Below are positions 1 to 64,000 of a stretch of 64,000 nt of DNA, piece by piece (position 1 is the first letter of the stretch; each line of letters starts with the position of its first letter). Below the pieces are notes generated by a model that saw only the letters and a program-made list of their open reading frames with translations, was not told the origin of the DNA and made no database searches. Both the position numbers and the translations under genes were made by a program. This stretch comes from Glaciecola amylolytica (GTDB taxonomy: Bacteria; Bacteroidota; Bacteroidia; Flavobacteriales_D; Crocinitomicaceae): NCBI GenBank assembly GCA_003856375.1, contig CP034120.1:3901501-3965500 (forward strand). Direction: 5' to 3'.

Positions 1-246
1 ACAGCTTCAGTAGATGAAATGGAGTTATCACAGCTAAAGATATATCCCAACCCGAATAACGGAACGTTTATTTTGAAAGCAGATCAAAAAGAATTTGAAC
101 TGACCTGCTATGATTTGCTGGGAAATAAGGTGGTATTAACGAATCAGGGAAATTCCTCTTACCAAATTCCTTCCGTACCGGGAGTTTATCTCCTGAAATT
201 TCAAAGCACAGATCGGGAGGCAGTATCCCGCTTTGTAGTTCAGTAA
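1..246 (+). CDS. T9SS type A sorting domain protein (C-terminus, partial)
   Basis: This is the last 81 codons of a gene that begins before the window; the frame is open from base 1 and the first ATG at 19 is internal. The residues form a type A C-terminal sorting domain of the type IX secretion system: an IYPNPNNGTF motif, a short beta-rich stretch (YDLLGNKV), a PGVYLLKF strand and a basic end (SRFVVQ). Known biology: this domain directs export across the outer membrane by T9SS and is then cleaved, often with attachment to A-LPS. The cargo domain is outside the window, so the protein's own role cannot be told. The downstream lipoprotein begins only 20 nt after the stop and may be co-transcribed. 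Confidence 0.9.
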   Translation, partial: TASVDEMELSQLKIYPNPNNGTFILKADQKEFELTCYDLLGNKVVLTNQGNSSYQIPSVPGVYLLKFQSTDREAVSRFVVQ

Positions 247-266
247 TTAATCAAAAAACAGTGAAT

Positions 267-716
267 ATGAAAATAGGATTGATTTTTCTGGCAATGGTGT
301 TTTTTGCCTTTACTTCCTGCAAAAAGAAGGAAGTCATTAAAACGAACACGGTAGAGGTTGAACCGGAGCCGTCTTTAACCGGAAGTTGGGAAGGTTATTA
401 TGGCGGAATAACCGTTTCTGCTTCGGGGGATACTTCATTTTATAACCCAACCCATGGTTATTCCATGATCTTCAAATCAAACGGAAGTGCCGCGGTATAC
501 AATTCCAAACTGGCCGATACGGCAATCGCTGATTTGGCTCAGGGAACGTGGATTTATTCCACAAATAACACCATTTTTGTGGGTTATAATTATGTGTCAT
601 CAAATGAGTACTATTTTGTCCGTGCGGTTGTGGATTCGAAGATGCATGCCATCAATGGAAAATGGTACAATAGCAACGGGAGCGTGGGTGGTTTGTTTTA
701 TTTAGTCAAAAAGTAA
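267..716 (+). CDS. Predicted lipoprotein, 149 aa, unknown function
   Basis: The start is the ATG at 267, not the in-frame GTG at 261, because MKIGLIFLAMVFFAFTSC then gives a typical lipoprotein signal peptide with the lipobox cysteine at residue 18, followed by KKK. The mature part has a short Glu/Pro linker (VEVEPEPS) and one compact domain of about 115 residues rich in Gly, Tyr and Ser (GSWEGYYGG near the start, NGKWYNSNGS near the end). This suggests a small beta-barrel or lipocalin-like fold, which is inference only. No family is recognised. It follows the T9SS gene closely and no terminator lies between them. Confidence 0.75.
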   Translation: MKIGLIFLAMVFFAFTSCKKKEVIKTNTVEVEPEPSLTGSWEGYYGGITVSASGDTSFYNPTHGYSMIFKSNGSAAVYNSKLADTAIADLAQGTWIYSTNNTIFVGYNYVSSNEYYFVRAVVDSKMHAINGKWYNSNGSVGGLFYLVKK

Positions 717-872
717 AGTGGAGAATGAGAGGCTTCTTCAGTTATTAGGAATTCAACTAACTGTGAGAATTTGAAACAAAGTTAATCTATTCAAATTCAA
801 CTCATTAACTTCTTTTGGCTGTTAAATCTTCTCATTTCGCCTTTTTTGGCTATTTTGAATTGAAACTATCAA

Positions 873-880
873 TACCTTTG
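873..880 (+). promoter_or_regulatory. Bacteroidota -7 promoter box TACCTTTG
   Basis: Exact match to TAnnTTTG, 35 nt before the ATG at 916. It overlaps the alternative GTG at 880, which argues that the GTG is upstream of or at the transcript start and is not used. No well-spaced -33 TTG is seen. Confidence 0.55.
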
Positions 881-915
881 TGCGTGCAAATAAATACCAT
901 TTGTGCTATAAAACT

Positions 916-1998
916 ATGCAATACATACGACTCACGAGAAGTGACGACTTTACAAAGAAACTCTCCCAGCAAGTAGACGAATATCTCAAAAGGAATAATC
1001 TGAAGCGTTATGGTAACTGGCGAATTTTATTGAAAGTTCCACTAATGTTCTCCATGTTCCTGCTTCCATATTTTTTAATGATTTTCGGTGTAATCGAAAA
1101 TCACTGGCTGATGTTCTTCATGACGATGATCATGGGTGTCGGGATGGCCGGAATCGGACTTTCGATTATGCATGATGCCAATCACGGAGCATTCTCAAAA
1201 TACAAATGGCTGAATAAAATCATGAGCTTCTCCATGGAAGTTCTTGGTGGGTTTAATTTGAACTGGCGGATTCAGCACAACGTATTGCATCACAGTTTTA
1301 CGAATGTGCATGATATGGATGAAGACATCGATTCAATCGGATTGCTGCGTTTTTCACCAAACATGCCGCGTAAAAAAGTACACCGCTTTCAAGTATATTA
1401 TGCCTGGTTCTTTTACGGTTTGATGACCTTATCCTGGATGACAAACAAGGATTTCATGCAGTTGAGCCGTTATAGCAAAGAAGGATTATTGCAAGCGCAG
1501 AATACGACTTTCAGAAAAGCATTGATTCAGTTGATTTTTTCAAAATTGCTTTACTACGTATACATCATCGCGATTCCTTTATTGGTGATGGATGTTACCT
1601 GGTGGCAGGTTCTGATCGGATTCTTTGTGATGCATTTCATTTGTGGAATCATCCTGGCATTCGTATTCCAGGTAGCGCACGTGATGCCGGAAACAGAATT
1701 CATGACCAAAGATGGTTATACTGAAAAGAATGATGACATTTCATGGGCAAAACATCAAATGATGACAACTGCGAATTTCGAGAATTGGAATCCATTATTG
1801 ACTTGGTATGTGGGAGGTTTGAATTATCAGATTGAGCACCATTTGTTCCCGGATATTTCGCACGTACATTACCCGAAGATCTCGAAAATTGTAAAAAAGA
1901 CTGCTCAGGAATACGGCATTCAATACAATTATCACAAAACATTCGGTGCCGCAATTTTCAATCATTTGAGATTGTTGAAACAATTGGGCAGAGCTTAA
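916..1998 (+). CDS. Membrane fatty-acid desaturase (acyl-lipid/acyl-CoA type)
   Basis: An integral-membrane di-iron desaturase of 360 residues that introduces a double bond into fatty acyl chains of membrane lipids. All three histidine boxes are visible: HDANH at 86-90, HNVLHH at 121-126 and QIEHH at 305-309. The QxxHH form of the third box is typical of front-end (delta-5/delta-6, linoleoyl-CoA-like) desaturases, but there is no N-terminal cytochrome b5 domain, as usual for bacterial members. Hydrophobic segments lie at about 40-80 and 210-250. The start at ATG 916 is preferred because a TACCTTTG promoter box sits at 873-880. A strong terminator follows. Regiospecificity cannot be read from the sequence. 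Confidence 0.92.
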   Translation: MQYIRLTRSDDFTKKLSQQVDEYLKRNNLKRYGNWRILLKVPLMFSMFLLPYFLMIFGVIENHWLMFFMTMIMGVGMAGIGLSIMHDANHGAFSKYKWLNKIMSFSMEVLGGFNLNWRIQHNVLHHSFTNVHDMDEDIDSIGLLRFSPNMPRKKVHRFQVYYAWFFYGLMTLSWMTNKDFMQLSRYSKEGLLQAQNTTFRKALIQLIFSKLLYYVYIIAIPLLVMDVTWWQVLIGFFVMHFICGIILAFVFQVAHVMPETEFMTKDGYTEKNDDISWAKHQMMTTANFENWNPLLTWYVGGLNYQIEHHLFPDISHVHYPKISKIVKKTAQEYGIQYNYHKTFGAAIFNHLRLLKQLGRA

Positions 1999-2031
1999 AC
2001 GCTTTCGAAAAGAAATAAAATATGAAGAAGA

Positions 2032-2058
2032 GGACGCGATACATCGCGTCCTTTTTTG
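2032..2058 (+). terminator. Rho-independent terminator after the desaturase
   Basis: GGACGCGAT at 2032-2040 pairs perfectly with ATCGCGTCC at 2043-2051, followed by six T. The stem sequence recurs inside the 34-bp palindrome at 49495-49528. Confidence 0.85.
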
Positions 2059-2097
2059 TTTTAACTTTAAAAAGTATCCTTCAGATAAGAGTGATTT

Positions 2098-2658
2098 ATG
2101 ACAGAAAAGGAAAAATGTGCAGCGGGTTTGATGTATAATGCAAATTATGATGAACAATTGATTCATGAACGCGCCCAATGCAAGGATTTATGTCAGGAAT
2201 ACAACTTACTGAAAAGCTCGGATGTGAAGGGGAGAAGTCAAAAAATCCGCGAGATAATTGGAGTTGCAACAGATGATTTTCTGATCGAACAGCCATTCAT
2301 GTGCGATTATGGCTACAACATCGAAATCGGGGAGAATTTTTACAGCAATCACAACATGATCATTCTCGATGCTGCGAAAGTAACTTTCGGAGACAATGTA
2401 TTTATAGCTCCGAATTGTGGTTTCTATACGGCTGGTCATCCGGTTGACGCAAAGCAGCGAAACGAAGGATTGGAATATGCCCACCCGATCACTGTGGGGA
2501 ACAATGTCTGGATCGGAGGAAACGTCATTGTTCTGCCCGGAGTATCGATCGGTGATAATTCCATTATTGGAGCAGGAAGTGTCGTGAATAAAAGCATTCC
2601 GGAGAATGTTATCGCAGTTGGAAACCCCTGTAAAGTGATTAAAAAGATTGATGAGTAA
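2098..2658 (+). CDS. Maltose/galactoside O-acetyltransferase family protein
   Basis: A 186-residue left-handed beta-helix acetyltransferase of the Maa/LacA/NodL group, which moves acetyl from acetyl-CoA to a sugar hydroxyl. The N-terminal Mac domain (EKCAAGLMYNANYDEQL) covers residues 4-58. Hexapeptide repeats (IGENF, FGDNVFIAPN, VGNNVWIGGN, IGDNSIIGAGSVV) cover about 75-170. The likely catalytic histidine is H114 in TAGHP, matching the LacA histidine. The C-terminal GNPCKVIKKI is the usual end of the family. The sugar acceptor is unknown. The zinc exporter starts 15 nt downstream, so the two are probably co-transcribed, though a functional link is not obvious. Confidence 0.9.
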   Translation: MTEKEKCAAGLMYNANYDEQLIHERAQCKDLCQEYNLLKSSDVKGRSQKIREIIGVATDDFLIEQPFMCDYGYNIEIGENFYSNHNMIILDAAKVTFGDNVFIAPNCGFYTAGHPVDAKQRNEGLEYAHPITVGNNVWIGGNVIVLPGVSIGDNSIIGAGSVVNKSIPENVIAVGNPCKVIKKIDE

Positions 2659-2673
2659 CTAAAAACTGGAAGT

Positions 2674-3573
2674 ATGGGACATGACCACTCACATCATCAC
2701 GAAACTGTTTTAAAAACCGTCAATACAGCCTTTGTTGTGGGAATTACACTCAATCTCTTGTTTGTGGTCATTGAAGCGGTTGTAGGGATTGCAATTGATT
2801 CCCTTTCTGTTTTATCCGATGCGGGACACAATCTGGCGGATGTCGGAACACTGGCACTGTCGCTGTTGGCGTTTAAACTAATGAAAATAAAATCGACCAA
2901 TCAATATACATACGGTTACCGGAAAACGACCGTTTTGGTAGCGTTGTTCAATTCCATGCTTCTTTTGGTCACCATCGGGGCCATTGTCTACGGAGCAATC
3001 GACCGTTTCTTTAGTCCGCAGGAAATTCCGGGTTTATCCGTTTCCATTATTGCGGGAATCGGAATCATCATCAATTTCGGAACAGCTTTATTGTTTTTGC
3101 GAAACAAAGAACAGGATATCAATGTGAAAAGCGCTTACCTGCATTTGTTGAGTGACGCTTTGGTTTCTGCTGGATTGGTCGTTGGTGGAATCGTTATTTA
3201 CTACACGCACTTATACTGGCTCGATAGCTTATTCAGTCTGATCATTGCCGGAATTATTCTCATCAGTACCTGGAAATTGATGAAGGAAAGTCTGCGTTTG
3301 TCTTTGGACGGAGTTCCGAGCAATATTCACCTGGAAGAAGTGGTTTCGCTCATTCAGAAAGTGGAAGGAGTGAAAGAGGTTCACCACGTGCACATTTGGC
3401 CGCTCAGTTCCACGGAAAATGCCATGACTGCGCATTTGGTACTGGATCCGTCGATTACTTTTGATCAGGAACCGGAATTGAAGCACGAAATAAGACATTT
3501 ACTGGAACATCAGAACATTCAACACGTCACTCTGGAAACCGAGCGGGAAGATTGTAAAACGGGGTCTTGTTGA
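2674..3573 (+). CDS. Cation diffusion facilitator (CzcD/ZitB-like zinc exporter)
   Basis: A 299-residue inner-membrane metal/proton antiporter that exports Zn2+ or similar divalent cations. The N-terminus is His-rich (MGHDHSHHHE). About six membrane segments span 15-215. The two metal-binding HxxxD pairs of the family are present, H52-D56 in TM2 and H157-D161 in TM5. The cytoplasmic C-terminal domain (about 215-299) carries the HHVHIWPL motif of CDF dimerisation domains and ends with a Cys-containing tail (DCKTGSC). The HD-HD arrangement points to zinc or cadmium, not manganese. It lies in a likely operon with the acetyltransferase upstream. Confidence 0.93.
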   Translation: MGHDHSHHHETVLKTVNTAFVVGITLNLLFVVIEAVVGIAIDSLSVLSDAGHNLADVGTLALSLLAFKLMKIKSTNQYTYGYRKTTVLVALFNSMLLLVTIGAIVYGAIDRFFSPQEIPGLSVSIIAGIGIIINFGTALLFLRNKEQDINVKSAYLHLLSDALVSAGLVVGGIVIYYTHLYWLDSLFSLIIAGIILISTWKLMKESLRLSLDGVPSNIHLEEVVSLIQKVEGVKEVHHVHIWPLSSTENAMTAHLVLDPSITFDQEPELKHEIRHLLEHQNIQHVTLETEREDCKTGSC

Positions 3574-3609
3574 TTTGAAATCAACTTTAGGATGTGAATC
3601 TTACAAAGG

Positions 3610-4098
3610 TTAGACAGGCTGGCCTACATAAATGATATAGTTCACAGCATAATACGGTTGAATATTATTGTGGGATTTCCCACCTCCGGTATTTTCCGTA
3701 ATGGCTATCGATCCGGTTGCATTCAAACGCGACGCGTGTCCGCTGCCTCCTCCTTGAGAAGTTCCCCAATCGTAAAACTGTATGTTGTGTCCGTGTGGTG
3801 GTATTTGATCCACGGAAAGTGTTACAGCTGCCTCACCTCCGGTTGATTTAAGCGGATAATCCGATCCTGCTCCCAGAAGTACCAGGCCATTGAGAACAGG
3901 AGTTACAGTGATCTGATAGTTGTTTACTGCTTCCGGGTATTTATTGGAATCAACTGTTTCGCCATCGCAAAGCAACCACCCGGATGGGAGATACGACTTG
4001 TCCAGGACAAATGCGACAATTGTACCGATTGGAACTGGTCCGGTAGAAATTCCGGATCCGCTTGTTCCCAATGCACCATTGTTTGTTTTCTTGTTCAT
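3610..4098 (-). CDS. Phage tail collar domain protein (MdpB-like)
   Basis: A 162-residue protein of the phage tail-collar family, also called microcystin-dependent protein family in bacteria. Visible landmarks are IGTIVAF near residue 24, LPSGWLLCDG near 37-46, the PPHGHNI turn near 100 and the closing NNIQPYYAVNYIIYVG. The first 20 residues are Gly/Ser/Thr-rich and there is no signal peptide or membrane segment. In phages this domain sits at the receptor-binding end of tail fibres. No phage gene flanks it here, so it is a stand-alone chromosomal copy. A good promoter lies about 137 nt upstream, giving a leader of about 130 nt. Confidence 0.85.
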   Translation of the reverse strand: MNKKTNNGALGTSGSGISTGPVPIGTIVAFVLDKSYLPSGWLLCDGETVDSNKYPEAVNNYQITVTPVLNGLVLLGAGSDYPLKSTGGEAAVTLSVDQIPPHGHNIQFYDWGTSQGGGSGHASRLNATGSIAITENTGGGKSHNNIQPYYAVNYIIYVGQPV

Positions 4099-4234
4099 AC
4101 TTTCAGAAATGTGTTAGTTAATATGGAGTACTTCCAAAAGTTTGATTGTAGAAAAGCAATGACCATCGGAAACACATCCGAATATCAGGTCGCCGTTGTT
4201 CGCAAACAATGCCAGTGAATAGTACTTAGTGTTT

Positions 4235-4265
4235 CAAACTTAGGTAATCACACCCCAGCAATCAA
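4235..4265 (-). promoter_or_regulatory. Promoter of the tail-collar gene (TTG-N20-TAAGTTTG)
   Basis: Read on the minus strand, a TTG at 4265-4263 is followed after 20 nt by TAAGTTTG at 4242-4235, a full match to the Bacteroidota consensus. Transcription would start near 4229, leaving an untranslated leader of about 130 nt before the ATG at 4098. The rest of 4099-4330 shows nothing else recognisable. Confidence 0.55.
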
Positions 4266-4330
4266 GCGTATAAATACTGATTTTTGTTTTCGGTTTTCCG
4301 CAAAAAAACCCAGATCTGATTATTTCGAAC

Positions 4331-5266
4331 TTACACTCTTCTGTAATTCCGGTACCCGTTTGCACAAGCTATCAGAACAATGATTCCGACTATTCCCAAA
4401 ATCCAGCCGAGGCTTATTGAAGGATCTTTTTCTCCGGCAGTCTGACCGGAATCACAAGGGCATTTCTTCTGCTCCAACTCTTCATCAGAAATGGATTCGG
4501 ATTCGAATGGAGCCTGAACAAATAACGGATCTGAAAATTGATTCCCGCTATTTCCGGACTCATCCACCAAATTAAAAGAAACGGAATAACGATCGCCCGG
4601 AATCATATCAAACTCACCTCTGCACATGCCATAGCCGACGAAAACAGAATTACTATCCGGATGGAGATAATACTCGGATACTTTTCCACTTTCGAGATGC
4701 CTCACAATGGTTTGCACTAATACTGCAGATTCATCTTTGATCGTCATACAAAAACGCCAGTAGCTTTCCGGTCCACAGCCATAATGCCTATAATTTTTGT
4801 ACCAAAACTGAGGTTTTGAAATCCAGACCGGAGCTTTTTTGTCGATGGCTTCATTGGTAACCCATGTTTTGGTTTTAAATCCGATATCTTCCAGGAATTC
4901 TTCTCTTGAAGCAGAATCTGCGCAGGAAAATGAGAGTTCATACTCCGTATTTGGTTTCAGTAATCTAAGCGGTTTGAAGATCAATTGTTTCTCATTACTC
5001 TGTCCCACATTCTGCTGAACCAGTTTCAACGGAATATTTCCACCGGTCGACCTCAGGAAGAAACTTACATCCTTTCTTATTTGAGAAGATTCAGGCGTTC
5101 GTGTAAATCCCGAAAAGCTTCTTTCATAAAAGTTGAAAACAATCAGCGGATTTCTGCTTAAGGTATCTCTTTCTGGCCAAACCCAAAATTTCATTGGTAT
5201 GCAATCTGAAAAAGCTGTATTCTGTAACAAAACAGTAAAGCAAATAAAAAGGATCAAACGGTTCAT
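4331..5266 (-). CDS. Exported protein with C-terminal membrane anchor, unknown function
   Basis: The start at 5266 is chosen because a -7 box (TATGTTTG, minus strand 5290-5283) lies just upstream and would leave the longer start at 5308 untranscribed; it also gives a clean signal peptide ending near TAFSDC. The 311-residue protein has an exported domain of about 250 residues with Ig-like landmarks (LKPNTEYELSF near 110; GDRYSVSFNLVDESGNSG near 225-240). A short KKCPCDSGQ linker follows, then one membrane segment (GWILGIVGIIVLIACA) and a basic tail NGYRNYRRV. This signal-domain-linker-TM-basic layout resembles C-terminal sorting tripartite signals, but no known signal is matched. No family is recognised. 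Confidence 0.7.
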   Translation of the reverse strand: MNRLILFICFTVLLQNTAFSDCIPMKFWVWPERDTLSRNPLIVFNFYERSFSGFTRTPESSQIRKDVSFFLRSTGGNIPLKLVQQNVGQSNEKQLIFKPLRLLKPNTEYELSFSCADSASREEFLEDIGFKTKTWVTNEAIDKKAPVWISKPQFWYKNYRHYGCGPESYWRFCMTIKDESAVLVQTIVRHLESGKVSEYYLHPDSNSVFVGYGMCRGEFDMIPGDRYSVSFNLVDESGNSGNQFSDPLFVQAPFESESISDEELEQKKCPCDSGQTAGEKDPSISLGWILGIVGIIVLIACANGYRNYRRV

Positions 5267-5282
5267 CTGGCTGTATTTGAAA

Positions 5283-5290
5283 CAAACATA
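5283..5290 (-). promoter_or_regulatory. -7 promoter box TATGTTTG
   Basis: Minus-strand match to TAnnTTTG, 16 nt upstream of the ATG at 5266. It decides the start of the membrane-anchored protein. No matching -33 TTG was seen. Confidence 0.5.
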
Positions 5291-5481
5291 GAAGAAACAC
5301 TTCTTCACTTGCCTTTCTTTTTTTAAATTGCATGAACAATTGACTCAAATGTGAGAGAATCCGTTTGAGTAAACAATTACTTTTCACTACTTTTACACTC
5401 TCCCGTTGAAACAACAACTCAAACTCATTGATTTTATCAAAACATTCATTCATCAGGTAAAAAACATCAATTTTACAGTAC

Positions 5482-7242
5482 ATGAAAATTCTCGTATCTT
5501 ATTTAAAACGTTACAAAGGACTTGTGATCCTTTCCATGATACTAGCCAGTATCAATATGGTTTTCTCCTTATTCGATCCTTACATCTTCGGAAGAATTCT
5601 CGATAAATTTGCCACTCAAAAAGAAAGCTTCACTCAGGAAGAGTTTTTGATCGGGGTGGGTTCTTTCCTTGGATTGGCCATCGGAGCAGCTATGATCAGC
5701 CGCATTGCAAAGGCCTTCCAGGATTATACTGTAAATCTCGTTATCCAAAAAGTGGGTGCGGACATTTATACAGATGGGTTGAAACACACGTTACAAATTC
5801 CCTTTAATGAATTTGAGGACAAACGCAGTGGAGAAACACTGAATATTCTTCAGAAAGTACGTTTGGACAATGAAAAGTTCATCATGAACTTCGTCAACAT
5901 CCTGTTCACTTCCATGGTGGGATTAGTGTTTGTGATCGTTTACGCTACAAGCGTTCATCCCGGATTGATCCCGGTTTATCTGGGTTCTGCATTGCTTCTG
6001 AGTTTCATCACAAACAAATTATCCAAACGCATTAAGAAAGTACAAACGACCATTGTAAAGGAAACCAATCAGTTGGCAGGAAGTACAACGGAAAGTTTGC
6101 GCAATATTGAATTGGTGAAAAGTTTGGGTTTAGCAACTCAGGAAACAGAGCGTTTGAACGACACAACGCGTAAGATTCTGTTATTGGAATTGAAAAAGGT
6201 GCGTCAAATCAGAAGTATTTCCTTCATCCAAGGAACGTTTGTGAACCTCATGCGCCAATCCATCATGTTCTTCCTGATGTATTTACTCTACGGAGATGTT
6301 TTGACGGTGGGTCAGATCATTTCATTGAATTTCTATTCGTTCTTCATTTTCGGGCCATTGCAGGAAGTTGGAAATGTGATTATTTCTTACCGCGAGGCTG
6401 AAGCTTCTTTGAACAACTTTGAGAAGATCATCAATACACCGATTGAGAAAAAACCGACTCACCCGCGTAAATTGAATGCGATTGAGAAATTGGCTTTCCA
6501 TAACGTAGGATTCCGTCACAAAAGTGCTTCTTACGATGCCTTGAGTAACATTTCTTTCGAAGTAAACAAAGGAGAAACCATTGCGTTTGTAGGTCCGAGC
6601 GGTTCCGGGAAAAGTACCTTGGTGAAATTATTGGTCGGCTTATACACTGCTCCAAGCGGAGATATTTCCTACAACGGAGTAAGCAGCTCAGAAATCGATA
6701 AAGAAGAATTGCAGCAGCAATTGGGTTTTGTAACTCAGGATACCCAACTTTTTTCGGGAACGATCAGAGAGAATTTGCTCTTCGTAAAACCGGACGCAAC
6801 GGAAGAAGAAATTAATCAGGCTTTGGAAAAAGCTTCCTGTACCAACCTGATTTCACGCAGCGAAAATGGAGTTGACACCGTTATCGGTGAAGGAGGAATG
6901 AAATTGAGCGGTGGTGAAAAACAGCGTTTATCAATCGCTCGTGCTTTGCTGCGCCACCCGCGACTCATGGTTTTCGACGAAGCAACTTCCGCTTTGGATT
7001 CTATTACAGAAGAAGCAATTTCAAATACGATTCGGGAAATCACAGATCAAAAAGAGCACATCACCGTTTTGATCGCTCACCGTTTGTCGACCATTATGCA
7101 TGCGGACCGCATTTTTGTTTTGGAAAAAGGTATCATTATCGAAACCGGAAAACACAGCGAGTTGCTGGATGAAAAAGGCTTGTACTATGCCATGTGGAGA
7201 CAGCAGATCGGTGAACGAAGAGAAGTTGTTTCAGAGGCCTGA
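5482..7242 (+). CDS. ABC exporter, fused permease and ATPase
   Basis: A 586-residue half-transporter of the MsbA/lipid and drug exporter type that would work as a dimer in the inner membrane. The N-terminal membrane domain (about 1-310) has six predicted helices. The ATPase domain (about 335-575) carries Walker A GPSGSGKST at about 371, a Q-loop (VTQDTQLFSGTI), the signature LSGGEKQR at about 475, Walker B LMVFDEATSALDS at about 496 and the H-loop IAHRLS. The substrate cannot be read from sequence. The stop overlaps the next start (TGATG), so the downstream membrane protein is translationally coupled. A promoter-like TACTTTTA lies at 5387-5394. Confidence 0.93.
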   Translation: MKILVSYLKRYKGLVILSMILASINMVFSLFDPYIFGRILDKFATQKESFTQEEFLIGVGSFLGLAIGAAMISRIAKAFQDYTVNLVIQKVGADIYTDGLKHTLQIPFNEFEDKRSGETLNILQKVRLDNEKFIMNFVNILFTSMVGLVFVIVYATSVHPGLIPVYLGSALLLSFITNKLSKRIKKVQTTIVKETNQLAGSTTESLRNIELVKSLGLATQETERLNDTTRKILLLELKKVRQIRSISFIQGTFVNLMRQSIMFFLMYLLYGDVLTVGQIISLNFYSFFIFGPLQEVGNVIISYREAEASLNNFEKIINTPIEKKPTHPRKLNAIEKLAFHNVGFRHKSASYDALSNISFEVNKGETIAFVGPSGSGKSTLVKLLVGLYTAPSGDISYNGVSSSEIDKEELQQQLGFVTQDTQLFSGTIRENLLFVKPDATEEEINQALEKASCTNLISRSENGVDTVIGEGGMKLSGGEKQRLSIARALLRHPRLMVFDEATSALDSITEEAISNTIREITDQKEHITVLIAHRLSTIMHADRIFVLEKGIIIETGKHSELLDEKGLYYAMWRQQIGERREVVSEA

Positions 7243-7766
7243 TGCGAATTCTGGTTTACATATATGTCTTAGCAGCATTTGCGCTTTCTTTCAGTTCATT
7301 GTTCACGGAATCCTATCCGGCACTCTTCTGGATTGATATTCTTGCTCCGGAACCCGGTGACAAATATCCGATTGCTATCACAGGATTGCTCACAGCCTTA
7401 TGTCTTTTGTTGCCAATGGTAATCGTGATGTATGTTCTCAAAGTGATCCGAAACCGCAAAAATGCTCCTGTAGTCGACGAATCTTACTTTAACAAGAGTG
7501 GAATTCATTTTTCGAGAATCAAACAAATGCAAAACCGCCTTGTTTCCAGCCCGGTTTTCATCGATGGAATCCAACAAGGCCGCATTGATTCGGGAAAGAA
7601 ACTATTCATCGAATTAGCCCCCGGGACTTACGAAGTGGAAGTCGGCGGAAAACGCGAACGCTCGGAAAAACTGATTGTTCAGGTCGAAACGAATAAACAT
7701 GCTCAGGTTGAAATAGAGATTGTCCCGAACGGATTGAGGTCGAAACATGTGATTAGTAATATTTAG
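7242..7766 (+). CDS. Membrane protein with C-terminal PEGA-like domain
   Basis: A 174-residue protein with two membrane segments (about 3-20 and 48-68), then a soluble domain of about 100 residues. This domain begins after FSRIKQMQNR and contains SSPVFIDGIQQGRIDSGKK and LAPGTYEVEVGGKRERS, which resembles a PEGA-type beta-sandwich. Its start overlaps the ABC exporter stop by one base, which suggests coupling and a shared function, perhaps as an accessory subunit. No specific family is recognised. The downstream region is a tRNA unit with its own promoter. Confidence 0.7.
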   Translation: MRILVYIYVLAAFALSFSSLFTESYPALFWIDILAPEPGDKYPIAITGLLTALCLLLPMVIVMYVLKVIRNRKNAPVVDESYFNKSGIHFSRIKQMQNRLVSSPVFIDGIQQGRIDSGKKLFIELAPGTYEVEVGGKRERSEKLIVQVETNKHAQVEIEIVPNGLRSKHVISNI

Positions 7767-7815
7767 ATCAAATGGGTTCTCATAACTCAAATTTATGATT
7801 TAAACAGATTGCAAA

Positions 7816-7845
7816 TTGTTCATTCAAAGAAAATATGTATTTTTG
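7816..7845 (+). promoter_or_regulatory. Promoter of tRNA-Ser (TTG-N19-TATTTTTG)
   Basis: TTG at 7816-7818, 19 nt spacer, TATTTTTG at 7838-7845: the best full match to the Bacteroidota consensus in the window. Transcription would start about 45 nt before the tRNA. Confidence 0.7.
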
Positions 7846-7895
7846 CACTCCACAATCTGAAACTTGGTTTTGAAATCAATTTTCGGATGATACAT

Positions 7896-7982
7896 AGAGA
7901 GGTGTCCGAGTGGTTGAAGGAGCTACCCTGGAAAGGTAGTATACGGGTAACTGTATCGAGAGTTCGAATCTCTTCCTCTCTG
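7896..7982 (+). tRNA. tRNA-Ser (anticodon GGA)
   Basis: An 87-nt class II tRNA with a long variable arm. The acceptor stem AGAGAGG (7896-7902) pairs perfectly with CCTCTCT (7975-7981), and the discriminator base is G, as in serine tRNAs. The anticodon stem CTACC/GGTAG holds the loop CTGGAAA with GGA at 7930-7932, reading UCC and UCU. The T arm contains GTTCGAAT. CCA is not encoded (the genome continues CATGA). It has its own promoter and a hairpin terminator just downstream. Confidence 0.97.
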
Positions 7983-7990
7983 CATGAATT

Positions 7991-8017
7991 ATCCCGCTTT
8001 TAAAAGGCGGGATTTTT
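7991..8017 (+). terminator. Terminator of tRNA-Ser
   Basis: ATCCCGC (7991-7997) pairs with GCGGGAT (8007-8013) and is followed by a T run, 8 nt after the tRNA. Confidence 0.8.
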
Positions 8018-8131
8018 GCTTTTATAGCGATGAGAGTCGAATCTCTCGATCGATAGAAAACGAAAATAACGCAAAATCATTCGCAGAAGGAGTGTGGGAT
8101 AATTGATTAGCGACTCCCTTTTTAGATCTGC

Positions 8132-8148
8132 AATTTCTTCCTCTCTGC
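8132..8148 (+). repeat. Partial duplicate of the tRNA-Ser 3' end
   Basis: Sixteen of 17 bases match the tRNA end at 7967-7983, 165 bp downstream. A second hairpin terminator follows, as it does after the real tRNA. Nearby, 8031-8046 (GAGAGTCGAATCTCTC) resembles the tRNA T arm. No other tRNA part is present, so this is a remnant or an old attachment-like duplication, not a gene. Confidence 0.55.
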
Positions 8149-8156
8149 CAGAACTG

Positions 8157-8187
8157 ATCCCAGGCTTCCCAAAGCTTGGGATTTTTT
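8157..8187 (+). terminator. Second hairpin terminator behind the tRNA remnant
   Basis: ATCCCAGGCTT pairs with AAGCTTGGGAT (one G:U) and is followed by TTTTTT. No gene directly upstream needs it, apart from the tRNA remnant. The stretch 8188-8444 holds only one CGCAATATTACG palindrome at 8260-8271 and AT-rich sequence. Confidence 0.65.
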
Positions 8188-8259
8188 GTTGAACCAAACT
8201 GAAAGTTCTACTTTCAAATAGAGAGCAATGTCCCCTTTTCGAACGCAAAATTGCCATAT

Positions 8260-8271
8260 CGCAATATTACG
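8260..8271. repeat. Dispersed palindrome, copy 1 (CGCAATATTACG)
   Basis: One of five intergenic copies of CGYRATATTRCG in the window (others at 19424, 19501, 23672 and 28793). Here it is preceded by ATTGCCATAT. Confidence 0.5.
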
Positions 8272-8444
8272 AACCGACCTCAAGTTTAGAATTATATAAA
8301 AAGATTTAATGTTTTGATTTTCAACAACTTAATACACGAGTCCAAACCACTCCCCTAATCCCAATCAAAAATCTTGACGCGCACCAGAAAGCCTGCATAA
8401 AGTTAATTTTCCATAACCAAACCCTTTCCAAAACAGGATTCCCT

Positions 8445-8452
8445 TACTTTTG
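8445..8452 (+). promoter_or_regulatory. -7 promoter box TACTTTTG
   Basis: Exact TAnnTTTG match 15 nt before the ATG at 8468. It overlaps an in-frame TTG at 8450 and so rules that start out. Confidence 0.6.
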
Positions 8453-8467
8453 GAGAAATCCGAACGT

Positions 8468-9022
8468 ATGAAAAACCTTGTTGCTGTTCTATTCCTTGTC
8501 ATTTCATCATTTTCCTTCTCGCAAAAAGACGCAACTGCCCTTGAAAAAGCGATGAAGAAACTGAAAGTGGGGACTGTATTGGTGGCAAACGTGGAAGGAA
8601 TCGATGAATATCCGCTTTGGTCACCGAAATCGGATTTTGTTGCCTGCTACATTTTCGGAGACTGGCATAAGTTCAATTTGAATGAAATGAAGCTCACAAC
8701 CGGAGATTGGCATGATCAGATAATCGGGATTATGAACAATGCAAAGGCCGTTTCTGTTATCAAAGACAGCAGTGAATTGAAACCATTTCTAGCCGTTTCT
8801 CCTTTCAATGAACGGGAAGTTACTACCAAAAAAGGAATGAAAATCGAATTGCGGTACAACAGCGATTTCACTGTTTCACTTGTTATTACCAAAGCCCGGG
8901 AAACCACTGTTCTTTGGACAAGTGAAGGTGAAAATTGCCACAGTCTGACCCTTTCTCCCGATGGGAAATTTGTAGCTTTTATCTGTGAATTGAACGGTTT
9001 AATGGTTATGAAAGTCGACTGA
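8468..9022 (+). CDS. Exported PD40/WD40-like protein, 184 aa
   Basis: Signal peptide MKNLVAVLFLVISSFSFSQ, then a short protein with two TolB/PD40-type beta-propeller strands: LWSPKSDFVACY near 50 and LTLSPDGKFVAFICE near 160-175. The SPDGKFVAF motif is the hallmark of PD40 repeats. At this length it holds at most a few blades, so it is probably a partial propeller or one that assembles with other copies. The ligand is unknown. Its stop directly abuts the stop of the convergent asparaginase gene (TGA then TCA), leaving no room for a terminator. Confidence 0.75.
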   Translation: MKNLVAVLFLVISSFSFSQKDATALEKAMKKLKVGTVLVANVEGIDEYPLWSPKSDFVACYIFGDWHKFNLNEMKLTTGDWHDQIIGIMNNAKAVSVIKDSSELKPFLAVSPFNEREVTTKKGMKIELRYNSDFTVSLVITKARETTVLWTSEGENCHSLTLSPDGKFVAFICELNGLMVMKVD

Positions 9023-10051
9023 TCAGATCGTCACTTCCCCGCAAACAGATTTTTGCAGCAGTTCTTTTGCCAAAACAAGATTCCCTTTACTTTTTCCAAG
9101 CACATACATCATCTTGCTCATTGCTGCTTCCGTGGTGAGGTCGTAGCCGGATAACACTCCGTTCTTCTCAAAGAAAGAGCTGGTTTCGTATTTCCCCTGC
9201 TCTACCCGTCCGGTTGAGCATTGCGTAATATTCAGAACAAGCCCTCCGTTTTGAAGATAATTCAACAACAATTCATGGAAGCGTTTGTCGGAAGGAGCAT
9301 TTCCGGAACCGTAAGTTTCGAGAATAATGGCTTTGGTTTTCTGAACATCGAAGATCGGCGCATAAATTTCCCAGTTAAGCCCAGGGAAGAATTTGATCAA
9401 AGCAACGGAAGCATCGAAATCGGTAAACAGTTCGAGTGCTTTTGAACTTTCGAACGTTTCTCCCGTGTAATCGATATGGACGCCTGCAACCGCCAATGGA
9501 CGCAAGTTTGGTGAACGAAATGCTTCGAAAGAAGATGCAGAAACTTTGGAAGTTCGGTTTCCGCGATAGAGCGAATACTCAAAATAGATTGCTACTTCCT
9601 GAATTTTCGGAGTTCCGTTTTCATCTTTATCAGCCGCAATTTCAATTGCCGTAATCAGATTTTCTTTTCCATCCGTCCGAATGGTTCCGATCGGTAATTG
9701 TGATCCGGTGAAGATGACCGGTTTTTTCAATCCCTGAAGCATAAAACTCAAGGCTGAAGCCGAAAAAGCCATTGTATCCGAACCGTGAAGAATCACAAAA
9801 CCGTCAAATTCGTGGTATTTCGCGTGCACCAATTCCGCCATTTCCTTCCACCAAAGCGGATTCATTTCAGAAGAATCAATCGGATGCGGAAAAGCCTGAG
9901 TCGTGAGCTGAACATTCAAACGCGCCAACTCCGGAATGTGTTTATACACGTCACCGAAATCAAAAGCCGTTAGCGAACCTGTTAAAGGATCATTCACCAT
10001 TCCGATTGTTCCTCCCGTATAAATAACGAGTACCTGGGGCGTTGTTTTCAT
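9023..10051 (-). CDS. ansA: Type I (cytoplasmic) L-asparaginase
   Basis: A 342-residue amidohydrolase that converts L-asparagine to aspartate and ammonia. The start at 10051 fits family length and places VLVIYTGGTIGMV at the N-terminus without a signal peptide. An 11-residue extension from 10084 is possible but looks unrelated. The first catalytic threonine is T12 (YTGGTIG). The second motif reads HGSDTMAFSA (S91-D92), where most type I enzymes have a threonine before the aspartate; serine could replace it chemically. The rest is typical (QLPIGTIRTDGKENL near 118-132). It is convergent with and abuts the gene at 8468-9022. Confidence 0.92.
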   Translation of the reverse strand: MKTTPQVLVIYTGGTIGMVNDPLTGSLTAFDFGDVYKHIPELARLNVQLTTQAFPHPIDSSEMNPLWWKEMAELVHAKYHEFDGFVILHGSDTMAFSASALSFMLQGLKKPVIFTGSQLPIGTIRTDGKENLITAIEIAADKDENGTPKIQEVAIYFEYSLYRGNRTSKVSASSFEAFRSPNLRPLAVAGVHIDYTGETFESSKALELFTDFDASVALIKFFPGLNWEIYAPIFDVQKTKAIILETYGSGNAPSDKRFHELLLNYLQNGGLVLNITQCSTGRVEQGKYETSSFFEKNGVLSGYDLTTEAAMSKMMYVLGKSKGNLVLAKELLQKSVCGEVTI

Positions 10052-10129
10052 GCTACTCCGATTTGTGCGACAAAGTTCATCCAAAATACTGAAATAGCAA
10101 GTTTCAGGATAGAAGTTTATTCCTGTTTC

Positions 10130-11275
10130 TTATTTACCAACAGGTGCAGCCCAAAACAGGTTCGGATTATTGGTCACATAACTGGTGATCGTAAAATTGG
10201 ATTTCTGGTTGACATGCTCCGTTTTCTGAGGTGTTTGATTGATCCCGTCAAGCGGAAGCAGTTCCAAATAAACCGTGTTTTTATCCGGAAATTCCGTCTC
10301 GTAATTGTATTCACTTGAAACCGGGCATTCCAGGCGATACAGATTCTTTGCCATATAATAACGAAGATACTCCTGAGCTTCTGTCGGTTCGGCATTATTC
10401 CAGTTCGCGCCCGGATTCAGCAACAACGGTTTCCCGTTAATCAAGCGTTCACGCACTTCTTCCACACTTAGCAGAGCTCCCTTTTCGTCCATCACATAAG
10501 CATCATGTGTCGGATCAAGGTAAATCCACTTCTTCAGATCATTGGAATAAACCATGTTGATTACATGACAATCATCGAATTTGAGTTCTTTCGGCATACC
10601 GGTAATGTAACGAGATTTAAAACCCATAGCCAGGAAGCACTCATTCAATGAGATTGCCAATCCACGACAGTTTAATCCTCTCGACCCGTCGCTGCAAGCC
10701 TGAATCATGTGATCTGCATTTTTCTCTTCAGGATTTCCATGCTGACCATCGTGTTCCACCAGATTGTGGATCCAATGCATCAAATTCAGCATCTGGTGAA
10801 TTTCACTTGCTTCTCCGGCAATGGAATCGAGGTTGTATTTTTTTCGCAGATCTTTCAAATCGACATTACTCGAATCCTGATAAGTGAATTCAGGAACAGG
10901 TCTCAAATCCTTTACATTGTATTTTTTTGCTTGCTTCAATTTCCCAAGGTAATCCGGCCCTTTAAAAAATTCCACACGGGTATGACAGGTATCTGTTTGA
11001 TTGTAGATCACGATGAAATCAACAACAGGATTTTTCTTACTGACTTTCACTGTTAAAGAGTCCATATCCGTGATGAACCGTACTTCGTTTCCCGTCGATT
11101 GATAGATATCAGGCTTCGTTTCCGGTGAAATGGTCCACATTCGGACAGTTCTCGGATCGTCATCCGAAACCTTCATCCGGAAGGTCTTGATTTTAGTATG
11201 AAGTACTTGCTGTTTTTTCTGTGCGAAAGTCAACACAGACAATAAAATCATTGTAACAGTTAAAATCGGGCGCAT
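10130..11275 (-). CDS. Exported transglutaminase-like (papain-fold) protein
   Basis: A 381-residue protein with a signal peptide (about 1-19, ending TFAQ). The central domain at about 155-262 has the Cys-His-Asp triad of the transglutaminase-like superfamily: C203 in GLNCRGLA, H237 in DDCHVIN and D254 in YLDPTHDAY. Such bacterial domains are usually proteases or peptide-modifying enzymes, not true crosslinkers. The flanking N-terminal region (20-130) looks beta-rich. Substrate unknown; probable location periplasm or outside the cell. Transcription runs toward asparaginase 78 nt away, so they may share a transcript. Confidence 0.82.
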   Translation of the reverse strand: MRPILTVTMILLSVLTFAQKKQQVLHTKIKTFRMKVSDDDPRTVRMWTISPETKPDIYQSTGNEVRFITDMDSLTVKVSKKNPVVDFIVIYNQTDTCHTRVEFFKGPDYLGKLKQAKKYNVKDLRPVPEFTYQDSSNVDLKDLRKKYNLDSIAGEASEIHQMLNLMHWIHNLVEHDGQHGNPEEKNADHMIQACSDGSRGLNCRGLAISLNECFLAMGFKSRYITGMPKELKFDDCHVINMVYSNDLKKWIYLDPTHDAYVMDEKGALLSVEEVRERLINGKPLLLNPGANWNNAEPTEAQEYLRYYMAKNLYRLECPVSSEYNYETEFPDKNTVYLELLPLDGINQTPQKTEHVNQKSNFTITSYVTNNPNLFWAAPVGK

Positions 11276-11339
11276 ACATTGAAGTTAGGCCCCGAAGATA
11301 ATCTCTTTTCGTATGAAATTATTGGAAAATTGGGACATT

Positions 11340-12107
11340 TCAGGGATGAAACACTTTCAAGGCATTCTGAGTAGTCACTTCCTGCAATTGACTCAAAGGA
11401 AGTTCCAGAATTTCCGCCATTTTTTCTGCTGTGTGAACCACGTAAGCGCTTTCATTTCGTTTTCCGCGGTAAGGAACCGGCGACAAATACGGCGCATCCG
11501 TTTCCAGTAACAGTTTTTCCAAAGGAATGTGTTTCAGTGTTTCCGGAAGATCCGATTTCTTGTACGTTACAACACCTCCGATTCCGAAAGAAAATCCCTT
11601 GTAACCCAGAATTTTTTGTACATCCTGCTCATTTCCGGTAAAACAATGGAAAATTCCACGAAGCCTTTCATCGTTTTCCTGATCCAATACTTCGTAAATC
11701 TCCGGAAAAGAATCGCGTGCGTGAATCACTATCGGGAGCTGCATTTCTTTTGCCCATTGAATCTGGGTTCTGAATGCTTCTTTTTGCTCGTTGATAAACG
11801 TTTTGTCCCAATACAAATCAATCCCGATCTCACCAATAGCTACATACGATCTTTTGTCCAGCAACAGGCGCATTTTAGCCAAAACGAGTTCCCAGTTCGC
11901 ATCAACCGAACAAGGATGCAAGCCCATCATGGCAAAACAGTTTTCCGGAAATTGCTTTTCCAGCGCGTGCATTCCATCGATAGAATCCAGATCAATATTG
12001 GGCATATACATTCGTTCAACTCCAGCCGCAATAGCCCGTTGAATCATTTCCGTACGATCTTCACCAAACTGATCGGAGTAAAGATGTGTGTGTGTGTCGA
12101 TAAACAT
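11340..12107 (-). CDS. tatD: TatD family metal-dependent deoxyribonuclease
   Basis: A 255-residue TIM-barrel metal hydrolase with the full TatD metal set: DTHTH at 4-8, the HP motif (MGLHPC near 63), GEIGID near 92 supplying the glutamate, HARD near 128, HCF near 153 and ETDAPYL near 203. Family members are cytoplasmic 3'-5' exonucleases acting on DNA. The length is normal. The start codon region contains a (TG)n run that encodes the alternating T-H residues. A structured intergenic region separates it from the bacilliredoxin gene upstream. Confidence 0.93.
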   Translation of the reverse strand: MFIDTHTHLYSDQFGEDRTEMIQRAIAAGVERMYMPNIDLDSIDGMHALEKQFPENCFAMMGLHPCSVDANWELVLAKMRLLLDKRSYVAIGEIGIDLYWDKTFINEQKEAFRTQIQWAKEMQLPIVIHARDSFPEIYEVLDQENDERLRGIFHCFTGNEQDVQKILGYKGFSFGIGGVVTYKKSDLPETLKHIPLEKLLLETDAPYLSPVPYRGKRNESAYVVHTAEKMAEILELPLSQLQEVTTQNALKVFHP

Positions 12108-12113
12108 AATCTG

Positions 12114-12215
12114 GATTTTAGGGCTTCAGGACTACAAGATTTTAAGCTATTATTAATATAAAAGGACTTTAAGACAAAACGTCCTAAAGTCCCGAAATCT
12201 TGAGATCCTAAAATC
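12114..12215. repeat. 102-nt nested hairpin; inner part a likely terminator
   Basis: Three inverted pairs are nested: GATTTTAGG (12114-12122) with CCTAAAATC (12207-12215), CAAGATTT (12135-12142) with AAATCTTG (12195-12202), and GGACTTTAAGAC (12164-12175) with GTCCTAAAGTCC (12181-12192, one G:U). The innermost stem is followed on the minus strand by a T-rich stretch, so it can terminate the bacilliredoxin transcript. The outer pairs are not needed for that. Confidence 0.6.
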
Positions 12216-12222
12216 TCTTCTC

Positions 12223-12639
12223 TTAACAGAATTCCTCGTAAGCAGCAGCCAGATTCTCAGCAATCATTGCTGCGGTAACTCCTTCGATATTGTGTCTTTC
12301 TAAAAAGTGAACCAATTTTCCGTCTTTGAACAAAGCCACAGATGGTGACGATGGAGGAAATGGCAAGAAATATTTACGTGCTTGTTGTGTTGCATCAGTA
12401 TCAACTCCTGCAAAAACAGTCAGTAAATGATCCGGTTTTTTTCCTTCGTGATCCAAAGACAATTTCACTCCCGGACGTAAATTTCCTGCTGCACATCCGC
12501 AAACAGAGTTTACTACCACTAGAGCAACTCCTGTGCTGTTTGGAATAGTTGCATCAACTTCTGATGCTGAAACAAGTTGTTGAAAGCCCACACGTGTAAG
12601 GTCTTCCTTCATTGGTTGTACAAGTTCTGGTGGGTACAT
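12223..12639 (-). CDS. Bacilliredoxin, BrxA/BrxB family
   Basis: A 138-residue thioredoxin-fold protein of the BrxA/BrxB (YphP/YqiW) family, with the characteristic CGC active site at C47-G48-C49 (NSVCGCAAG). Known members remove bacillithiol from oxidised proteins; in Bacteroidota the partner thiol would be inferred. Start MYPPELVQPMKEDL and end are full length for the family. A TAACTTTG promoter box lies 21 nt upstream, and a hairpin terminator follows at 12164-12192. Confidence 0.93.
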   Translation of the reverse strand: MYPPELVQPMKEDLTRVGFQQLVSASEVDATIPNSTGVALVVVNSVCGCAAGNLRPGVKLSLDHEGKKPDHLLTVFAGVDTDATQQARKYFLPFPPSSPSVALFKDGKLVHFLERHNIEGVTAAMIAENLAAAYEEFC

Positions 12640-12660
12640 ACTATTTAAATTTTAATAGTA

Positions 12661-12668
12661 CAAAGTTA
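12661..12668 (-). promoter_or_regulatory. -7 promoter box TAACTTTG
   Basis: Minus-strand exact TAnnTTTG, 21 nt before the ATG of the bacilliredoxin gene. No clear -33 element. Confidence 0.55.
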
Positions 12669-12826
12669 CTGATTCTTCTTGCTTCGGAAAAGAAATGAGG
12701 ATTTCAATTTTTGCCAAATAACTTTAAAACGATTCTAAATGACGAAAAATTCAAATTTTTTCAACGAAATCGGAGTTTATCAACAAATTATTTATTTACT
12801 TTGTCCCAGATTAAAAAGGAAAAGAA

Positions 12827-13006
12827 ATGAATAGTTTTTGGTGGACACTCGGAAAAATTCTAAATGGTGCTTGGTTTTATGACAACATCGGTGATATCTT
12901 TAACTATTCTGTGATTCTTCTTGGATTCTTCGGATTATTCTACTGGTTGAACTGGCAAAACAAGTTCAATAAGCAAGCTGAAAAAGATCCGAATCAATTG
13001 AAATAA
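12827..13006 (+). CDS. Small membrane protein, 59 aa
   Basis: An open frame of 59 codons from ATG 12827 to TAA 13004-13006, with a purine-rich AAGGAAAAGAA just upstream as a ribosome site. It starts MNSFWWTLGKILNGAWFYDN, then one membrane segment (SVILLGFFGLFYWLNW, about 28-43) and a charged tail NKFNKQAEKDPNQLK. A perfect terminator follows 23 nt later, and a near-match promoter box (TTACTTTG, 12796-12803) lies ahead. The layout resembles small single-pass proteins of Flavobacteriales such as the DUF6341 type, but I cannot confirm the family. It is too short for many gene callers. Confidence 0.75.
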   Translation: MNSFWWTLGKILNGAWFYDNIGDIFNYSVILLGFFGLFYWLNWQNKFNKQAEKDPNQLK

Positions 13007-13029
13007 TTTATTCGATTTTAAATAGTTGG

Positions 13030-13057
13030 AAGGTCTTCGTTTGGAGACCTTTTTTAT
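13030..13057 (+). terminator. Terminator of the 59-aa protein gene
   Basis: AAGGTCT (13030-13036) pairs with AGACCTT (13045-13051) and is followed by a T run (TTTTTATTTT). Confidence 0.85.
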
Positions 13058-13135
13058 TTTCCGTTGGTACACGATGTACAGGGATATGTGCATTATCTGC
13101 ACCCAAACAAATTCCAGAATACAAAACGAGTTGTT

Positions 13136-13225
13136 TTTACCACAGATGCACAAATTAAACAGCTCGGCTACGTTCGCTTAAATGGCGACTGGTAAGCGTC
13201 ATAAAAAATCTGCGCATCTGCGGGA
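13136..13225. repeat. Dispersed long imperfect palindrome, copy A
   Basis: The ends 13138-13156 and 13207-13225 are inverted copies of each other with a few mismatches (ACCACAGATGCAC versus GCGCATCTGCGGG). The middle (13174-13191, TCGCTTAAATGGCGACTG) is found as an exact reverse complement at 38783-38800. It makes up most of the 378-bp gene-free stretch 13007-13384; nothing else is seen there. Confidence 0.6.
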
Positions 13226-13384
13226 AAAATAAAATGGGGTATCAATTCTGATGAATTCCCCACGTGTGGCGTACCTACCCACGCGAACCAACAGAAGTTT
13301 TCCTATTTTTATCCTTCGGGTAAAATCGGTTTCCAATTCCAATGGTTTAACTTTTTGAACCCATTCAACTTTTGAACTTGTTTT

Positions 13385-14059
13385 ATGCTGACATTCATCA
13401 TCACTGCCGGAGGAATCGGAAAAAGAATGGGAGGATCAACCCCCAAACAATTCTTATTGCTGAATGGGAAACCTCTTTTAATGCATACCATTGAACGAAT
13501 CCACCACTTTGATGCTTCAGCAGAATTGATTGTGACACTTCCGGAAGACTATCTGAAAGATTGGGAGGAAATGTGTGAGAAATATTCCTTTCAGATCAAA
13601 CATGCTGTAATCCCAGGTGGTGAAGAACGCTTTGATTCCATTAAAAATGCACTTGAACTCGCAAACGGTGAATGGATTGCGGTTCACGACGGTGTAAGAC
13701 CCTTTGCCGGGCGGCAAGTTCTGACCGAATTGGTAAAAGCGGTAAAAACACATCGGGCAGTTATTCCGGTTGTTCCCGTGAAAGAATCCCTTCGATTGGT
13801 AGAAGGAGAAAGCAGTGCTGCCGTACCACGAAATCATTATCAGATCGTGCAAACGCCTCAAATCTTTGAAGGAAAGCTTCTGAAAAAAGCCTACGAACAA
13901 AAATATACCCACTCTTTCACGGACGATGCCAGCGTAGTGGAATCAATCGGAGCACGCATTCATTTAATTCCCGGAAACGATGAAAACATTAAGATAACAA
14001 ACCCGGTTGATTTAAAACTGGCTGAGATTCTGCTTCATTCTTTAAAAGATGTATACTAA
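13385..14059 (+). CDS. ispD: 2-C-methyl-D-erythritol 4-phosphate cytidylyltransferase
   Basis: A 224-residue enzyme of the non-mevalonate isoprenoid pathway that joins MEP with CTP. The nucleotide-binding start reads ITAGGIGKRMGGSTPKQF (residues 6-23), followed by HDGVRPF near 100, FTDDASVVE near 177-185 and NIKITNPVDLKLAE near 200. The glycine loop has TAGG where AAGxG is usual, but the lysine and arginine are kept. Length and order match the family. It stands alone and no other MEP-pathway gene is in the window. Confidence 0.94.
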   Translation: MLTFIITAGGIGKRMGGSTPKQFLLLNGKPLLMHTIERIHHFDASAELIVTLPEDYLKDWEEMCEKYSFQIKHAVIPGGEERFDSIKNALELANGEWIAVHDGVRPFAGRQVLTELVKAVKTHRAVIPVVPVKESLRLVEGESSAAVPRNHYQIVQTPQIFEGKLLKKAYEQKYTHSFTDDASVVESIGARIHLIPGNDENIKITNPVDLKLAEILLHSLKDVY

Positions 14060-14239
14060 ATCGATTGGGTTTTAAACAATCATGAAATTCATTTGAATGA
14101 ATTATTTCCTTGGGAGAAATTTTATTCACATCTGTTTCATAAATTTCACAGACTCCAAACACAATCTTATCAGAAAAGTTATTTAGGCAAGAGGCTTTGA
14201 TTACATGCTGAACGGAACTTTGCCAAAAGTTTTACAGTA

Positions 14240-17200
14240 ATGAAAAAAACCTTACTCTTTATCGGATCCGTATTAATGGGAATGAATAGCTTCTCCCAGA
14301 ATCCCGGACTCGTGATCTCAGAAATTTTAGCGAATCCTTCAGGAACAGATTCTCCTTTTGAATGGATTGAATTAGTAGCAACTTCCAACATCAATTTCGC
14401 AACAACTCCCTATACAGTAGTTTGTAATAACTCCGCTGCAACGGTCAATGGCTGGATTGAAGGAGGAAGCATTACCTATGCTTTTCAAATCAACACCGGA
14501 ACGGTGAATGCCGGAGACGTGGTTTATGTAGGTGGTTCATCCATGGCTCCAACCGGAACCCAGATCAGAACGATCAATACCGGAACAACTGCCGGAGACG
14601 GATTTGGTGCGGCAGCAACAGGTGGAGTTGTCGGAAACGGAGGATCGAACGGAGATGGAATTGCCGTTTTCAATTTGGCTTCCGCATCCATTACCAATTC
14701 GAGTGTACCGGTAGATGCAGTATTCTACGGAACAGCTCTTGGCTCTGCTGTTTTGAACGGTGGTTTGAATGGTTATCAGCTGCCGGTTAATGATTTATAT
14801 ACAGGAGGAAAGCTTCAGGCAAATTCATTTTTTGCCGGAGATCCAGGTGGAGACCAGTCCATTCGCGCAACGGGATTGTTTAATACCCAAACCGGACTTT
14901 GGTCCTCTCAGCGCAATTGGGCTGTTGGTACTCCAACTTTGGATAATCTTTCTACTGTCAGCTTGATCAGTGCAACACCGGGAACAATTACCTTCTCTGC
15001 AGTTACACAAAACTTTACTGAAAATGCAGGAACAGTTAACGTCGGGCTTACATCTGCTTCGCCAAATGCGTATCCTGCAAAAGTGATTTTAAGCTATTCC
15101 GTTTATTCGGATGCAACCGAAGGTGCTGATTTCACTTTGGCAGAAGATACCGTGACGATTCCAGCGAGTTTTGCGGGGACACAGAATGTGGCTTTGACCA
15201 TTTTAGACGATATTTTGGCAGAAAGAACGGAAAAAGTAATTCTGAAAGTGAGATCCCTATACAATGCGAACATCGGAACAAACAGTTTCCAGATCATCTA
15301 TATCAAAGACAACGATTATCAGGCTCCGGCACCAAACAATGAATTGAAGCTGAACCTGCTTTCAAGCTTTTCCAATGGCGCAGAAGGAAGCAACTCTGCA
15401 GAAATTGTAGCTTTTGACCCTACAACAGATAAATTGTACATCGCAAACTCAATCGGGGCGAAAATAGATATCGTAGACCTTTCGAATGCTTCTACTCCGG
15501 CTTTATTGAATTCCGTTTCGGTAACACCATACGGAAACATCAACTCATTGACTGTTCATAACGGAGTGGTAGCATGTGCGGTAGAAAATACGAACCCGCA
15601 AGCAAACGGAACCGTAGTTTTCCTAAACCAAAACGGAGTCCTTATTTCTCAGGTTCCTGTAGGTGCAATGCCGGATATGATCACATTCAATAATGATTAC
15701 ACGAAGGTTTTGGTGGCTTGTGAAGGTGAGCCGAAATCAGATTATTCCATTGATCCGGAAGGTTCTGTAGGAATCATCGATATTACAGGTGGTTATCCGA
15801 CTCTTACTGCTGCAAACGTAACAATGGTGAACTTCCAGTCTTTCAACGGACAGGAAGCTGCTTTACGTGCTCAGGGAATCCGCATTTTCGGGCCCGGAAG
15901 TTCTGCAGCACAGGATTTCGAACCGGAATACATTACAATTTCAGAAGATAACTCCACTGCTTTTGTTTCCTTACAGGAAAACAATGCAATGGCCGTGATC
16001 AATATCGCAGCAGGAACGGTAAGCGCCGTTCGTCCGTTGGGAACAATGAACTATGCAAACGGAAACAACGGATTGGATGCTTCTGATCAAACTGCAGGAG
16101 TTTTCATCGGCTCTGCTCCGATCAAAGGATTATTTATGCCGGATGCTTTGGCTCATGCTTCTATTTCAGGAACAGAATACATTTTCTCTGCGAATGAAGG
16201 TGATGCCCGCGAATACACAGCGATTACAGAAGTGGCTCGTTTGTCTGCAACTTCATTGGATGCTTCTATTCCTGATCTGAACATTTTGAAACACAATCAA
16301 TTTTTGGGTCGTATCAACGTAACGAATGCAAGCGGTGATACAGACGGAGACGGAGATATCGATGATATTCATGTGTTCGGAACGCGTTCGTTCTCTATCT
16401 GGAATGCACAAACAGGTGCTTTGGTATTTGATTCAAAAGATCTGATCGAACAAATTACAGCAAATCATCCTACATTGAGCGGTTTGTTCAATGCAAGCAA
16501 CTCCTCAGGAACTGCTACTTCTAAAAACCGCTCGGATGATAAAGGTCCGGAGCCGGAAGGTGTCGCTACGGCAGTGATCAACGGAAACCATTACCTGTTT
16601 GTTTCTTTGGAACGTGTTGGTGGTGTAATGATGTTCAACGTGGATGTTCCGAGTGCGCCGGTTTATGTTGGTTACTACAACAACCGTTCTGTTGGGGCAA
16701 ACAGTGGTCCGGATCGTGGTGCTGAAGGAATCATTATTATCAAAAAAGAGAATTCTCCGACAGGAAAAGATATCGTGATCTTAGCGAACGAAGTAAGTTC
16801 AACACTTTCCATTTTTGAAGTCAATACCTGTGTGGATTTAGCAGGAGCAACAATTACTGTTCCTACAGATTCTATTTGTAACGGTGATCAGGTTGTTTTA
16901 ACTATTCCGGGAAGTGCTCAAAGCACGGTTCAATGGTTAAAGAATAATCAGGTTATCTCCGGAGGAACAGGAAATTCACTTACTGTAACAGAAGCAGGAA
17001 ACTACCGCGTGTATGTTTCGAACACAACTCATGCTTGTGCGGATACTACAACAAATGAAGCGATCACTGTATTGGCTTTACCAAGTGTTGCAGCCGGATC
17101 AGATCTTACGATTTGTGCAGGAGACACTGCAAACCTGGAAGCAACCACAAACGGAACAATTGTCTGGAACAACGGTATACAGGACGGAGTTGATTTCTTC

Positions 17201-17968
17201 CCTGCTTCAACCATGAATTACATTGCTACTGCAACAAGTGTACACGGATGCGAAAACTCGGATACGGTAAGTGTTGCGGTAAATACACTTCCAACCGTAA
17301 ACGCAGGAACGGATCAGGCTGTTTGCCGCCAGACGTCTATTACTCTGACCGCAACAGGAGCAACAAATTTCGTTTGGAACAATGGTGTAACTAACGGAAC
17401 TGCTTTCAATGCAACGGTGGCAGGAAATTACATCGTAACAGGAACGGATGCTAACGGTTGTCAGGATAAAGATACGCTTGTGCTAACGCTTTATGCTGTG
17501 CCTTCTATCAATTTGGGTTCTGACATGACGATTTGTGCGAATAACTTCCCTGTAAACCTGAATGGTCCGGGTGGATATCCAAACTATAGCTGGAGCAATG
17601 GTGCAACAACTCAAAATACGACCGGAACACAAGCAGGATCTTACATCTTAACTGTTACGAACAACAATGGCTGTCAGGATAAAGATACGGTTGTGATCAT
17701 TTCCAATCCGTGTTTGGGTCTTGCTGAGAATAACACTCTTGAATTCTCCATGTATCCGAATCCGGCTTCTGATGTTGTTTTCGTAAAAACAAATGCTTCG
17801 AACTCAGAAGTGGTTATTTACTCGATGAACGGACAGGCATTATTCACACAACGAAACTCAGGTTCTGATTTCACTTTGAATCTGGCAGATTTTGCTGAGG
17901 GAGTATATTGGTTTACAGTTACCTCATCTGAAGGAACGGTGAATCAACGCTTAGTGATCAAGAAATAA
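14240..17968 (+). CDS. Giant T9SS cargo: lamin-tail, Calx-beta, choice-of-anchor I and Ig-like modules
   Basis: A 1242-residue secreted protein. Order: signal peptide (1-20); lamin-tail-like domain (about 23-165, GLVISEILANPSG and FEWIEL); Calx-beta-like domain (about 250-365, ending ILDDILAERTEKV); the choice-of-anchor I beta-propeller (about 375-865, with NSIGAKIDIVD, EGEPKSDYSIDPEGSVGIID and DTDGDGDIDDIHVFGTRSFSIW); an Ig-like module; and three tandem Ig-like modules of about 70 residues, the last two sharing NGCQDKDT. The protein ends in a type A sorting domain (EFSMYPNPASD). Choice-of-anchor I proteins are related to secreted phosphatase-like propellers; activity here is not proven. It is probably displayed on the cell surface. 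Confidence 0.88.
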   Translation: MKKTLLFIGSVLMGMNSFSQNPGLVISEILANPSGTDSPFEWIELVATSNINFATTPYTVVCNNSAATVNGWIEGGSITYAFQINTGTVNAGDVVYVGGSSMAPTGTQIRTINTGTTAGDGFGAAATGGVVGNGGSNGDGIAVFNLASASITNSSVPVDAVFYGTALGSAVLNGGLNGYQLPVNDLYTGGKLQANSFFAGDPGGDQSIRATGLFNTQTGLWSSQRNWAVGTPTLDNLSTVSLISATPGTITFSAVTQNFTENAGTVNVGLTSASPNAYPAKVILSYSVYSDATEGADFTLAEDTVTIPASFAGTQNVALTILDDILAERTEKVILKVRSLYNANIGTNSFQIIYIKDNDYQAPAPNNELKLNLLSSFSNGAEGSNSAEIVAFDPTTDKLYIANSIGAKIDIVDLSNASTPALLNSVSVTPYGNINSLTVHNGVVACAVENTNPQANGTVVFLNQNGVLISQVPVGAMPDMITFNNDYTKVLVACEGEPKSDYSIDPEGSVGIIDITGGYPTLTAANVTMVNFQSFNGQEAALRAQGIRIFGPGSSAAQDFEPEYITISEDNSTAFVSLQENNAMAVINIAAGTVSAVRPLGTMNYANGNNGLDASDQTAGVFIGSAPIKGLFMPDALAHASISGTEYIFSANEGDAREYTAITEVARLSATSLDASIPDLNILKHNQFLGRINVTNASGDTDGDGDIDDIHVFGTRSFSIWNAQTGALVFDSKDLIEQITANHPTLSGLFNASNSSGTATSKNRSDDKGPEPEGVATAVINGNHYLFVSLERVGGVMMFNVDVPSAPVYVGYYNNRSVGANSGPDRGAEGIIIIKKENSPTGKDIVILANEVSSTLSIFEVNTCVDLAGATITVPTDSICNGDQVVLTIPGSAQSTVQWLKNNQVISGGTGNSLTVTEAGNYRVYVSNTTHACADTTTNEAITVLALPSVAAGSDLTICAGDTANLEATTNGTIVWNNGIQDGVDFFPASTMNYIATATSVHGCENSDTVSVAVNTLPTVNAGTDQAVCRQTSITLTATGATNFVWNNGVTNGTAFNATVAGNYIVTGTDANGCQDKDTLVLTLYAVPSINLGSDMTICANNFPVNLNGPGGYPNYSWSNGATTQNTTGTQAGSYILTVTNNNGCQDKDTVVIISNPCLGLAENNTLEFSMYPNPASDVVFVKTNASNSEVVIYSMNGQALFTQRNSGSDFTLNLADFAEGVYWFTVTSSEGTVNQRLVIKK

Positions 17969-17991
17969 ATTACCTACATATACGCTACAAG

Positions 17992-18027
17992 GCCCTGGCT
18001 TCGCTAAAGCGAATGTCAGGGCTTTTT
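17992..18027 (+). terminator. Terminator after the giant T9SS gene
   Basis: GCCCTG/CAGGGC (17992-17997, 18017-18022) extends with TTCGC/GCGAA (18000-18004, 18009-18013) and is followed by TTTTT. Confidence 0.85.
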
Positions 18028-18146
18028 GATTCCTGACTGTGGGTGTATCATGCATTGCGTCCCCACGGAAAAGAGAAACTTCAACGCGAATACTCAAGAA
18101 AATAAAACGAATGATAACTTTTCATCCTGATTATCGTATCAGAGTT

Positions 18147-18154
18147 TATTTTTG
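18147..18154 (+). promoter_or_regulatory. -7 promoter box TATTTTTG
   Basis: Exact TAnnTTTG, 12 nt before the ATG at 18167. It overlaps the upstream in-frame TTG at 18152 and so excludes it as start. Confidence 0.6.
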
Positions 18155-18166
18155 CAAAAACAAAAC

Positions 18167-19396
18167 ATGGAAAATCAGGATTCACCGGTCCAAATGCCTA
18201 TTCAAAAACCTAAACGCAAATATAAGTGGCTGCGACGCGGTTACTTTACTGTCGTACATTTACTAGCCTTGTTTGCCCTTGCCTTGATCGGTGTAGCTCT
18301 CGCAGCCAAATTCAAATGGACAAATGATAGTGGAAATGTGGATTTGAACAGCCGCTATTTCTCAAAAATGGCTGATAAGTACAATCAAGGATTTCAAACA
18401 GACAGTCTGACTTTTGCCAAGCAAGAGCGGCAAATGTATCAGAATGTCGGGCTTCTGGCAAAGTATTACCCGCACAATGCTAAAATGATTCTCGACGCTT
18501 TCGAATATTCGGGAGATGTTACCGTGGCGCTGCGCATGCTGGATGCTGCCAACCTGCGTATGAAAAATCACAAGGGATATCAGCGGGAATTGCACCGGAT
18601 TGAAAAACAAGCGGAAGAAGCTTCTCTTTCCATTTATCCCTGGGCAAATTACAGAGAGTGGAAAGAATTCTGCAATGTCGTAAAAGCCGACAGCGCTGCG
18701 ATCGATTCCGTTTCCCGCATTACCGGTGTTGAATCCCGTTTGATCGTGATGTGTCTTGTTGGAGAACAAATCCGCATGTTTAACTCCTCGCGTGAACAAT
18801 TCAAAAAATATGTGGTTCCTTACAACCGTTTGATTTTGACTACCAACAGAGGATATGGTGTTACGGGAATTCTTCAGAATACTGCTTTGAAAATCGAGCG
18901 GAATCTCTATGAAAAATGGAGTCCTTTTTATCCCGGAGATTACTATCAAAGATGCCTGAACGTGAAAGATTCTTTCCCTGAATTGGTCAATGATACCATT
19001 GAAGCTCATAAACACCTTACGATTCAACGTTTGATGAAAGGCGGCGATCATTTCTATTCGTATTTGTATACTGCATTTTTCCTGCGTCAGTTCCAGTCGC
19101 ACTGGGAAAAAGAAGGCTACACGTTGGCTTACAGACCCGAAATTTTGGGAACATTGTACAATCTTGGTTTCCAAAAAAGCAAGCCGAAGAAAAATCCGTC
19201 TGTTGGTGGTTCTACCTTCAATGTCGGTGACAAAGAATACACTTTCGGTGGTTTATGCTACGAGTTTTATTACAGTGGCGAGTTAATGAATCTGTTTCCA
19301 CTCACCAGCAGGCCGTTTATTCCGACCAAAGAGCTGGAACGAACCATTGTTTTCCCTGAAAAGAAAACAGAGGAAGTGCCTGTCGCTGCCGGATAG
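18167..19396 (+). CDS. Single-pass membrane protein, possibly lysozyme-like fold
   Basis: A 409-residue protein. A basic cytoplasmic tail (residues 1-27, PKRKYKWLRRGY) precedes one membrane segment at about 28-47, leaving about 360 residues in the periplasm. The segment DSVSRITGVESRLIVMCLVGEQIRMF (about 180-205), followed by GYGVTGILQNTALKIE (near 230), recalls the helix-glutamate-helix layout of soluble lytic transglycosylases. The catalytic assignment is weak and a non-enzymatic role is equally possible. Later landmarks are FFLRQFQSHWEKEGY and GGLCYEFYYSGELMNLFP near the end. Start is fixed by the promoter box at 18147-18154. Confidence 0.6.
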   Translation: MENQDSPVQMPIQKPKRKYKWLRRGYFTVVHLLALFALALIGVALAAKFKWTNDSGNVDLNSRYFSKMADKYNQGFQTDSLTFAKQERQMYQNVGLLAKYYPHNAKMILDAFEYSGDVTVALRMLDAANLRMKNHKGYQRELHRIEKQAEEASLSIYPWANYREWKEFCNVVKADSAAIDSVSRITGVESRLIVMCLVGEQIRMFNSSREQFKKYVVPYNRLILTTNRGYGVTGILQNTALKIERNLYEKWSPFYPGDYYQRCLNVKDSFPELVNDTIEAHKHLTIQRLMKGGDHFYSYLYTAFFLRQFQSHWEKEGYTLAYRPEILGTLYNLGFQKSKPKKNPSVGGSTFNVGDKEYTFGGLCYEFYYSGELMNLFPLTSRPFIPTKELERTIVFPEKKTEEVPVAAG

Positions 19397-19423
19397 GTGT
19401 TGAAGTTGGGGAATGAGGTTGTT

Positions 19424-19512
19424 CGTAATATTACGTCTTGATTATTTCTTGTTAACTCAGTAAAACCGGTACTTTCTTCAGGGTTCAATTGGCGTAATTC
19501 CGCAATATTACG
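19424..19512. repeat. Two dispersed palindromes (copies 2 and 3) in a convergent gap
   Basis: CGTAATATTACG at 19424-19435 and CGCAATATTACG at 19501-19512 lie 65 bp apart between two convergent genes. The second is preceded by ATTGGCGTAATTC, similar to the flank of other copies. Confidence 0.5.
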
Positions 19513-19529
19513 TCCGAAAACCGTGAAAA

Positions 19530-20171
19530 TCACAGATTAATAATCTCATTGATCGTGATGGCAACTAAAATCGTGTTGAAAAGAAACGAAACCAGTGAAT
19601 GAGCCAAGGTCAGCCTCCGGATTCCTTTCGTCTTGGTCGTCACATCCGAAACCTGGAAAGTCATTCCGATCGTAAAGGAATAATACGCAAAATCCAGATA
19701 ATCCGGATGAGCATCGTTTGGAAAATCGAGTCCGCGGGCATGCCGGGAATACTTCTCATTTTCATCGCCGTAATACAAATGTGCGTAGCGAAAAGTAAAA
19801 GAGATATGCAAAACCAGCCACGCCATCGTGACGGAAGCGATGAAAAACACCTCGTGAAGTTTGCTGTGCTTGCTGAAATGCGTGTTGTCACTATTCCAGA
19901 AAATAATGGCGATCAGTGCTGTCGAACAAATAATAACCAATAAGATAAATTGCAGCCAAACTCCCAAATCTTCATCTTTTGAATGCTTGACAATATTCCG
20001 GGAAGGAACCAGAAAGATCACTAAAAGACTTTCCAATAAATACAAGCCTCCGAAAATCAACCAACTGAACAAAAAACATTCTTCCCAGGACCAGTTAAAG
20101 AGTTTGAAAACAATTCCGCACGAACAGGAAATGAGAAATATCAGGATGATTTTGAAGCGTGTGAATTTCAT
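19530..20171 (-). CDS. DUF1345 family membrane protein
   Basis: A 213-residue integral membrane protein with about five hydrophobic segments (8-25, 32-52, 70-90, 108-128 and 185-208). The signature HPDYLDFAYYSFTIGMTFQVSDV near 155-178 is typical of DUF1345, a family of unknown function. Length is normal. The next gene on the left is convergent, and two palindromic repeats sit in the 133-bp gap. Confidence 0.88.
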   Translation of the reverse strand: MKFTRFKIILIFLISCSCGIVFKLFNWSWEECFLFSWLIFGGLYLLESLLVIFLVPSRNIVKHSKDEDLGVWLQFILLVIICSTALIAIIFWNSDNTHFSKHSKLHEVFFIASVTMAWLVLHISFTFRYAHLYYGDENEKYSRHARGLDFPNDAHPDYLDFAYYSFTIGMTFQVSDVTTKTKGIRRLTLAHSLVSFLFNTILVAITINEIINL

Positions 20172-20299
20172 TTGAATCAGTCAATTATCTCTTCGAATGT
20201 AAGGATTTTACACGAGTTTCGGAGCTGGTCATAATCAATTGAATTTAAGATAAATATCAAAACATTTATCGTATCTTGCAGTTGCTAAACTAGTGACTT

Positions 20300-23200
20300 A
20301 TGAAAAAACTACTTGCTTTGATGGCACTCATTCCGCTTGGATTGTTTGCTCAAACGGTTCACGTAAACTATCAGGATGGTAAGATTTGGTTCAAGCTGAA
20401 CAATGAAATTCGCATCTCACAATCTTTAAAGGAAAATCCTGCCAGAATCCCTGTTCAATCTGTTCCGGGTCTGAATCAGATTGTTTCGAAATACGGTTTT
20501 GTCAATCTTTCAAAACCCTTTCATGCCGCAAAAAATTCTGAGATCTTACAACGAACCTATTTGCTGGAATTTACTTTCGTTCAGGATATTGAAAAATGCA
20601 TCAAGGAATTGGAAAATCTCAAAGGCGTCGAATACGCTGAGAAAGTTCCGCTTGATCGCATGTTCCTGACTCCGAACGATCCTTCCTACAGTTCTCAATG
20701 GGGATTGGCAAATATCAATGCTCCTGCTGCCTGGAATTATTTCTCAGCCGGAAGTAATGTCGTTGTGGCAATTGTAGATGATGCGATCGAACGCACGCAC
20801 TCCGATCTTTCTCCGAACTTATGGGTGAACTCTGCAGAAATTCCCGGAAACAACATCGATGATGATAACAACGGATACATCGACGATATCAACGGATATG
20901 ATGTAGGAAGTAATGACAATAATCCCAATCCGCCAAGCAGTTCATACGACCACGGAACGCACGTTGCAGGAATTGTATCTGCTCGTTCAAACAACGGAAC
21001 AGGTGTTGCATCCATCGGATTCAGCTGTAAATTGATGTGCGTTAAATCCACAACAACAGTCGGGCAAGTCACCAACGGATACGACGGAATCATTTATGCT
21101 GCCGTAAGTGGTGCAGATATTATCAATATGAGCTGGGGAGGTCCGGGATCTTCCACAACGGCGCAAAATATCGTTAACTATGCAGTTGGTGAAGGTTGTA
21201 TCCTAATCGCAGCAGCAGGAAATGATAACGTAAACACACAATTTTATCCGGCTGCCTACAACAATGTCGTTTCAGTTGCGGCCACAACCAGTTCGAATAC
21301 CAAAGCAAGCTTTTCAAATTATGGAGCGTGGATTGATATTTCCGCACCGGGAAACAATATTTACAGCACAACGGTAGGAAATTCCTACGGGAATAAATCG
21401 GGAACTTCCATGGCTTCTCCGATGGTTGCAGGATTGGCAGGATTAATGAAATCCCTGAATCCGAATATGCCGAATAGCGATCTGATCAATTGTTTGATCT
21501 CAACAACGGTCAATATCAATGCTCAGAATCCGTCTTACATTGGCCAGTTGGGAAGCGGACGAATTGATGCCGCAGCAGCGATGGCTTGTGTTTCGACCTC
21601 TTTGAACAATCCGCCTGTTGCAGATTTCAGCGCCAATTTCACCGCGATCAGTGCCGGTGGTTCTGTGGTTTTTACAAACCAGAGTACTTACAATCCAACA
21701 AGCTGGAGCTGGACTTTTACAGGTGGAACTCCGGCAAGTTTCAATGGGCAAAATCCTCCTTCGATTACTTATAACACTCCGGGAACATATCCCGTTGCGC
21801 TCACAGTTACCAATGCAAATGGTACGGATACGGAAACAAAAACCGGATACATTGTCGTGAGTGCAGCGGCGGTTTGTCAACGGATCAATCTGCCTACTCC
21901 GGCCGGCTGGACTCCTTCCAACTACTTCACCGGTGCAACTGTCGGCGCTGATGGCTGGATCAACGGAATGAATGTTTATTTAGACAAGCAAAAAGCCATG
22001 TATTTTGATGCTTCAGCATCACCGAATACCATTCTGAATAACGTATATGTCGCTTTTGGACTGGCGTATTCGGCTACTCCGAGTAAAATCGTTCCGGTTA
22101 ATATTTATGACGGAACCAGTGGAACTCCGGGAGCACTTTTGGGAACAACCAATCTCACCATGGGTCAGATCATGAATGACGTAAACGGTGGATTTTACAC
22201 CGAAGTCAGTTTCGTAAACAATCCGGTAACACTTCCTGCTTCCAAAAAATTCTTTGTTTCAGTCGGCTTAACGAATCTTCAATGGGCAGCCGGGGTCAAA
22301 GATACTTTGAGTATCGTGAGTAACTCTGTCGGACAAACCACTCCTTCCGCTATTTGGGAACAACAGTCTGATAACAACTGGTACCAGTATACAACTGCGG
22401 GATCCTGGAATTTGAGTGCATCGTTGTATGTTCATCCGTTTTTAACCAATACTCCTTCTCAGGCTGTTATCACCCCAAGTGCATTAACGGTTTGTTCCGG
22501 AAACTCAATCAGTTTTGATGCTGCAGGAAGCACCTATCAGGACACTTTGTTGTGGTATTTCCCGGGTGGAACTCCAACAGTTCTCCCTTCTTCCCCCACA
22601 GCTGCTGTTACTTACACTACTCCCGGAACTTACAACGCCATTTTATATACGATCGGAGGAGGATGTTCACTCTTCGACTCTGCATTTGTAGCCATTACTG
22701 TAAATCCAACCCCGACAATCAGTGTTTCAGGAAACAATCTGATCTGTAACGGAGCAAGTACTTCTTTGACCGCATCCGGAGCAAGTTCCATTACCTGGAC
22801 ACCCGGAACCGGATTATCAGCAACAACAGGGAATAACGTAACTGCGAATCCAACCGTTACAACGACATATGCTATCAATGGAACAATCGGTTCGTGCAGC
22901 AATTCCACAACCATTACCATCACAGTAGATGATCCGAGCGTTCCTTCCATTGAATTTGTGGATAGTACGGTTGCTTGTCCGACTTCTGTTTCGTTCGACG
23001 GAAGTAATTCAACACATGCCGACACCTTCAACTGGTCATTCCCGGGCGGAACACCATCTACTTCGAACAGTTCTTCACCAACTATCAGTTTCGCTGATGA
23101 CGGACCTGTAACTGTTGTATTGTTTACAGGAAACAGCTGTGGATCCGATTCAACGACATTCACTCTGGACATTGCGACAACCTGTTCGTTGGGATTAACG

Positions 23201-23452
23201 GATCTGGAAAACAGTTATTCTGTAAGCTACAATCCGGAATCATTCCTTGTAAACATCACCAGTGATTTGGGCTTATCCAGCGGAACAAGCATTCAGTTAT
23301 ACAACGACATGGGGCAATTATTAAGTTCCAATCAGTTGGTGAATGCTGTCAATTCCTACAATCTTTCCGTTGCCAATTATGCATCCGGAATGTATTTTGT
23401 GCGGATTTTATCTCAATCTCATGAAGCAACTTCGAAAGTGGTAAAACACTAA
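20300..23452 (+). CDS. Secreted subtilisin-like (S8) protease with PKD modules and C-terminal sorting domain
   Basis: A 1050-residue secreted serine endopeptidase. Signal peptide 1-17; pro-region to about 115 with the inhibitor-type segment TYLLEFTFVQ; catalytic domain about 125-430 with Asp in VVAIVDDAIERTH (about 157), His in DHGTHVAG (about 217) and Ser in SGTSMASPM (about 374). An acidic NNIDDDNNGYIDD loop may bind calcium. A PKD domain follows (about 440-525, ending LTVTNANGTDTETKTGYIVV), then a beta-sandwich domain, more Ig/PKD-like modules and a C-terminal sorting-type domain (NDMGQLLSS, YASGMYFVRIL). Probably exported by T9SS and surface-bound or released for protein degradation. Confidence 0.93.
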   Translation: MKKLLALMALIPLGLFAQTVHVNYQDGKIWFKLNNEIRISQSLKENPARIPVQSVPGLNQIVSKYGFVNLSKPFHAAKNSEILQRTYLLEFTFVQDIEKCIKELENLKGVEYAEKVPLDRMFLTPNDPSYSSQWGLANINAPAAWNYFSAGSNVVVAIVDDAIERTHSDLSPNLWVNSAEIPGNNIDDDNNGYIDDINGYDVGSNDNNPNPPSSSYDHGTHVAGIVSARSNNGTGVASIGFSCKLMCVKSTTTVGQVTNGYDGIIYAAVSGADIINMSWGGPGSSTTAQNIVNYAVGEGCILIAAAGNDNVNTQFYPAAYNNVVSVAATTSSNTKASFSNYGAWIDISAPGNNIYSTTVGNSYGNKSGTSMASPMVAGLAGLMKSLNPNMPNSDLINCLISTTVNINAQNPSYIGQLGSGRIDAAAAMACVSTSLNNPPVADFSANFTAISAGGSVVFTNQSTYNPTSWSWTFTGGTPASFNGQNPPSITYNTPGTYPVALTVTNANGTDTETKTGYIVVSAAAVCQRINLPTPAGWTPSNYFTGATVGADGWINGMNVYLDKQKAMYFDASASPNTILNNVYVAFGLAYSATPSKIVPVNIYDGTSGTPGALLGTTNLTMGQIMNDVNGGFYTEVSFVNNPVTLPASKKFFVSVGLTNLQWAAGVKDTLSIVSNSVGQTTPSAIWEQQSDNNWYQYTTAGSWNLSASLYVHPFLTNTPSQAVITPSALTVCSGNSISFDAAGSTYQDTLLWYFPGGTPTVLPSSPTAAVTYTTPGTYNAILYTIGGGCSLFDSAFVAITVNPTPTISVSGNNLICNGASTSLTASGASSITWTPGTGLSATTGNNVTANPTVTTTYAINGTIGSCSNSTTITITVDDPSVPSIEFVDSTVACPTSVSFDGSNSTHADTFNWSFPGGTPSTSNSSSPTISFADDGPVTVVLFTGNSCGSDSTTFTLDIATTCSLGLTDLENSYSVSYNPESFLVNITSDLGLSSGTSIQLYNDMGQLLSSNQLVNAVNSYNLSVANYASGMYFVRILSQSHEATSKVVKH

Positions 23453-23475
23453 AAAATAGTTTTGAAATACAGAAG

Positions 23476-23500
23476 AGGCTGCTTTCAGGCGGCCTTTTTT
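23476..23500 (+). terminator. Terminator after the S8 protease
   Basis: AGGCTGC (23476-23482) pairs with GCGGCCT (23489-23495, one G:U) and is followed by TTTTTT. Confidence 0.8.
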
Positions 23501-23671
23501 AGTTTTTGATCCTTCACATGCGCCAGAATTGATAAAACCCTTATTCCTAATCAGGCAACCAGACACAACTTGTTCCGCCAATGCGGGATGTCTGTCAATA
23601 AAAAATGAACGGATTTGTAGAGCGAAAATCTGGGAAATCTGAGCTTTATATTTGACCTGAAGTTGCAAATT

Positions 23672-23683
23672 CGCGATATTGCG
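23672..23683. repeat. Dispersed palindrome, copy 4 (CGCGATATTGCG)
   Basis: Lies in the 380-bp gene-free stretch 23453-23832. On the minus strand it is preceded by ATTGGCTGGTA, like other copies. Apart from the terminator at 23476, nothing else is seen in this stretch. Confidence 0.5.
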
Positions 23684-23832
23684 TACCAGCCAATGACAGA
23701 AAGGGTTTCAGGATATTTTTCAGCGCAAAAATAACATCCTGAATATCAAACAAAACTCCCTCAAAAAACTATTTTCATCACAACACCTTGTTACTTTCCC
23801 TAAAAACGAACATTGAGTATAAAAATGAGATT

Positions 23833-24498
23833 ATGAAAACACTTCTTTCTTTATGCTTCCTGTTTTGTTCTTTCGGGTTTATGGCTCAAAAAGCTCCTGT
23901 GAAAGTTTCGGTGAAAGGTTTTAACGGGAAACCTTATGCCAACGACAAAGTTTTCTTCGTCGGGCAGAAATCCAAACAAAGTCTTTCTGGGATTACCAAT
24001 GCAGCAGGGCAATTCCTCATTCAGCTTCCTGCAGGAGATATTTACGACATCCGCATTCAAAGCATCGGGGATGAAATTGAGTACAACACTATGGAAATTC
24101 CTTCACTGAAGGCCGGAGAATTTTTCGAAGAAGCAGAATTACTGATTGAATACGACCCGGGAAGCACCTTTTCATTCAACAACCTGCAATTCGAAACCGC
24201 AAAGGCCGATTTAAAGACAAGCAGTTACCCCATTTTGAAGAATCTGGTCGAAATCATGAAACGTAAAAAAGATCTGAAAATTCAAATTTCCGGTCACACC
24301 GATAGCGACGGAGAAACAGAAGCCAACCAAATCTTATCGCAAAAAAGAGCGGAAGCTGTTCGAAACTACCTCATCGCTCAGGGAATTGACGCAAGCAGAA
24401 TGACTGCAAAAGGTTTCGGAGAAAACAAGCCTATTGCAGACAATTCCACACCGCAGGGGAAAGCACAAAACCGAAGAACCGAGATCAGCATTCTTTAA
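23833..24498 (+). CDS. OmpA-family envelope protein with carboxypeptidase-regulatory-like domain
   Basis: A 221-residue exported protein starting at ATG 23833, which gives the signal peptide MKTLLSLCFLFCSFGFMAQ. A beta-sandwich domain of about 70 residues (25-95, SGITNAAGQFLIQLPAGDIYDI) resembles CarboxypepD-regulatory domains. The C-terminal OmpA-like peptidoglycan-binding domain (about 110-221) has NLQFETAKADL, ISGHTDSDGETEANQILSQKRAEAV and the closing QGKAQNRRTEI, including the conserved Asp and Arg that hold diaminopimelate. It probably links the cell wall to other envelope parts. There is no beta-barrel domain. Confidence 0.88.
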   Translation: MKTLLSLCFLFCSFGFMAQKAPVKVSVKGFNGKPYANDKVFFVGQKSKQSLSGITNAAGQFLIQLPAGDIYDIRIQSIGDEIEYNTMEIPSLKAGEFFEEAELLIEYDPGSTFSFNNLQFETAKADLKTSSYPILKNLVEIMKRKKDLKIQISGHTDSDGETEANQILSQKRAEAVRNYLIAQGIDASRMTAKGFGENKPIADNSTPQGKAQNRRTEISIL

Positions 24499-24663
24499 AA
24501 ACGCCATTCAAATTCAAAGACTTATTTATTTCCTGTTTTCAGAATTATTCAAAAAACATGTATCTTTTGTTGAGAAAATTCATTTCTACCTGATAAACTA
24601 AAGCCGAAGCGAATTTTTTGGCATTTAGTTTGTTAACTACAATTCAACAATAGAATTTAAGTC

Positions 24664-25449
24664 ATGAAAACAACTTTGATCATTTCTTCTGCAATTCTTC
24701 TGACGATCGGATTATCGAGCAGTATGCAAATCGCATTACCAACCGTTAATAACGATTCGTTCCAAACAGGTGAAAAATTGCGTTATCGCATTACCTATGG
24801 TTTCATAGACGCAGGCGAAGCTGTACTTGAGGTGAAAGAAACAAGTAAAAAAGGAAACGGAACACGGGATTTATATCATATCAAAGCAACGGGTAGAACA
24901 CTTGGCGGTTTTAATGCCGTTTTCAAAGTGAACGACGTTTATGAAAGTTACCTCGACAAAAAGGGAATTTTCCCGTGGCAGTTTGTGAGACGTGTTGAAG
25001 AAGGCGGATACAAGCTTTCACAGGATTACGTTTTCAAACAGGATAAACAAAAAGTACATAACGGGGAAAAGGATTTCACTACTCCTTCGGGAATTCAGGA
25101 CATGATCTCGTCTTTCTATTATGCCCGTACATTGAACTTTAAATCCGCAAAAGTCGGAGATACATTTGAATTCAAATGTTTTATGGATGATGAAATCTGG
25201 CCTTTGAAAGTAAAGTATCTGGGAGATGAGAGAATTTCAATCCGAAAAGGGAAATTCAATTGTATGAAATTTGCTCCCGTTGTTCAAACCGGACGTCTTT
25301 TCAAAAAACAAGATGACGTGAGTTTTTGGGTTACAAAGGATGAAAACCGAATTCCGATTTTGGTAAAAGCAAAAATTCCTGTTGGTTCTGTGAAGCTGCA
25401 TCTGGTTGAATGGTCGGGGCTGAAACACGACCTGGTAAAGGCAAAATAA
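24664..25449 (+). CDS. DUF3108 family exported protein
   Basis: A 261-residue protein with a signal peptide (about 1-20) and one DUF3108 domain. It starts FQTGEKLRYRITYGFIDAGEAVLEV (about 34-58) and continues with IKATGRTLGGFNAVFKVND and the closing SFWVTKDENRIPILVKAKIPVGSVKLHL. The family is common in Bacteroidota and Proteobacteria and has no firm function; a lipid- or envelope-binding beta-sheet fold is assumed. It stands alone with gaps of 165 and 129 bp on its two sides. Confidence 0.9.
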   Translation: MKTTLIISSAILLTIGLSSSMQIALPTVNNDSFQTGEKLRYRITYGFIDAGEAVLEVKETSKKGNGTRDLYHIKATGRTLGGFNAVFKVNDVYESYLDKKGIFPWQFVRRVEEGGYKLSQDYVFKQDKQKVHNGEKDFTTPSGIQDMISSFYYARTLNFKSAKVGDTFEFKCFMDDEIWPLKVKYLGDERISIRKGKFNCMKFAPVVQTGRLFKKQDDVSFWVTKDENRIPILVKAKIPVGSVKLHLVEWSGLKHDLVKAK

Positions 25450-25547
25450 AACGATTTAGTTTACTAAAAATTTAGTCTGCAAGTATCATTAACATAATTT
25501 GTTCAAATATTAACGTTTTTGTTCATGATTAATACATGGCTTTCGCA

Positions 25548-25555
25548 TATCTTTG
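25548..25555 (+). promoter_or_regulatory. -7 promoter box TATCTTTG
   Basis: Exact TAnnTTTG, 23 nt before the ATG at 25579. Confidence 0.6.
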
Positions 25556-25578
25556 TTTGCTAAAAATCTGGAAATGCT

Positions 25579-26529
25579 ATGGAATTGACTCCTGAAATCT
25601 TAGAAAGAATTACGCTTCTGAAAGCGAAGTATGATGCCCAAGGTCAGGATTTAGTTGCATACCTGGATAGTTTGCTGTATTCACGAATGCCAAATTACTG
25701 GGATTACGTTCAGGTCGACACCCTGTTATCACTCCAAAAGACATATACCGATTTTCCGGATGAAGTGGTGTTTTTGATGTACCATCAGGTTACCGAGTTG
25801 TATTTCAAATTGTGTTTGCACGAATTCCAGCAAATTTCCGATCGCAAGAATCTGGATGCTGCTTTCTTCGTAGAACACGTACAGCGAATCAACCGTTATT
25901 TTGAAGCTTTGACAAAAAGTTTTGAAATCATGGTGGATGGAATGCAGCGTGAGCAATTCTTAAAGTTCCGACTGGCACTTGCTCCTGCTTCCGGGTTTCA
26001 ATCGGCGCAATACCGCAAAATTGAAATCCACTCTACAGATTTTATTCAATTAGTTCACAAAGATCACCGCAGCAAATATTCCGGAAAAGAAGCTATTTCT
26101 GAATTGTTCGAGAATATTTACTGGAAAGAAGGTGCAACCGATATTGAAACAGGTAAGAAAACACTTACACTGACGCAATTTGAAGATCGCTACAGAGATG
26201 AATTCATCCAATTGGGTGAACAGCTTCGAAACGATAACTTGTGGCAATGCTACCTGCGTTTGTCTGCAGAAGATCAGGAATTACCTCAGGTGATTCATGC
26301 GTTGAAGCAAAATGATGTCAATGTCAATGTCAACTGGCCTTTGGTTCACTACAAATCTGCTGTTCGTTATTTGCAAAAAGACAAAGGAGATATTGCTGCA
26401 ACCGGTGGAACAAACTGGCAGAAATACCTTCCTCCGCGCTTCCAGAAGCGCATTTTCTATCCGCAGTTATGGTCCGAGGTGGAAATGGCTGAATGGGGAA
26501 AATCCTGGGTTGAAGCTGTCTTGAATTAA
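25579..26529 (+). CDS. Tryptophan 2,3-dioxygenase family protein
   Basis: A 316-residue all-helical haem protein of the TDO family; classical members open the indole ring of L-tryptophan to N-formylkynurenine. Family motifs are NYWDYVQVDTLLSLQ near 38-52, MYHQVTELYFKL with the distal-pocket histidine H69, and LAPASGFQSAQYRKIE near 136-151. The presumed proximal haem ligand is H257 in LVHYKSAVRYL. The glycine loop reads ATGGTNWQKYL where classical TDOs have GTGGSxGxxYL, so substrate preference may differ. No other kynurenine-pathway gene is nearby. Confidence 0.87.
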   Translation: MELTPEILERITLLKAKYDAQGQDLVAYLDSLLYSRMPNYWDYVQVDTLLSLQKTYTDFPDEVVFLMYHQVTELYFKLCLHEFQQISDRKNLDAAFFVEHVQRINRYFEALTKSFEIMVDGMQREQFLKFRLALAPASGFQSAQYRKIEIHSTDFIQLVHKDHRSKYSGKEAISELFENIYWKEGATDIETGKKTLTLTQFEDRYRDEFIQLGEQLRNDNLWQCYLRLSAEDQELPQVIHALKQNDVNVNVNWPLVHYKSAVRYLQKDKGDIAATGGTNWQKYLPPRFQKRIFYPQLWSEVEMAEWGKSWVEAVLN

Positions 26530-26668
26530 GATCGAATTTTTCTGATTGAGTGATATTTGAGCTGTTGCAGTTTTGCAGCCTTGTTCAGGTATTGTAGTTC
26601 CTGCTTTGCATTTCAAGCGACTCTCCCATTTTATCTGTTCAGAATCGTCTTGAAACTAACATTCTTCT

Positions 26669-26676
26669 TACTTTTG
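26669..26676 (+). promoter_or_regulatory. -7 promoter box TACTTTTG, nearly leaderless
   Basis: Exact TAnnTTTG with only 4 nt (CACC) before the ATG at 26681; a TTG at 26650-26652 is 16 nt upstream. The transcript would start at or next to the ATG. Confidence 0.6.
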
Positions 26677-26680
26677 CACC

Positions 26681-27523
26681 ATGCGAAATCTTGCTCTTTT
26701 TCTTGCAAGCATCTTTCTTGTTTCGGCAGCCGTTCCAAAAACAACACGTTTACCCAAAGATTTGAAAGAAATCTCGGGTTGGGTTTTTGCGAATGACACT
26801 ACATTAATAGCCCACAACGACGGAGGAAACGACCCGAAATTATTTGTCCTGAATCTGGACGGAAGCATCCGGCATAAAGTTTCAATTGTCAATGCAGAAA
26901 ACGAAGATTTTGAAGACATTACGCTGGACGGTAAAGGAAATCTCTATGTTGGAGATTTCGGCAACAACAAAAATGAGCGCACCGATCTGCGAATCCTGAA
27001 AGTGAACCTGAAAAAAGTACTCGACAATCAGGATGTGGAAGCCAAATTCATCGAGTTTTCCTATCCGGAGCAAAAGGATTTCCCGCCAAAACTGAATCAG
27101 AAATATTTCGATTGTGAGGCAATGAGTTTCTACAACGACTCTTTGTATCTGTTTACAAAATGCCGGACGGAACCCTTTGACGGAAAATGTTTTATCTATA
27201 CACTTCCTACAAAACCCGGAACCTACAAAGCCTCCAAAAAATATTACATGGTACTCGGGAAACGCGATTGGTTCAGAGACGCCGTTACAGCTGCCGGTAT
27301 TCACGACGGGAAGCTCTACATTCTGACTTACAACCGGATCATTACGCACACGTTCGAAAACGGAAGAGCCAAATACGAATCACATCAAACGCTGCTTCCG
27401 ATCACACAAAAAGAGGCTCTGGCCATTCATTCCAACGGAAAAATGTACGTTGCCGATGAACGTCAGAAACTGGTCGGTGGCGGAAATATGTATGTGATCA
27501 AACCAACAGAAACAAAAAAATGA
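26681..27523 (+). CDS. Exported beta-propeller-like protein
   Basis: A 280-residue protein with a signal peptide (about 1-18). It has repeated propeller-type strands: LKEISGWVFAND, DEDFEDITLDGKGNLYVGDFGNN near 75-98, DCEAMSFYNDSLYLFTK near 145-161, GIHDGKLYILTYN near 210 and EALAIHSNGKMYVADE near 247. This resembles SdiA-regulated/NHL-type propellers; its ligand is unknown. It is first in a likely three-gene operon: its stop overlaps the HAD gene start (ATGA), and the DUF3109 gene follows. Confidence 0.75.
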   Translation: MRNLALFLASIFLVSAAVPKTTRLPKDLKEISGWVFANDTTLIAHNDGGNDPKLFVLNLDGSIRHKVSIVNAENEDFEDITLDGKGNLYVGDFGNNKNERTDLRILKVNLKKVLDNQDVEAKFIEFSYPEQKDFPPKLNQKYFDCEAMSFYNDSLYLFTKCRTEPFDGKCFIYTLPTKPGTYKASKKYYMVLGKRDWFRDAVTAAGIHDGKLYILTYNRIITHTFENGRAKYESHQTLLPITQKEALAIHSNGKMYVADERQKLVGGGNMYVIKPTETKK

Positions 27524-28176
27524 CATTAGCGAATTTTGAAGGAGTAATTTACGATATGGACGGAGTTCTGACCGATTCCGAACCCCTGTGGAAAATTGCC
27601 ATGGAAGAAGTCTTCAAAAGTGTCGGCTGTCCTTTAACGAAAGAAGATTTTCAACGAACGGTTGGTTTGCGCATCGATGAAGTAATTACCTATTGGTACC
27701 ACGAATCACCTTGGCCGGATAAAAGCCCGAAAGAAGTCGAAGACGCAATTGTTCAGCGCATGATCGAATTACTGACAGAACGTGCAACTCCGCTACCGGG
27801 AGTGATCGAATCCTTGAAATTCTTTACGGAAAAAGGCTTGAAGATCGGTTTGGCAACTTCCTCTTACCAGGTTCTGATCAATTGCATTCTTGATACCTTG
27901 AACATCCGCTCATTCTTCCAAACGGTTCATTCGGCGGAATTTGAAATTTTCGGAAAACCTCATCCGGCAGTTTATCTGACCGCAGCAAAAAATCTGGGAT
28001 TAGATCCAAGAAAATGTCTGGTTATCGAAGATTCACTAAATGGAATCATTTCCGGAAAAGCAGCCCGCATGACGGTGATTTGTGTTCCTGAAAAAACGCA
28101 TCATCCCGAACCGAAATTGATTCTGGCAGATGCACAATTCGAAGACTTAAACAAACTTGTCGAATTCTTTAAGTAA
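27520..28176 (+). CDS. HAD-family sugar-phosphate phosphatase (HxpB/YniC-like)
   Basis: A 218-residue HAD hydrolase. Motif I is YDMDGVLTDSE with nucleophile D12 and acid/base D14. The cap domain covers about 20-85. Motif II is LATSSYQ near 108-114, the lysine is in FGKPHPAVYL near 147, and motif IV is VIEDSLNGIISGKAA near 169-183. The DSEPLW start and cap type match hexitol/2-deoxyglucose-6-phosphate phosphatases, but substrate range in this family is broad. It overlaps the upstream gene by 4 bases (ATGA). Confidence 0.9.
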   Translation: MTLANFEGVIYDMDGVLTDSEPLWKIAMEEVFKSVGCPLTKEDFQRTVGLRIDEVITYWYHESPWPDKSPKEVEDAIVQRMIELLTERATPLPGVIESLKFFTEKGLKIGLATSSYQVLINCILDTLNIRSFFQTVHSAEFEIFGKPHPAVYLTAAKNLGLDPRKCLVIEDSLNGIISGKAARMTVICVPEKTHHPEPKLILADAQFEDLNKLVEFFK

Positions 28177-28184
28177 CTTGTAGT

Positions 28185-28772
28185 ATGATCGTAGCAATAG
28201 ATGATAAATTAATCTCAACCGAAGTCTTTGACCGCAAGTTTGTGTGCGATTTGAATGCATGCAAAGGCGCTTGTTGTGTAGAAGGCGATGGCGGAGCTCC
28301 TTTGACTTTGGAAGAAGTCGATATCATGGAAGAAATTCTGGATGACGTGATTCCATACATGCGCCCGGAAGGAATCGAAGCGGTGAAAAAATCCGGAGTC
28401 TTTTACATCGATCCGTGGAACGAACCCGCAACAACATTGGTCGACGGAAAAGAATGTGCCTTCGTTTACTTCGATGAAAAAGGGATTACCAAATGTGCTG
28501 TCGAACAAGCTTATTTAGCCGGAAAAACGACTTGGAAAAAGCCCATTTCCTGCCATTTGTATCCGATCCGTGTCAAGAAATTGAGTGAAGGAATTGCACT
28601 TAACTACGAAGAATGGGATATCTGCAAACCTGCCTGTTCCTGCGGAGAACAATTGAATGTTCCGGTCTACAAGTTTCTGAAAGAACCGCTTATTCGTGCG
28701 TTTGGGGAGGAGTTTTATACGGATTTGGAAGGAATTGATGAAACACTGAAAAACGCAGGATTGGAAGAGTAA
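28185..28772 (+). CDS. DUF3109 family cysteine-rich protein
   Basis: A 195-residue cytoplasmic protein with conserved cysteines that look like a metal or iron-sulfur site: C21, C26, C30 and C31 (CDLNACKGACC), then cysteines in GKECAF, TKCAVEQ and ISCHLYP, and CKPACSC near 147-153. This spacing is the DUF3109 pattern, related to CxxxCxxC-type (YkgJ-like) zinc/iron proteins. The function is unknown. It follows the HAD gene after 8 nt and is probably co-transcribed. Confidence 0.88.
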   Translation: MIVAIDDKLISTEVFDRKFVCDLNACKGACCVEGDGGAPLTLEEVDIMEEILDDVIPYMRPEGIEAVKKSGVFYIDPWNEPATTLVDGKECAFVYFDEKGITKCAVEQAYLAGKTTWKKPISCHLYPIRVKKLSEGIALNYEEWDICKPACSCGEQLNVPVYKFLKEPLIRAFGEEFYTDLEGIDETLKNAGLEE

Positions 28773-28792
28773 GCGACGCAAAAACACAAATA

Positions 28793-28804
28793 CGCGATAT
28801 TGCG
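28793..28804. repeat. Dispersed palindrome, copy 5 (CGCGATATTGCG)
   Basis: Identical to copy 4 at 23672. Lies in the 78-bp gap between two convergent genes and is followed by TATTGGCC. Confidence 0.5.
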
Positions 28805-28850
28805 TATTGGCCTTTATCCATAAGGGATTCAAAGAGAATTTGCTTGCATT

Positions 28851-29549
28851 TTATTCACTCCAGCTTTCTCCAAGAATCCATTTTTGAATCATTTCTTTGC
28901 TCAGAATCCGGCCAACAACCCGGTAAGCTGATTCAGCGAACGGATTATCTCCGATTAATTGCTCCGTCTGCACCCCGATTTTTGGATCGTAATAACTGGC
29001 ATGTGTGAAGGTGACTTCATCTCCCGATTTATACACAAACCCCACATGACTGTCAAGGCCTGCTACATACAACCCATCCGGTTGATTAAGAAAATACGTT
29101 TTCATGTATTCAGGGCTTCGATTACTGAACCGTTTCACATCCGATGTCATTCGGGTGATATAATATTCAGAAGCTTGTTGTGCCCATTTTACCCTCGGAA
29201 TTTTAAATCCTGCATCAGAAAGTACGGTGGTAATGAAATACCCGCATGCGATCTTCCCTTTTCGCGGAGTACGCGTTGTTCCGTTAAAATCCCATTCCGT
29301 TCCGACCCACTGATCAAAGAAATCATGTGTGATGGTCGTTAAAAGATAGGATTCCGCCTTTTCTAAAACCTTGTCGCGAGCCGATTCACCTGCACTCCCG
29401 TATTCTTTTTGAAAAAGAACCCGTTGATTTTCCACCGATGAAACCAGGTCTTCGTAAAGAGGTAAATCTCCTTTCACTTTCACCCTTTGCTGAGAACAGC
29501 CGAGAAAAATGAAACAAACGAAACAAAATGCTATTAATCGGATGTACAT
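28851..29549 (-). CDS. NlpC/P60-like (papain-fold) lipoprotein
   Basis: A 232-residue lipoprotein with signal peptide and lipobox IFLGC (Cys 18). The papain-like core has the probable nucleophile C102 in KIACGYFITTVLSDAGF, a histidine H168 in LDSHVGFVY and a second histidine H183 in FTHASYYDP, in the order expected for NlpC/P60 or CHAP-type amidases and peptidases. It would act on cell-wall peptides or a related substrate in the periplasm. Exact family membership is unsure because the flanking sequence is divergent. Confidence 0.72.
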   Translation of the reverse strand: MYIRLIAFCFVCFIFLGCSQQRVKVKGDLPLYEDLVSSVENQRVLFQKEYGSAGESARDKVLEKAESYLLTTITHDFFDQWVGTEWDFNGTTRTPRKGKIACGYFITTVLSDAGFKIPRVKWAQQASEYYITRMTSDVKRFSNRSPEYMKTYFLNQPDGLYVAGLDSHVGFVYKSGDEVTFTHASYYDPKIGVQTEQLIGDNPFAESAYRVVGRILSKEMIQKWILGESWSE

Positions 29550-29625
29550 GACTTCAGTTTAATTTCCGAAAGATAGAAATGTTACAAATAAAATGGAACA
29601 TTCCTGTTTTTAAACTGATAAACAA

Positions 29626-32475
29626 TCAATTACAATACGCACAGTACTTCGAATCCTTGTTATGGGTGAAAGGATGGCGTTTATCCAACATGTCCGAAAT
29701 GGTTTGTTTTAGAATCCGCTCCAATAATTCCGGAATGTCTTCTTTCTGGATATCATCCGGCAATTTCAGAAAATGCGGGCTTTCCTTGATGGAACGAAAC
29801 GAAAAAATTCCGGCTTTATCCGTCAGAATTCCTGTTGATTTATAATACAGATAACAGTAAATCAAAAGCTGCAAAACGTGTTTCTGATCCGAGCTTCCTT
29901 TGCGTTTGTTGATCAGGATCGCACTTTCATAATTCTCCTGATTTGCCGTTTTTCGCAATTCCACTTTTTCCTGATTCACACTCCCCGATTTGTAGTCAAT
30001 GATCCTGTGAACGCCGTCAAACTGGTCAATCCGGTCACAAATTCCCGAAAGTCGTACATTGAAAACTTTCCCTGCATTTCTGCTGTCTTCCAAAGCAATC
30101 GTTGTTTCCAGTTTTGTTTCCAAACCACGAATGAAAAGCGCTTTTTCAGGGTTTTCCTTCAAAATCGTCCGGTCTCTTCGCAAGACATTCTGAACCATTT
30201 CCTTCGCCACTTCGAAATTGATGTGATTCGTTCCGGTCTGCCAGGAGTTCTTGTCTTCTGAAAAGTGTTTTTCAAAGCTTTTACTCACCAAAAGCGGAAC
30301 ATCCTTTTCCATTCTTGCCAGATCTTCTTCCGTAACTACTTTTCCCGAAATTCTTCGGCCTGCTTCATCAAAACGGTCGATAAACGGTGCAAACAGATTT
30401 TCCAGTACGTAGTGAATAATGGTTCCCAACGTGCTGCTTTCAATGTCTTCTTCCACCTTGTTCTCTTCTCCGAAACGGAGCACGTAACGATAGTAAAAAT
30501 CCAGCGGGCAAGTCATAAACTTATCCAACATGGAGAAACTGATTCCACCACGAAGCACTTCATAAATCCGGTCCACAACCTCATCTGTTTTGTGAATCAC
30601 CGTGTTTCCGATCTTTTCTTTATTCCCCGCAGTATAATACGATTTTTGAATGCGGATTTCAGGATTCACCTGCGACAGTTCCAGTTCAATTTGTTGGATA
30701 TACCGGCTCGGCTCACTGCTTCCAACCGCTTCCGAAGCACTCGAATAAGTGATCAGCATATCTTCTGTGGAATGCAGTAACCTGTAGAAGTGATGTGCAA
30801 AAAGACCTTGTTTTTCACGTGGAGTCGGTAAGCCGAAAAACTTCCTCAAATCCATTGGAATGACTGTATTAATACTGTTTTGAGGAGGCATTGCTCCTTC
30901 GTTCAGTCCGAAAACAAAAACCCGTTTAAAATCCAGTCCGCGGGTTTCCAAAAGTCCCATAATTTGTAGTCCTTCCAGCGGATTTCCGAAATAAGCAATG
31001 GTTTCATTGCTCCAGTTTCCGTTAAACAAGGTCCGGAACGAACTGATACTCATTACCGGAGCATTTTTGCTCATGATATTCTGCAGAACCACTGTGGAAC
31101 TTGCAAATCTACGAATGATCGCCCGTTCCAGTTCGTTCTTTTCTTCCAGCCATAAATCCAGTTTTTCATTCAGCTCCTGAATGATCCGGATTCCTTTCAG
31201 CCAATCCTGTTTCCAGGGTTCAAAAATCAACTGATTCAATTCGGACAAACGTTCGCTCAAATCCAGTTTTTTACGGTCCAGAAAATGCCAGTTGTGATTA
31301 ATAATCCGCGATTCAATGTCCTGAATTTCCTTTTTCTCTGTGGAAGAAAGAACTCCCAGAATGAAAGGGTGATGCGCAAATTGAATGAAATCGCGGTAGT
31401 AAATACTCGAATTTCCTCTTCGCAAGAACGATTCCTGCAAACGGAAAATCAAATCGACCCACGAGCGTAATGAGGTTTGGCGCAATGGAAGTCCGACCGT
31501 GATATTTGCCTGCTCAATTTCGGCGGGTAGATGCTTTAAAATGGAACTCAATAAACTTTCATCTGCAAGCAACACCAAGGTTTCATTGAGTTGTTCTTTG
31601 GTCAGTTTTTTCAATTCACTTCCCACCACTTGTGCCTGAGATGTAAACTGCGGACATTCCACCACCTGAACATTCATTTCCTTGCTGATCAAATGATTTT
31701 CCACAAAGGGAAGTGATTTCAATTCCAGACGCTTGCATAATTCCCGTTGAAATTGCCCCGCCTCGTGAATCGAATCGTTGAAGTAGAATTGATCGGAATC
31801 CATTAAAATGTGTCCTCTTCCCATAACGACCAGCTGCTTCATCAATGAAATTTCCGACTCCGAAAGCGCATTGAATCCCGCAAACACGAAATGCGTATCC
31901 TTATCATCGTTAAATGCGCTCTCAATCTGATTTGCAAAGTAGCGATAAGCTTTTCCCTTGGTCGTTACTCCCTTTTCCTTCAATCGCGCTTCCAAAGCAA
32001 CATAATACGGTTTCAGCTTATCCCAAAAGGCCATAAATTGAATTTGCCCTTTCGACAGCTCTTCCGAATTGAAGGACCAGTTTTCAATTTCCCGGATATC
32101 TCTCAAATTCTTGAACAACTGATCGGGAGCAATCATATACCGGTCAATCTCATCAAAATCACTCAGAATAATCTGTCCCCAGGCCATAAACGAATCGAAT
32201 GTATCGACATTGATTTCTACCGGATCGACTTTAAAGATTTCGTACAATTCAAACAACAAGCTTGTTTTGTCGAGAACCGGAAACGGACTTGCATCCTGAA
32301 TCCACCGATCGATCGTAACGATTTTCGGAGAAAGAATCGGTTTTTGATGAAACTCGTAAAAAGCACGCTGCAAATACGCAATCATCCGTTCGGAAGGAAC
32401 GACAATGCAAACATGTTGGTGATTCAACGCATGTTCATCAATGTATTCAACGATTTTGTTTACGAATGCCTTCAT
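29626..32475 (-). CDS. AddB/RexB-like helicase-nuclease family protein
   Basis: A 949-residue protein built like the AddB subunit of double-strand-break repair helicase-nucleases. The N-terminal UvrD-like region starts with VCIVVPSERMIAYLQRAF (about 22-40) and contains IVTIDRW. A second helicase-like part has FVFGLNEGAMPPQNS (about 525-540). The C-terminal PD-(D/E)XK nuclease has GTIIHYVLENLF (about 690), IDYKSGSVNQ (about 838) and QLLIYCYLYY. Cysteines at FMTCPLDFYYRY (about 650) and in the terminal CAYCN may form the AddB-type iron-sulfur cluster; only three are evident. No addA-like partner is adjacent. Confidence 0.85.
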   Translation of the reverse strand: MKAFVNKIVEYIDEHALNHQHVCIVVPSERMIAYLQRAFYEFHQKPILSPKIVTIDRWIQDASPFPVLDKTSLLFELYEIFKVDPVEINVDTFDSFMAWGQIILSDFDEIDRYMIAPDQLFKNLRDIREIENWSFNSEELSKGQIQFMAFWDKLKPYYVALEARLKEKGVTTKGKAYRYFANQIESAFNDDKDTHFVFAGFNALSESEISLMKQLVVMGRGHILMDSDQFYFNDSIHEAGQFQRELCKRLELKSLPFVENHLISKEMNVQVVECPQFTSQAQVVGSELKKLTKEQLNETLVLLADESLLSSILKHLPAEIEQANITVGLPLRQTSLRSWVDLIFRLQESFLRRGNSSIYYRDFIQFAHHPFILGVLSSTEKKEIQDIESRIINHNWHFLDRKKLDLSERLSELNQLIFEPWKQDWLKGIRIIQELNEKLDLWLEEKNELERAIIRRFASSTVVLQNIMSKNAPVMSISSFRTLFNGNWSNETIAYFGNPLEGLQIMGLLETRGLDFKRVFVFGLNEGAMPPQNSINTVIPMDLRKFFGLPTPREKQGLFAHHFYRLLHSTEDMLITYSSASEAVGSSEPSRYIQQIELELSQVNPEIRIQKSYYTAGNKEKIGNTVIHKTDEVVDRIYEVLRGGISFSMLDKFMTCPLDFYYRYVLRFGEENKVEEDIESSTLGTIIHYVLENLFAPFIDRFDEAGRRISGKVVTEEDLARMEKDVPLLVSKSFEKHFSEDKNSWQTGTNHINFEVAKEMVQNVLRRDRTILKENPEKALFIRGLETKLETTIALEDSRNAGKVFNVRLSGICDRIDQFDGVHRIIDYKSGSVNQEKVELRKTANQENYESAILINKRKGSSDQKHVLQLLIYCYLYYKSTGILTDKAGIFSFRSIKESPHFLKLPDDIQKEDIPELLERILKQTISDMLDKRHPFTHNKDSKYCAYCN

Positions 32476-32499
32476 TCCCTATACTTACGGAATGTCTTC

Positions 32500-34521
32500 T
32501 CAATTCCGGTAAAACTTAAACTCAAAATCATCCACCGAAACAACATTCTTGTTTGCGTTGTGGATGTAAAAACTCAACTTGTCAGTTGCAGATTGCCTTT
32601 GAGGGAGGAAAACAATAAATTCCTTCTCGGCCCATTCGTTTGCTTTTGATATCGGATTCAATTCGATTGTTTGATAGTACAACAAATTGTTTTCATTGGA
32701 ATACGCTACAATAATCGAAATCTGATTGTCATTTTGCCGCAGGAATTTCCCTTTTATCTTGAGCACCCTTCCCTTGGTATCAGGTCCGACCTGAGGTGTG
32801 AAATCATGCGAAAAACCGTAAACTTCCTCTTCCCCGATAATTCCGATATGATTTTGCTTGTTTTGCGGATCGATCTCAATGCTGACATGTTCCAAACTGT
32901 CAACGGATTCAAAATTTGTCCGAATTGTTTTGTAAGGACTTCTGATTCCCATAAAATCCATTAAACTTTGCGAAATTGTGTCCGTTTTTCGCTTGCATAA
33001 AATCAGATTTTCGTTGGTCGCAATGGATTCTACCTGCTCCAGAATCTCCGGATAGATCGCATAAACGTCTTCCATAAAATAAGGTTTCTGGAAGACCACA
33101 TAATCCCATTTCCATTCCATTCCTGTTCGGATATCCACCGGATTTTTCCCAACGACGGCCAAACCAACACGGTTCATCATCACAAAAGGAATATTCGGTC
33201 CGTAAGCATGAATAACCAGCATCGTATCTTCTCTTCCCACTCCTGATTTCGTCAGAAATTCATCCGATCCGGTAAAATTGATTACCGTGCCTGTGAAACG
33301 ATCACTGGCTACATACAACCTTCTTTCTTTTTGAAAAGTGGCCGTTTCCTGAAAAGCAACAATCCCGAAATAAGCTACAAAAAGCACCAGAATCGCATTC
33401 CCGTTTTGCCACTGCGGTTTCGGTAATACTGCCAGACTCAACATCACAAAGAACACCGCCGGAAGGTAGAACGTATCGAGGAAGTAATAATCATGCGCAT
33501 AAAATTGTTTGGCCATTGCAAACCAGAACACACATACGCCGATGATCCAGAAAAGGCAAACGATCCACCATCCCGGAAAAGGATTTTCTTTCCGTTTCTC
33601 TCTGATCAAAAAAGCAATTGCGACCAGAACACTTAAGAGGAACAGCAGGAAATAATGTTTCATGGAGAAATAGACCAGAACCATGTTATCCCACATCTGT
33701 GTCAGGATAATCTTCATTTCCTCCCAATTTGCTGCCGGCAGCAATTCGTTTAAGAAATCGGAACCGTACTTTTCACGCAGGAAGTTATTGTACAATTTTG
33801 CGGCAATAATGAAGGAAAAGGAAACGCCAACTCCAATCACATTGGGCCAGAATTTCGCTTTTTTCTGAAAGATCCGGATCAATTCAAAACCGAGAACCGC
33901 CAGGAATGGAATCACAAAAGTGAGTCGGGCCAAAGTGGCTAATGTAAAGAAGAACAAAGCCCATTTAAACCACTTCCGGGATTGATTTTCGAAATACAGG
34001 GAATAGCAATAAAGCGCAATAATCGTATTGGAAATACTCGGAATCGTCGGCAAAAATCCTCCCTGATAAAAGGTATATGCCGGAGATGCCATGGCAAAAA
34101 TCACGACCAGCAGAGCTTTGATCTGAGAATCACAGATCTTTTCCGCAAGCAGATACAGGAAATACATCCCGACAATGCTGTAGAGCAAAATATACAGGTG
34201 AAAAACCCAGGGTTCATTGGTTCCCAATACCTTCATGAAAACTGCCGGAACATAATCGTGAATCGGAAATTCAACAGCCGTCACAGTTGAATAACTGGGA
34301 TACGTCCAATTTCTCGGGAATTGATGATTGAGAATATAATTCTCGGGTTTAAAGAAATTCAAATCATTGCGCACAAAACCATTCGCCAGCGCCAGACGAT
34401 CGTTTTGCGCCCAGGTATGTGTATACGACGGGACTTCATTCAGATGTTTTCCCTGAAAAATCACTGTGATCGTGATGATCAACAGAAGTGCAATGCTGTT
34501 TGTTATTCTTCTTGTTTTCAA
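32500..34521 (-). CDS. GT-C family membrane glycosyltransferase
   Basis: About 673 residues. No ATG exists near the N-terminus. TTG at 34521 is preferred because GGGAG lies just upstream and it gives MKTRRITNSIALLL; TTG at 34557 is the alternative. About 10-11 membrane segments fill residues 10-400, with an early periplasmic loop holding YTHTWAQNDRLALANGF and EFPIHDYVPA. These are typical of lipid-phosphosugar-dependent GT-C (PMT/ArnT-like) enzymes. A C-terminal soluble part of about 260 residues includes a beta-sandwich end (VSIIVAYSNENN, FYIHNANKN). It would transfer sugar to an envelope polymer or protein. It lies 24 nt upstream of the AddB-like gene. Confidence 0.8.
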   Translation of the reverse strand: MKTRRITNSIALLLIITITVIFQGKHLNEVPSYTHTWAQNDRLALANGFVRNDLNFFKPENYILNHQFPRNWTYPSYSTVTAVEFPIHDYVPAVFMKVLGTNEPWVFHLYILLYSIVGMYFLYLLAEKICDSQIKALLVVIFAMASPAYTFYQGGFLPTIPSISNTIIALYCYSLYFENQSRKWFKWALFFFTLATLARLTFVIPFLAVLGFELIRIFQKKAKFWPNVIGVGVSFSFIIAAKLYNNFLREKYGSDFLNELLPAANWEEMKIILTQMWDNMVLVYFSMKHYFLLFLLSVLVAIAFLIREKRKENPFPGWWIVCLFWIIGVCVFWFAMAKQFYAHDYYFLDTFYLPAVFFVMLSLAVLPKPQWQNGNAILVLFVAYFGIVAFQETATFQKERRLYVASDRFTGTVINFTGSDEFLTKSGVGREDTMLVIHAYGPNIPFVMMNRVGLAVVGKNPVDIRTGMEWKWDYVVFQKPYFMEDVYAIYPEILEQVESIATNENLILCKRKTDTISQSLMDFMGIRSPYKTIRTNFESVDSLEHVSIEIDPQNKQNHIGIIGEEEVYGFSHDFTPQVGPDTKGRVLKIKGKFLRQNDNQISIIVAYSNENNLLYYQTIELNPISKANEWAEKEFIVFLPQRQSATDKLSFYIHNANKNVVSVDDFEFKFYRN

Positions 34522-34655
34522 GACTCCCAAATTACTTAGAATAATCAACAGGTACAAATTTGAAACAGGTGCCCGAAAGCACCCGTGTCAACTTATACAT
34601 TTCCTGTTTTAACTGTATTTTTTTACGCAATAATGAATTTAACCAAACAAATGCA

Positions 34656-35213
34656 TCATTCATCATCCAAAACGATTGCACGATCTCCTTCTACCCATGG
34701 CCCATCTTCACTGTAAGCAGCTGTATCAAAACACTTTCCGATCTCCATATGTTCAATCCACTTTTCGTCACTTACCCAAATCCGGTATTTTGCCGGTGGA
34801 ATATTCTCCTTACTATTCCAGAACGCATCCCATTTCTCTCCCCAGGCATCATTCCAACCTTCGTGATCTTTATCAATGCCCATAGCAATAACTTGTTGAT
34901 CCACTTTTGCATGTGCTTCAGGAAAAGGAACAGTCTTTAGTTCGTAAACAAGTACTTTTTCAATGAATTCACTCACAATTCCTTTGAGTGAATCGCACAG
35001 GTAAGAATTGTCAAAAGGAATTTTTTCTCCGAGCGGAGATGCTGGGATACGGTTGTAATCTTTGTCGAAAGCATACGCTTCCGAAGTCAGCAATGCCAAT
35101 GCAAATACCGGATCTTCCGGAAAATTTCCAGCGTCCGGATGCGCCAGAGCCACTTCCAGATCAATCCATTTTTTTCCTTTTCCGATTACGGAAACATCCC
35201 ATAGTGAACTCAT
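34656..35213 (-). CDS. Hypothetical cytoplasmic protein, 185 aa
   Basis: Not recognised. A soluble acidic protein without signal or membrane segments, rich in Trp and Asp/Glu. Landmarks are MSSLWDVSVIGKGKKWIDLE at the start, FPEAHAKVDQQVIAMGIDKDHEGWNDAWGEKW near 95-127 and PPAKYRIWVSDEKWIEH near 137-153. A full promoter (TTG-N18-TATTTTTG) lies upstream and shares the gap with the divergent SNF2 helicase gene. The tryptophan-rich centre suggests a compact ligand-binding domain, but nothing more can be said. Confidence 0.65.
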   Translation of the reverse strand: MSSLWDVSVIGKGKKWIDLEVALAHPDAGNFPEDPVFALALLTSEAYAFDKDYNRIPASPLGEKIPFDNSYLCDSLKGIVSEFIEKVLVYELKTVPFPEAHAKVDQQVIAMGIDKDHEGWNDAWGEKWDAFWNSKENIPPAKYRIWVSDEKWIEHMEIGKCFDTAAYSEDGPWVEGDRAIVLDDE

Positions 35214-35251
35214 AGTAATTGTATTTTGATGATGATTGGTTTAAAATTAAT

Positions 35252-35280
35252 CAAAAATACTGCTCCTGAACTTCGGCCAA
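35252..35280 (-). promoter_or_regulatory. Promoter TTG-N18-TATTTTTG
   Basis: On the minus strand TTG at 35280-35278 and TATTTTTG at 35259-35252, 38 nt before the ATG at 35213. It lies in the divergent gap with the SNF2 helicase. Confidence 0.6.
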
Positions 35281-35357
35281 CGACTGGAAACCGGCAGAAT
35301 TGAATCATTCCCATCAAAATCGTTCCAAAACCACCCGCTTTTGACTATCTTCACGCC

Positions 35358-38300
35358 ATGCAAAGTTCCTGTGAAATAGATGATCCGGATGACGGCGAAG
35401 AGGTGTTTATCTTTCGCGATTTGGCCTTTGCTGAACTGAATTACGGCACACTTCTCAAATTCGCAGAAGCCGGAATTATTCAAATGCTGAATTTCAGCTC
35501 CAACTCCGTGCATGCTGTTCATCTCGGAATCGACAACGGAACATTCCTGTGTTCTTATGGTTTTCGGGGAGAAAATGAAGTCATTATCTCACAGGAAAAA
35601 CGCATCATTACCTTATCATGTACTTGTGGCGGAAACGGTAAGAAGCTTTGTGATCATCAGACACTGGTTTTGTATCGCGCGATGGAACATCCGGATTTCA
35701 GAGCGTTTTTTGATGAATCTACCCGCAAAAAGAAAATTGCTGAAGTGGCGCATTCTTATGGAATTGCCAACGAAGACAAGTGGGAGGAATTGTTTCAGCT
35801 TACGTATGAAAACCGTGCTTTGCACATTACTCCGACGAACCGGGAACTCATTCAGCTGAATCAGGAAAAGAAGGATGAACTCAGCAAAAAATTGGCCCCC
35901 GTTCCCTTTTCCCCGGAAAGTTTGTCTCAATCTTTGCCGAACAGATACATTCTGTTCAATGCGCATCAAAATGAAGGCAATTTTGATTTTCAACTGCATG
36001 AAAGTGCGCTTACGCAAAGCGGAAAAATCAAACATCCGATTCAGGTATTGAATGCTTTGGAAATCGCACTTCAGGAAACAGATCCGGAGATTATTCAGGC
36101 TTACACGGCTCTCGGGATGTTGGGCGTTAAACATCATTTATATCGAAATCTCTCCGGAAACGAAGACACTTTTCTGAAAGTTGTCAAATCCATTCTGATT
36201 GCCAAACCGCTTTTCGAGCAATTTGAAGTCATTGAATCGTCGAGCACCAAATCTCCGAAAGGAACGGATCTTGCGATCAATATTCTCGACAAACCGCTCT
36301 TTCTTCACCTCGATGTGAATCAAAATGAAGAGTTTTATGAAATAACCGGATTTGTGGAATTGGATAATTTGCAGATTCCCTTCGATCAGGTGAAAATGAA
36401 AAGCGAATTGTTTATCCGGCGCGGACAGGATCTTTACCTGATCAAAAACTGGAATTATGTAAGGACTCTAACTTACTTTAAGAAGAATCACCACAAAATA
36501 ATCATTCATCAATCTCAGTTTGATGAGTTCCATACGCGCTTTCTGGTTCCGCTTGAAAATGTCATCAGCATCAACTATTCATACGTTAAGAAAGCAAGCC
36601 GCGCATTGGTCAAACAAAGTGAATTGGCAACCGTTCGCGCCAAACGCATTTTCCTAACCGACAGCGAAAACTATATTCATATCACACCGGTCATCGAGTA
36701 CGGAAATGTAGAAATTCCGATTCTTTCCAAAAAGAAACTGCTGACGATCGATCAAACCGGAAATTCATTTGAAATTCCGAGAGACGAAAATCTGGAATTG
36801 GATTTTCTGGGGCAGATTATCCGCCTCCATAAGGATTTCGAATACCAGTTGGGCGGTGATTTTTTCTACCTGCACAAAGGCCAGTTTGTAGAAAACGATT
36901 GGTTTTTGAACGCTTTCGAATCCTGGAGCGAAGCAGAATTGGAAATTCACGGCTTTCAGGAATTAACCAAACTGAAACTGGTTCCGAAAAGCATGAAAGT
37001 TTCTGTGCAGATCATCAGCGGAATCGATTGGTTTGAAACAAAAGCACATATCAAAGTCGGAGACAATCGCGTTCGTTTGAAGGAAATTCAGCGAAGCATT
37101 ATTCAAAAGTCGCGCTATGTGAAACTGGGCGACGGACAAACGGCTCTTCTTCCCCAAAAATGGCTCGAACGATTTGAAAAGTTCTTCCAGGGCGGCGAAT
37201 TGGTTGACGATGTGATCCGTATTCCGAAAACTTCCTATCAGTTTATTGACGAATGGTTTGAAGCGGAAGAAATTGATGAACAGGTTAACCTGCAGGTCGA
37301 AGAATTAAAAGAGAAAATAGCACATTTTGAACGCATTCCGGAGGTCGAACTTCCGAAAGAATTTGATGCAGAATTGCGCCATTATCAGCGGGAAGGATAT
37401 CACTGGCTTCATTTTTTGAACGATTTCGGTTTCGGAGGAATTCTCGCAGACGATATGGGTTTAGGAAAGACCATCCAACTTTTGGCTTACCTCTCCAAAA
37501 AGCAACAGGAGCAAAAAGGAACACATCTCATCGTCGTTCCAACCTCTTTGGTGTTCAACTGGAAGGATGAAATCGCAAAATTCACTCCGAATTTACGGGT
37601 TCTGGAACTTCACGGTAGCGGACGAAGTAAAACGACGCATCATTTTGAGAAATACGATATTATTCTGAGCACTTACGGAACCTTGCTTTCCGATATTCGA
37701 TACCTGAAAGATTTTGTTTTCGACACGCTTATTCTGGATGAAGGTCAAGCTATCAAAAATCCGGATTCAAAAAGATACAAGACTGTTCGTTTGCTGCAAT
37801 CGAAACAACGTTTTGTGTTAACCGGAACTCCGATTGAAAATAACACACTCGATATTTTTGCGATTCTTTCTTTCTGCAATCCGGGCATGTTCGGTTCAAT
37901 GAAGCAATTCAAAGATCATTATGCCATTCCGATTGATAAATTTCAGGACAGTCAGCGGGCAAAAGAATTGCAAAGACGCATCCATCCTTTTATGCTGAGA
38001 AGGACCAAAAAACAGGTTGCGACCGAACTTCCGGAAAAAACGGAAATGGTGGTTTACTGCGAAATGGATCACGAACAACGCCGGGTTTACGATGTTTACA
38101 AAACGGAATTGAAGGAGTATCTGATGAGCGAACCCGACTTTTTGGATGGACAGAGCAGCATGCATGTGCTTGCGGGGTTAACCAAACTGAGACAGATTTG
38201 CAACTCTCCGGCATTGATCAATGAAAACGGTGTTTCTTATGGCGATCAATCTGCAAAAATTCAGGAATTAATCGAGCAGATTGAAGACAAAAAGAAGCAT

Positions 38301-38750
38301 CACAAGATTTTGGTTTTCTCTCAGTTTGTGGGCATGCTGAACCTGGTGGAAAAGGCACTGGAAGAGCGGAATATTCGTTATTCGATTCTTACCGGACAAA
38401 CCAAAAAAAGAAAAGAGGTTGTGAATGCTTTCCAGGAAAACGAATCGATCCGGGTTTTCCTGATCAGTTTGAAAGCCGGTGGAATGGGATTGAATTTAAC
38501 TCAGGCCGATTACGTTTATCTGATCGATCCATGGTGGAATCCGGCAGTTGAAAATCAAGCTATTGACCGCGCTTACCGCATCGGACAGGATAAGAAAGTG
38601 GTTGCTGTCCGTCTGATCACTCCGAATACCATCGAAGAAAAGATCCTCGAATTGCAGAAACGCAAACGGGAATTGATCACTTATTTGGTGCATACGGATG
38701 TCAGTACTTTGAAGCAATTGAATAAAAAAGAGTTGTTGGAACTCTTGTAA
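35358..38750 (+). CDS. SWIM zinc-finger SNF2-family helicase
   Basis: A 1130-residue DNA-dependent ATPase of the bacterial SNF2/RapA-like group. A SWIM zinc finger lies at about 88-107 (SCTCGG then CDHQ). A long middle region of about 500 residues follows without known motifs. The SNF2 ATPase core starts near 675: DDMGLGKT (about 698), TSLVFNWKDE, DEGQAIKNP (about 794) and TGTPIENN. The helicase C domain has LVFSQFVGML, AGGMGLNLTQAD and DRAYRIGQDKK. It probably remodels protein-DNA complexes. Bacterial members are widespread but poorly studied. It is divergent from the gene at 34656. Confidence 0.92.
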   Translation: MQSSCEIDDPDDGEEVFIFRDLAFAELNYGTLLKFAEAGIIQMLNFSSNSVHAVHLGIDNGTFLCSYGFRGENEVIISQEKRIITLSCTCGGNGKKLCDHQTLVLYRAMEHPDFRAFFDESTRKKKIAEVAHSYGIANEDKWEELFQLTYENRALHITPTNRELIQLNQEKKDELSKKLAPVPFSPESLSQSLPNRYILFNAHQNEGNFDFQLHESALTQSGKIKHPIQVLNALEIALQETDPEIIQAYTALGMLGVKHHLYRNLSGNEDTFLKVVKSILIAKPLFEQFEVIESSSTKSPKGTDLAINILDKPLFLHLDVNQNEEFYEITGFVELDNLQIPFDQVKMKSELFIRRGQDLYLIKNWNYVRTLTYFKKNHHKIIIHQSQFDEFHTRFLVPLENVISINYSYVKKASRALVKQSELATVRAKRIFLTDSENYIHITPVIEYGNVEIPILSKKKLLTIDQTGNSFEIPRDENLELDFLGQIIRLHKDFEYQLGGDFFYLHKGQFVENDWFLNAFESWSEAELEIHGFQELTKLKLVPKSMKVSVQIISGIDWFETKAHIKVGDNRVRLKEIQRSIIQKSRYVKLGDGQTALLPQKWLERFEKFFQGGELVDDVIRIPKTSYQFIDEWFEAEEIDEQVNLQVEELKEKIAHFERIPEVELPKEFDAELRHYQREGYHWLHFLNDFGFGGILADDMGLGKTIQLLAYLSKKQQEQKGTHLIVVPTSLVFNWKDEIAKFTPNLRVLELHGSGRSKTTHHFEKYDIILSTYGTLLSDIRYLKDFVFDTLILDEGQAIKNPDSKRYKTVRLLQSKQRFVLTGTPIENNTLDIFAILSFCNPGMFGSMKQFKDHYAIPIDKFQDSQRAKELQRRIHPFMLRRTKKQVATELPEKTEMVVYCEMDHEQRRVYDVYKTELKEYLMSEPDFLDGQSSMHVLAGLTKLRQICNSPALINENGVSYGDQSAKIQELIEQIEDKKKHHKILVFSQFVGMLNLVEKALEERNIRYSILTGQTKKRKEVVNAFQENESIRVFLISLKAGGMGLNLTQADYVYLIDPWWNPAVENQAIDRAYRIGQDKKVVAVRLITPNTIEEKILELQKRKRELITYLVHTDVSTLKQLNKKELLELL

Positions 38751-38762
38751 TCAATCTTAAAT

Positions 38763-38842
38763 GGAGTGTTTTACCACTTTTTCAGTCGCCATTTAAGCGA
38801 GACCGGTAGGCTCACTCTAATCTGCGCATCTGTGGAAAAGAT
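38763..38842. repeat. Dispersed repeat, copy B
   Basis: Shares 14 bases (AATCTGCGCATCTG, 38819-38832) in the same orientation and 18 bases (38783-38800) in the opposite orientation with the element at 13136-13225. It fills the start of the gap 38751-38943; the rest shows only the promoter of the next gene. Confidence 0.55.
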
Positions 38843-38943
38843 AAAGAGTACCTATAAGCAGGCACTGAAATTATGAATCACCCCAATCGTTGTAACAATA
38901 TGTTAAATCCTGAAAAAGCAGATTCATTCTAAGCGTTTGTTCG

Positions 38944-38951
38944 TACTTTTG
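38944..38951 (+). promoter_or_regulatory. -7 promoter box TACTTTTG, nearly leaderless
   Basis: Exact TAnnTTTG, with 4 nt (GAGC) before the ATG at 38956. Confidence 0.6.
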
Positions 38952-38955
38952 GAGC

Positions 38956-39183
38956 ATGAAAAAAGGATTGTTTTTACTTGCAATCGCATTAATCGCAGTT
39001 GATTTCGCTTTTGGACAAGGTTGTTCACAATGTAAGCTTCTGGCTCAACAGGGAAGTGAATTGAACGAGAACTCTTTCGGTTCATCTATCAATACCGGGA
39101 TTTTATTTTTGATTGCAATTCCTTATTTGATTCTGATGTTTTTCTTCCGCAAGCAAATTGCACGTTTATTCAAACGCAAATAA
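38956..39183 (+). CDS. Small membrane protein with CxxC motif, 75 aa
   Basis: A 75-residue protein with an N-terminal signal peptide (MKKGLFLLAIALIAVDFAFGQ). A short exported loop carries GCSQCKLL, one membrane segment follows (NTGILFLIAIPYLILMFFF, about 46-64), then a basic cytoplasmic end RKQIARLFKRK. The CSQC pair could bind metal or haem or form a disulfide. Similar small proteins are common in Bacteroidota, with no proven role. It is convergent with nadD, 5 nt away. Confidence 0.75.
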   Translation: MKKGLFLLAIALIAVDFAFGQGCSQCKLLAQQGSELNENSFGSSINTGILFLIAIPYLILMFFFRKQIARLFKRK

Positions 39184-39188
39184 GCAGC

Positions 39189-39803
39189 TTACCGGTAAAA
39201 ATTCATTTCGTCGATGTACTTGCGAACCGGTTCTGTGAGCAGGTAACGGACATCTTTTCCCTCTTTAATCGCATGTCTCACAAAGCTGGATGATACTTTC
39301 ATCACCGGCGCATCTTCGCACATCACAATATTCGGGTGATTCATAAATCCGTTTTCAGGATGGTGGCCTATTTCCTGAACTTCTTCCTCTTCCTGAACGG
39401 TTAACACTCTCGGATATACGTAAAATCTGTAGTTTGCCAGCAAATGCTCGTGATTGTACCACTTATGGAACGTTCTCAAATTATCTTCTCCCATAATCAA
39501 TGAGAATTCGTAATTCGGATACTTTTCCTTCAGATAAGCGAGTGTTGTTGCGGTGTAATTCGGTTGAGGAAGTTTGAATTCGATATCCGAAGCCTTCAAA
39601 TTGACATTGTCCTGAATTGCTTCATTCACAATTGCCAAACGATGATAGTCCGGCAGCAGCGAAGATTTTAATTTCAAGGGATTCTGCGGTGTTACCACCA
39701 TCCAAACCTGATCAATATCCGTGTATTCAGCCATGTAATTCGCAATGACTAAATGGCCTACATGAATCGGATTAAAGGTTCCGAAGTACAAGCCCACTCT
39801 CAT
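39189..39803 (-). CDS. nadD: Nicotinate-nucleotide adenylyltransferase
   Basis: A 204-residue NAD biosynthesis enzyme that transfers AMP from ATP to nicotinate mononucleotide. The nucleotidyltransferase start GTFNPIHVGH covers residues 8-17. VTPQNPLKLK near 37-46 is the substrate loop, and VSSSFVR near 170 matches the ISSTxIR signature. Length is normal. It overlaps gmk by 4 bases (ATGA) and is the last gene of yicC-gmk-nadD, a common order in Bacteroidota. Confidence 0.95.
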   Translation of the reverse strand: MRVGLYFGTFNPIHVGHLVIANYMAEYTDIDQVWMVVTPQNPLKLKSSLLPDYHRLAIVNEAIQDNVNLKASDIEFKLPQPNYTATTLAYLKEKYPNYEFSLIMGEDNLRTFHKWYNHEHLLANYRFYVYPRVLTVQEEEEVQEIGHHPENGFMNHPNIVMCEDAPVMKVSSSFVRHAIKEGKDVRYLLTEPVRKYIDEMNFYR

Positions 39804-40384
39804 TGTCCGGAAATAAATGTTCGAACAACCGTTTCAGCTTCCTTGCAGGCGCGCTGCAATTCGTCATTCAGGAGAATATAATCGAAATCCGGAGCGCGGT
39901 CCAATTCTATTTGTGCCTTCGCCAAACGCATGCTGATCTTTTCCTCCGTTTCGGTGCTGCGGGTTCTCAATCGTTCTTCCAATGCTCCGAAAGACGGAGG
40001 TTGTACAAAGATCGCCAAAGCATTTTTTCCGATGATTTTCTTCAGGTTCAATCCTCCGATTACGTCTACATCGAAAATCACTGTTTTTCCTTCCGACCAT
40101 ATCCGTTCCAATTCAGATACCAGCGTTCCGTAGAAATTATCTGCGTAAACTTCTTCCCATTCGATAAATGCTCCTTCATCGATTTTCTGCCTGAAGCCTT
40201 CGATTCCGAGAAAATAATAATGCTTTCCGTGCTCTTCTTCTCCGCGGGGTTCGCGGCTGCACGCTGAAATGGAAAAAGCCAGTTCGGGAATCTTTCCCAA
40301 AAGGTGCTGCACGATCGTTGTTTTACCGGCACCCGAAGGAGCTGAAAAAATAATGCATTTACCGGCACTTGGGTCAAACTTCAT
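39800..40384 (-). CDS. gmk: Guanylate kinase
   Basis: A 194-residue kinase converting GMP and ATP to GDP and ADP. The P-loop is SAPSGAGKTT at about 14-23, followed by SREPRGEEEHGKHYYF near 44-59 and VDVIGGLNLKK near 100-110. Full length. It overlaps nadD (ATGA) and starts one base after the yicC stop, so all three genes form one transcript from the promoter at 41268. Confidence 0.96.
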   Translation of the reverse strand: MKFDPSAGKCIIFSAPSGAGKTTIVQHLLGKIPELAFSISACSREPRGEEEHGKHYYFLGIEGFRQKIDEGAFIEWEEVYADNFYGTLVSELERIWSEGKTVIFDVDVIGGLNLKKIIGKNALAIFVQPPSFGALEERLRTRSTETEEKISMRLAKAQIELDRAPDFDYILLNDELQRACKEAETVVRTFISGQ

Positions 40385-40385
40385 T

Positions 40386-41252
40386 CTAAAGCGTATTTAA
40401 AACCTGCTCTTTGATTTTTTCTAAATGATCTTTCATTTCAACCACCAACTTTTGCATCTCCACATGGTAGGATTTGCTTCCAAGCGTGTTGATCTCACGA
40501 CCGATTTCCTGTGTGATGAAACCCAGTTTCTTTCCGCAAAGCGGAATATTCATTGTTTCAAGAAAATAATTCAAGTGATTTGAAAGGCGCATTTTCTCTT
40601 CTGAAACATCCATTTTTTCGATGTAGAAAATGATCTCCTGCTCCAAACGGTTCAAATCGATGGAAATGTTTGTGATTTTCTCCAATCCCGTTTTCATCCG
40701 CTCACGAACTGCTTCAATGCGCGCTGTTTCGTATTTAGGAACTTCAGCAAGCAATTCATCGATGCGCTGAATATTCGATTCGAAATCCTTTTTCAACTGA
40801 TCTCCTTCTTGCTTACGGAATTCGTTCAGATGCTGACATGCTTCACGCACCAGGCTCTGAACAAATGTTGATTCCTCATCCGAAAGAGCTTCCTTGTCGT
40901 TCGAGTAGATCTCAGGCATGCGCAGCACTAATGAAAGAAGCTCGTTTGTTGGTTCTCCAAGCAACTCGGCTGTTTCTTTGATATCCTTGTAGTAAGCTTG
41001 AGCCAGATCGCGGTTGATGACATAGTTCTTTGTATCACCGGAATTTTCAAGGGAAATAGATAATTCTACTTTTCCTCTGTCCAGTAATTCAGCAACTATT
41101 GAGCGATTCTCCAATTCAATCTCGCGATACAAAGGAATTGCACGCATATTCAAATCTAAACTCTTACTATTTAAGGATCGGATTTCCACAACGATCTTCT
41201 TCCCCTGGAAGGATCCGCTTGCTTTTCCGTAGCCGGTCATTGATAATACCAT
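40386..41252 (-). CDS. yicC: YicC/YloC family endoribonuclease
   Basis: A 288-residue protein of the YicC family, whose known members are RNA endonucleases. The start at 41252 gives MVLSMTGYGKASG, the standard family N-terminus. A start at 41270 is ruled out by the promoter box at 41268-41275. Later landmarks are VEIRSLNSKSLDLNMR near 26-41 and, at the C-terminus, LNHLNYF and GKKLGFITQEIGREINTLGSK. It leads the yicC-gmk-nadD operon. Confidence 0.93.
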   Translation of the reverse strand: MVLSMTGYGKASGSFQGKKIVVEIRSLNSKSLDLNMRAIPLYREIELENRSIVAELLDRGKVELSISLENSGDTKNYVINRDLAQAYYKDIKETAELLGEPTNELLSLVLRMPEIYSNDKEALSDEESTFVQSLVREACQHLNEFRKQEGDQLKKDFESNIQRIDELLAEVPKYETARIEAVRERMKTGLEKITNISIDLNRLEQEIIFYIEKMDVSEEKMRLSNHLNYFLETMNIPLCGKKLGFITQEIGREINTLGSKSYHVEMQKLVVEMKDHLEKIKEQVLNTL

Positions 41253-41267
41253 TTGCTTCAGTTTGGG

Positions 41268-41275
41268 CAAAAGTA
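41268..41275 (-). promoter_or_regulatory. -7 promoter box TACTTTTG of yicC-gmk-nadD
   Basis: Minus-strand exact TAnnTTTG, 15 nt before the yicC ATG at 41252. Confidence 0.6.
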
Positions 41276-41346
41276 CGGAAATATTGTCGAGAAGGTGTTA
41301 ATTCGGGGCTTTAAGAATTTGTTAGGTTTGATTTTCGTTTTCCAAT

Positions 41347-41376
41347 ATAAGTCCCGCAATTGCTCACGGGACTTAT
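41347..41376. terminator. Hairpin after recA, no T run
   Basis: ATAAGTCCCG (41347-41356) pairs perfectly with CGGGACTTAT (41367-41376), 16 bp beyond the recA stop. Neither side has a clear T run, so it may stabilise the transcript end instead of terminating it. Confidence 0.55.
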
Positions 41377-41392
41377 TGGAAACGATATGCAG

Positions 41393-42424
41393 TTAGTCCT
41401 GGGCTACCACCACTGCAGTGCCGGTAGCACCAAGAGCTTCTTTGATTTTTGCTTCTAACTCGTCCATTAATTCCGGGTTATCGGCAATCATATTTTTAAC
41501 GGAGTCTCTTCCCTGTCCTAAACGGGTTTCTCCGTATGAGAACCAGGATCCGCTTTTCTTCAAGATATTTAATTCTACTCCCAAATCGATGATCTCACCA
41601 ACTTTGGAGATTCCTTCTCCGTACATCACATCAAATTCAGCTTTACGGAACGGAGGAGCAACTTTGTTTTTCACCACTTTTACTTTCACGCGGTTACCGA
41701 TCACATCTTCTCCTTCTTTAATCTGACTTGCTCTGCGAATATCAATACGCATGGAAGCGTAGAATTTCAAGGCATTTCCTCCTGTTGTTGTTTCAGGATT
41801 TCCGAACATCACTCCGATCTTATCACGTAACTGGTTGATGAAAATACAACAGCATTTTGCCTTGTTGATCGAACCGGTTAGTTTACGAAGTGCCTTCGAC
41901 ATCAAACGAGCCTGCAGACCCATTTGTGAATCACCCATTTCTCCTTCGATTTCTGCCTTTGGAGTCAGCGCTGCTACCGAGTCAATAACCAAAAGGTCAA
42001 CTGCTCCGGAACGAATCAAGCTGTCTGCAATTTCCAAAGCTTGTTCACCGTTGTCGGGTTGAGAGATCAATAAGTTCTCAATATCAACTCCCAGTTTTTG
42101 TGCGTAAAACTGATCAAATGCGTGTTCTGCATCAATAATAGCAGCAATTCCACCTTGCTTTTGCACTTCTGCAATTGCGTGAATTGCCAAGGTTGTTTTT
42201 CCTGATGATTCAGGTCCGTAAATTTCAACGATTCTTCCTTTTGGATAACCATTTACTCCTAATGCCAGATCCAACGTAATTGAACCGGAAGGAATTACTT
42301 CCACTTCTTCAATTGCATTATCTCCTAATTTCATTACAGATCCTTTTCCGAAAGTCTTATCTAACTTTTCCATTGTTAGCTGAAGTGCTTTCAATTTTTC
42401 CGGGTTAACTTCTTTAACTGCCAT
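41393..42424 (-). CDS. recA: Recombinase RecA
   Basis: A 343-residue DNA strand-exchange ATPase for homologous recombination and the SOS response. Walker [10 protein letters not shown] is at about 70-78, Walker [11 protein letters not shown] near 144, the L2 region [18 protein letters not shown] near 207-224 and [13 protein letters not shown] near 252. The usual RecA N-terminus [22 protein letters not shown] is present. Length is normal. A TACATTTG promoter box lies 37 nt upstream. No LexA-type operator was noticed. Confidence 0.98.
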
Positions 42425-42461
42425 ATCGTTTAAATTTTAATCGTTTTTGTTATCGTTTCTG

Positions 42462-42469
42462 CAAATGTA
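42462..42469 (-). promoter_or_regulatory. -7 promoter box TACATTTG of recA
   Basis: Minus-strand exact TAnnTTTG, 37 nt before the recA ATG. The A/T-rich leader lies between. Confidence 0.6.
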
Positions 42470-42505
42470 CACCCTGTAGGTCGTAAACTACTTACGATGT
42501 TCTGA

Positions 42506-42964
42506 TCATACTAAATTTAAAATCTCCTCACCGTGAATTTTCGTCTTTGGTTTCTCAATAATATGTGTAATAATCCCTTCTTCGTTCACAACAAATGTTG
42601 TCCGGTGAATCCCGTCATATTCGCGTCCCATGAACTTTTTCAATCCCCACACTTTGAACGCATCGATCATTTTCCGTTCCGTATCAGCGATCAATGGAAA
42701 AGGTAAGCTAAACTTTTCAATAAACCGGGTATGCATCTTTTCTGTATCCATACTCACTCCTAAAATCGAATATCCCTTTTTCATTAATTCCCGGTATGAA
42801 TCTCTCAAACTGCAAGCCTGATTGATACAAGCGGGAGTATTGTCTTTCGGATAGAAGTAAATCACCAGTTTCTTGCCTGCAAAACTCTGATTCGTCCATT
42901 CTTTTCCATTTTGATCCGTTCCCCGGAAATCCGGCATGCGATCACCTGTTTTTAATCCTGTCAT
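42506..42964 (-). CDS. bcp: Thioredoxin-dependent peroxiredoxin (Bcp/PrxQ)
   Basis: A 152-residue peroxidase that reduces hydrogen and organic peroxides. The active site YPKDNTPACINQAC has the peroxidatic C46 and the resolving C51 five residues later, the PrxQ arrangement; family members usually have Gly before and Thr after the first Cys, here Ala and Ile. VSMDTEKMHTRFIEKFSLPF and HRTTFVVNEEG complete the fold. A full promoter lies at 43008-43038. Confidence 0.93.
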   Translation of the reverse strand: MTGLKTGDRMPDFRGTDQNGKEWTNQSFAGKKLVIYFYPKDNTPACINQACSLRDSYRELMKKGYSILGVSMDTEKMHTRFIEKFSLPFPLIADTERKMIDAFKVWGLKKFMGREYDGIHRTTFVVNEEGIITHIIEKPKTKIHGEEILNLV

Positions 42965-43007
42965 CTAATTGTTGAGTATTTAAACGTTTATCTGACGAAT
43001 ATGTAAT

Positions 43008-43038
43008 CAAAATTACAGCTTTATTTGAAACTGACAAA
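43008..43038 (-). promoter_or_regulatory. Promoter TTTG-N19-TAATTTTG of bcp
   Basis: On the minus strand TTTG at 43038-43035, 19-nt spacer, TAATTTTG at 43015-43008: a full consensus match 43 nt before the ATG. Confidence 0.65.
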
Positions 43039-43112
43039 TTTTAGCCTTGTTTTTTGTTTAATTTTTCGTCAAACTAATTGTGAAATTGTTCTGATTTTGA
43101 TTTAATAAACTG

Positions 43113-44687
43113 TTATTCAGGGAAATAAACACTATGTCCGGTTTCCTGTTCCAATAAAAATTTACTGCGGATTACTTCCTGAACCGGTCGTTTTTCGATC
43201 TTGCATTCCAGCCACGAGATAATATCCAGATACAGAAACGGTCGTTTTTCGTAATGCAATTTGGAGAGTTTTACCAATTTTCCATGTAAAATCCGGAAGG
43301 CGCGCATCAATGAGCGGTCATCTGCAAACGGAAGCTGGCGCAGGAAATTCAGAATTTCATGCTGCACTCCATGCAAATCTCCCATGTTTCTTAAAAAGCG
43401 GTATACCGACTTGATCTGGTAATCCAGCAAATGATCGTCTGTTCCCAATTCAAAGTGTGCAATCAGATTCAGAATCCGTGCAAATGCCTGAATATCTTCC
43501 CGCAGGGAAACATCTTTTAACTGAATAATCCTGTTCAGATATTTGATCGTCATTTTATTGTCTCCGTTTCCGAAGTAAAGACATGCGACCTTATAATATA
43601 AAATCATGATCCGGTGGTTGTCCAAGCGGTCTTCATGATCTGAAATAAACTGTTCTACTTTCGGCACGATTTCCAATCCTTCGGAGAACGTTCCGCACAA
43701 ATAATAATAATTTATTTTTGCCGTAAGCCAATACATCCGATGCAGCAAAGCAATGTTTTCGTTTTCTCTGTCTCCCAAATCCGCGCTTTCCAATTTTTCA
43801 ATCGATTCCAGCAAGCGTTTGTGATTTCTCAGATTAAACAAGGCGTTCTGCAGGTTGTAAAGACCTTTCAAATACATCTCGCGGTAATGATCTTTCACAT
43901 GCGAATGATCCTCAAACAATTTTACCCACAAACTGGCATATTTGAAGCACATCAGGAAATCCTGCGTAATGTAATAATACCAGACATAAGCATTGTAAAG
44001 ATGCATTTTCTCTTCGAAGCTCAGCTCCGATATCTTGTACTCAGGCAGACGTTTTGCAAAGAATTCTTTGACGAAGCGGTAATCTTTCTCGTCCCGCACA
44101 AACCCCACTTTCACGTTCAAAGCATAGAGCTGCAAGGATAAATTTGAAAATTGGATGCTTCCCTGAATGTGTTTGCTCAAAACCCGGCTTTCTGCCGTAA
44201 GTTCATCTGCACGGGAAGAAACGCTTCGTGTAATGTGTTGTGATTCTATGAATTTTTCGAAATCCAGAATTTCCAGATGTAAAATCGTAGACTCAATCTT
44301 GATGGCGTTTTGCTTGGCTTTTTCCAATAGTTTTAATGCCTGATTGTAGAATCCTTTTTCATACAAAATCAATGCGTGATCCATCGATTCCCGGATTTCG
44401 ATCGTGGGCAGATGTGCTGCATGCTGCAATCTCAAACTGGTGAGCAATTGCTTATATAAATGGGCTTTGATATTTGAAAGCTGACTCTTTTTAAGCCCGC
44501 TGATTTTGGAAATTGCCAGGTCATCCGAGTAATTTTCGGTTTTATCAATAAAATCAAACAGCTGCAAATACTTGATTTCCTCCTGAGAAGAAGAATTTCT
44601 ATTTGCATACAGCTTAAAACTTCGCTTTTCGGCCTTTGATAAGGAAGCAATCAAACGAACTAAACTATCTGTTGACCCTGTGGACAT
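43113..44687 (-). CDS. Helical-repeat protein of unknown function, 524 aa
   Basis: A soluble protein made almost wholly of predicted alpha-helices in TPR-like pairs, with no signal peptide. The N-terminal 90 residues look distinct (LVRLIASLSKAEKRSFKLYAN, then KKSQLSNIKAHLYKQLLTSLR). The remainder carries repeat-like segments such as ALILYEKGFYNQALKLLEKAKQNA near 105-128. This suggests a scaffold or regulatory partner-binding protein. No family is recognised with certainty; proteins like it recur in Bacteroidota. It stands alone with a 261-bp upstream gap that shows no exact promoter box. Confidence 0.7.
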   Translation of the reverse strand: MSTGSTDSLVRLIASLSKAEKRSFKLYANRNSSSQEEIKYLQLFDFIDKTENYSDDLAISKISGLKKSQLSNIKAHLYKQLLTSLRLQHAAHLPTIEIRESMDHALILYEKGFYNQALKLLEKAKQNAIKIESTILHLEILDFEKFIESQHITRSVSSRADELTAESRVLSKHIQGSIQFSNLSLQLYALNVKVGFVRDEKDYRFVKEFFAKRLPEYKISELSFEEKMHLYNAYVWYYYITQDFLMCFKYASLWVKLFEDHSHVKDHYREMYLKGLYNLQNALFNLRNHKRLLESIEKLESADLGDRENENIALLHRMYWLTAKINYYYLCGTFSEGLEIVPKVEQFISDHEDRLDNHRIMILYYKVACLYFGNGDNKMTIKYLNRIIQLKDVSLREDIQAFARILNLIAHFELGTDDHLLDYQIKSVYRFLRNMGDLHGVQHEILNFLRQLPFADDRSLMRAFRILHGKLVKLSKLHYEKRPFLYLDIISWLECKIEKRPVQEVIRSKFLLEQETGHSVYFPE

Positions 44688-44912
44688 TGTAATTTTTACC
44701 TTAAATTATCGTTTGTAAACTATTGATTTTCATTGGTTTAATTAGCATCAATTAACGCTTGGTTATCGTAAATATTGAAAACATTGATTTCGAATATTTA
44801 ACATCTTGTTTCATCTTTGTATTATTCGAATGATTTACTAATCATTTGTCTTTAAAAATGTACTCATTTGAGTAACAGGAGTAGGGGTGCTCTTGTTTTT
44901 TCGATTAATAGC

Positions 44913-44946
44913 AAAAAAATCCTTTGTCCTGGACAAAGGGTTTTTT
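44913..44946. terminator. Bidirectional terminator
   Basis: CCTTTGTCC (44921-44929) pairs with GGACAAAGG (44931-44939), flanked by A7 on the left and T6 on the right, so it works in both directions. It ends the epimerase transcript. The rest of 44688-44948 shows nothing recognisable. Confidence 0.8.
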
Positions 44947-44948
44947 GT

Positions 44949-45836
44949 TTACCCAAAAATACGTTGAATTGTTGAATTAAGATCTTCTGATTGGAAAGAA
45001 AATCCGGTAGATCGGATTCTCACATTGGAAACCCGATTTCCGAATAACAGCATCACAGACATTTTCCCGAACAGCAACCGAATCACAAATCCAGGAACAG
45101 CAGGCAGCAATCTTTTTTTCAGGACTTTAGCGATCAACTGAGTGAGCTCTTTGTTTGTTGTATTTCCGGCAGATGCATGATACGCTCCTTCCAGTTTATG
45201 GGTAATTACATGTCCGAACAGGTGGAACAAATCATTGGCAGCAATCCAAGGAATGGGTTGTTCTCCGGAACCCAAAACAGCTCCGTATCCCTTTTTCACA
45301 GGATCAGCCAATCTGACCAAAGCACCACCCTTTTCGCTCAGCACAACGGCAATCCGTATTTTGGAAACAAGGCATTTTTCCTGAAACAAATCTGCAGCCT
45401 GTTCCCATTTCCGGGTAATGTCCGAAATCATATCTTGTCCAAAAGGAGCTTCTTCGGAATACAGTTTTTCGGGATCATCAAAACCATAGGCTACTGCTCC
45501 GGAAGCAGAAACATAGTGCTTCAAATCAGGAGAATTTTTGAATGATTCAAACAGAAAACGGGTGGTTCCGATCCGGGAATCATAGAGTTCTTTGATGCGG
45601 GATTTTGTCCATCTTTTTGCCGCCAATTCAGCTCCGCAAAGGTTAATCAACACAGCTGTTTTTTCTATTGCCAGCGGATCAATGCGCTTGTTTTCCGGAT
45701 CCCAATTCAGGAAAAAACGGGCCGGATCAGAATTTTTTCGGGTCAAAATCCATACCTCGTGACCCAAACTTCTTAAATGTTCCGCCAAACCCGTTCCAAT
45801 CAATCCGGAACCGCCTGCTATCAGAATTTTTTCCAT
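44949..45836 (-). CDS. TIGR01777 family NAD(P)-dependent epimerase-like protein
   Basis: A 295-residue short-chain dehydrogenase-fold protein of the YfcH/SDR39U1 group. The nucleotide-binding start ILIAGGSGLIGTGLAEHL covers 4-21. LINLCGAELAAKRWTKSRIKEL near 63-84 and SASGAVAYGF near 109-118 are family signatures; the active-site region is VAYG instead of YxxxK. The C-terminal domain includes PIPWIAANDLFHLF and the loop NVRIRSTGFSF. The substrate is unknown. Confidence 0.9.
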   Translation of the reverse strand: MEKILIAGGSGLIGTGLAEHLRSLGHEVWILTRKNSDPARFFLNWDPENKRIDPLAIEKTAVLINLCGAELAAKRWTKSRIKELYDSRIGTTRFLFESFKNSPDLKHYVSASGAVAYGFDDPEKLYSEEAPFGQDMISDITRKWEQAADLFQEKCLVSKIRIAVVLSEKGGALVRLADPVKKGYGAVLGSGEQPIPWIAANDLFHLFGHVITHKLEGAYHASAGNTTNKELTQLIAKVLKKRLLPAVPGFVIRLLFGKMSVMLLFGNRVSNVRIRSTGFSFQSEDLNSTIQRIFG

Positions 45837-45940
45837 ATCGCTCTTTCAATTTGGAGCCTAATTTAGATGAAAAAAAGACCGCCATTTGTTATAAACCTGT
45901 TACTTTTACACGTCAGGTCATTCTGAATGAAATAAAAGCT

Positions 45941-46738
45941 ATGAAAAAGTATATTTTCCCTGTATTGCTTATCGGATTAGTCTCTTGCGGTTCTGATAAT
46001 TCAAATCAAACTCCCGAAAAAGAAAAAGAGAAAAAAACGATCGTCAAACATTTCAAAAACGAAGCTGAAATGGACGCGCATCTTTTGCAATTGAAAAAAA
46101 TCACGGAATCTTCCGGACTTACAGCCAATTCATTGCATTATGAAAAAGCAGACGGAACGATGGTCGAGGTAATCGGTCATTTGGATACTGCCAATGTGCT
46201 TCAAATTCTGGAAGAGCAATTTTCCGACGGAAACGGAAAGACGAACGGCACTCGTTTTTACTTCCTGAATGACGGGAAACCGTTTATGACACAGGAATTG
46301 ATTGACCAGATTGACGGAACAAACGAAGCTGTCTTTATTGACCGCATTTCGTATTACGACGAAAAAGGAACAATCATCAAAACAAAAGAGCGCAGTGCTT
46401 CATTCCAGGACGATATCAACAAGAAGGGTTACAAACCGGCTCCGCTTCACCCGATCAAAATGACTCGTGCGATGGATGCCTTGAATTCCGAGAAAGAGTT
46501 TTCGACTACTTTTCAGGGTTTTGTACACCAGGATATGTTTAGTTATGTGATTCTGGGGCCTGATGATCCGAACGGATTTACAACTGCTCTGAGACTTGAT
46601 TACAAAGATCAGCTGATCAATATTCTATACAGCGAACCTGACAAATACTTAGGCGCGAAGGTGAAAGTGAATTTTGAAGTTCACGATGATCGCGGTTTCG
46701 AATTTCAGGTATACGCCGGCGGGAAATTTGTAGACTAA
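45941..46738 (+). CDS. Predicted lipoprotein, 265 aa, unknown function
   Basis: The ATG at 45941 gives a clear lipoprotein signal (MKKYIFPVLLIGLVSCGS, Cys 16); the longer upstream frame is antisense to the epimerase gene and is discarded. After a charged linker (TPEKEKEKKT) the protein has one domain of about 110 residues (FKNEAEMDAHLLQLKKITE to FIDRISYYDEKGT), then a second beta-rich part (STTFQGFVHQDMFSYVILGP, YLGAKVKVNFEVHDDRG). No known family. A TACTTTTA box, one base off the -7 consensus, lies at 45901-45908. Confidence 0.72.
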   Translation: MKKYIFPVLLIGLVSCGSDNSNQTPEKEKEKKTIVKHFKNEAEMDAHLLQLKKITESSGLTANSLHYEKADGTMVEVIGHLDTANVLQILEEQFSDGNGKTNGTRFYFLNDGKPFMTQELIDQIDGTNEAVFIDRISYYDEKGTIIKTKERSASFQDDINKKGYKPAPLHPIKMTRAMDALNSEKEFSTTFQGFVHQDMFSYVILGPDDPNGFTTALRLDYKDQLINILYSEPDKYLGAKVKVNFEVHDDRGFEFQVYAGGKFVD

Positions 46739-46755
46739 TGCAATAATTGAAAATT

Positions 46756-46796
46756 AAAAAGGTACACTTCGACTCCGCTCAGTGTACCTTTTTTTA
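46756..46796. terminator. Bidirectional terminator with TTCGACTCCGCTCAGT loop
   Basis: AAAAAGGTACAC (46756-46767) pairs with GTGTACCTTTTT (46782 onward), giving A- and T-runs on both sides between two convergent genes. The loop belongs to a motif shared with the next hairpin. Confidence 0.85.
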
Positions 46797-46804
46797 TGAG
46801 TTAT

Positions 46805-46840
46805 CAAAAGCTGACTGAGTGAAGCCAAAGTCAGCTTTTG
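46805..46840 (-). terminator. Second hairpin with a related loop
   Basis: CAAAAGCTGAC (46805-46815) pairs perfectly with GTCAGCTTTTG (46830-46840). The loop region, read on the minus strand, is TTTGGCTTCACTCAGT, which differs from the neighbouring hairpin's loop only by transitions. It lies 8 bp beyond the stop of the isomerase gene. Confidence 0.65.
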
Positions 46841-46848
46841 AAGTAGTT

Positions 46849-47835
46849 CTATTTTATTTTCCCCAATTCGCCTTTCAGGTAATCAATGATTTCAATTTCG
46901 ATCGGATCTCCGTGCTTCAAATCACTCAGATATAAAGAAATCCAGTCGATCAAATGAATCAGATAAATGCTTTTTTCTACGATTGTTGATCCTTTTGCTT
47001 CAATGATCTCCACTTTATCTGTTTTCGACCTGGTGCGTTCTACCGAAATATCGAATCGCTTTTGATTGCGCATCGTTAAATCTCCGGTTTGGATAAACAA
47101 ACACGCATACCGGTTGTCTCCTCCACCCCATCCGACAAGTTCGTTGTGGTTCATTTCAGGAATAACATGCTGCCAGCACAATTCTTTTGAATTTTCATTC
47201 AATTGTTGTTTTGCACGAATGGTAATTCCTTCGTATGCAGAACCCGCATAAACGGCAACTGTTCTTTTCTGAAGTTCTTTCGCTACGCGCATCGCTTCAG
47301 ACTTTATATGGATTAACTCAGAATCAATGATGTTTTTTCCATTGGAGATTTCATTCAGAATTGTGTTCTGTGCATATCCGAATTGAAGGAAGATATTACA
47401 CAGCTGAACCAATGAAAATGCCAAAGCTGTTCTTGGCGGGTTTCCTCCCGGAACAATGACATATTGGTAGTTATTCGTTTTACAGAAGGTTTCCAAAGCT
47501 CCTCCGGAACAAATTCCGATGATCATTGCACCCTTTTGTTTCGCGTCTTCCAAAGCAAACAAGGTTTCTTCCGTGTTTCCTGAATAGGAAGAACCAATCA
47601 CCAAACTGTGTTTATTAACAAACGCAGGCAATTCATAGTCCTGAATAGACAAAACCGGAACCGGACAGTTACTTTCAACCCATTGAGAAACAATCTTGCC
47701 GCCAATACCTGAACCACCCATTCCGCAGATCACAATATTTCTTATGTCATTATTGGGTTTCGCAAAAGTTGTCTTAGCCGCAATTTCGAGAGCTTCGCTA
47801 ATGTTGGACGAAAATTCCTGAATGAGTTTTTCCAT
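46849..47835 (-). CDS. Bifunctional phosphoglucose/phosphomannose isomerase
   Basis: A 328-residue SIS-domain isomerase interconverting glucose-6-phosphate or mannose-6-phosphate with fructose-6-phosphate. The first SIS domain begins ICGMGGSGIGGKIVSQW (about 37-53) and has SSYSGNTEETLFALEDAKQKGA near 83-104 and PGGNPPRTALAFSLVQL near 128-144. The second has VYAGSAYEGITIRAKQQLNENSK and PEMNHNELVGWGG, with the catalytic Glu/His region. The length matches the archaeal-type bifunctional enzyme. It links glycolysis with sugar-nucleotide supply. Confidence 0.9.
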   Translation of the reverse strand: MEKLIQEFSSNISEALEIAAKTTFAKPNNDIRNIVICGMGGSGIGGKIVSQWVESNCPVPVLSIQDYELPAFVNKHSLVIGSSYSGNTEETLFALEDAKQKGAMIIGICSGGALETFCKTNNYQYVIVPGGNPPRTALAFSLVQLCNIFLQFGYAQNTILNEISNGKNIIDSELIHIKSEAMRVAKELQKRTVAVYAGSAYEGITIRAKQQLNENSKELCWQHVIPEMNHNELVGWGGGDNRYACLFIQTGDLTMRNQKRFDISVERTRSKTDKVEIIEAKGSTIVEKSIYLIHLIDWISLYLSDLKHGDPIEIEIIDYLKGELGKIK

Positions 47836-47941
47836 AATTCACTTTGAAGTTTGTAAATATAGTAAGGCTTTTTATAACAGAAGAAATTTTAAAAATCTTC
47901 ACACGGAAATAAATTAGTGTACTTTTACCGAAAAATCGAAG

Positions 47942-48454
47942 ATGAAGTCTAGAAAAGCGTCGGAAACACTAGCTATTACTACGAAAGTTGTTCTGCCAAA
48001 TGACACCAATACACTTGGAAATTTGTTCGGAGGTCAATTGTTGGCATGGATGGATGAAATTGCGAGCGTTTCTGCCCACAGACATTCAAAAAGAGTGGTC
48101 GTGACGGCAAATGTGAACAATGTTAGTTTCAATTCCCCGATCAATCACGCATCGATTGTAACTCTGGAGGCGAAAGTTTCCCGTGCGTTCAATTCTTCCA
48201 TGGAGGTTTTCGTAGATGTTTTTGTGGAAGATAATATCACCGGAAAACTCAGTAAATCCAACGAGGCGATCTACACTTTTGTGGCTGTTGACCAACATGG
48301 CGGACCAATTCAGGTTCCTGAACTTGTTCCCGAAACGGAAGAGGAAATTGAGCGTTTTGAAGGTGCTTTGAGAAGAAAGCAGCTGGCATTGATTCTGGCG
48401 AAGAAAATGAGTCCGAAGGATGCTACTGAATTGAGAAAGTTGTTTACTGATTAA
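47942..48454 (+). CDS. Hotdog-fold acyl-CoA thioesterase
   Basis: A 170-residue single-hotdog acyl-CoA hydrolase of the YciA/BACH type. The signature NTLGNLFGGQLLAWMDEIASVSAHRH covers about 23-48, with the helix Asp presumed catalytic. VNNVSFNSPI near 58-67 and ALRRKQLALILAKK near 142-155 complete the family pattern. It hydrolyses acyl-CoA to free acid and CoA; chain-length preference is unknown. A TACTTTTA box lies 13 nt upstream. It is convergent with the GT9 gene, 9 nt away, with no terminator. Confidence 0.9.
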   Translation: MKSRKASETLAITTKVVLPNDTNTLGNLFGGQLLAWMDEIASVSAHRHSKRVVVTANVNNVSFNSPINHASIVTLEAKVSRAFNSSMEVFVDVFVEDNITGKLSKSNEAIYTFVAVDQHGGPIQVPELVPETEEEIERFEGALRRKQLALILAKKMSPKDATELRKLFTD

Positions 48455-48463
48455 ATCAGTAAA

Positions 48464-49456
48464 CTATCCTTCTCCAAAGTGGGAATTTAAATCTGATGCA
48501 ATTGTTTCAGCATTCTGCAGATTCATGCAATTGAAATGCTTTTTCGGACATTCCTTATATCCGATCTTCGAGCAAGGTCTGCAAGACAATCCCGTTACTT
48601 CATGAATGGAATACAACGAGCGGTTCTGAGGTGCATACGTATACATCCCGAAATCCGGAACGGTATTTCCCCAAACACTCACAATCTGAGTTTCGAAACA
48701 GCTTGCAATGTGCATCAATCCGGTATCTCCTGTCAGCAATTTGCTGCAGGTTTTGGTCATAAAAGCAGATTGTCTGAGGGATAACTGACCACATAAATTA
48801 AGCACTTGCCTGTTTTCAAGCAAAGAAGTTAATTCGGCAGCACGCTCCAAATCAGTAGGGCCACCAAGCAAAACAATTGGTTTTTCTATCTGACCAAGTA
48901 TTTTTGCCATCAATGAAACAGGCATTTGCTTGGTTGCGAATTGAGCTCCCATTGCAACGGCAACAAAGTTCTTTTCAGTCAAATGGTAGGAAGACAAATC
49001 AACGGTGTCGCTTTCTGACAAATAAAAATCACAGGGTTTCAAATCATTTTTTACGCCGAGCATTTTCACCGCTTCGAAATAGCGATCCACTACGTGGACT
49101 TTCGGCATACGGTTAATTTTAAAGGTCGTAAGAAGCAATTTGGAAAAGTTCTTTTTCGGAAAAGCGCTGGATTTGACTTTCAAAGCTCTTTTCAGGCGCA
49201 GCGTCCGGACATTGTGATGCAGATCAACTACAAAATCATAGTGTTCCTGTTTCAACACATCAATTACCTCATCAACGGATTTGTTGATGGTGATGATCCG
49301 GTCAATATACGGATTTTGCTCCAGGACCGATTTGAATGCATTTTTAGTGATGTAATGAATCTCCGCATCTTTTAATTGTTCCTTCAAACAGCGAACAACG
49401 GGAGTTGTCAGTACAACATCTCCAATTGAGCTAAACCGGACAACCAAAATTTTCAT
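48464..49456 (-). CDS. Glycosyltransferase family 9 (heptosyltransferase-like)
   Basis: A 330-residue GT-B enzyme of family GT9, which adds heptose or a related sugar to the lipopolysaccharide core on the cytoplasmic side. It starts KILVVRFSSIGDVVLTTPVVRCL (about 2-24), has DFVVDLHHNVRTLRLK near 75-90 and the donor-site LLTGDTGLMHIASCFETQIVSVWGNT near 240-265. A cysteine-rich end (LSCRPCSKIGYKECPKKHFNCM) is common in Bacteroidota members. The promoter box lies just 5 nt upstream of the ATG. Confidence 0.9.
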   Translation of the reverse strand: MKILVVRFSSIGDVVLTTPVVRCLKEQLKDAEIHYITKNAFKSVLEQNPYIDRIITINKSVDEVIDVLKQEHYDFVVDLHHNVRTLRLKRALKVKSSAFPKKNFSKLLLTTFKINRMPKVHVVDRYFEAVKMLGVKNDLKPCDFYLSESDTVDLSSYHLTEKNFVAVAMGAQFATKQMPVSLMAKILGQIEKPIVLLGGPTDLERAAELTSLLENRQVLNLCGQLSLRQSAFMTKTCSKLLTGDTGLMHIASCFETQIVSVWGNTVPDFGMYTYAPQNRSLYSIHEVTGLSCRPCSKIGYKECPKKHFNCMNLQNAETIASDLNSHFGEG

Positions 49457-49461
49457 GGAGC

Positions 49462-49469
49462 CAAAGGTA
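49462..49469 (-). promoter_or_regulatory. -7 promoter box TACCTTTG, nearly leaderless
   Basis: Minus-strand exact TAnnTTTG with 5 nt (GCTCC) before the ATG of the GT9 gene. Confidence 0.55.
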
Positions 49470-49494
49470 TAAAAAAGAAAATGTCTGAGGCAGA

Positions 49495-49528
49495 TCTGCT
49501 GGGACGCGATGCATCGCGTCCCAGCAGA
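49495..49528. repeat. 34-bp perfect palindrome
   Basis: The two 17-base arms (left arm TCTGCTGGGACGCGATG) are exact reverse complements with no loop. Its centre GGACGCGATGCATCGCGTCC matches the terminator stem at 2032-2051 apart from one base. It lies 20 bp beyond the stop of the coiled-coil gene but has no T run on either side. Confidence 0.8.
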
Positions 49529-49548
49529 ATATTCTTACCTATTGAAGA

Positions 49549-50208
49549 TTATTTAATCTTTTTCAAAAGTTCCTGAACTTCTTCCAGTTTCTTCGCTTGT
49601 GCTACGATTTCTCCTTCTTTTTTCTGAGTTGCAGCTTCGTCATCTTTGATTTTTTGTTCTGCCTCAGTGATCTTTTTCTTGTAGCTTTCGATGTCTTTTT
49701 TAGAATCTTCGATGCTTTTCTGCAAATCTTCTTTCTCCCCGTTCAGTTTTTTCAACGATTTGGTTTCCAGTTCGATCATCCCGTTCACACTTTCCTTGGA
49801 AGCAGTTTGTCCGAATTTTTTAACCCGGTTTTCGATGATTTTATGCTGATCGCGGTGTTCACCTGAATTTAAATAGGCTCCACCCAGGTCAACGGCAAAA
49901 GCCACTTTGATGTCAGTACCACTTTGGATAATTTTTGCATATCCGTCGAAGTACTTGTCGCCCATGTCTTTGATTTTGGCTTGCTTTGCGGAGTATTCAT
50001 CTTTCGAACTGTTGTATTTTCCTCCCCAGTCCTTCATTTCGGATTTCAGTTCTTTTTCAATAACATCCTTATTCGCATACGGGATTGTTACTACAATTGC
50101 ATCGAATGTTCCGTGAGAGAAACTGACTCTTTCATTGGATGTTTTTACTTCCTGACCTACTACCCAAGTAGTTAATAATGTTGCAACGATTAGTGTTAAT
50201 TGTTTCAT
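49549..50208 (-). CDS. Exported coiled-coil protein, paralog 1
   Basis: A 219-residue protein with a signal peptide (about 1-19, ending VVGQ), an N-terminal domain of about 110 residues and a long Lys/Glu-rich coiled coil (about 130-219, with LQKSIEDSKKDIESYKKKI). The first domain shares QEVK, a VSFS-G pattern, AIVV-IP, LKSEMKDW-GK, YAKII and KVAF-VD-GG with the next gene, so the two are tandem paralogs. No known family is recognised. A periplasmic or secreted role is inferred. The 34-bp palindrome lies beyond its stop. Confidence 0.75.
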   Translation of the reverse strand: MKQLTLIVATLLTTWVVGQEVKTSNERVSFSHGTFDAIVVTIPYANKDVIEKELKSEMKDWGGKYNSSKDEYSAKQAKIKDMGDKYFDGYAKIIQSGTDIKVAFAVDLGGAYLNSGEHRDQHKIIENRVKKFGQTASKESVNGMIELETKSLKKLNGEKEDLQKSIEDSKKDIESYKKKITEAEQKIKDDEAATQKKEGEIVAQAKKLEEVQELLKKIK

Positions 50209-50263
50209 GTTGTATTTAGTATATGTGTTAGTTATTGTCGTGTCTAAATGTAATCTTTTCAGC

Positions 50264-50926
50264 TCACTTTAGCTTTTTAGCATTGCTCTTGTGATTTGAA
50301 ATCTGTTGATTCTGAGTTTTAATCTCTCCTTGCTTATTCGTCAGTTCTGTTTGCTTGGCATCAATTTTCTTTTGGGATTCCTCGATTTTCTTCTGAGCAT
50401 TCTCAATGTCCTTTTTGGAACTTTCAATTTCGCTTTTAATTTTCTTTTCTTCTTTTTCTAAAGACTTCAGGATTTTCTGATCAGAATCAACCGCCATTGC
50501 GATACTCGCAGAACCCGAAGCCGCGCCAAATTTCTTCACTTTTTCCCAAATGGTTTTGTATTCGACCGGATCTTCTCCGTTGGTCATGAATCTCCCACCC
50601 TTGTCTACTACAAAAGCAACTTTGATCTCGTCGACCGTTTCAATGATCTTCGCATAAACGTTCACATGGCTTTCTCCGAAGATTTTATGTCTTCCCTGAA
50701 CAACCTGATACTCATCACCATTGACAACAACCTTTCCTTTCCAGCTTTTCAATTCCGATTTCAACTGCTTTTCCACAGCCTCTCTTTTTCCAAAAGGAAT
50801 ATTCGCTACAATAGCATTCTTGACTCCCACAGAAAAAGACACTGATTCATCAGTCATCTTAACTTCCTGTCCGAAGAGAACAGAAAAGGAGCAACAAAAT
50901 CCGACAATTAAAAATAACGCTCTCAT
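50264..50926 (-). CDS. Exported coiled-coil protein, paralog 2
   Basis: A 220-residue paralog of the neighbouring 49549 gene with the same plan: signal peptide (ending VLFGQ), a conserved first domain (QEVKMTDESVSFSVG, NAIVANIPFGKREAVEKQLKSE, VYAKIIE, KVAFVVDKGGRF) and a C-terminal coiled coil (SSKKDIENAQKKIEESQKKI). The proteins are clearly related yet diverged throughout, so the duplication is old. It lies 55 nt upstream of its partner in the same direction and is probably co-transcribed. The function is unknown; the two may form a heteromer. Confidence 0.75.
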   Translation of the reverse strand: MRALFLIVGFCCSFSVLFGQEVKMTDESVSFSVGVKNAIVANIPFGKREAVEKQLKSELKSWKGKVVVNGDEYQVVQGRHKIFGESHVNVYAKIIETVDEIKVAFVVDKGGRFMTNGEDPVEYKTIWEKVKKFGAASGSASIAMAVDSDQKILKSLEKEEKKIKSEIESSKKDIENAQKKIEESQKKIDAKQTELTNKQGEIKTQNQQISNHKSNAKKLK

Positions 50927-51029
50927 AATGTTGATTTTTATAAATACAATGTAACGACTTTGTTTCGTTTTCCAACATTTTTTATACCTTTTTTACATCC
51001 TGTTGTACAAGAACCCTTAACTTTATCCG

Positions 51030-52145
51030 GTGCAATTTAATTCAATACCGGGGCAAGCAGAGATAAAAGCGCATTTGATTGAAGAGGTCAAAGGCGGAAA
51101 AATCAGCCATGCCCAACTTTTTGCAGGAAAATCCGGACACGCAGCCCTTCCATTGGCTTTAGCCTTTGTGCAGTACATCTTTTGTGAAAACAAACAGGAA
51201 AACGACAGCTGCGGAACGTGTCCTTCTTGCAAGAAAGTATCGGATTTACAGCATCCCGATCTGCATTTTTCTTTTCCGACGGTTCAAACCATTTCGAAAA
51301 CAACCAATTCCTTGCTTCCTCTTTGGAGAGCACAAATTCAGGAACTACCTATTTTCGATTTGTATCACTGGACCAAAAGAATGGACGACAAGGAGCGAAA
51401 GCCGATTATCGGGACGGAAGAAAGTCTGGAGATCGTGAAAAAACTCTCGCTGAAATCCTATGAGGGCGGATACAAAATCATGCTTATCTGGATGGCGGAA
51501 GAAATGAATCCAACCTGTGCCAATAAGTTGCTGAAAATTCTGGAAGAGCCACCTGCTAAAACCCTTTTTTTGCTGGTTACGGATAGTCCGGATAAACTCT
51601 TGACAACGATTCTTTCCAGAACACAGATTTTACGCATTCCTTCTTATCCGATGGATATTATCCAACAGGTGGTTGAGCGAAGCGGTGTGGGCCGTCAGCT
51701 TGCGGAAAGTATTGCAGCCAGAAGCAATGGAAACCTGATTGATGCACAGCAAATCATGGGAGATCAATCCGAAGCGAATTTGTTCCGGGAATTGTTCATT
51801 CAGCTGATGCGTGTTTGCTTTAAGAAAGATGTAAATGCCATGCTGGACTGGACGGAACAGGTTTCTGCACTTTCCCGTGAAGGACAAAAACAGTTTGTTC
51901 AATATGCTTTGCACATGGTTCGTCAGAGCGTGCTGAAAAACTACACGCAGGACATGCTTACCCGGGTTTCTCAGGAGGAAGCTGCTTTTCTGGCGAATTT
52001 TGCGCGCTTCATTTCAAACAATAACGTGATTGATTTCATGGAAATCTTCAACGATGCCCATTATCACATCGACCGGAACGCTTTTGGAAAACTGCTCTTT
52101 ACCCAGTTGTGTTTTCAGGTTATGCGCTTCATTCACAAAGCCTGA
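51030..52145 (+). CDS. holB: DNA polymerase III delta' subunit
   Basis: A 371-residue clamp-loader subunit that helps place the sliding clamp on DNA. The start is GTG at 51030 (protein MQFNSIPGQAEIKAHL). The Walker A position reads LFAGKSGHAA (30-39) and lacks the GKT/S lysine context, as expected for a subunit that does not hydrolyse ATP. A zinc site follows at C52, C61, C64 and C67. KLLKILEEPP near 168-177 and LSRTQILRI near 200 are family signatures, the latter holding the arginine finger. The C-terminal collar domain fills 225-371. It is convergent with the next gene, 13 nt away. Confidence 0.9.
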   Translation: MQFNSIPGQAEIKAHLIEEVKGGKISHAQLFAGKSGHAALPLALAFVQYIFCENKQENDSCGTCPSCKKVSDLQHPDLHFSFPTVQTISKTTNSLLPLWRAQIQELPIFDLYHWTKRMDDKERKPIIGTEESLEIVKKLSLKSYEGGYKIMLIWMAEEMNPTCANKLLKILEEPPAKTLFLLVTDSPDKLLTTILSRTQILRIPSYPMDIIQQVVERSGVGRQLAESIAARSNGNLIDAQQIMGDQSEANLFRELFIQLMRVCFKKDVNAMLDWTEQVSALSREGQKQFVQYALHMVRQSVLKNYTQDMLTRVSQEEAAFLANFARFISNNNVIDFMEIFNDAHYHIDRNAFGKLLFTQLCFQVMRFIHKA

Positions 52146-52158
52146 TTGCCTGAAAACA

Positions 52159-52677
52159 TTATTTCAAGACTCTGAAGTTGTATTTCTGAGATAATTTCGT
52201 CTGAACTTTATCCACTTTATTGATTTCCTCGTCGTAACGCATGTCAATCCGGTTTGCAGATTTCTCAATTTCACCTGCCATCGCTTCCTGCGCATCATAA
52301 TCGGCATTCTGATAATCATCGATCAGCTTCAACAGGTTTTTGATCTCTTTATCGCCGTTGTTTTTCATGAACTGCGTGTATTTAAGCGCTTGCATGGTAA
52401 GAGAACTGTCTCCTTTGAAAGGTTGAATTCCCATGAAATCTTTCGTCGTCTGATCGCATAAACGAACCAGTGAATCACATTTTCTCATACACACATCAAT
52501 TCCCTGATCCGTGTCCAAAGCCAGAATATAAGCAGAGTCCAACGCATTGATATGATCAACGATAAAATCATTGTATACCACCACATCATCAAATGATTTT
52601 CTCTTATCATTATTGAAGTTGCACGATGCAAGCAAGCCTGAAAGTAAAGCTGTTAAAACGAAAATTTTGCGACCCAT
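52159..52677 (-). CDS. Predicted lipoprotein, 172 aa
   Basis: The start at 52677 gives a clear lipoprotein signal (MGRKIFVLTALLSGLLASCN, Cys 19). The mature protein is helical and acidic, with landmarks FDDVVVYNDFIVDHINALDSAY near 28-50, two cysteines in DVCMRKCDSLVRLC and a C-terminal KVDKVQTKLSQKY. It resembles small conserved Bacteroidota lipoproteins and may form a helical bundle. The function is unknown. Confidence 0.75.
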   Translation of the reverse strand: MGRKIFVLTALLSGLLASCNFNNDKRKSFDDVVVYNDFIVDHINALDSAYILALDTDQGIDVCMRKCDSLVRLCDQTTKDFMGIQPFKGDSSLTMQALKYTQFMKNNGDKEIKNLLKLIDDYQNADYDAQEAMAGEIEKSANRIDMRYDEEINKVDKVQTKLSQKYNFRVLK

Positions 52678-52830
52678 AAAAATCAAATTAAGTAGTAAAA
52701 AATTATCCCGAAGTTAAATTATTTCATTCAAATTAGCTAGAACCAAGCAATTTCTTGGTCTTTTCGTACTATTCACAAAACACTGTTGTGAAGTCCGTCG
52801 AAAAATGCAAATAGCAACTGTTAATTTTAG

Positions 52831-52838
52831 TATTTTTA
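52831..52838 (+). promoter_or_regulatory. Promoter-like -7 box TATTTTTA of the ricT operon
   Basis: One base off TAnnTTTG (final A), 17 nt before the ricT ATG. The same TAnnTTTA variant stands before the genes at 5482, 45941 and 47942. Confidence 0.4.
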
Positions 52839-52855
52839 CATCAAATTAGAAAACT

Positions 52856-54268
52856 ATGGGATGTTCCTCGTGTAGTAGCGGTGGTGGTACACCTCGCGGC
52901 TGTAAAAATAATGGGACCTGTAGTTCTGGTGGATGTAATAAACTAGGTGTTTTTGATTGGTTGGCAAATATGCAACTTCCAGCTGGTCAGGCTCCTTACG
53001 ATATACTTGAAATTCGCTTCAAAAACAGTCGCAAGACGTTTTACAGAAATGCGAAAAACCTCTCACTTCAAGTAGGTGATGTGGTAGTTGTAGAAGCAAG
53101 CCCGGGTTTCGATGTGGGTGTTGTTTCCGTAGTAGGTGAATTAGCCAGAATTCAGGTCAAGAAGAAGGCTCCGGGCCTAAAGCCAATGGAGACCAAGAAG
53201 ATTTTGCGTATTGCAAATCAGGAAGATATCGATAAATGGGTTCAGGCCCGTTCTTTGGAATCCGAAGTGATGTTTCAGGCTCGTACTTTAGCCGTAAACA
53301 TTGGTTTGGAAATGAAAATTTCCGACGTGGAATACCAGGGAGATTTAACCAAAGCAACATTTTATTATACCGCAGAAGGACGTGTTGATTTCCGTCAGCT
53401 GATCAAAGATATGGCTGATAAATTCAAGATTCGTATCGAGATGCGTCAGATCGGTTCCCGACAGGAAGCTCAACGATTGGGCGGAATCGGATCATGCGGA
53501 AGAGAATTGTGCTGTTCAACCTGGTTGACAGATTTCCGTTCTGTTTCCACTTCTGCGGCACGTTATCAGCAATTATCGCTGAATCCGCAAAAATTAGCCG
53601 GACAATGCGGAAAACTGAAGTGCTGTCTGAACTACGAGTTGGACATGTATCTGGAAGCAATCAAATCTTTCCCGAGCACAGATGTGAAACTGCAAACCGA
53701 AAAAGGAACTGCTTTCCACATTAAAACGGATGTTTTCAAACGACAATTGTGGTACATGTACGAAGGCGAAGCTTCTATCGGAGTGGGTCTTGTGGCACTT
53801 TCACCGGAACGCGTTCAGGACATCATCAAAGTCAACAAGACCGGGAAAAAACCGATGGATCTGAAAGATTTTGATACATCTGCTCAGGTAGCCCGAAAAG
53901 AGCCTGATTATGATAATGTGGTAGGTCAGGATTCTTTGAATCGTTTCGACAATACGTTCAGTAAAAACAAGAAACGCAAGAAGAAAAAGCCGAAAGGTCC
54001 GCGTGCTGAAGGAGAAGCAACTGTTGCAGCTCCGAAACCGGTTCAGAAACAGGATAAGCCTCAGCAGGCAAACAAACCGAAGCAGGAGAACAAGCCGAAA
54101 CCTCAGAATCAGCAGAATAAACCGCAACAGCAAAACAAACCTGTTGATGCCGCAGCTAATGGGGGAAATCCTTCGGCTCAGGCAAATCCGAATCCGGCTA
54201 AAAAGAAAAATAATCGTCGTAGACCACCACGAAAAAACAACGGAGGAAATGAAGGCACTGAAAAATAG
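52856..54268 (+). CDS. ricT: RicT-like PSP1-domain protein
   Basis: A 470-residue homolog of RicT (YaaT), a subunit of the iron-sulfur Y-complex that supports RNase Y-dependent RNA processing in Bacillus; its role in Bacteroidota is inferred. The N-terminus is Gly/Ser/Cys-rich (cysteines at 3, 6, 16, 22 and 27). The PSP1 core (about 45-290) has the conserved GSCGRELCCSTWL and GQCGKLKCCLNYE cysteine motifs. The C-terminal 130 residues are low-complexity and basic, rich in K, P, Q and N, ending in an RRRPPRKNN patch that may bind RNA. It is first in a seven-gene operon and overlaps gldH by 20 nt. Confidence 0.9.
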   Translation: MGCSSCSSGGGTPRGCKNNGTCSSGGCNKLGVFDWLANMQLPAGQAPYDILEIRFKNSRKTFYRNAKNLSLQVGDVVVVEASPGFDVGVVSVVGELARIQVKKKAPGLKPMETKKILRIANQEDIDKWVQARSLESEVMFQARTLAVNIGLEMKISDVEYQGDLTKATFYYTAEGRVDFRQLIKDMADKFKIRIEMRQIGSRQEAQRLGGIGSCGRELCCSTWLTDFRSVSTSAARYQQLSLNPQKLAGQCGKLKCCLNYELDMYLEAIKSFPSTDVKLQTEKGTAFHIKTDVFKRQLWYMYEGEASIGVGLVALSPERVQDIIKVNKTGKKPMDLKDFDTSAQVARKEPDYDNVVGQDSLNRFDNTFSKNKKRKKKKPKGPRAEGEATVAAPKPVQKQDKPQQANKPKQENKPKPQNQQNKPQQQNKPVDAAANGGNPSAQANPNPAKKKNNRRRPPRKNNGGNEGTEK

Positions 54269-54722
54269 TTGGATTCTTGGTTTGATGGTTCTTCTCTATT
54301 CTTGTGGGGATGCGCCGCTTTACAATAAGTCTTACTCGTTCAAGAATAATGCCTGGGAACAGAATGTAAAACCCGTTTTCAAGGTGCAGATTCCTGATAC
54401 GAGTTCTTTTTACACCATTCAGATTACCGTTCGCACAACGACAGATTACGCCTACAATAACCTGTGGTTTTTCATTCATTCCAAAACTCCCAAAGGGCAG
54501 GTAGGCCGGGAACCGATTGAAATGAAAATTGCCAATCCCGATGGTTCGTGGATCGGTGAAACTTCAGGAACAATTGTTGAAAATACCGTTTACTTCAAAC
54601 ACCGGAAATTCCCTCAGAAAGGAGCTTATACCTTCACGTTTGAACAAGGAATTACGGAGCAGAGTGCTCAAAATGTGATGGATATCAGTTACGCAGTAAT
54701 CAAAGATCCCAATCAGAAATAA
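54249..54722 (+). CDS. gldH: Gliding motility lipoprotein GldH
   Basis: A 157-residue lipoprotein (MKALKNSWILGLMVLLYSC, Cys 19) of the GldH family, needed for gliding motility and linked with the type IX secretion apparatus. Family landmarks are PLYNKSYSFKNNAW near 23-36, TTDYAYNNLWFFIH near 65-78 and the closing TFTFEQGITEQSAQNVMDISYAV. The ATG at 54249 overlaps the ricT end and follows a good GGAGG ribosome site. It agrees with the several T9SS cargo proteins in the window. Confidence 0.93.
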   Translation: MKALKNSWILGLMVLLYSCGDAPLYNKSYSFKNNAWEQNVKPVFKVQIPDTSSFYTIQITVRTTTDYAYNNLWFFIHSKTPKGQVGREPIEMKIANPDGSWIGETSGTIVENTVYFKHRKFPQKGAYTFTFEQGITEQSAQNVMDISYAVIKDPNQK

Positions 54723-54725
54723 GTT

Positions 54726-55160
54726 ATGGAAATCAAGGTTATCAATAAGTCAACAAATGAATTGCCCGAATATGCAACAGTAGATTCTGCCGGTTTGGAT
54801 ATTCGTGCTTTTTTGAGTGAATCCGTGACTTTAAAACCTTTGGAACGCAGGTTGATTCCAACCGGATTGTACCTGGAAATTCCAAGTGGTTATGAGGTTC
54901 AGATCAGACCCAGAAGCGGTTTCGCATTCAAACAAGGTGTTACGGTACTCAATTCACCCGGAACCATTGATGCGGATTATCGCGGCGAGATCGGTGTGCT
55001 GTTGATTAACTTATCCAATGAAAATGTCATCATTGAACATGGTGAACGTGTTGCTCAGATGGTTGTAGCACCTTTTGTGCAGGCAAAATTAAAACTAACG
55101 GATGAACTTTCGGAAACCAACCGCGGAGATGGCGGTTTCGGAAGTACAGGAAAAAATTAA
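54726..55160 (+). CDS. dut: Deoxyuridine 5'-triphosphate nucleotidohydrolase
   Basis: A 144-residue trimeric dUTPase that converts dUTP to dUMP and keeps uracil out of DNA. All five motifs are present: DSAGLDIRA (20-28), RPRSGFA (about 61-67), [16 protein letters not shown] (about 76-91), GERVAQMVV (about 105-113) and the P-loop-like [10 protein letters not shown] (about 132-141). It starts 3 nt after gldH stops, within the operon. Confidence 0.97.
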
Positions 55161-55168
55161 ATCATACT

Positions 55169-56176
55169 ATGAAAGTTATCGTTCCAATGGCGGGGCGTGG
55201 TAGCCGATTAAGACCACATACTTTAACAGTTCCGAAACCTCTTGTGCCTGTTGGCGGGAAACCGATCGTGCACCGTTTGGTGGAAGACATTGCGGCAGTT
55301 TGTAATGAACCGATCGAAGAAATCGGTTTTGTGATCGGTGACTTCGGAATTGAGATTGAAAATGAATTGATCAAAGTTGCTGAGAAACTGGGAGCAAAAG
55401 GAACAATCTTTTATCAGGATAAACCACTTGGTACTGCTCATGCGGTATTGTGTGCAGAAAAATTATTGGACGGACCGGTTGTTGTCGCTTTCGCAGATAC
55501 GCTTTTCCGTGCAAACTTTACCATTGATCCTCACGCAGACGGAATTCTTTGGGTAAAACAGATTGAAGATCCAAGTAACTTTGGAGTGGTAAAAATGAAC
55601 GAAAATGGAGACATTATCGATTTCGTTGAAAAACCCAGAGAATTTGTGTCTGATTTGGCCATGATCGGTATTTACTACTTCAAAGATGGTTTAGCTTTAA
55701 GAGATGAATTAAACTATTTGGTAGAAAACGGTATCATAAAGAGCGGCGAGTACCAACTTCCCGATGCTTTGCGCAGATTAACCGAAAAAGGTAAGCGCTT
55801 TAAACCGGGTGAAGTAGACGAATGGCTGGATTGCGGAAACAAAGAAGTGACCGTTATTACCAATCAGCGTGTGTTGGAATACGACCAGGAAAAAGGTATC
55901 GATATGGTAGATGATTCTGCAAAAGTTTTGAATTCGGTGATTATTCCTCCTTGTTATGTGGGGAAAGATGTCATCATTGAAAACTCTGTGGTAGGTCCTC
56001 ACGTTTCTCTTGGAAAAGGTTCAGTAGTAACTAATTCCATCATTAAAAACAGTATTTTACAGAATTATTCCATCATCGTTGACGCAAATATGCATAACTC
56101 CATGTTGGGATCTCATTCAAAATACAAAGGTTTGGCTCGGGATTTGAGCTTAAGTGATTACTCAATTATCAGCTAA
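55169..56176 (+). CDS. Sugar-phosphate nucleotidyltransferase
   Basis: A 335-residue enzyme of the glucose-1-phosphate thymidylyl/uridylyltransferase superfamily, making an activated NDP-sugar. The catalytic start is IVPMAGRGSRLRPHT (4-18) with PKPLVPVGGKPI (22-33), followed by QDKPLGTAHAV near 83-93, DPSNFGVVKM and VEKPREF. The C-terminal part (about 245-335) forms hexapeptide beta-helix repeats (VGKDVIIENSVVGPHVSLGKGSVVTNS). The NTP and sugar cannot be decided. It overlaps the TPR gene start by one base (TAATG). Confidence 0.9.
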   Translation: MKVIVPMAGRGSRLRPHTLTVPKPLVPVGGKPIVHRLVEDIAAVCNEPIEEIGFVIGDFGIEIENELIKVAEKLGAKGTIFYQDKPLGTAHAVLCAEKLLDGPVVVAFADTLFRANFTIDPHADGILWVKQIEDPSNFGVVKMNENGDIIDFVEKPREFVSDLAMIGIYYFKDGLALRDELNYLVENGIIKSGEYQLPDALRRLTEKGKRFKPGEVDEWLDCGNKEVTVITNQRVLEYDQEKGIDMVDDSAKVLNSVIIPPCYVGKDVIIENSVVGPHVSLGKGSVVTNSIIKNSILQNYSIIVDANMHNSMLGSHSKYKGLARDLSLSDYSIIS

Positions 56177-57885
56177 TGAGATATTTCCTTTACATCAGTG
56201 CTTTGGCTCTTTCTTTCACTTCTTGTGTAGTAAAGAAAGTTGTTACTTCTGAAAAACCAGGTTCTAAACCGGATCTGGCTTATATTCAGACTTTTCACAA
56301 TGCCATTCGCTACAAAGTAAAGGGACAAACGGCTAATGCTATTCAGGCATTTGATTCGTGTTTGGTGATGCGCCCAACGGATGATGCGGCAGCTTTCGGT
56401 TTAAGTCAGTGCTACCTGCAAATGGATAATAAAACCAAAGCTTCCGAATACTCGGAACTTGCCAGCAAACTGGACCCGGACAATATCTGGTACACGCAGG
56501 AATTGGGTTACATGTATTACAATCAGGGCAAGTTTGTGGAATCGGAGAAATGCTTCGCGAAAATGGTGAAAGCACAACCGGCAAACGTTGATTGGTTGTT
56601 CGCCCACGCAGAAATATTGAAGCGTTTGGGCCGCCAGATGGATGCAATCAACTCCTTGACAAAAATGGAAGATCAATTGGGTGTTTTACCCGATTTGTCA
56701 ATCCAGAAATTTGAGTTGTATGTTTCTTTGAAACAGGAGGAAAAAGGACTTGCCGAGATTCACAAAGCACGTGAAGTTTATCCGGATGATCTGAGTCTGA
56801 TCGGAACACTGGTGGATTATTATTTCTCCAAGCGCGAAATTTCAAAAGCACAATCCATGTTGGTGGAATTGGTGAAGAACGATCCGACAAACGCACGCGC
56901 AAACCTGGCTTTGGGTGATTTGTATTACCGCCAAATGAACAAAACGGAAGCTTACACTTACTTCAAAGCCGCTTTTCAGGGAACAGACATTGATCTGGAC
57001 ACTAAAATGTCCTTGATTTTGGATATTTACGAAAAACAAGTCATTGTTGACAAAGAACTGATCGAGTTGGCTGATTTGCTGATTGTCAATTATCCGAATA
57101 ACGCAAAAGGATATTCTGTGAAGGGAGATCTGTTATTGCGCAACAACGAAAAAGAAGCTGCTTTGGAAGCCTATAAAACGGCCCTCAAATTCGAAGAAAC
57201 GAAATTTCCGATCTGGAATCAGGTATTGATTCTGGAGTATGAATTGTTGAAATTCGATGATCTGTATAAAGATGCACGCGCTTGCAGTGCCCTCTTCCCG
57301 ACTATTTCAAATGTGCAGTTGCTTTATACCATTGCCTGTGTTCAATTGGATCGATTCCAGGAAGCAATTGATGCTGCAGACATGGGGAAAGAATTGGTTG
57401 TGAATGATCCGGCCGTTGAATCGGAATTCTATGCACAAAAAGGAGATGCGCTTTTCGGATTGAAAAAAAATCAGGAAGGTGCCGAAGCTTACGACAAAGC
57501 GATCAGCATTTATCCTTCCAATTTGCTGACCAAGAACAATTACGCCATGCGTCTGGCATTGGCAAATATGGATCTGGAGAAGGCTGAAAAACTGATTAAC
57601 GAAATCATCGACAGCAAAGCAAACCAGGCGCCTTATCACGACACGAAAGGATTGGTGCTTTTCAAACAAGGAAAATTCAAACAGGCTTTGGAGCAATTCA
57701 CCATTGCCGACGAATTGGAAAAAGAAAACAAAAACTATATCGAACACATGGGTGACGCTTTCTTTAAGTTAGGAGATTCCGGCAAGGCTCTCGAATTATG
57801 GAAAAAAGCACTTTCACTTGGATCAAAGAACAAATCATTAAGCAAAAAAATTCAATCAAAAACGTATGTCGATCCGGAATATTAA
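56176..57885 (+). CDS. TPR-repeat lipoprotein
   Basis: A 569-residue outer-membrane-type lipoprotein (MRYFLYISALALSFTSC, Cys 17) with about ten tetratricopeptide repeats spanning 36-560. Examples are YKVKGQTANAIQAFDSCLVMRPTD, QELGYMYYNQGKFVESEKCF, ALGDLYYRQMNKTEAYTYFKAA and KGLVLFKQGKFKQALEQF. Such repeats bind proteins, so a scaffold role in the envelope is inferred. It lies between the nucleotidyltransferase and the DUF4292 lipoprotein, overlapping both, an order kept in many Bacteroidota. Confidence 0.9.
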   Translation: MRYFLYISALALSFTSCVVKKVVTSEKPGSKPDLAYIQTFHNAIRYKVKGQTANAIQAFDSCLVMRPTDDAAAFGLSQCYLQMDNKTKASEYSELASKLDPDNIWYTQELGYMYYNQGKFVESEKCFAKMVKAQPANVDWLFAHAEILKRLGRQMDAINSLTKMEDQLGVLPDLSIQKFELYVSLKQEEKGLAEIHKAREVYPDDLSLIGTLVDYYFSKREISKAQSMLVELVKNDPTNARANLALGDLYYRQMNKTEAYTYFKAAFQGTDIDLDTKMSLILDIYEKQVIVDKELIELADLLIVNYPNNAKGYSVKGDLLLRNNEKEAALEAYKTALKFEETKFPIWNQVLILEYELLKFDDLYKDARACSALFPTISNVQLLYTIACVQLDRFQEAIDAADMGKELVVNDPAVESEFYAQKGDALFGLKKNQEGAEAYDKAISIYPSNLLTKNNYAMRLALANMDLEKAEKLINEIIDSKANQAPYHDTKGLVLFKQGKFKQALEQFTIADELEKENKNYIEHMGDAFFKLGDSGKALELWKKALSLGSKNKSLSKKIQSKTYVDPEY

Positions 57886-58741
57886 ATGGTTAGGTCTTGT
57901 TGTATTCGTCATTCTTGCTTCCTGTGCAAGAAGACCTGTGGAACAAAAACCGATCAAACTTGAGAAAAGAAAAACCAGCGAGTTAACTCACGTAATGGAC
58001 AGTCTTTCCGATATCAGACCCAATTCGTTTTATACTAAAATCAAGTGTCATTTTTCGGATACCAACCGCAGAATCAGCTTCAAGACTTCTATCCGGTCTA
58101 TCAAAGACAGCATCATCAACCCGATGATCACCTTTGCCGGAATTCCAATTGTGAATTCCATTATCCGACGTGATTCCTTGTTGATTTCCAACAGAAAGGA
58201 TAAATGTGCCATCCGGACAACCATGAGCTATATCAAGGAATCCTTTGGAGTAGATTTCGATTACCGGAATATTGAGGAATTGCTGCTTGGATTACCGGTT
58301 GCTTACGACACTACTCAAAAGTACTTCCAGATCAATGATCCTTCCAATTACGTTATTTCGTCGCATCGGAAGCGGATTATTAAGAAGGAAAACAAAAACA
58401 AACACGAGAAAGAGAATATCAACAATCCGCGGAGAGATCGAAACGGAAATGAAGACGGCGAAGATGAGGTAATGATTCGTTATTTTATTCATCCTTCCTT
58501 AAAAAGCATCAGCCGATTGGTCATTGACAGTCCGGAAGATACTACGCATATTTCGGTAGATTATTTCAGCCGCGATACTGTTGATACCTATCTGCTTCCA
58601 AAAGAAGTTGTGATCGATATTGTAACCGCACGGAATCATATCGTTCTAACTATGGATTACGATAAAACAGAAATAAATACTCCTCAGGAAATTTACTTTG
58701 TAATACCGGAAGAATATGGCAACTGCAGTTCTGAAAAATAG
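57866..58741 (+). CDS. DUF4292 family lipoprotein
   Basis: A 291-residue lipoprotein (MSIRNIKWLGLVVFVILASC, Cys 20) of the DUF4292 family, common in Bacteroidota and LolA/LolB-like in shape. Landmarks are FYTKIKCHFSDTNRRISFKTSIRSIKDS near 52-80 and INPMITFAGIPIVNSIIRRDS near 84-103. It carries an unusual charged insertion near 170-200 (KENKNKHEKENINNPRRDRNGNEDGEDE) that is probably disordered. It overlaps the genes on both sides by 20 and 26 nt. Confidence 0.87.
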   Translation: MSIRNIKWLGLVVFVILASCARRPVEQKPIKLEKRKTSELTHVMDSLSDIRPNSFYTKIKCHFSDTNRRISFKTSIRSIKDSIINPMITFAGIPIVNSIIRRDSLLISNRKDKCAIRTTMSYIKESFGVDFDYRNIEELLLGLPVAYDTTQKYFQINDPSNYVISSHRKRIIKKENKNKHEKENINNPRRDRNGNEDGEDEVMIRYFIHPSLKSISRLVIDSPEDTTHISVDYFSRDTVDTYLLPKEVVIDIVTARNHIVLTMDYDKTEINTPQEIYFVIPEEYGNCSSEK

Positions 58742-60026
58742 TCTGTTTACGGTTCTACTGGCTTGCACAAGCGTCACCTGGTCTCAGAAAAAAAGTGATC
58801 AGCTGCAAGCAGAACAAAACAAGCTGGAGAAGAAACTTTCCACGACGAAATCGCTATTGGATAAAGTCAAAAAAGGAACCGAAACTTCTCTGAATGAACT
58901 GAAATTAATCGAAAATCAGGTAAAAAACCGCGAGTTGCTGGTTCGGAATTTTGACAATCAGATCAGAAGTGCCGAATTGACCATTTCCTCCAAGGGAGAA
59001 CAGATCAAGGAACTCCAAAAACGCCTCGTGCTTTTGAAAGAACAGTATAAGAAGCTGTTAATCTACGCATACAAACACCGGAACAAATCTGCTAAAATGA
59101 TGTTCATTTTTTCCTCTTCAAACTATTTTGAAGCAGTGAAGCGAACGTCTTACCTCAAACGACTTTCCGAAATTCAGCAAAAGCAGTTTAAGGTGATTCT
59201 TCAAAATGAAAAAACGATTCACAAAGAGATAAACACGATCAGCAAGGAAAAAGAACACAAAAAGACCCTGCTTGAGGAAAAAATCGTTGAAAAAAAGCAA
59301 ATTGAAAAGGACAAGTCTGCGAAACAGCAATCATTGGAAAAACTGCGCAAAGATGAAAGTTCTTTGATGGCGGAAATGAAGGAACAGGAACGTCAAAAGG
59401 CAGAATTGAAACGCAGAATCAAGCAGGCGATTGAGAAGGAAATTGCGGATGCTGAAGCGAAAGCCAAAAAAGAAGCTGAGAGAAAGGCAGCTCTTGCGGC
59501 AAAAAGCACTTCAACGGCATCTACTCCAAAAACAACGACCACCACAACAGCTCCTGCAAAAGAAGTTGCTTTTACGGATACAAAGGAAAACATTGCTCTG
59601 GGCAAGAATTTCGAATCGAACAGAGGGAAATTGCCCTGGCCGGTTGCCAAAGGATCCATTACGGAAAGCTACGGGAAAAACGCACATCCTACGCTTCCGA
59701 ATGTCTTTACGAACAACAACGGAATCGATATCGGTGCGCCGAAAAACTCTCAGGTACGGGCTGTTTTTGATGGCGAAGTAACCAGTGTACTCAACATCCC
59801 GGGAGCAGGAAAAGTGGTTATTATCAAACACGGTGCTTACCGCACGGTTTACAGTAATCTTCAGGAAGCTTATGTTTCGGTAGGAGACAAAGTCGGATCA
59901 AAACAATCGATCGGTTCCTTGTTGTCCGATGAAGAAGGCAATTTGTCTACCGCTCATTTTGAGATTCATCAGGTGGTTGAAGGAACTGTTCAACGTATCA
60001 ATCCGACCTTGTGGCTGGCGCAGTAA
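58716..60026 (+). CDS. EnvC-like murein hydrolase activator (degenerate M23 domain)
   Basis: A 436-residue exported protein: signal peptide (about 1-23), a long coiled coil (about 24-265, with KKKSDQLQAEQNKLEKKL and many K/E heptads), an Ala/Lys- then Thr-rich linker (about 240-285), and a LytM/M23 domain (about 305-436). In this domain the first zinc-ligand histidine is replaced: NNNGIDIGAP stands where peptidases have HxGxD, though HFEIH is kept near the end. That fits a non-catalytic activator of amidases in cell separation, as for EnvC. It is the last gene of the ricT operon. Confidence 0.9.
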   Translation: MATAVLKNSLFTVLLACTSVTWSQKKSDQLQAEQNKLEKKLSTTKSLLDKVKKGTETSLNELKLIENQVKNRELLVRNFDNQIRSAELTISSKGEQIKELQKRLVLLKEQYKKLLIYAYKHRNKSAKMMFIFSSSNYFEAVKRTSYLKRLSEIQQKQFKVILQNEKTIHKEINTISKEKEHKKTLLEEKIVEKKQIEKDKSAKQQSLEKLRKDESSLMAEMKEQERQKAELKRRIKQAIEKEIADAEAKAKKEAERKAALAAKSTSTASTPKTTTTTTAPAKEVAFTDTKENIALGKNFESNRGKLPWPVAKGSITESYGKNAHPTLPNVFTNNNGIDIGAPKNSQVRAVFDGEVTSVLNIPGAGKVVIIKHGAYRTVYSNLQEAYVSVGDKVGSKQSIGSLLSDEEGNLSTAHFEIHQVVEGTVQRINPTLWLAQ

Positions 60027-60048
60027 TCTGATCTGAGAAGAATTATCA

Positions 60049-60189
60049 GGTAACTGCACTAACGTTTGTTACATGATCGCAAGCCGTAATCTATCCCTCG
60101 TACTAAGCAATTTGTTATTGCTTAACTCGCGGTCTTCGCAAGCTACGCATTAGGGTAACTGCACTAACGTTTGTTACATGATCGCAAGC
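60049..60189. repeat. 36-bp direct repeat, two copies
   Basis: Copies at 60049-60084 and 60154-60189 are identical (start GGTAACTGCACTAACG, end GATCGCAAGC), 105 bp apart. Each holds a GTAAC...GTTAC inverted pair. Between them is a small hairpin, AAGCAA/TTGCTT (60105-60123). This fills most of the 264-bp gap 60027-60290; no gene or promoter box is seen there. Confidence 0.8.
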
Positions 60190-60290
60190 TTCGCTTGCTC
60201 TTGTACGGATTTTCGCAACTGTCTAAAATCGAATGGCAATAAGCGCCACTTCTTTTCTGTGAGGATCTTTTAGCTTCGTTCAAAAAAACG

Positions 60291-60908
60291 ATGCGTAAAC
60301 GAATCACCATATTTCTTTCCTCGCTGATAGCATTAAGTTCCTGCTCGGTGGAAAGACGTCTTTATTCCAAAGGTCTTCATGTCGAATTCCGCAAACCATT
60401 TCGGGGATCCGATTCACACCATCAGATCCAGTCGCTTGATGAACCAGAGGAAAATGAGCCGGAAAAAATCAGTTCGGATTCTATTATTAATATCCCTGTA
60501 CAAGAAAAGAAGGAGAATTTAATTTCTGATAGTACGAATGAGAAAATGATTCCCGCAATCAAATCCATTTTCTGGAAGTCAAAAATAAAACCCGCTGTTA
60601 ACCAGATTCGGACCGGAATCTCCATTGAAACACATTTTTCCGAATCCCTGATGAGCAAATCACTAAAAAAGAACCAGTACAAACATTCAGTAAACAAAAG
60701 CAGGGATTTCGATTGGGGAGAATTTTTTGAGTGGGTGCTTATTATAGGAGGAGTTATAGGATTCATCTTTTTGCTCGCTTCAATGCCCGGTGTCACTTTT
60801 GTTCAAGCCTTAATTGGAGTTCTTGTAGTTATCCTTATTATATTCCTGTTGGGGCTACTGATTTCGAATGCATTGGGTAATATCGAATGGTTCTGGAGTG
60901 GGCGATGA
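60291..60908 (+). CDS. Lipoprotein with two C-terminal membrane segments, 205 aa
   Basis: The signal sequence has a lipobox at LSSCS (Cys 18), followed by SVERRLYSKGLHVEFRKPF, a start seen in many Flavobacteriales membrane proteins of unknown role. The middle (40-135) is hydrophilic and probably disordered. The last 60 residues hold two membrane segments (WVLIIGGVIGFIFLLASM and ALIGVLVVILIIFLLGLLI), ending NALGNIEWFWSGR. The function is unknown. It stands alone after the direct-repeat region. Confidence 0.7.
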   Translation: MRKRITIFLSSLIALSSCSVERRLYSKGLHVEFRKPFRGSDSHHQIQSLDEPEENEPEKISSDSIINIPVQEKKENLISDSTNEKMIPAIKSIFWKSKIKPAVNQIRTGISIETHFSESLMSKSLKKNQYKHSVNKSRDFDWGEFFEWVLIIGGVIGFIFLLASMPGVTFVQALIGVLVVILIIFLLGLLISNALGNIEWFWSGR

Positions 60909-61059
60909 AATTAAACCTGACAAGTCAATCGGTTCTTTTTCAATTGATAATTCGAAGCACGAAACGCTTAATTCTCACTCACAATGCGCGCATAGTAATT
61001 TAATCTCCCAATTGGCTCATTAAAGGTGTTTTATAAGACTCCAAATCAGGATTTTGATT

Positions 61060-61067
61060 TAACTTTG
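61060..61067 (+). promoter_or_regulatory. -7 promoter box TAACTTTG
   Basis: Exact TAnnTTTG, 56 nt before the ATG at 61124. The rest of the 215-bp gap 60909-61123 shows nothing recognisable. Confidence 0.45.
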
Positions 61068-61123
61068 CCGGATCATTTTCTCTCTCCATCACTATTCCAT
61101 AAAATAACAAATTGGCATAGTGT

Positions 61124-62971
61124 ATGAACAAAACGCTCTCTTTATTTCCATCACTAATTTTAACTGCATTTACTTCACTAGGACAAACGGGACCAGCCGG
61201 AGTAGGAACTCCTGCAACCAATGTACTCTGGCTGAAAGCTGATGCCGGAACAAGCACAACAACAAATGGTTCTGCGGTTTCCACCTGGACGGATCAATCC
61301 GGAAATGGAGTTGTTCTGGGTCAGGCAACCGCTGTTCAGCAGCCTTTATTTGTGAGTTCGTTGATGAATGGGTTTCCTGCCATAGAATTTGACAATGCAG
61401 CATCATCCGGTCAGAACGATTATTTTACCACTCCTGATAATCCCGTTTTTGACAATACAAGCGGATACAGCTTTTTCACGGTAACCCGGATGAAAGGATT
61501 TTCAGATGCTCAAGCCATTATCAGTAAACGCAACAATGTCGGAAACGAAGAAGCTTTCATGCTCTTCTTTTATACAGGAAACAGGCTATTTGTAGATATT
61601 GATAACGACAACAACCGTTTTTCCAATAATGTTGTGAGCACAGTCAACACGAACAAGATTTACGATATTTTCTATGACGGAAATTTGACAGCAGCGCAGC
61701 GTTCTATGATTTTTGATCAGGAACAGCTTCAAACGACTTCAGCAGAAAGCAGTTCGGCAATTGCAGATAAAAGTTCGCCTTTATTGGTCGGTGCAACTCA
61801 TTTGGGCGATCCGCGTGCATTCAACGGATACATTTCGGAGATTATCATGTACCGCACAAAAGTGAACGATGCACAACGCATCATTATCAATAATCACTTG
61901 TCTGCCAAATACGATATTCCGTTAAGTTCCAATGATTTTTATGCCGGAGATAATCCCGCAAACGGAAATTACGACAGAAACGTAGCCGGAATCGGACGAG
62001 ATGCCAGCGGGAATTCAAATCCTCAGTTCGACCCTTCTACCTGTGCCGGACTTGGAATCCGCTCTGTTTCCGGGCAAGACAACGATGATTACATTCTGGC
62101 GGGGCACACTTCTCCTGCAAACAGCGAAATCACAACCGACATTGCCGGAATAAGCGGTACAAATGTTTCCCGCTGGCAGCGCATTTGGTACATTGATGTT
62201 ACGAACACAGGTGCTGCAAACGTCACCGGTATGACGTTCGACATGAGTGATGCAGGAATGGCAGGTGTCAATCTGGGGCTTACTTCCAACTATATTTTGG
62301 TTTATCGCGCAGGACAAACAGGTGCATGGACAGAAGTTGCAAGTGCCAATTCCATTGTCGGAGATCAGATCTTTTTCGCGAATCAGGTTCTTTCTCTCGA
62401 CGGTTATTACACGCTTGCAACCAAAGATTTTACGGTGAGTCCGCTTCCTGTGGAATTGGTGAGTTTTGATGCTCAGTTGGAAAGCAGACAGGTTGCAGTG
62501 ACCTGGCAAACGGCTAGTGAGTACAACAGCAGTTATTTCGACGTACTCAAATCAACTGACGGGGAAAACTGGTTCTCCATCGGAACAGTTTCGGCGCAAG
62601 GGAATTCTCAGAAAACAATCGACTATGAATTGTTCGACGAAAATCCGTTTCCGGGAATTTCTTATTATCAATTGAAACAGGTGGATCAAAACGGATCTTT
62701 TCATTTATCTGATATTCGCTCGGTAAACAACAGTTCCGGAATGAATCAGGTAAAAATTTATCCGAATCCAGCTGACAAAGGCTTGGTGACGCTCGTTTCC
62801 GATGAGCCGATTACCATTCTTTCCGTTTACAACGCATTCGGAAAAGTCGTTTTTGAAACCACATTGAATTCGGAAGAAGCTTATTTATTGGATACACAAT
62901 CCTTTGAATCCGGAATGTATTGGGTGAGTCTGAACAATCGTGGTGAAAAGCACAAACTCCTCGTGAAATAA
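61124..62971 (+). CDS. T9SS cargo protein with LamG-like domain
   Basis: A 615-residue secreted protein. Signal peptide (about 1-20); a concanavalin/LamG-like domain (about 35-265) with VLWLKADAGTSTT, STWTDQSGNG, FNGYISEIIMYRTKVNDAQR and NHLSAKYDIPL, the usual signature of surface adhesin-like proteins in this group. A middle domain (about 270-435) ends in LDGYYTLATKDF. An Ig-like domain follows (PLPVELVSFDAQLESRQVAVTW, near 445-465), then a type A sorting domain (VKIYPNPADKG, GMYWVSL). Probably surface-exposed and carbohydrate- or adhesion-related; the ligand is unknown. Confidence 0.9.
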   Translation: MNKTLSLFPSLILTAFTSLGQTGPAGVGTPATNVLWLKADAGTSTTTNGSAVSTWTDQSGNGVVLGQATAVQQPLFVSSLMNGFPAIEFDNAASSGQNDYFTTPDNPVFDNTSGYSFFTVTRMKGFSDAQAIISKRNNVGNEEAFMLFFYTGNRLFVDIDNDNNRFSNNVVSTVNTNKIYDIFYDGNLTAAQRSMIFDQEQLQTTSAESSSAIADKSSPLLVGATHLGDPRAFNGYISEIIMYRTKVNDAQRIIINNHLSAKYDIPLSSNDFYAGDNPANGNYDRNVAGIGRDASGNSNPQFDPSTCAGLGIRSVSGQDNDDYILAGHTSPANSEITTDIAGISGTNVSRWQRIWYIDVTNTGAANVTGMTFDMSDAGMAGVNLGLTSNYILVYRAGQTGAWTEVASANSIVGDQIFFANQVLSLDGYYTLATKDFTVSPLPVELVSFDAQLESRQVAVTWQTASEYNSSYFDVLKSTDGENWFSIGTVSAQGNSQKTIDYELFDENPFPGISYYQLKQVDQNGSFHLSDIRSVNNSSGMNQVKIYPNPADKGLVTLVSDEPITILSVYNAFGKVVFETTLNSEEAYLLDTQSFESGMYWVSLNNRGEKHKLLVK

Positions 62972-63024
62972 ATTCATTTCCGATGTGCAGAAGTCAATGC
63001 TGCGCAAAATCAGGTATAAAAAAC

Positions 63025-63060
63025 AGCCGGAACATGACTTGATCACATTCCGGCTTTTTA
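63025..63060. terminator. Bidirectional terminator
   Basis: AGCCGGAA (63025-63032) pairs with TTCCGGCT (63048-63055), flanked by an A run on the left and TTTTTA on the right, between convergent genes. Confidence 0.85.
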
Positions 63061-63081
63061 TTTCTTTCTGGTCCGAATCGT

Positions 63082-63717
63082 TTATTTCGAATTCAAAACT
63101 GTTTGAATCGTTTCTTCAAAATGCTCGATCGGTTGAGCACCGGAAATTGCATACTTTCTGTCAAACACAAAGAAAGGAACTCCGCGAACTCCGATTTGCT
63201 GCGCTTCTCCGATATCACTTTTGACTGCCTGTGCAAAGAGTTCTTCGTTTTCCAACACTTCTTTCACATCCAAAGCATTTAACCCGGCACCAACAGACAA
63301 TTCCATCAAGGTATCGTTATTATTCAAATCTTTTCCATCCGTAAAATATGCTTTGAAGAATGTTTCTTCCATGGCATCTCCGAATCCTTTGGTTTTCGCC
63401 AACTGAATCAGACGGTGTGCCGTGAATGAGTTGGAAATTACCGCTTTTTCAAAATGATAATCCAAGCCAACTTCAGCTGCTCTTGCAACAACTCCTGCAT
63501 GCATTTGTTTGGAATCTTCCACCGACATTCCTTTGCGTTCTGCCAGGTATTCGTAAACGTTTTTATCCGGTTGGGGAACAATTCCCGGATCCAATTGGAA
63601 ACTCTTCCACTCGATTTCAACCTGCTCTTCCGGAAATGCTTTTAACGCTGTTTCCAGATGTCTTTTGCCGATATAACAAAACGGACACATGATGTCCGAC
63701 CAAATTTCGATTTTCAT
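63082..63717 (-). CDS. DsbA-family (FrnE-like) thiol oxidoreductase
   Basis: A 211-residue cytoplasmic thioredoxin-fold protein of the DsbA/FrnE family. The active site is WSDIMCPFCYIGK (about 6-18) with C11 and C14 (CPFC). The helical insertion covers about 65-165, and the cis-proline loop is GVRGVPFFVFDRKYAISGAQP near 175-195. There is no signal peptide, as in FrnE. It probably handles disulfides or glutathione-like conjugates during stress. The promoter box is 4 nt before the ATG. Confidence 0.93.
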   Translation of the reverse strand: MKIEIWSDIMCPFCYIGKRHLETALKAFPEEQVEIEWKSFQLDPGIVPQPDKNVYEYLAERKGMSVEDSKQMHAGVVARAAEVGLDYHFEKAVISNSFTAHRLIQLAKTKGFGDAMEETFFKAYFTDGKDLNNNDTLMELSVGAGLNALDVKEVLENEELFAQAVKSDIGEAQQIGVRGVPFFVFDRKYAISGAQPIEHFEETIQTVLNSK

Positions 63718-63721
63718 ACTG

Positions 63722-63729
63722 CAAAGTTA
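63722..63729 (-). promoter_or_regulatory. -7 promoter box TAACTTTG, nearly leaderless
   Basis: Minus-strand exact TAnnTTTG with 4 nt (CAGT) before the ATG at 63717. Confidence 0.55.
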
Positions 63730-63736
63730 CGTCAAT

Positions 63737-64000
63737 TTACCCTGGTAGATACAAACTTAACAATTGTTGTACCAGTTCCCTCGAGGGAATCAGGTTTATC
63801 GGATGCTGCCAATCAGCTATTTCCAGATAATCTGCATTGGAAAGTTGTGTCTGAACCGTGCTGGTCTCTCCTTCGGAAACCATGACGTCTTTCGAACCCC
63901 GGAGAAGCTGAACCGGAATACTGATTTTTGCAAAATCACCGTTTGTTAAAGCCGGTTTGCTTCCAAGATTCAGCATCATGTGAGCAGTTTCTCCCAACAC
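63737..64000 (-). CDS. Alpha/beta hydrolase, C-terminal part (partial)
   Basis: The last 87 residues of a gene that begins beyond the right edge; the frame is open to the window end, and the first in-frame codons (GTG at 63998-64000, ATG soon after) are probably internal. The segment ISIPVQLLRGSKDVMVSEGET matches the strand and loop before the last helix of alpha/beta hydrolases, with D in GSKD as the likely catalytic acid. The histidine is in DWQHPINLIPSREL, in the usual place. Substrate unknown. The DsbA-family gene follows 19 bp downstream. Confidence 0.75.
   Translation of the reverse strand: MLGETAHMMLNLGSKPALTNGDFAKISIPVQLLRGSKDVMVSEGETSTVQTQLSNADYLEIADWQHPINLIPSRELVQQLLSLYLPG

Follow-up and report, generated by a model that had tools for sequence, protein, structure and literature searches.

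A gene-less inverted array of degenerate octamers between brx and tatD belongs to a dispersed family that also flanks S23p genes

Results

A degenerate octamer array fills the brx-tatD gap

In the 64-kb window (the whole stretch of DNA analyzed here), a single element occupies the entire 115-nt gap between the stop of brx and the start of tatD, two genes on the minus strand (Table 1). Its array arms together cover positions 12113-12216. The initial annotation had placed three inverted pairs nested around one center at this site, and all three are present: 12114-12122 with 12207-12215 (9 bp), 12135-12142 with 12195-12202 (8 bp), and 12164-12175 with 12181-12192 (12 nt, 92% complementary). Between the arms at 12114-12144 and 12185-12215, complementarity is 71% across 31 nt. 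A search of the window for inverted repeats (minimum 20 nt, within 150 nt) gave two, and the 12114-12215 element is the longer one. The extended fold proposed there was borne out by RNA folding of the 102 nt, at -28.4 kcal/mol on the plus strand (z = -4.92) and -33.0 kcal/mol on the minus strand, which is that of brx (z = -5.48); 0 of 200 shuffles folded as well on either strand. There is no single register for the outer pairing, and the predictions for the two strands pick different outer pairs: each arm repeats one 8-nt word, and the units are alike enough to let the outer stems pair in more than one register. Part of the inner-hairpin stem is itself the innermost octamer word.

Table 1. Features at the brx-tatD locus (positions within the window)
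Feature	Position	Strand	Remark
tatD (PF01026), downstream gene	11340..12107	-	start adjoins left arm
Left arm, degenerate GAYWTYAR octamers	12113..12146	+	reading in steps of eight
Inner hairpin, terminator-like	12163..12193	-	14 pairs; T-rich tail on brx strand
Right arm, same GAYWTYAR octamer	12181..12216	-	reading in steps of eight
brx (Disulph_isomer, PF06491), upstream gene	12223..12639	-	stop adjoins right arm

The 102-nt element contains no open reading frame, including no PF05635 gene between its arms; an Rfam scan of 11900-12500 gave three weak matches, none overlapping the element, and no second GAYWTYAR array above threshold was found elsewhere in the 64-kb window. An intrinsic terminator is marked by a stem-loop with a T-rich tail behind it on the gene strand; such a site lies at 12193-12163 on the minus strand, one of three terminator-like sites in 11300-13100 (shuffles, mean 1.4). 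Separately, the intergenic stretch 13090-13235 holds a possible imperfect palindrome (CCACAGATGCACAAATT ... AAAATCTGCGCATCTGCGG) that may represent another repeat family.

The octamer word defines a family of inverted arrays

A search of the organism's own genome with 141 nt of DNA returned the query itself and one 39-nt partial match, as for a single copy, and it took a degenerate pattern to show the family. With three and a half units and up to three mismatches, this pattern gave 91 matches in the 4.6-Mb genome and 48 for a backward control (59 and 32 versus 36 and 12); some of the control matches are probably these very arrays, because reading the word backwards gives a similar word. A revised word pattern with at most one mismatch gave 64 matches versus 7 for the backward control. 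The suggestion of a palindromic mobile repeat built from a AGGACTTTA-like unit was thus right in kind, the unit being the octamer GAYWTYAR, which is found again in the genome and in relatives; the element did not prove to be an unconserved single copy, one of the outcomes named beforehand as refuting.

Array places scored as arms numbered 28 in the own genome and 70 when genomes G006 and G013 were added. At these 70 places the arms never ran in the order minus then plus: 45 had plus then minus, 12 plus only, and 13 minus only, where four of the single arms are two elements split by a gene (L043 and L241) and L047 was entered by the arm caller as minus only, though a plus arm is visible there. 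Many arms reach within about 10 bases of a gene edge, and the host gaps were codirectional in 48 cases, convergent in 15, and divergent in 7. The consensus fits at 2,243 of 2,359 fixed and 2,310 of 2,405 free positions, a fit that is partly by construction because arms were chosen by it. Five units is the commonest arm length (67 of 115 arms). At two places (L035 and L048), the loop between the octamer arms contains a hairpin of ordinary appearance, with an A-rich run on one side and a T-rich run on the other. In the reverse reading, the consensus becomes YTRAWRTC, which always contains TAA or TGA; with the 8-nt step, this places stops in all three frames beside gene starts, a remark derived from the consensus alone and not from counting.

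Octamer arrays occurred in 21 of 99 relatives (10 of 14 in the genus, 20 of 60 in the family, and 1 of 39 outside it), and in a sample of 296 genomes from the phylum, 4 had exact octamer-array matches, one of them being the own genome. Arrays of a sister heptamer, AGACNNN, are absent from the own genome and were found in up to 35 of the 99 relatives; this is an upper figure because the counts include simple tandem repeats, as in G097, where the backward control was as high. The 36 AGAC arms measured comprised four words in 19 cases, five in 15, and three in 2. The 20 heptamer loci were picked mostly with both arms already listed, and their arm order is therefore not independent evidence.

The word is kept, and the pairing is not

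When the two arms of an element were compared in phase, their best identity was 0.742 over 18 two-armed own-genome elements, versus 0.771 with right arms permuted, and the permuted identity was at least as high in 1,987 of 2,000 permutations. Folding with swapped arms covered 38 of 45 two-armed octamer places (loop no longer than 60 nt, arms shorter than 60 nt), together with 18 heptamer elements: swapped-arm hairpins of the octamer elements were more stable by 1.9 (plus) and 1.1 (minus) kcal/mol, and for the heptamer elements the difference was unclear (-0.4 and -0.2 kcal/mol; standard deviations, 0.9 and 0.8). Free triplets of the heptamers matched at 0.86 of 3 positions versus 1.09 when permuted, and 494 of 500 permutations were at least as high. 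No compensatory change between paired arms was found in octamer or heptamer elements. Covariation, whose absence the initial annotation had listed as refuting, was therefore lacking between outer arms by both permuted-arm identity and swapped-arm folding, and of the structured 3' RNA that it had considered only the inner, terminator-like hairpin stands. Selection for pairing in RNA does not account for the outer pairs.

These results bear directly on the view that the element is an ordinary intrinsic terminator whose long, stabilizing outer stems are selected for pairing in RNA. Such a view would account for the strong fold of the 102 nt, the terminator-like core, and the predicted hairpin at 14 of 14 orthologous gaps (see below), but an element's own arms are not more complementary than those of other elements and swapping them leaves octamer hairpins more stable, by the values given above, with no difference for heptamers; we consider it unlikely.

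The letters of the word are under constraint. Between orthologous arms, fixed letters differed between species at 34 of 474 positions and free letters at 152 of 490, in alignments made in phase, which favors fixed letters, and in totals that omit the almost unchanged pairs L033-L215, L033-L245, and L245-L215; of the 152 free-letter differences, 114 stay in the allowed class. Adjacent units avoid identity, with 4 of 340 pairs identical versus 15 expected, and mean identity was as low in 0 of 1,000 within-arm shuffles (long arrays at L232, L234, and L039 left aside). We infer that something reads the word, which would maintain it while exact repeats and exact palindromes are lost. One octamer element (L033 3063-3184, with L215 and L245) is, unlike the others, almost unchanged across three species; its first arm shows 0 differences over 62 positions between L033 and L245.

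The same data speak to a mutational by-product, in which slippage and hairpin template switching would make the arrays and the word would have no reader. One relative does carry 13 to 17 near-perfect GACATTAA units in an arm, which speaks for this origin; against it stand the avoidance of identity between adjacent units (4 of 340 versus 15), the lack of likeness in register between arms of one element, and a word common to many loci and species, which together make this origin very improbable.

Genomes of one genus carry different words behind brx

The gene brx was found in 14 of 14 genus genomes, each with a predicted hairpin behind it (in G003 the tatD start was not recognized automatically). 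By eye, the arms at these gaps were octamers in 5 genomes and AGACNNN heptamers in 8, and 1 gap held a plain terminator. A terminator-like core was present in 10 of 14 orthologous gaps under a relaxed rule (shuffles, 0.02) and in 4 of 14 under a strict rule demanding a perfect stem (shuffles, 0.03). On a tree of brx and TatD, the heptamer label changes at least four times and the octamer label at least three times at well-supported branches, and arm type at this gap carried no tree signal (6 changes, a number reached or undercut by 200 of 200 shuffles). Within the genus, one word has given way to another in this gap. Among 80 named brx loci, 3 of them unreadable, no confident octamer array was found behind brx, and the two closest named species have heptamers there. 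The gap behind brx reads the same in the public Fluviicola contig L088 and in relative G008, which makes Fluviicola the most likely genus.

The brx transcript might also give rise to a structured regulatory RNA or to a small RNA, the latter proposed in the initial annotation. The stable fold on the brx strand would suit either, but with no Rfam match on the element, no covariation, and turnover of the sequence at this gap, we regard it as highly improbable.

Spread within a relative

In G006, 143 nt are identical in two gaps with different neighbors on different contigs; the identity ends at the end of one arm and, on the other side, at the end of the shorter GACATTAA array. The pair represents one event, which could be transposition or conversion between existing elements, and no target-site duplication was seen by eye at the two copies. 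The claim of mobility therefore has a whole-element copy in its favor, though just one, and that in a relative. Also in G006, one arm at each of two gaps (L232 and L234) holds 13 to 17 near-perfect GACATTAA units and looks length-variable.

Inverted arms enclose S23p genes

In the thiS-thiC gap of the own genome (G000), G006, and G001, octamer arms lie on both sides of a gene of 117 or 118 amino acids, and the own-genome gene matches PF05635, the 23S rRNA intervening-sequence protein family (S23p), at 103.4 bits (cutoff, 33.8). A ThiS search returned 11 loci, 6 of them readable through to thiC, and three of these have the gene and its arms; in G007 the right arm remains, with what looks by eye like a remnant of the S23p gene, and G008 and G012 have neither gene nor arms. 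In the last two (L304 and L308), an unrelated, CCTCCCTTGAGGGAGG-type palindromic sequence fills the thiS-thiC gap without an S23p element. PF05635 is widespread: it was matched in 83 of 99 relatives, the own genome has four copies, and of 148 genomes sampled from the phylum, 116 gave a match.

To compare flanks, 74 S23p loci were assembled before scoring (34 initial loci and 40 taken down the list, some skipped); 71 were readable and 70 were scored, as one contains N. The mean inverted match between flanks was 17.6, versus 10.2 for permuted partners (standard deviation, 0.31) and 12.0 in direct orientation. A locus's own partner was the best of 70 at 19 loci and in the top five at 50; it fell outside the top five at 20 of 70, and 29 of 70 loci scored below 17. 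For 342 control genes, drawn from array-rich loci, the flank match was 9.75 versus 9.87 permuted, and a score of at least 17 was reached by 41 of 70 S23p loci versus 5 of 342 controls. The 30 S23p loci from other classes of the phylum gave 15.6 versus 9.7 permuted (standard deviation, 0.44), with 12 of 30 at 17 or above. Self-match within S23p flanks is highest at a lag of 7 (0.38 and 0.40, versus 0.31 and 0.30 in controls); at a lag of 8 it is 0.33 and 0.34 (0.32 and 0.32 in controls).

Octamer or AGAC arms in the right orientation were found on both sides of 10 of 71 S23p genes (octamer, 2; AGAC, 8) and of 0 of 342 controls, and both arms were wrongly oriented at 0 of 71 S23p genes and 2 of 342 controls; four of the ten armed loci were known before the count, arms having been known at L269, L325, L333, and L350. 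The octamer arms were at L269 and at L339, the latter in G005 and at a place other than thiS-thiC. S23p genes that precede a thiolase-like gene have differing flanking words in different genomes, which argues against a fixed pairing of a given S23p with a single word, and this variation mirrors the turnover at brx-tatD. Eight loci (L275, L280, L288, L297, L329, L335, L344, and L348) have an S23p gene in seemingly the same gap before the thiolase-like gene. At L213 (G013), heptamers lie on both sides of the S23p gene, TTCCTAA before and TTCGTAA after, and they seem to point the same way and not to be inverted. One solved structure is related to S23p by sequence, 2gsc (XCC0516), with five chains in the entry.

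Discussion

Our analyses show that the arrays form a family with an orientation rule, a constrained word, no arm-to-arm covariation, one whole-element copy, and an association with S23p genes. The reading we favor, with a probability of roughly 0.55, is that the element between brx and tatD is MITE-like and carries no gene, and that the dispersed family of which it is a member, inverted arrays of a degenerate octamer, belongs with S23p-bearing elements. In this family, two arms of about five 8-nt GAYWTYAR words each face one another across a core, here the terminator-like hairpin behind brx, and the enclosure of S23p genes elsewhere by GAYWTYAR arms or sister AGACNNN arms suggests that the family spreads with or beside S23p-bearing elements. 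S23p may read the words in RNA or single-stranded DNA, such reading may drive the spread or upkeep of the arrays, and the brx-tatD copy probably ends brx transcripts. The copy between brx and tatD lacks an S23p gene, which counts against its assignment to S23p elements.

The arrays might instead serve the host, as sites of a host DNA- or RNA-binding protein in 3'-end protection or as a barrier between genes, with S23p genes settling harmlessly in the loops. Constraint on the GAYWTYAR word, the reach of arrays to gene edges with just 7 of 70 gaps divergent, and the element nearly unchanged in three species are all consistent with this idea. It is nevertheless rather unlikely, in our judgment, because the inverted arms at S23p genes are built from many different words, in other classes too, indicating that arms go with S23p generally, and because the word at brx-tatD turns over within the genus.

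The association with S23p elements invites comparison with the S23p-type intervening sequences (IVS) of 23S rRNA, as in Coxiella burnetii. In the published account (PMC4990558), inverted repeats surround the S23p ORF of that IVS, as they do in members of our family, and tandem GACAGAT heptamers stand just before the ORF; the Coxiella IVS has a near-perfect 28-bp stem, whereas the arrays here are degenerate. The arms of the brx-tatD copy match in kind the arms around S23p genes, but unlike a 23S rRNA IVS, which RNase III cuts out, the element lies between protein genes, without an ORF and outside 23S rRNA. With MITEs it shares inverted ends, the lack of an ORF, and dispersed copies. REPs are likewise short, noncoding, intergenic, inverted, and dispersed. 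Octamer-array copies differ from both in sharing a degenerate word and not alignable sequence, and the GTAG or CGTC tag of REPs, as given in PMC3733652, is absent from GAYWTYAR. Arrays of TAACTGA are described from Beggiatoaceae, Cyanobacteria, and some Bacteroidetes in PMC4679880; like the arrays here they are tandem, intergenic, and next to genes, with a word of 7 nt, but they are direct and built on one exact word, whereas the octamer arrays form inverted, degenerate pairs that avoid exact neighbors. In the partial texts covered by our literature search, we recognized no description of octamer arrays or of their tie to S23p. We file the brx-tatD element among intergenic palindromic elements; in those texts, the Coxiella IVS heptamers and the TAACTGA arrays are the nearest published facts.

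How S23p might read the words is suggested by ring proteins. TRAP is a ring protein that reads tandem RNA triplets, and Avd of diversity-generating retroelements is a relative of S23p; the likeness may be one of principle, a ring of like subunits on a repeated nucleic acid. PMC4990558 describes the Xanthomonas S23p as a toroidal homopentamer. As arms often have five units, a natural guess is a pentameric ring reading one word per subunit. More tentatively still, and with less confidence than in our main reading, Bacteroidota at large could harbor a two-part selfish element made up of S23p and of inverted arrays with some five degenerate words of 7 or 8 nt, in which a ring would read one word per subunit, gene-less arrays would be nonautonomous, and arms would be swapped; arm swapping between elements would change the word at a site and leave the site and layout.

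Arms around small genes of obscure role hint at a little-studied type of mobile element. S23p proteins are said in PMC4990558 to have no known function, and the statistical tie to degenerate inverted arrays, seen also in other classes, would give them a concrete candidate ligand and gene-less partners. The family itself represents a repeat that keeps its word yet avoids exact repeats and palindromes, and repeat finders based on identity would tend to miss such sequences.
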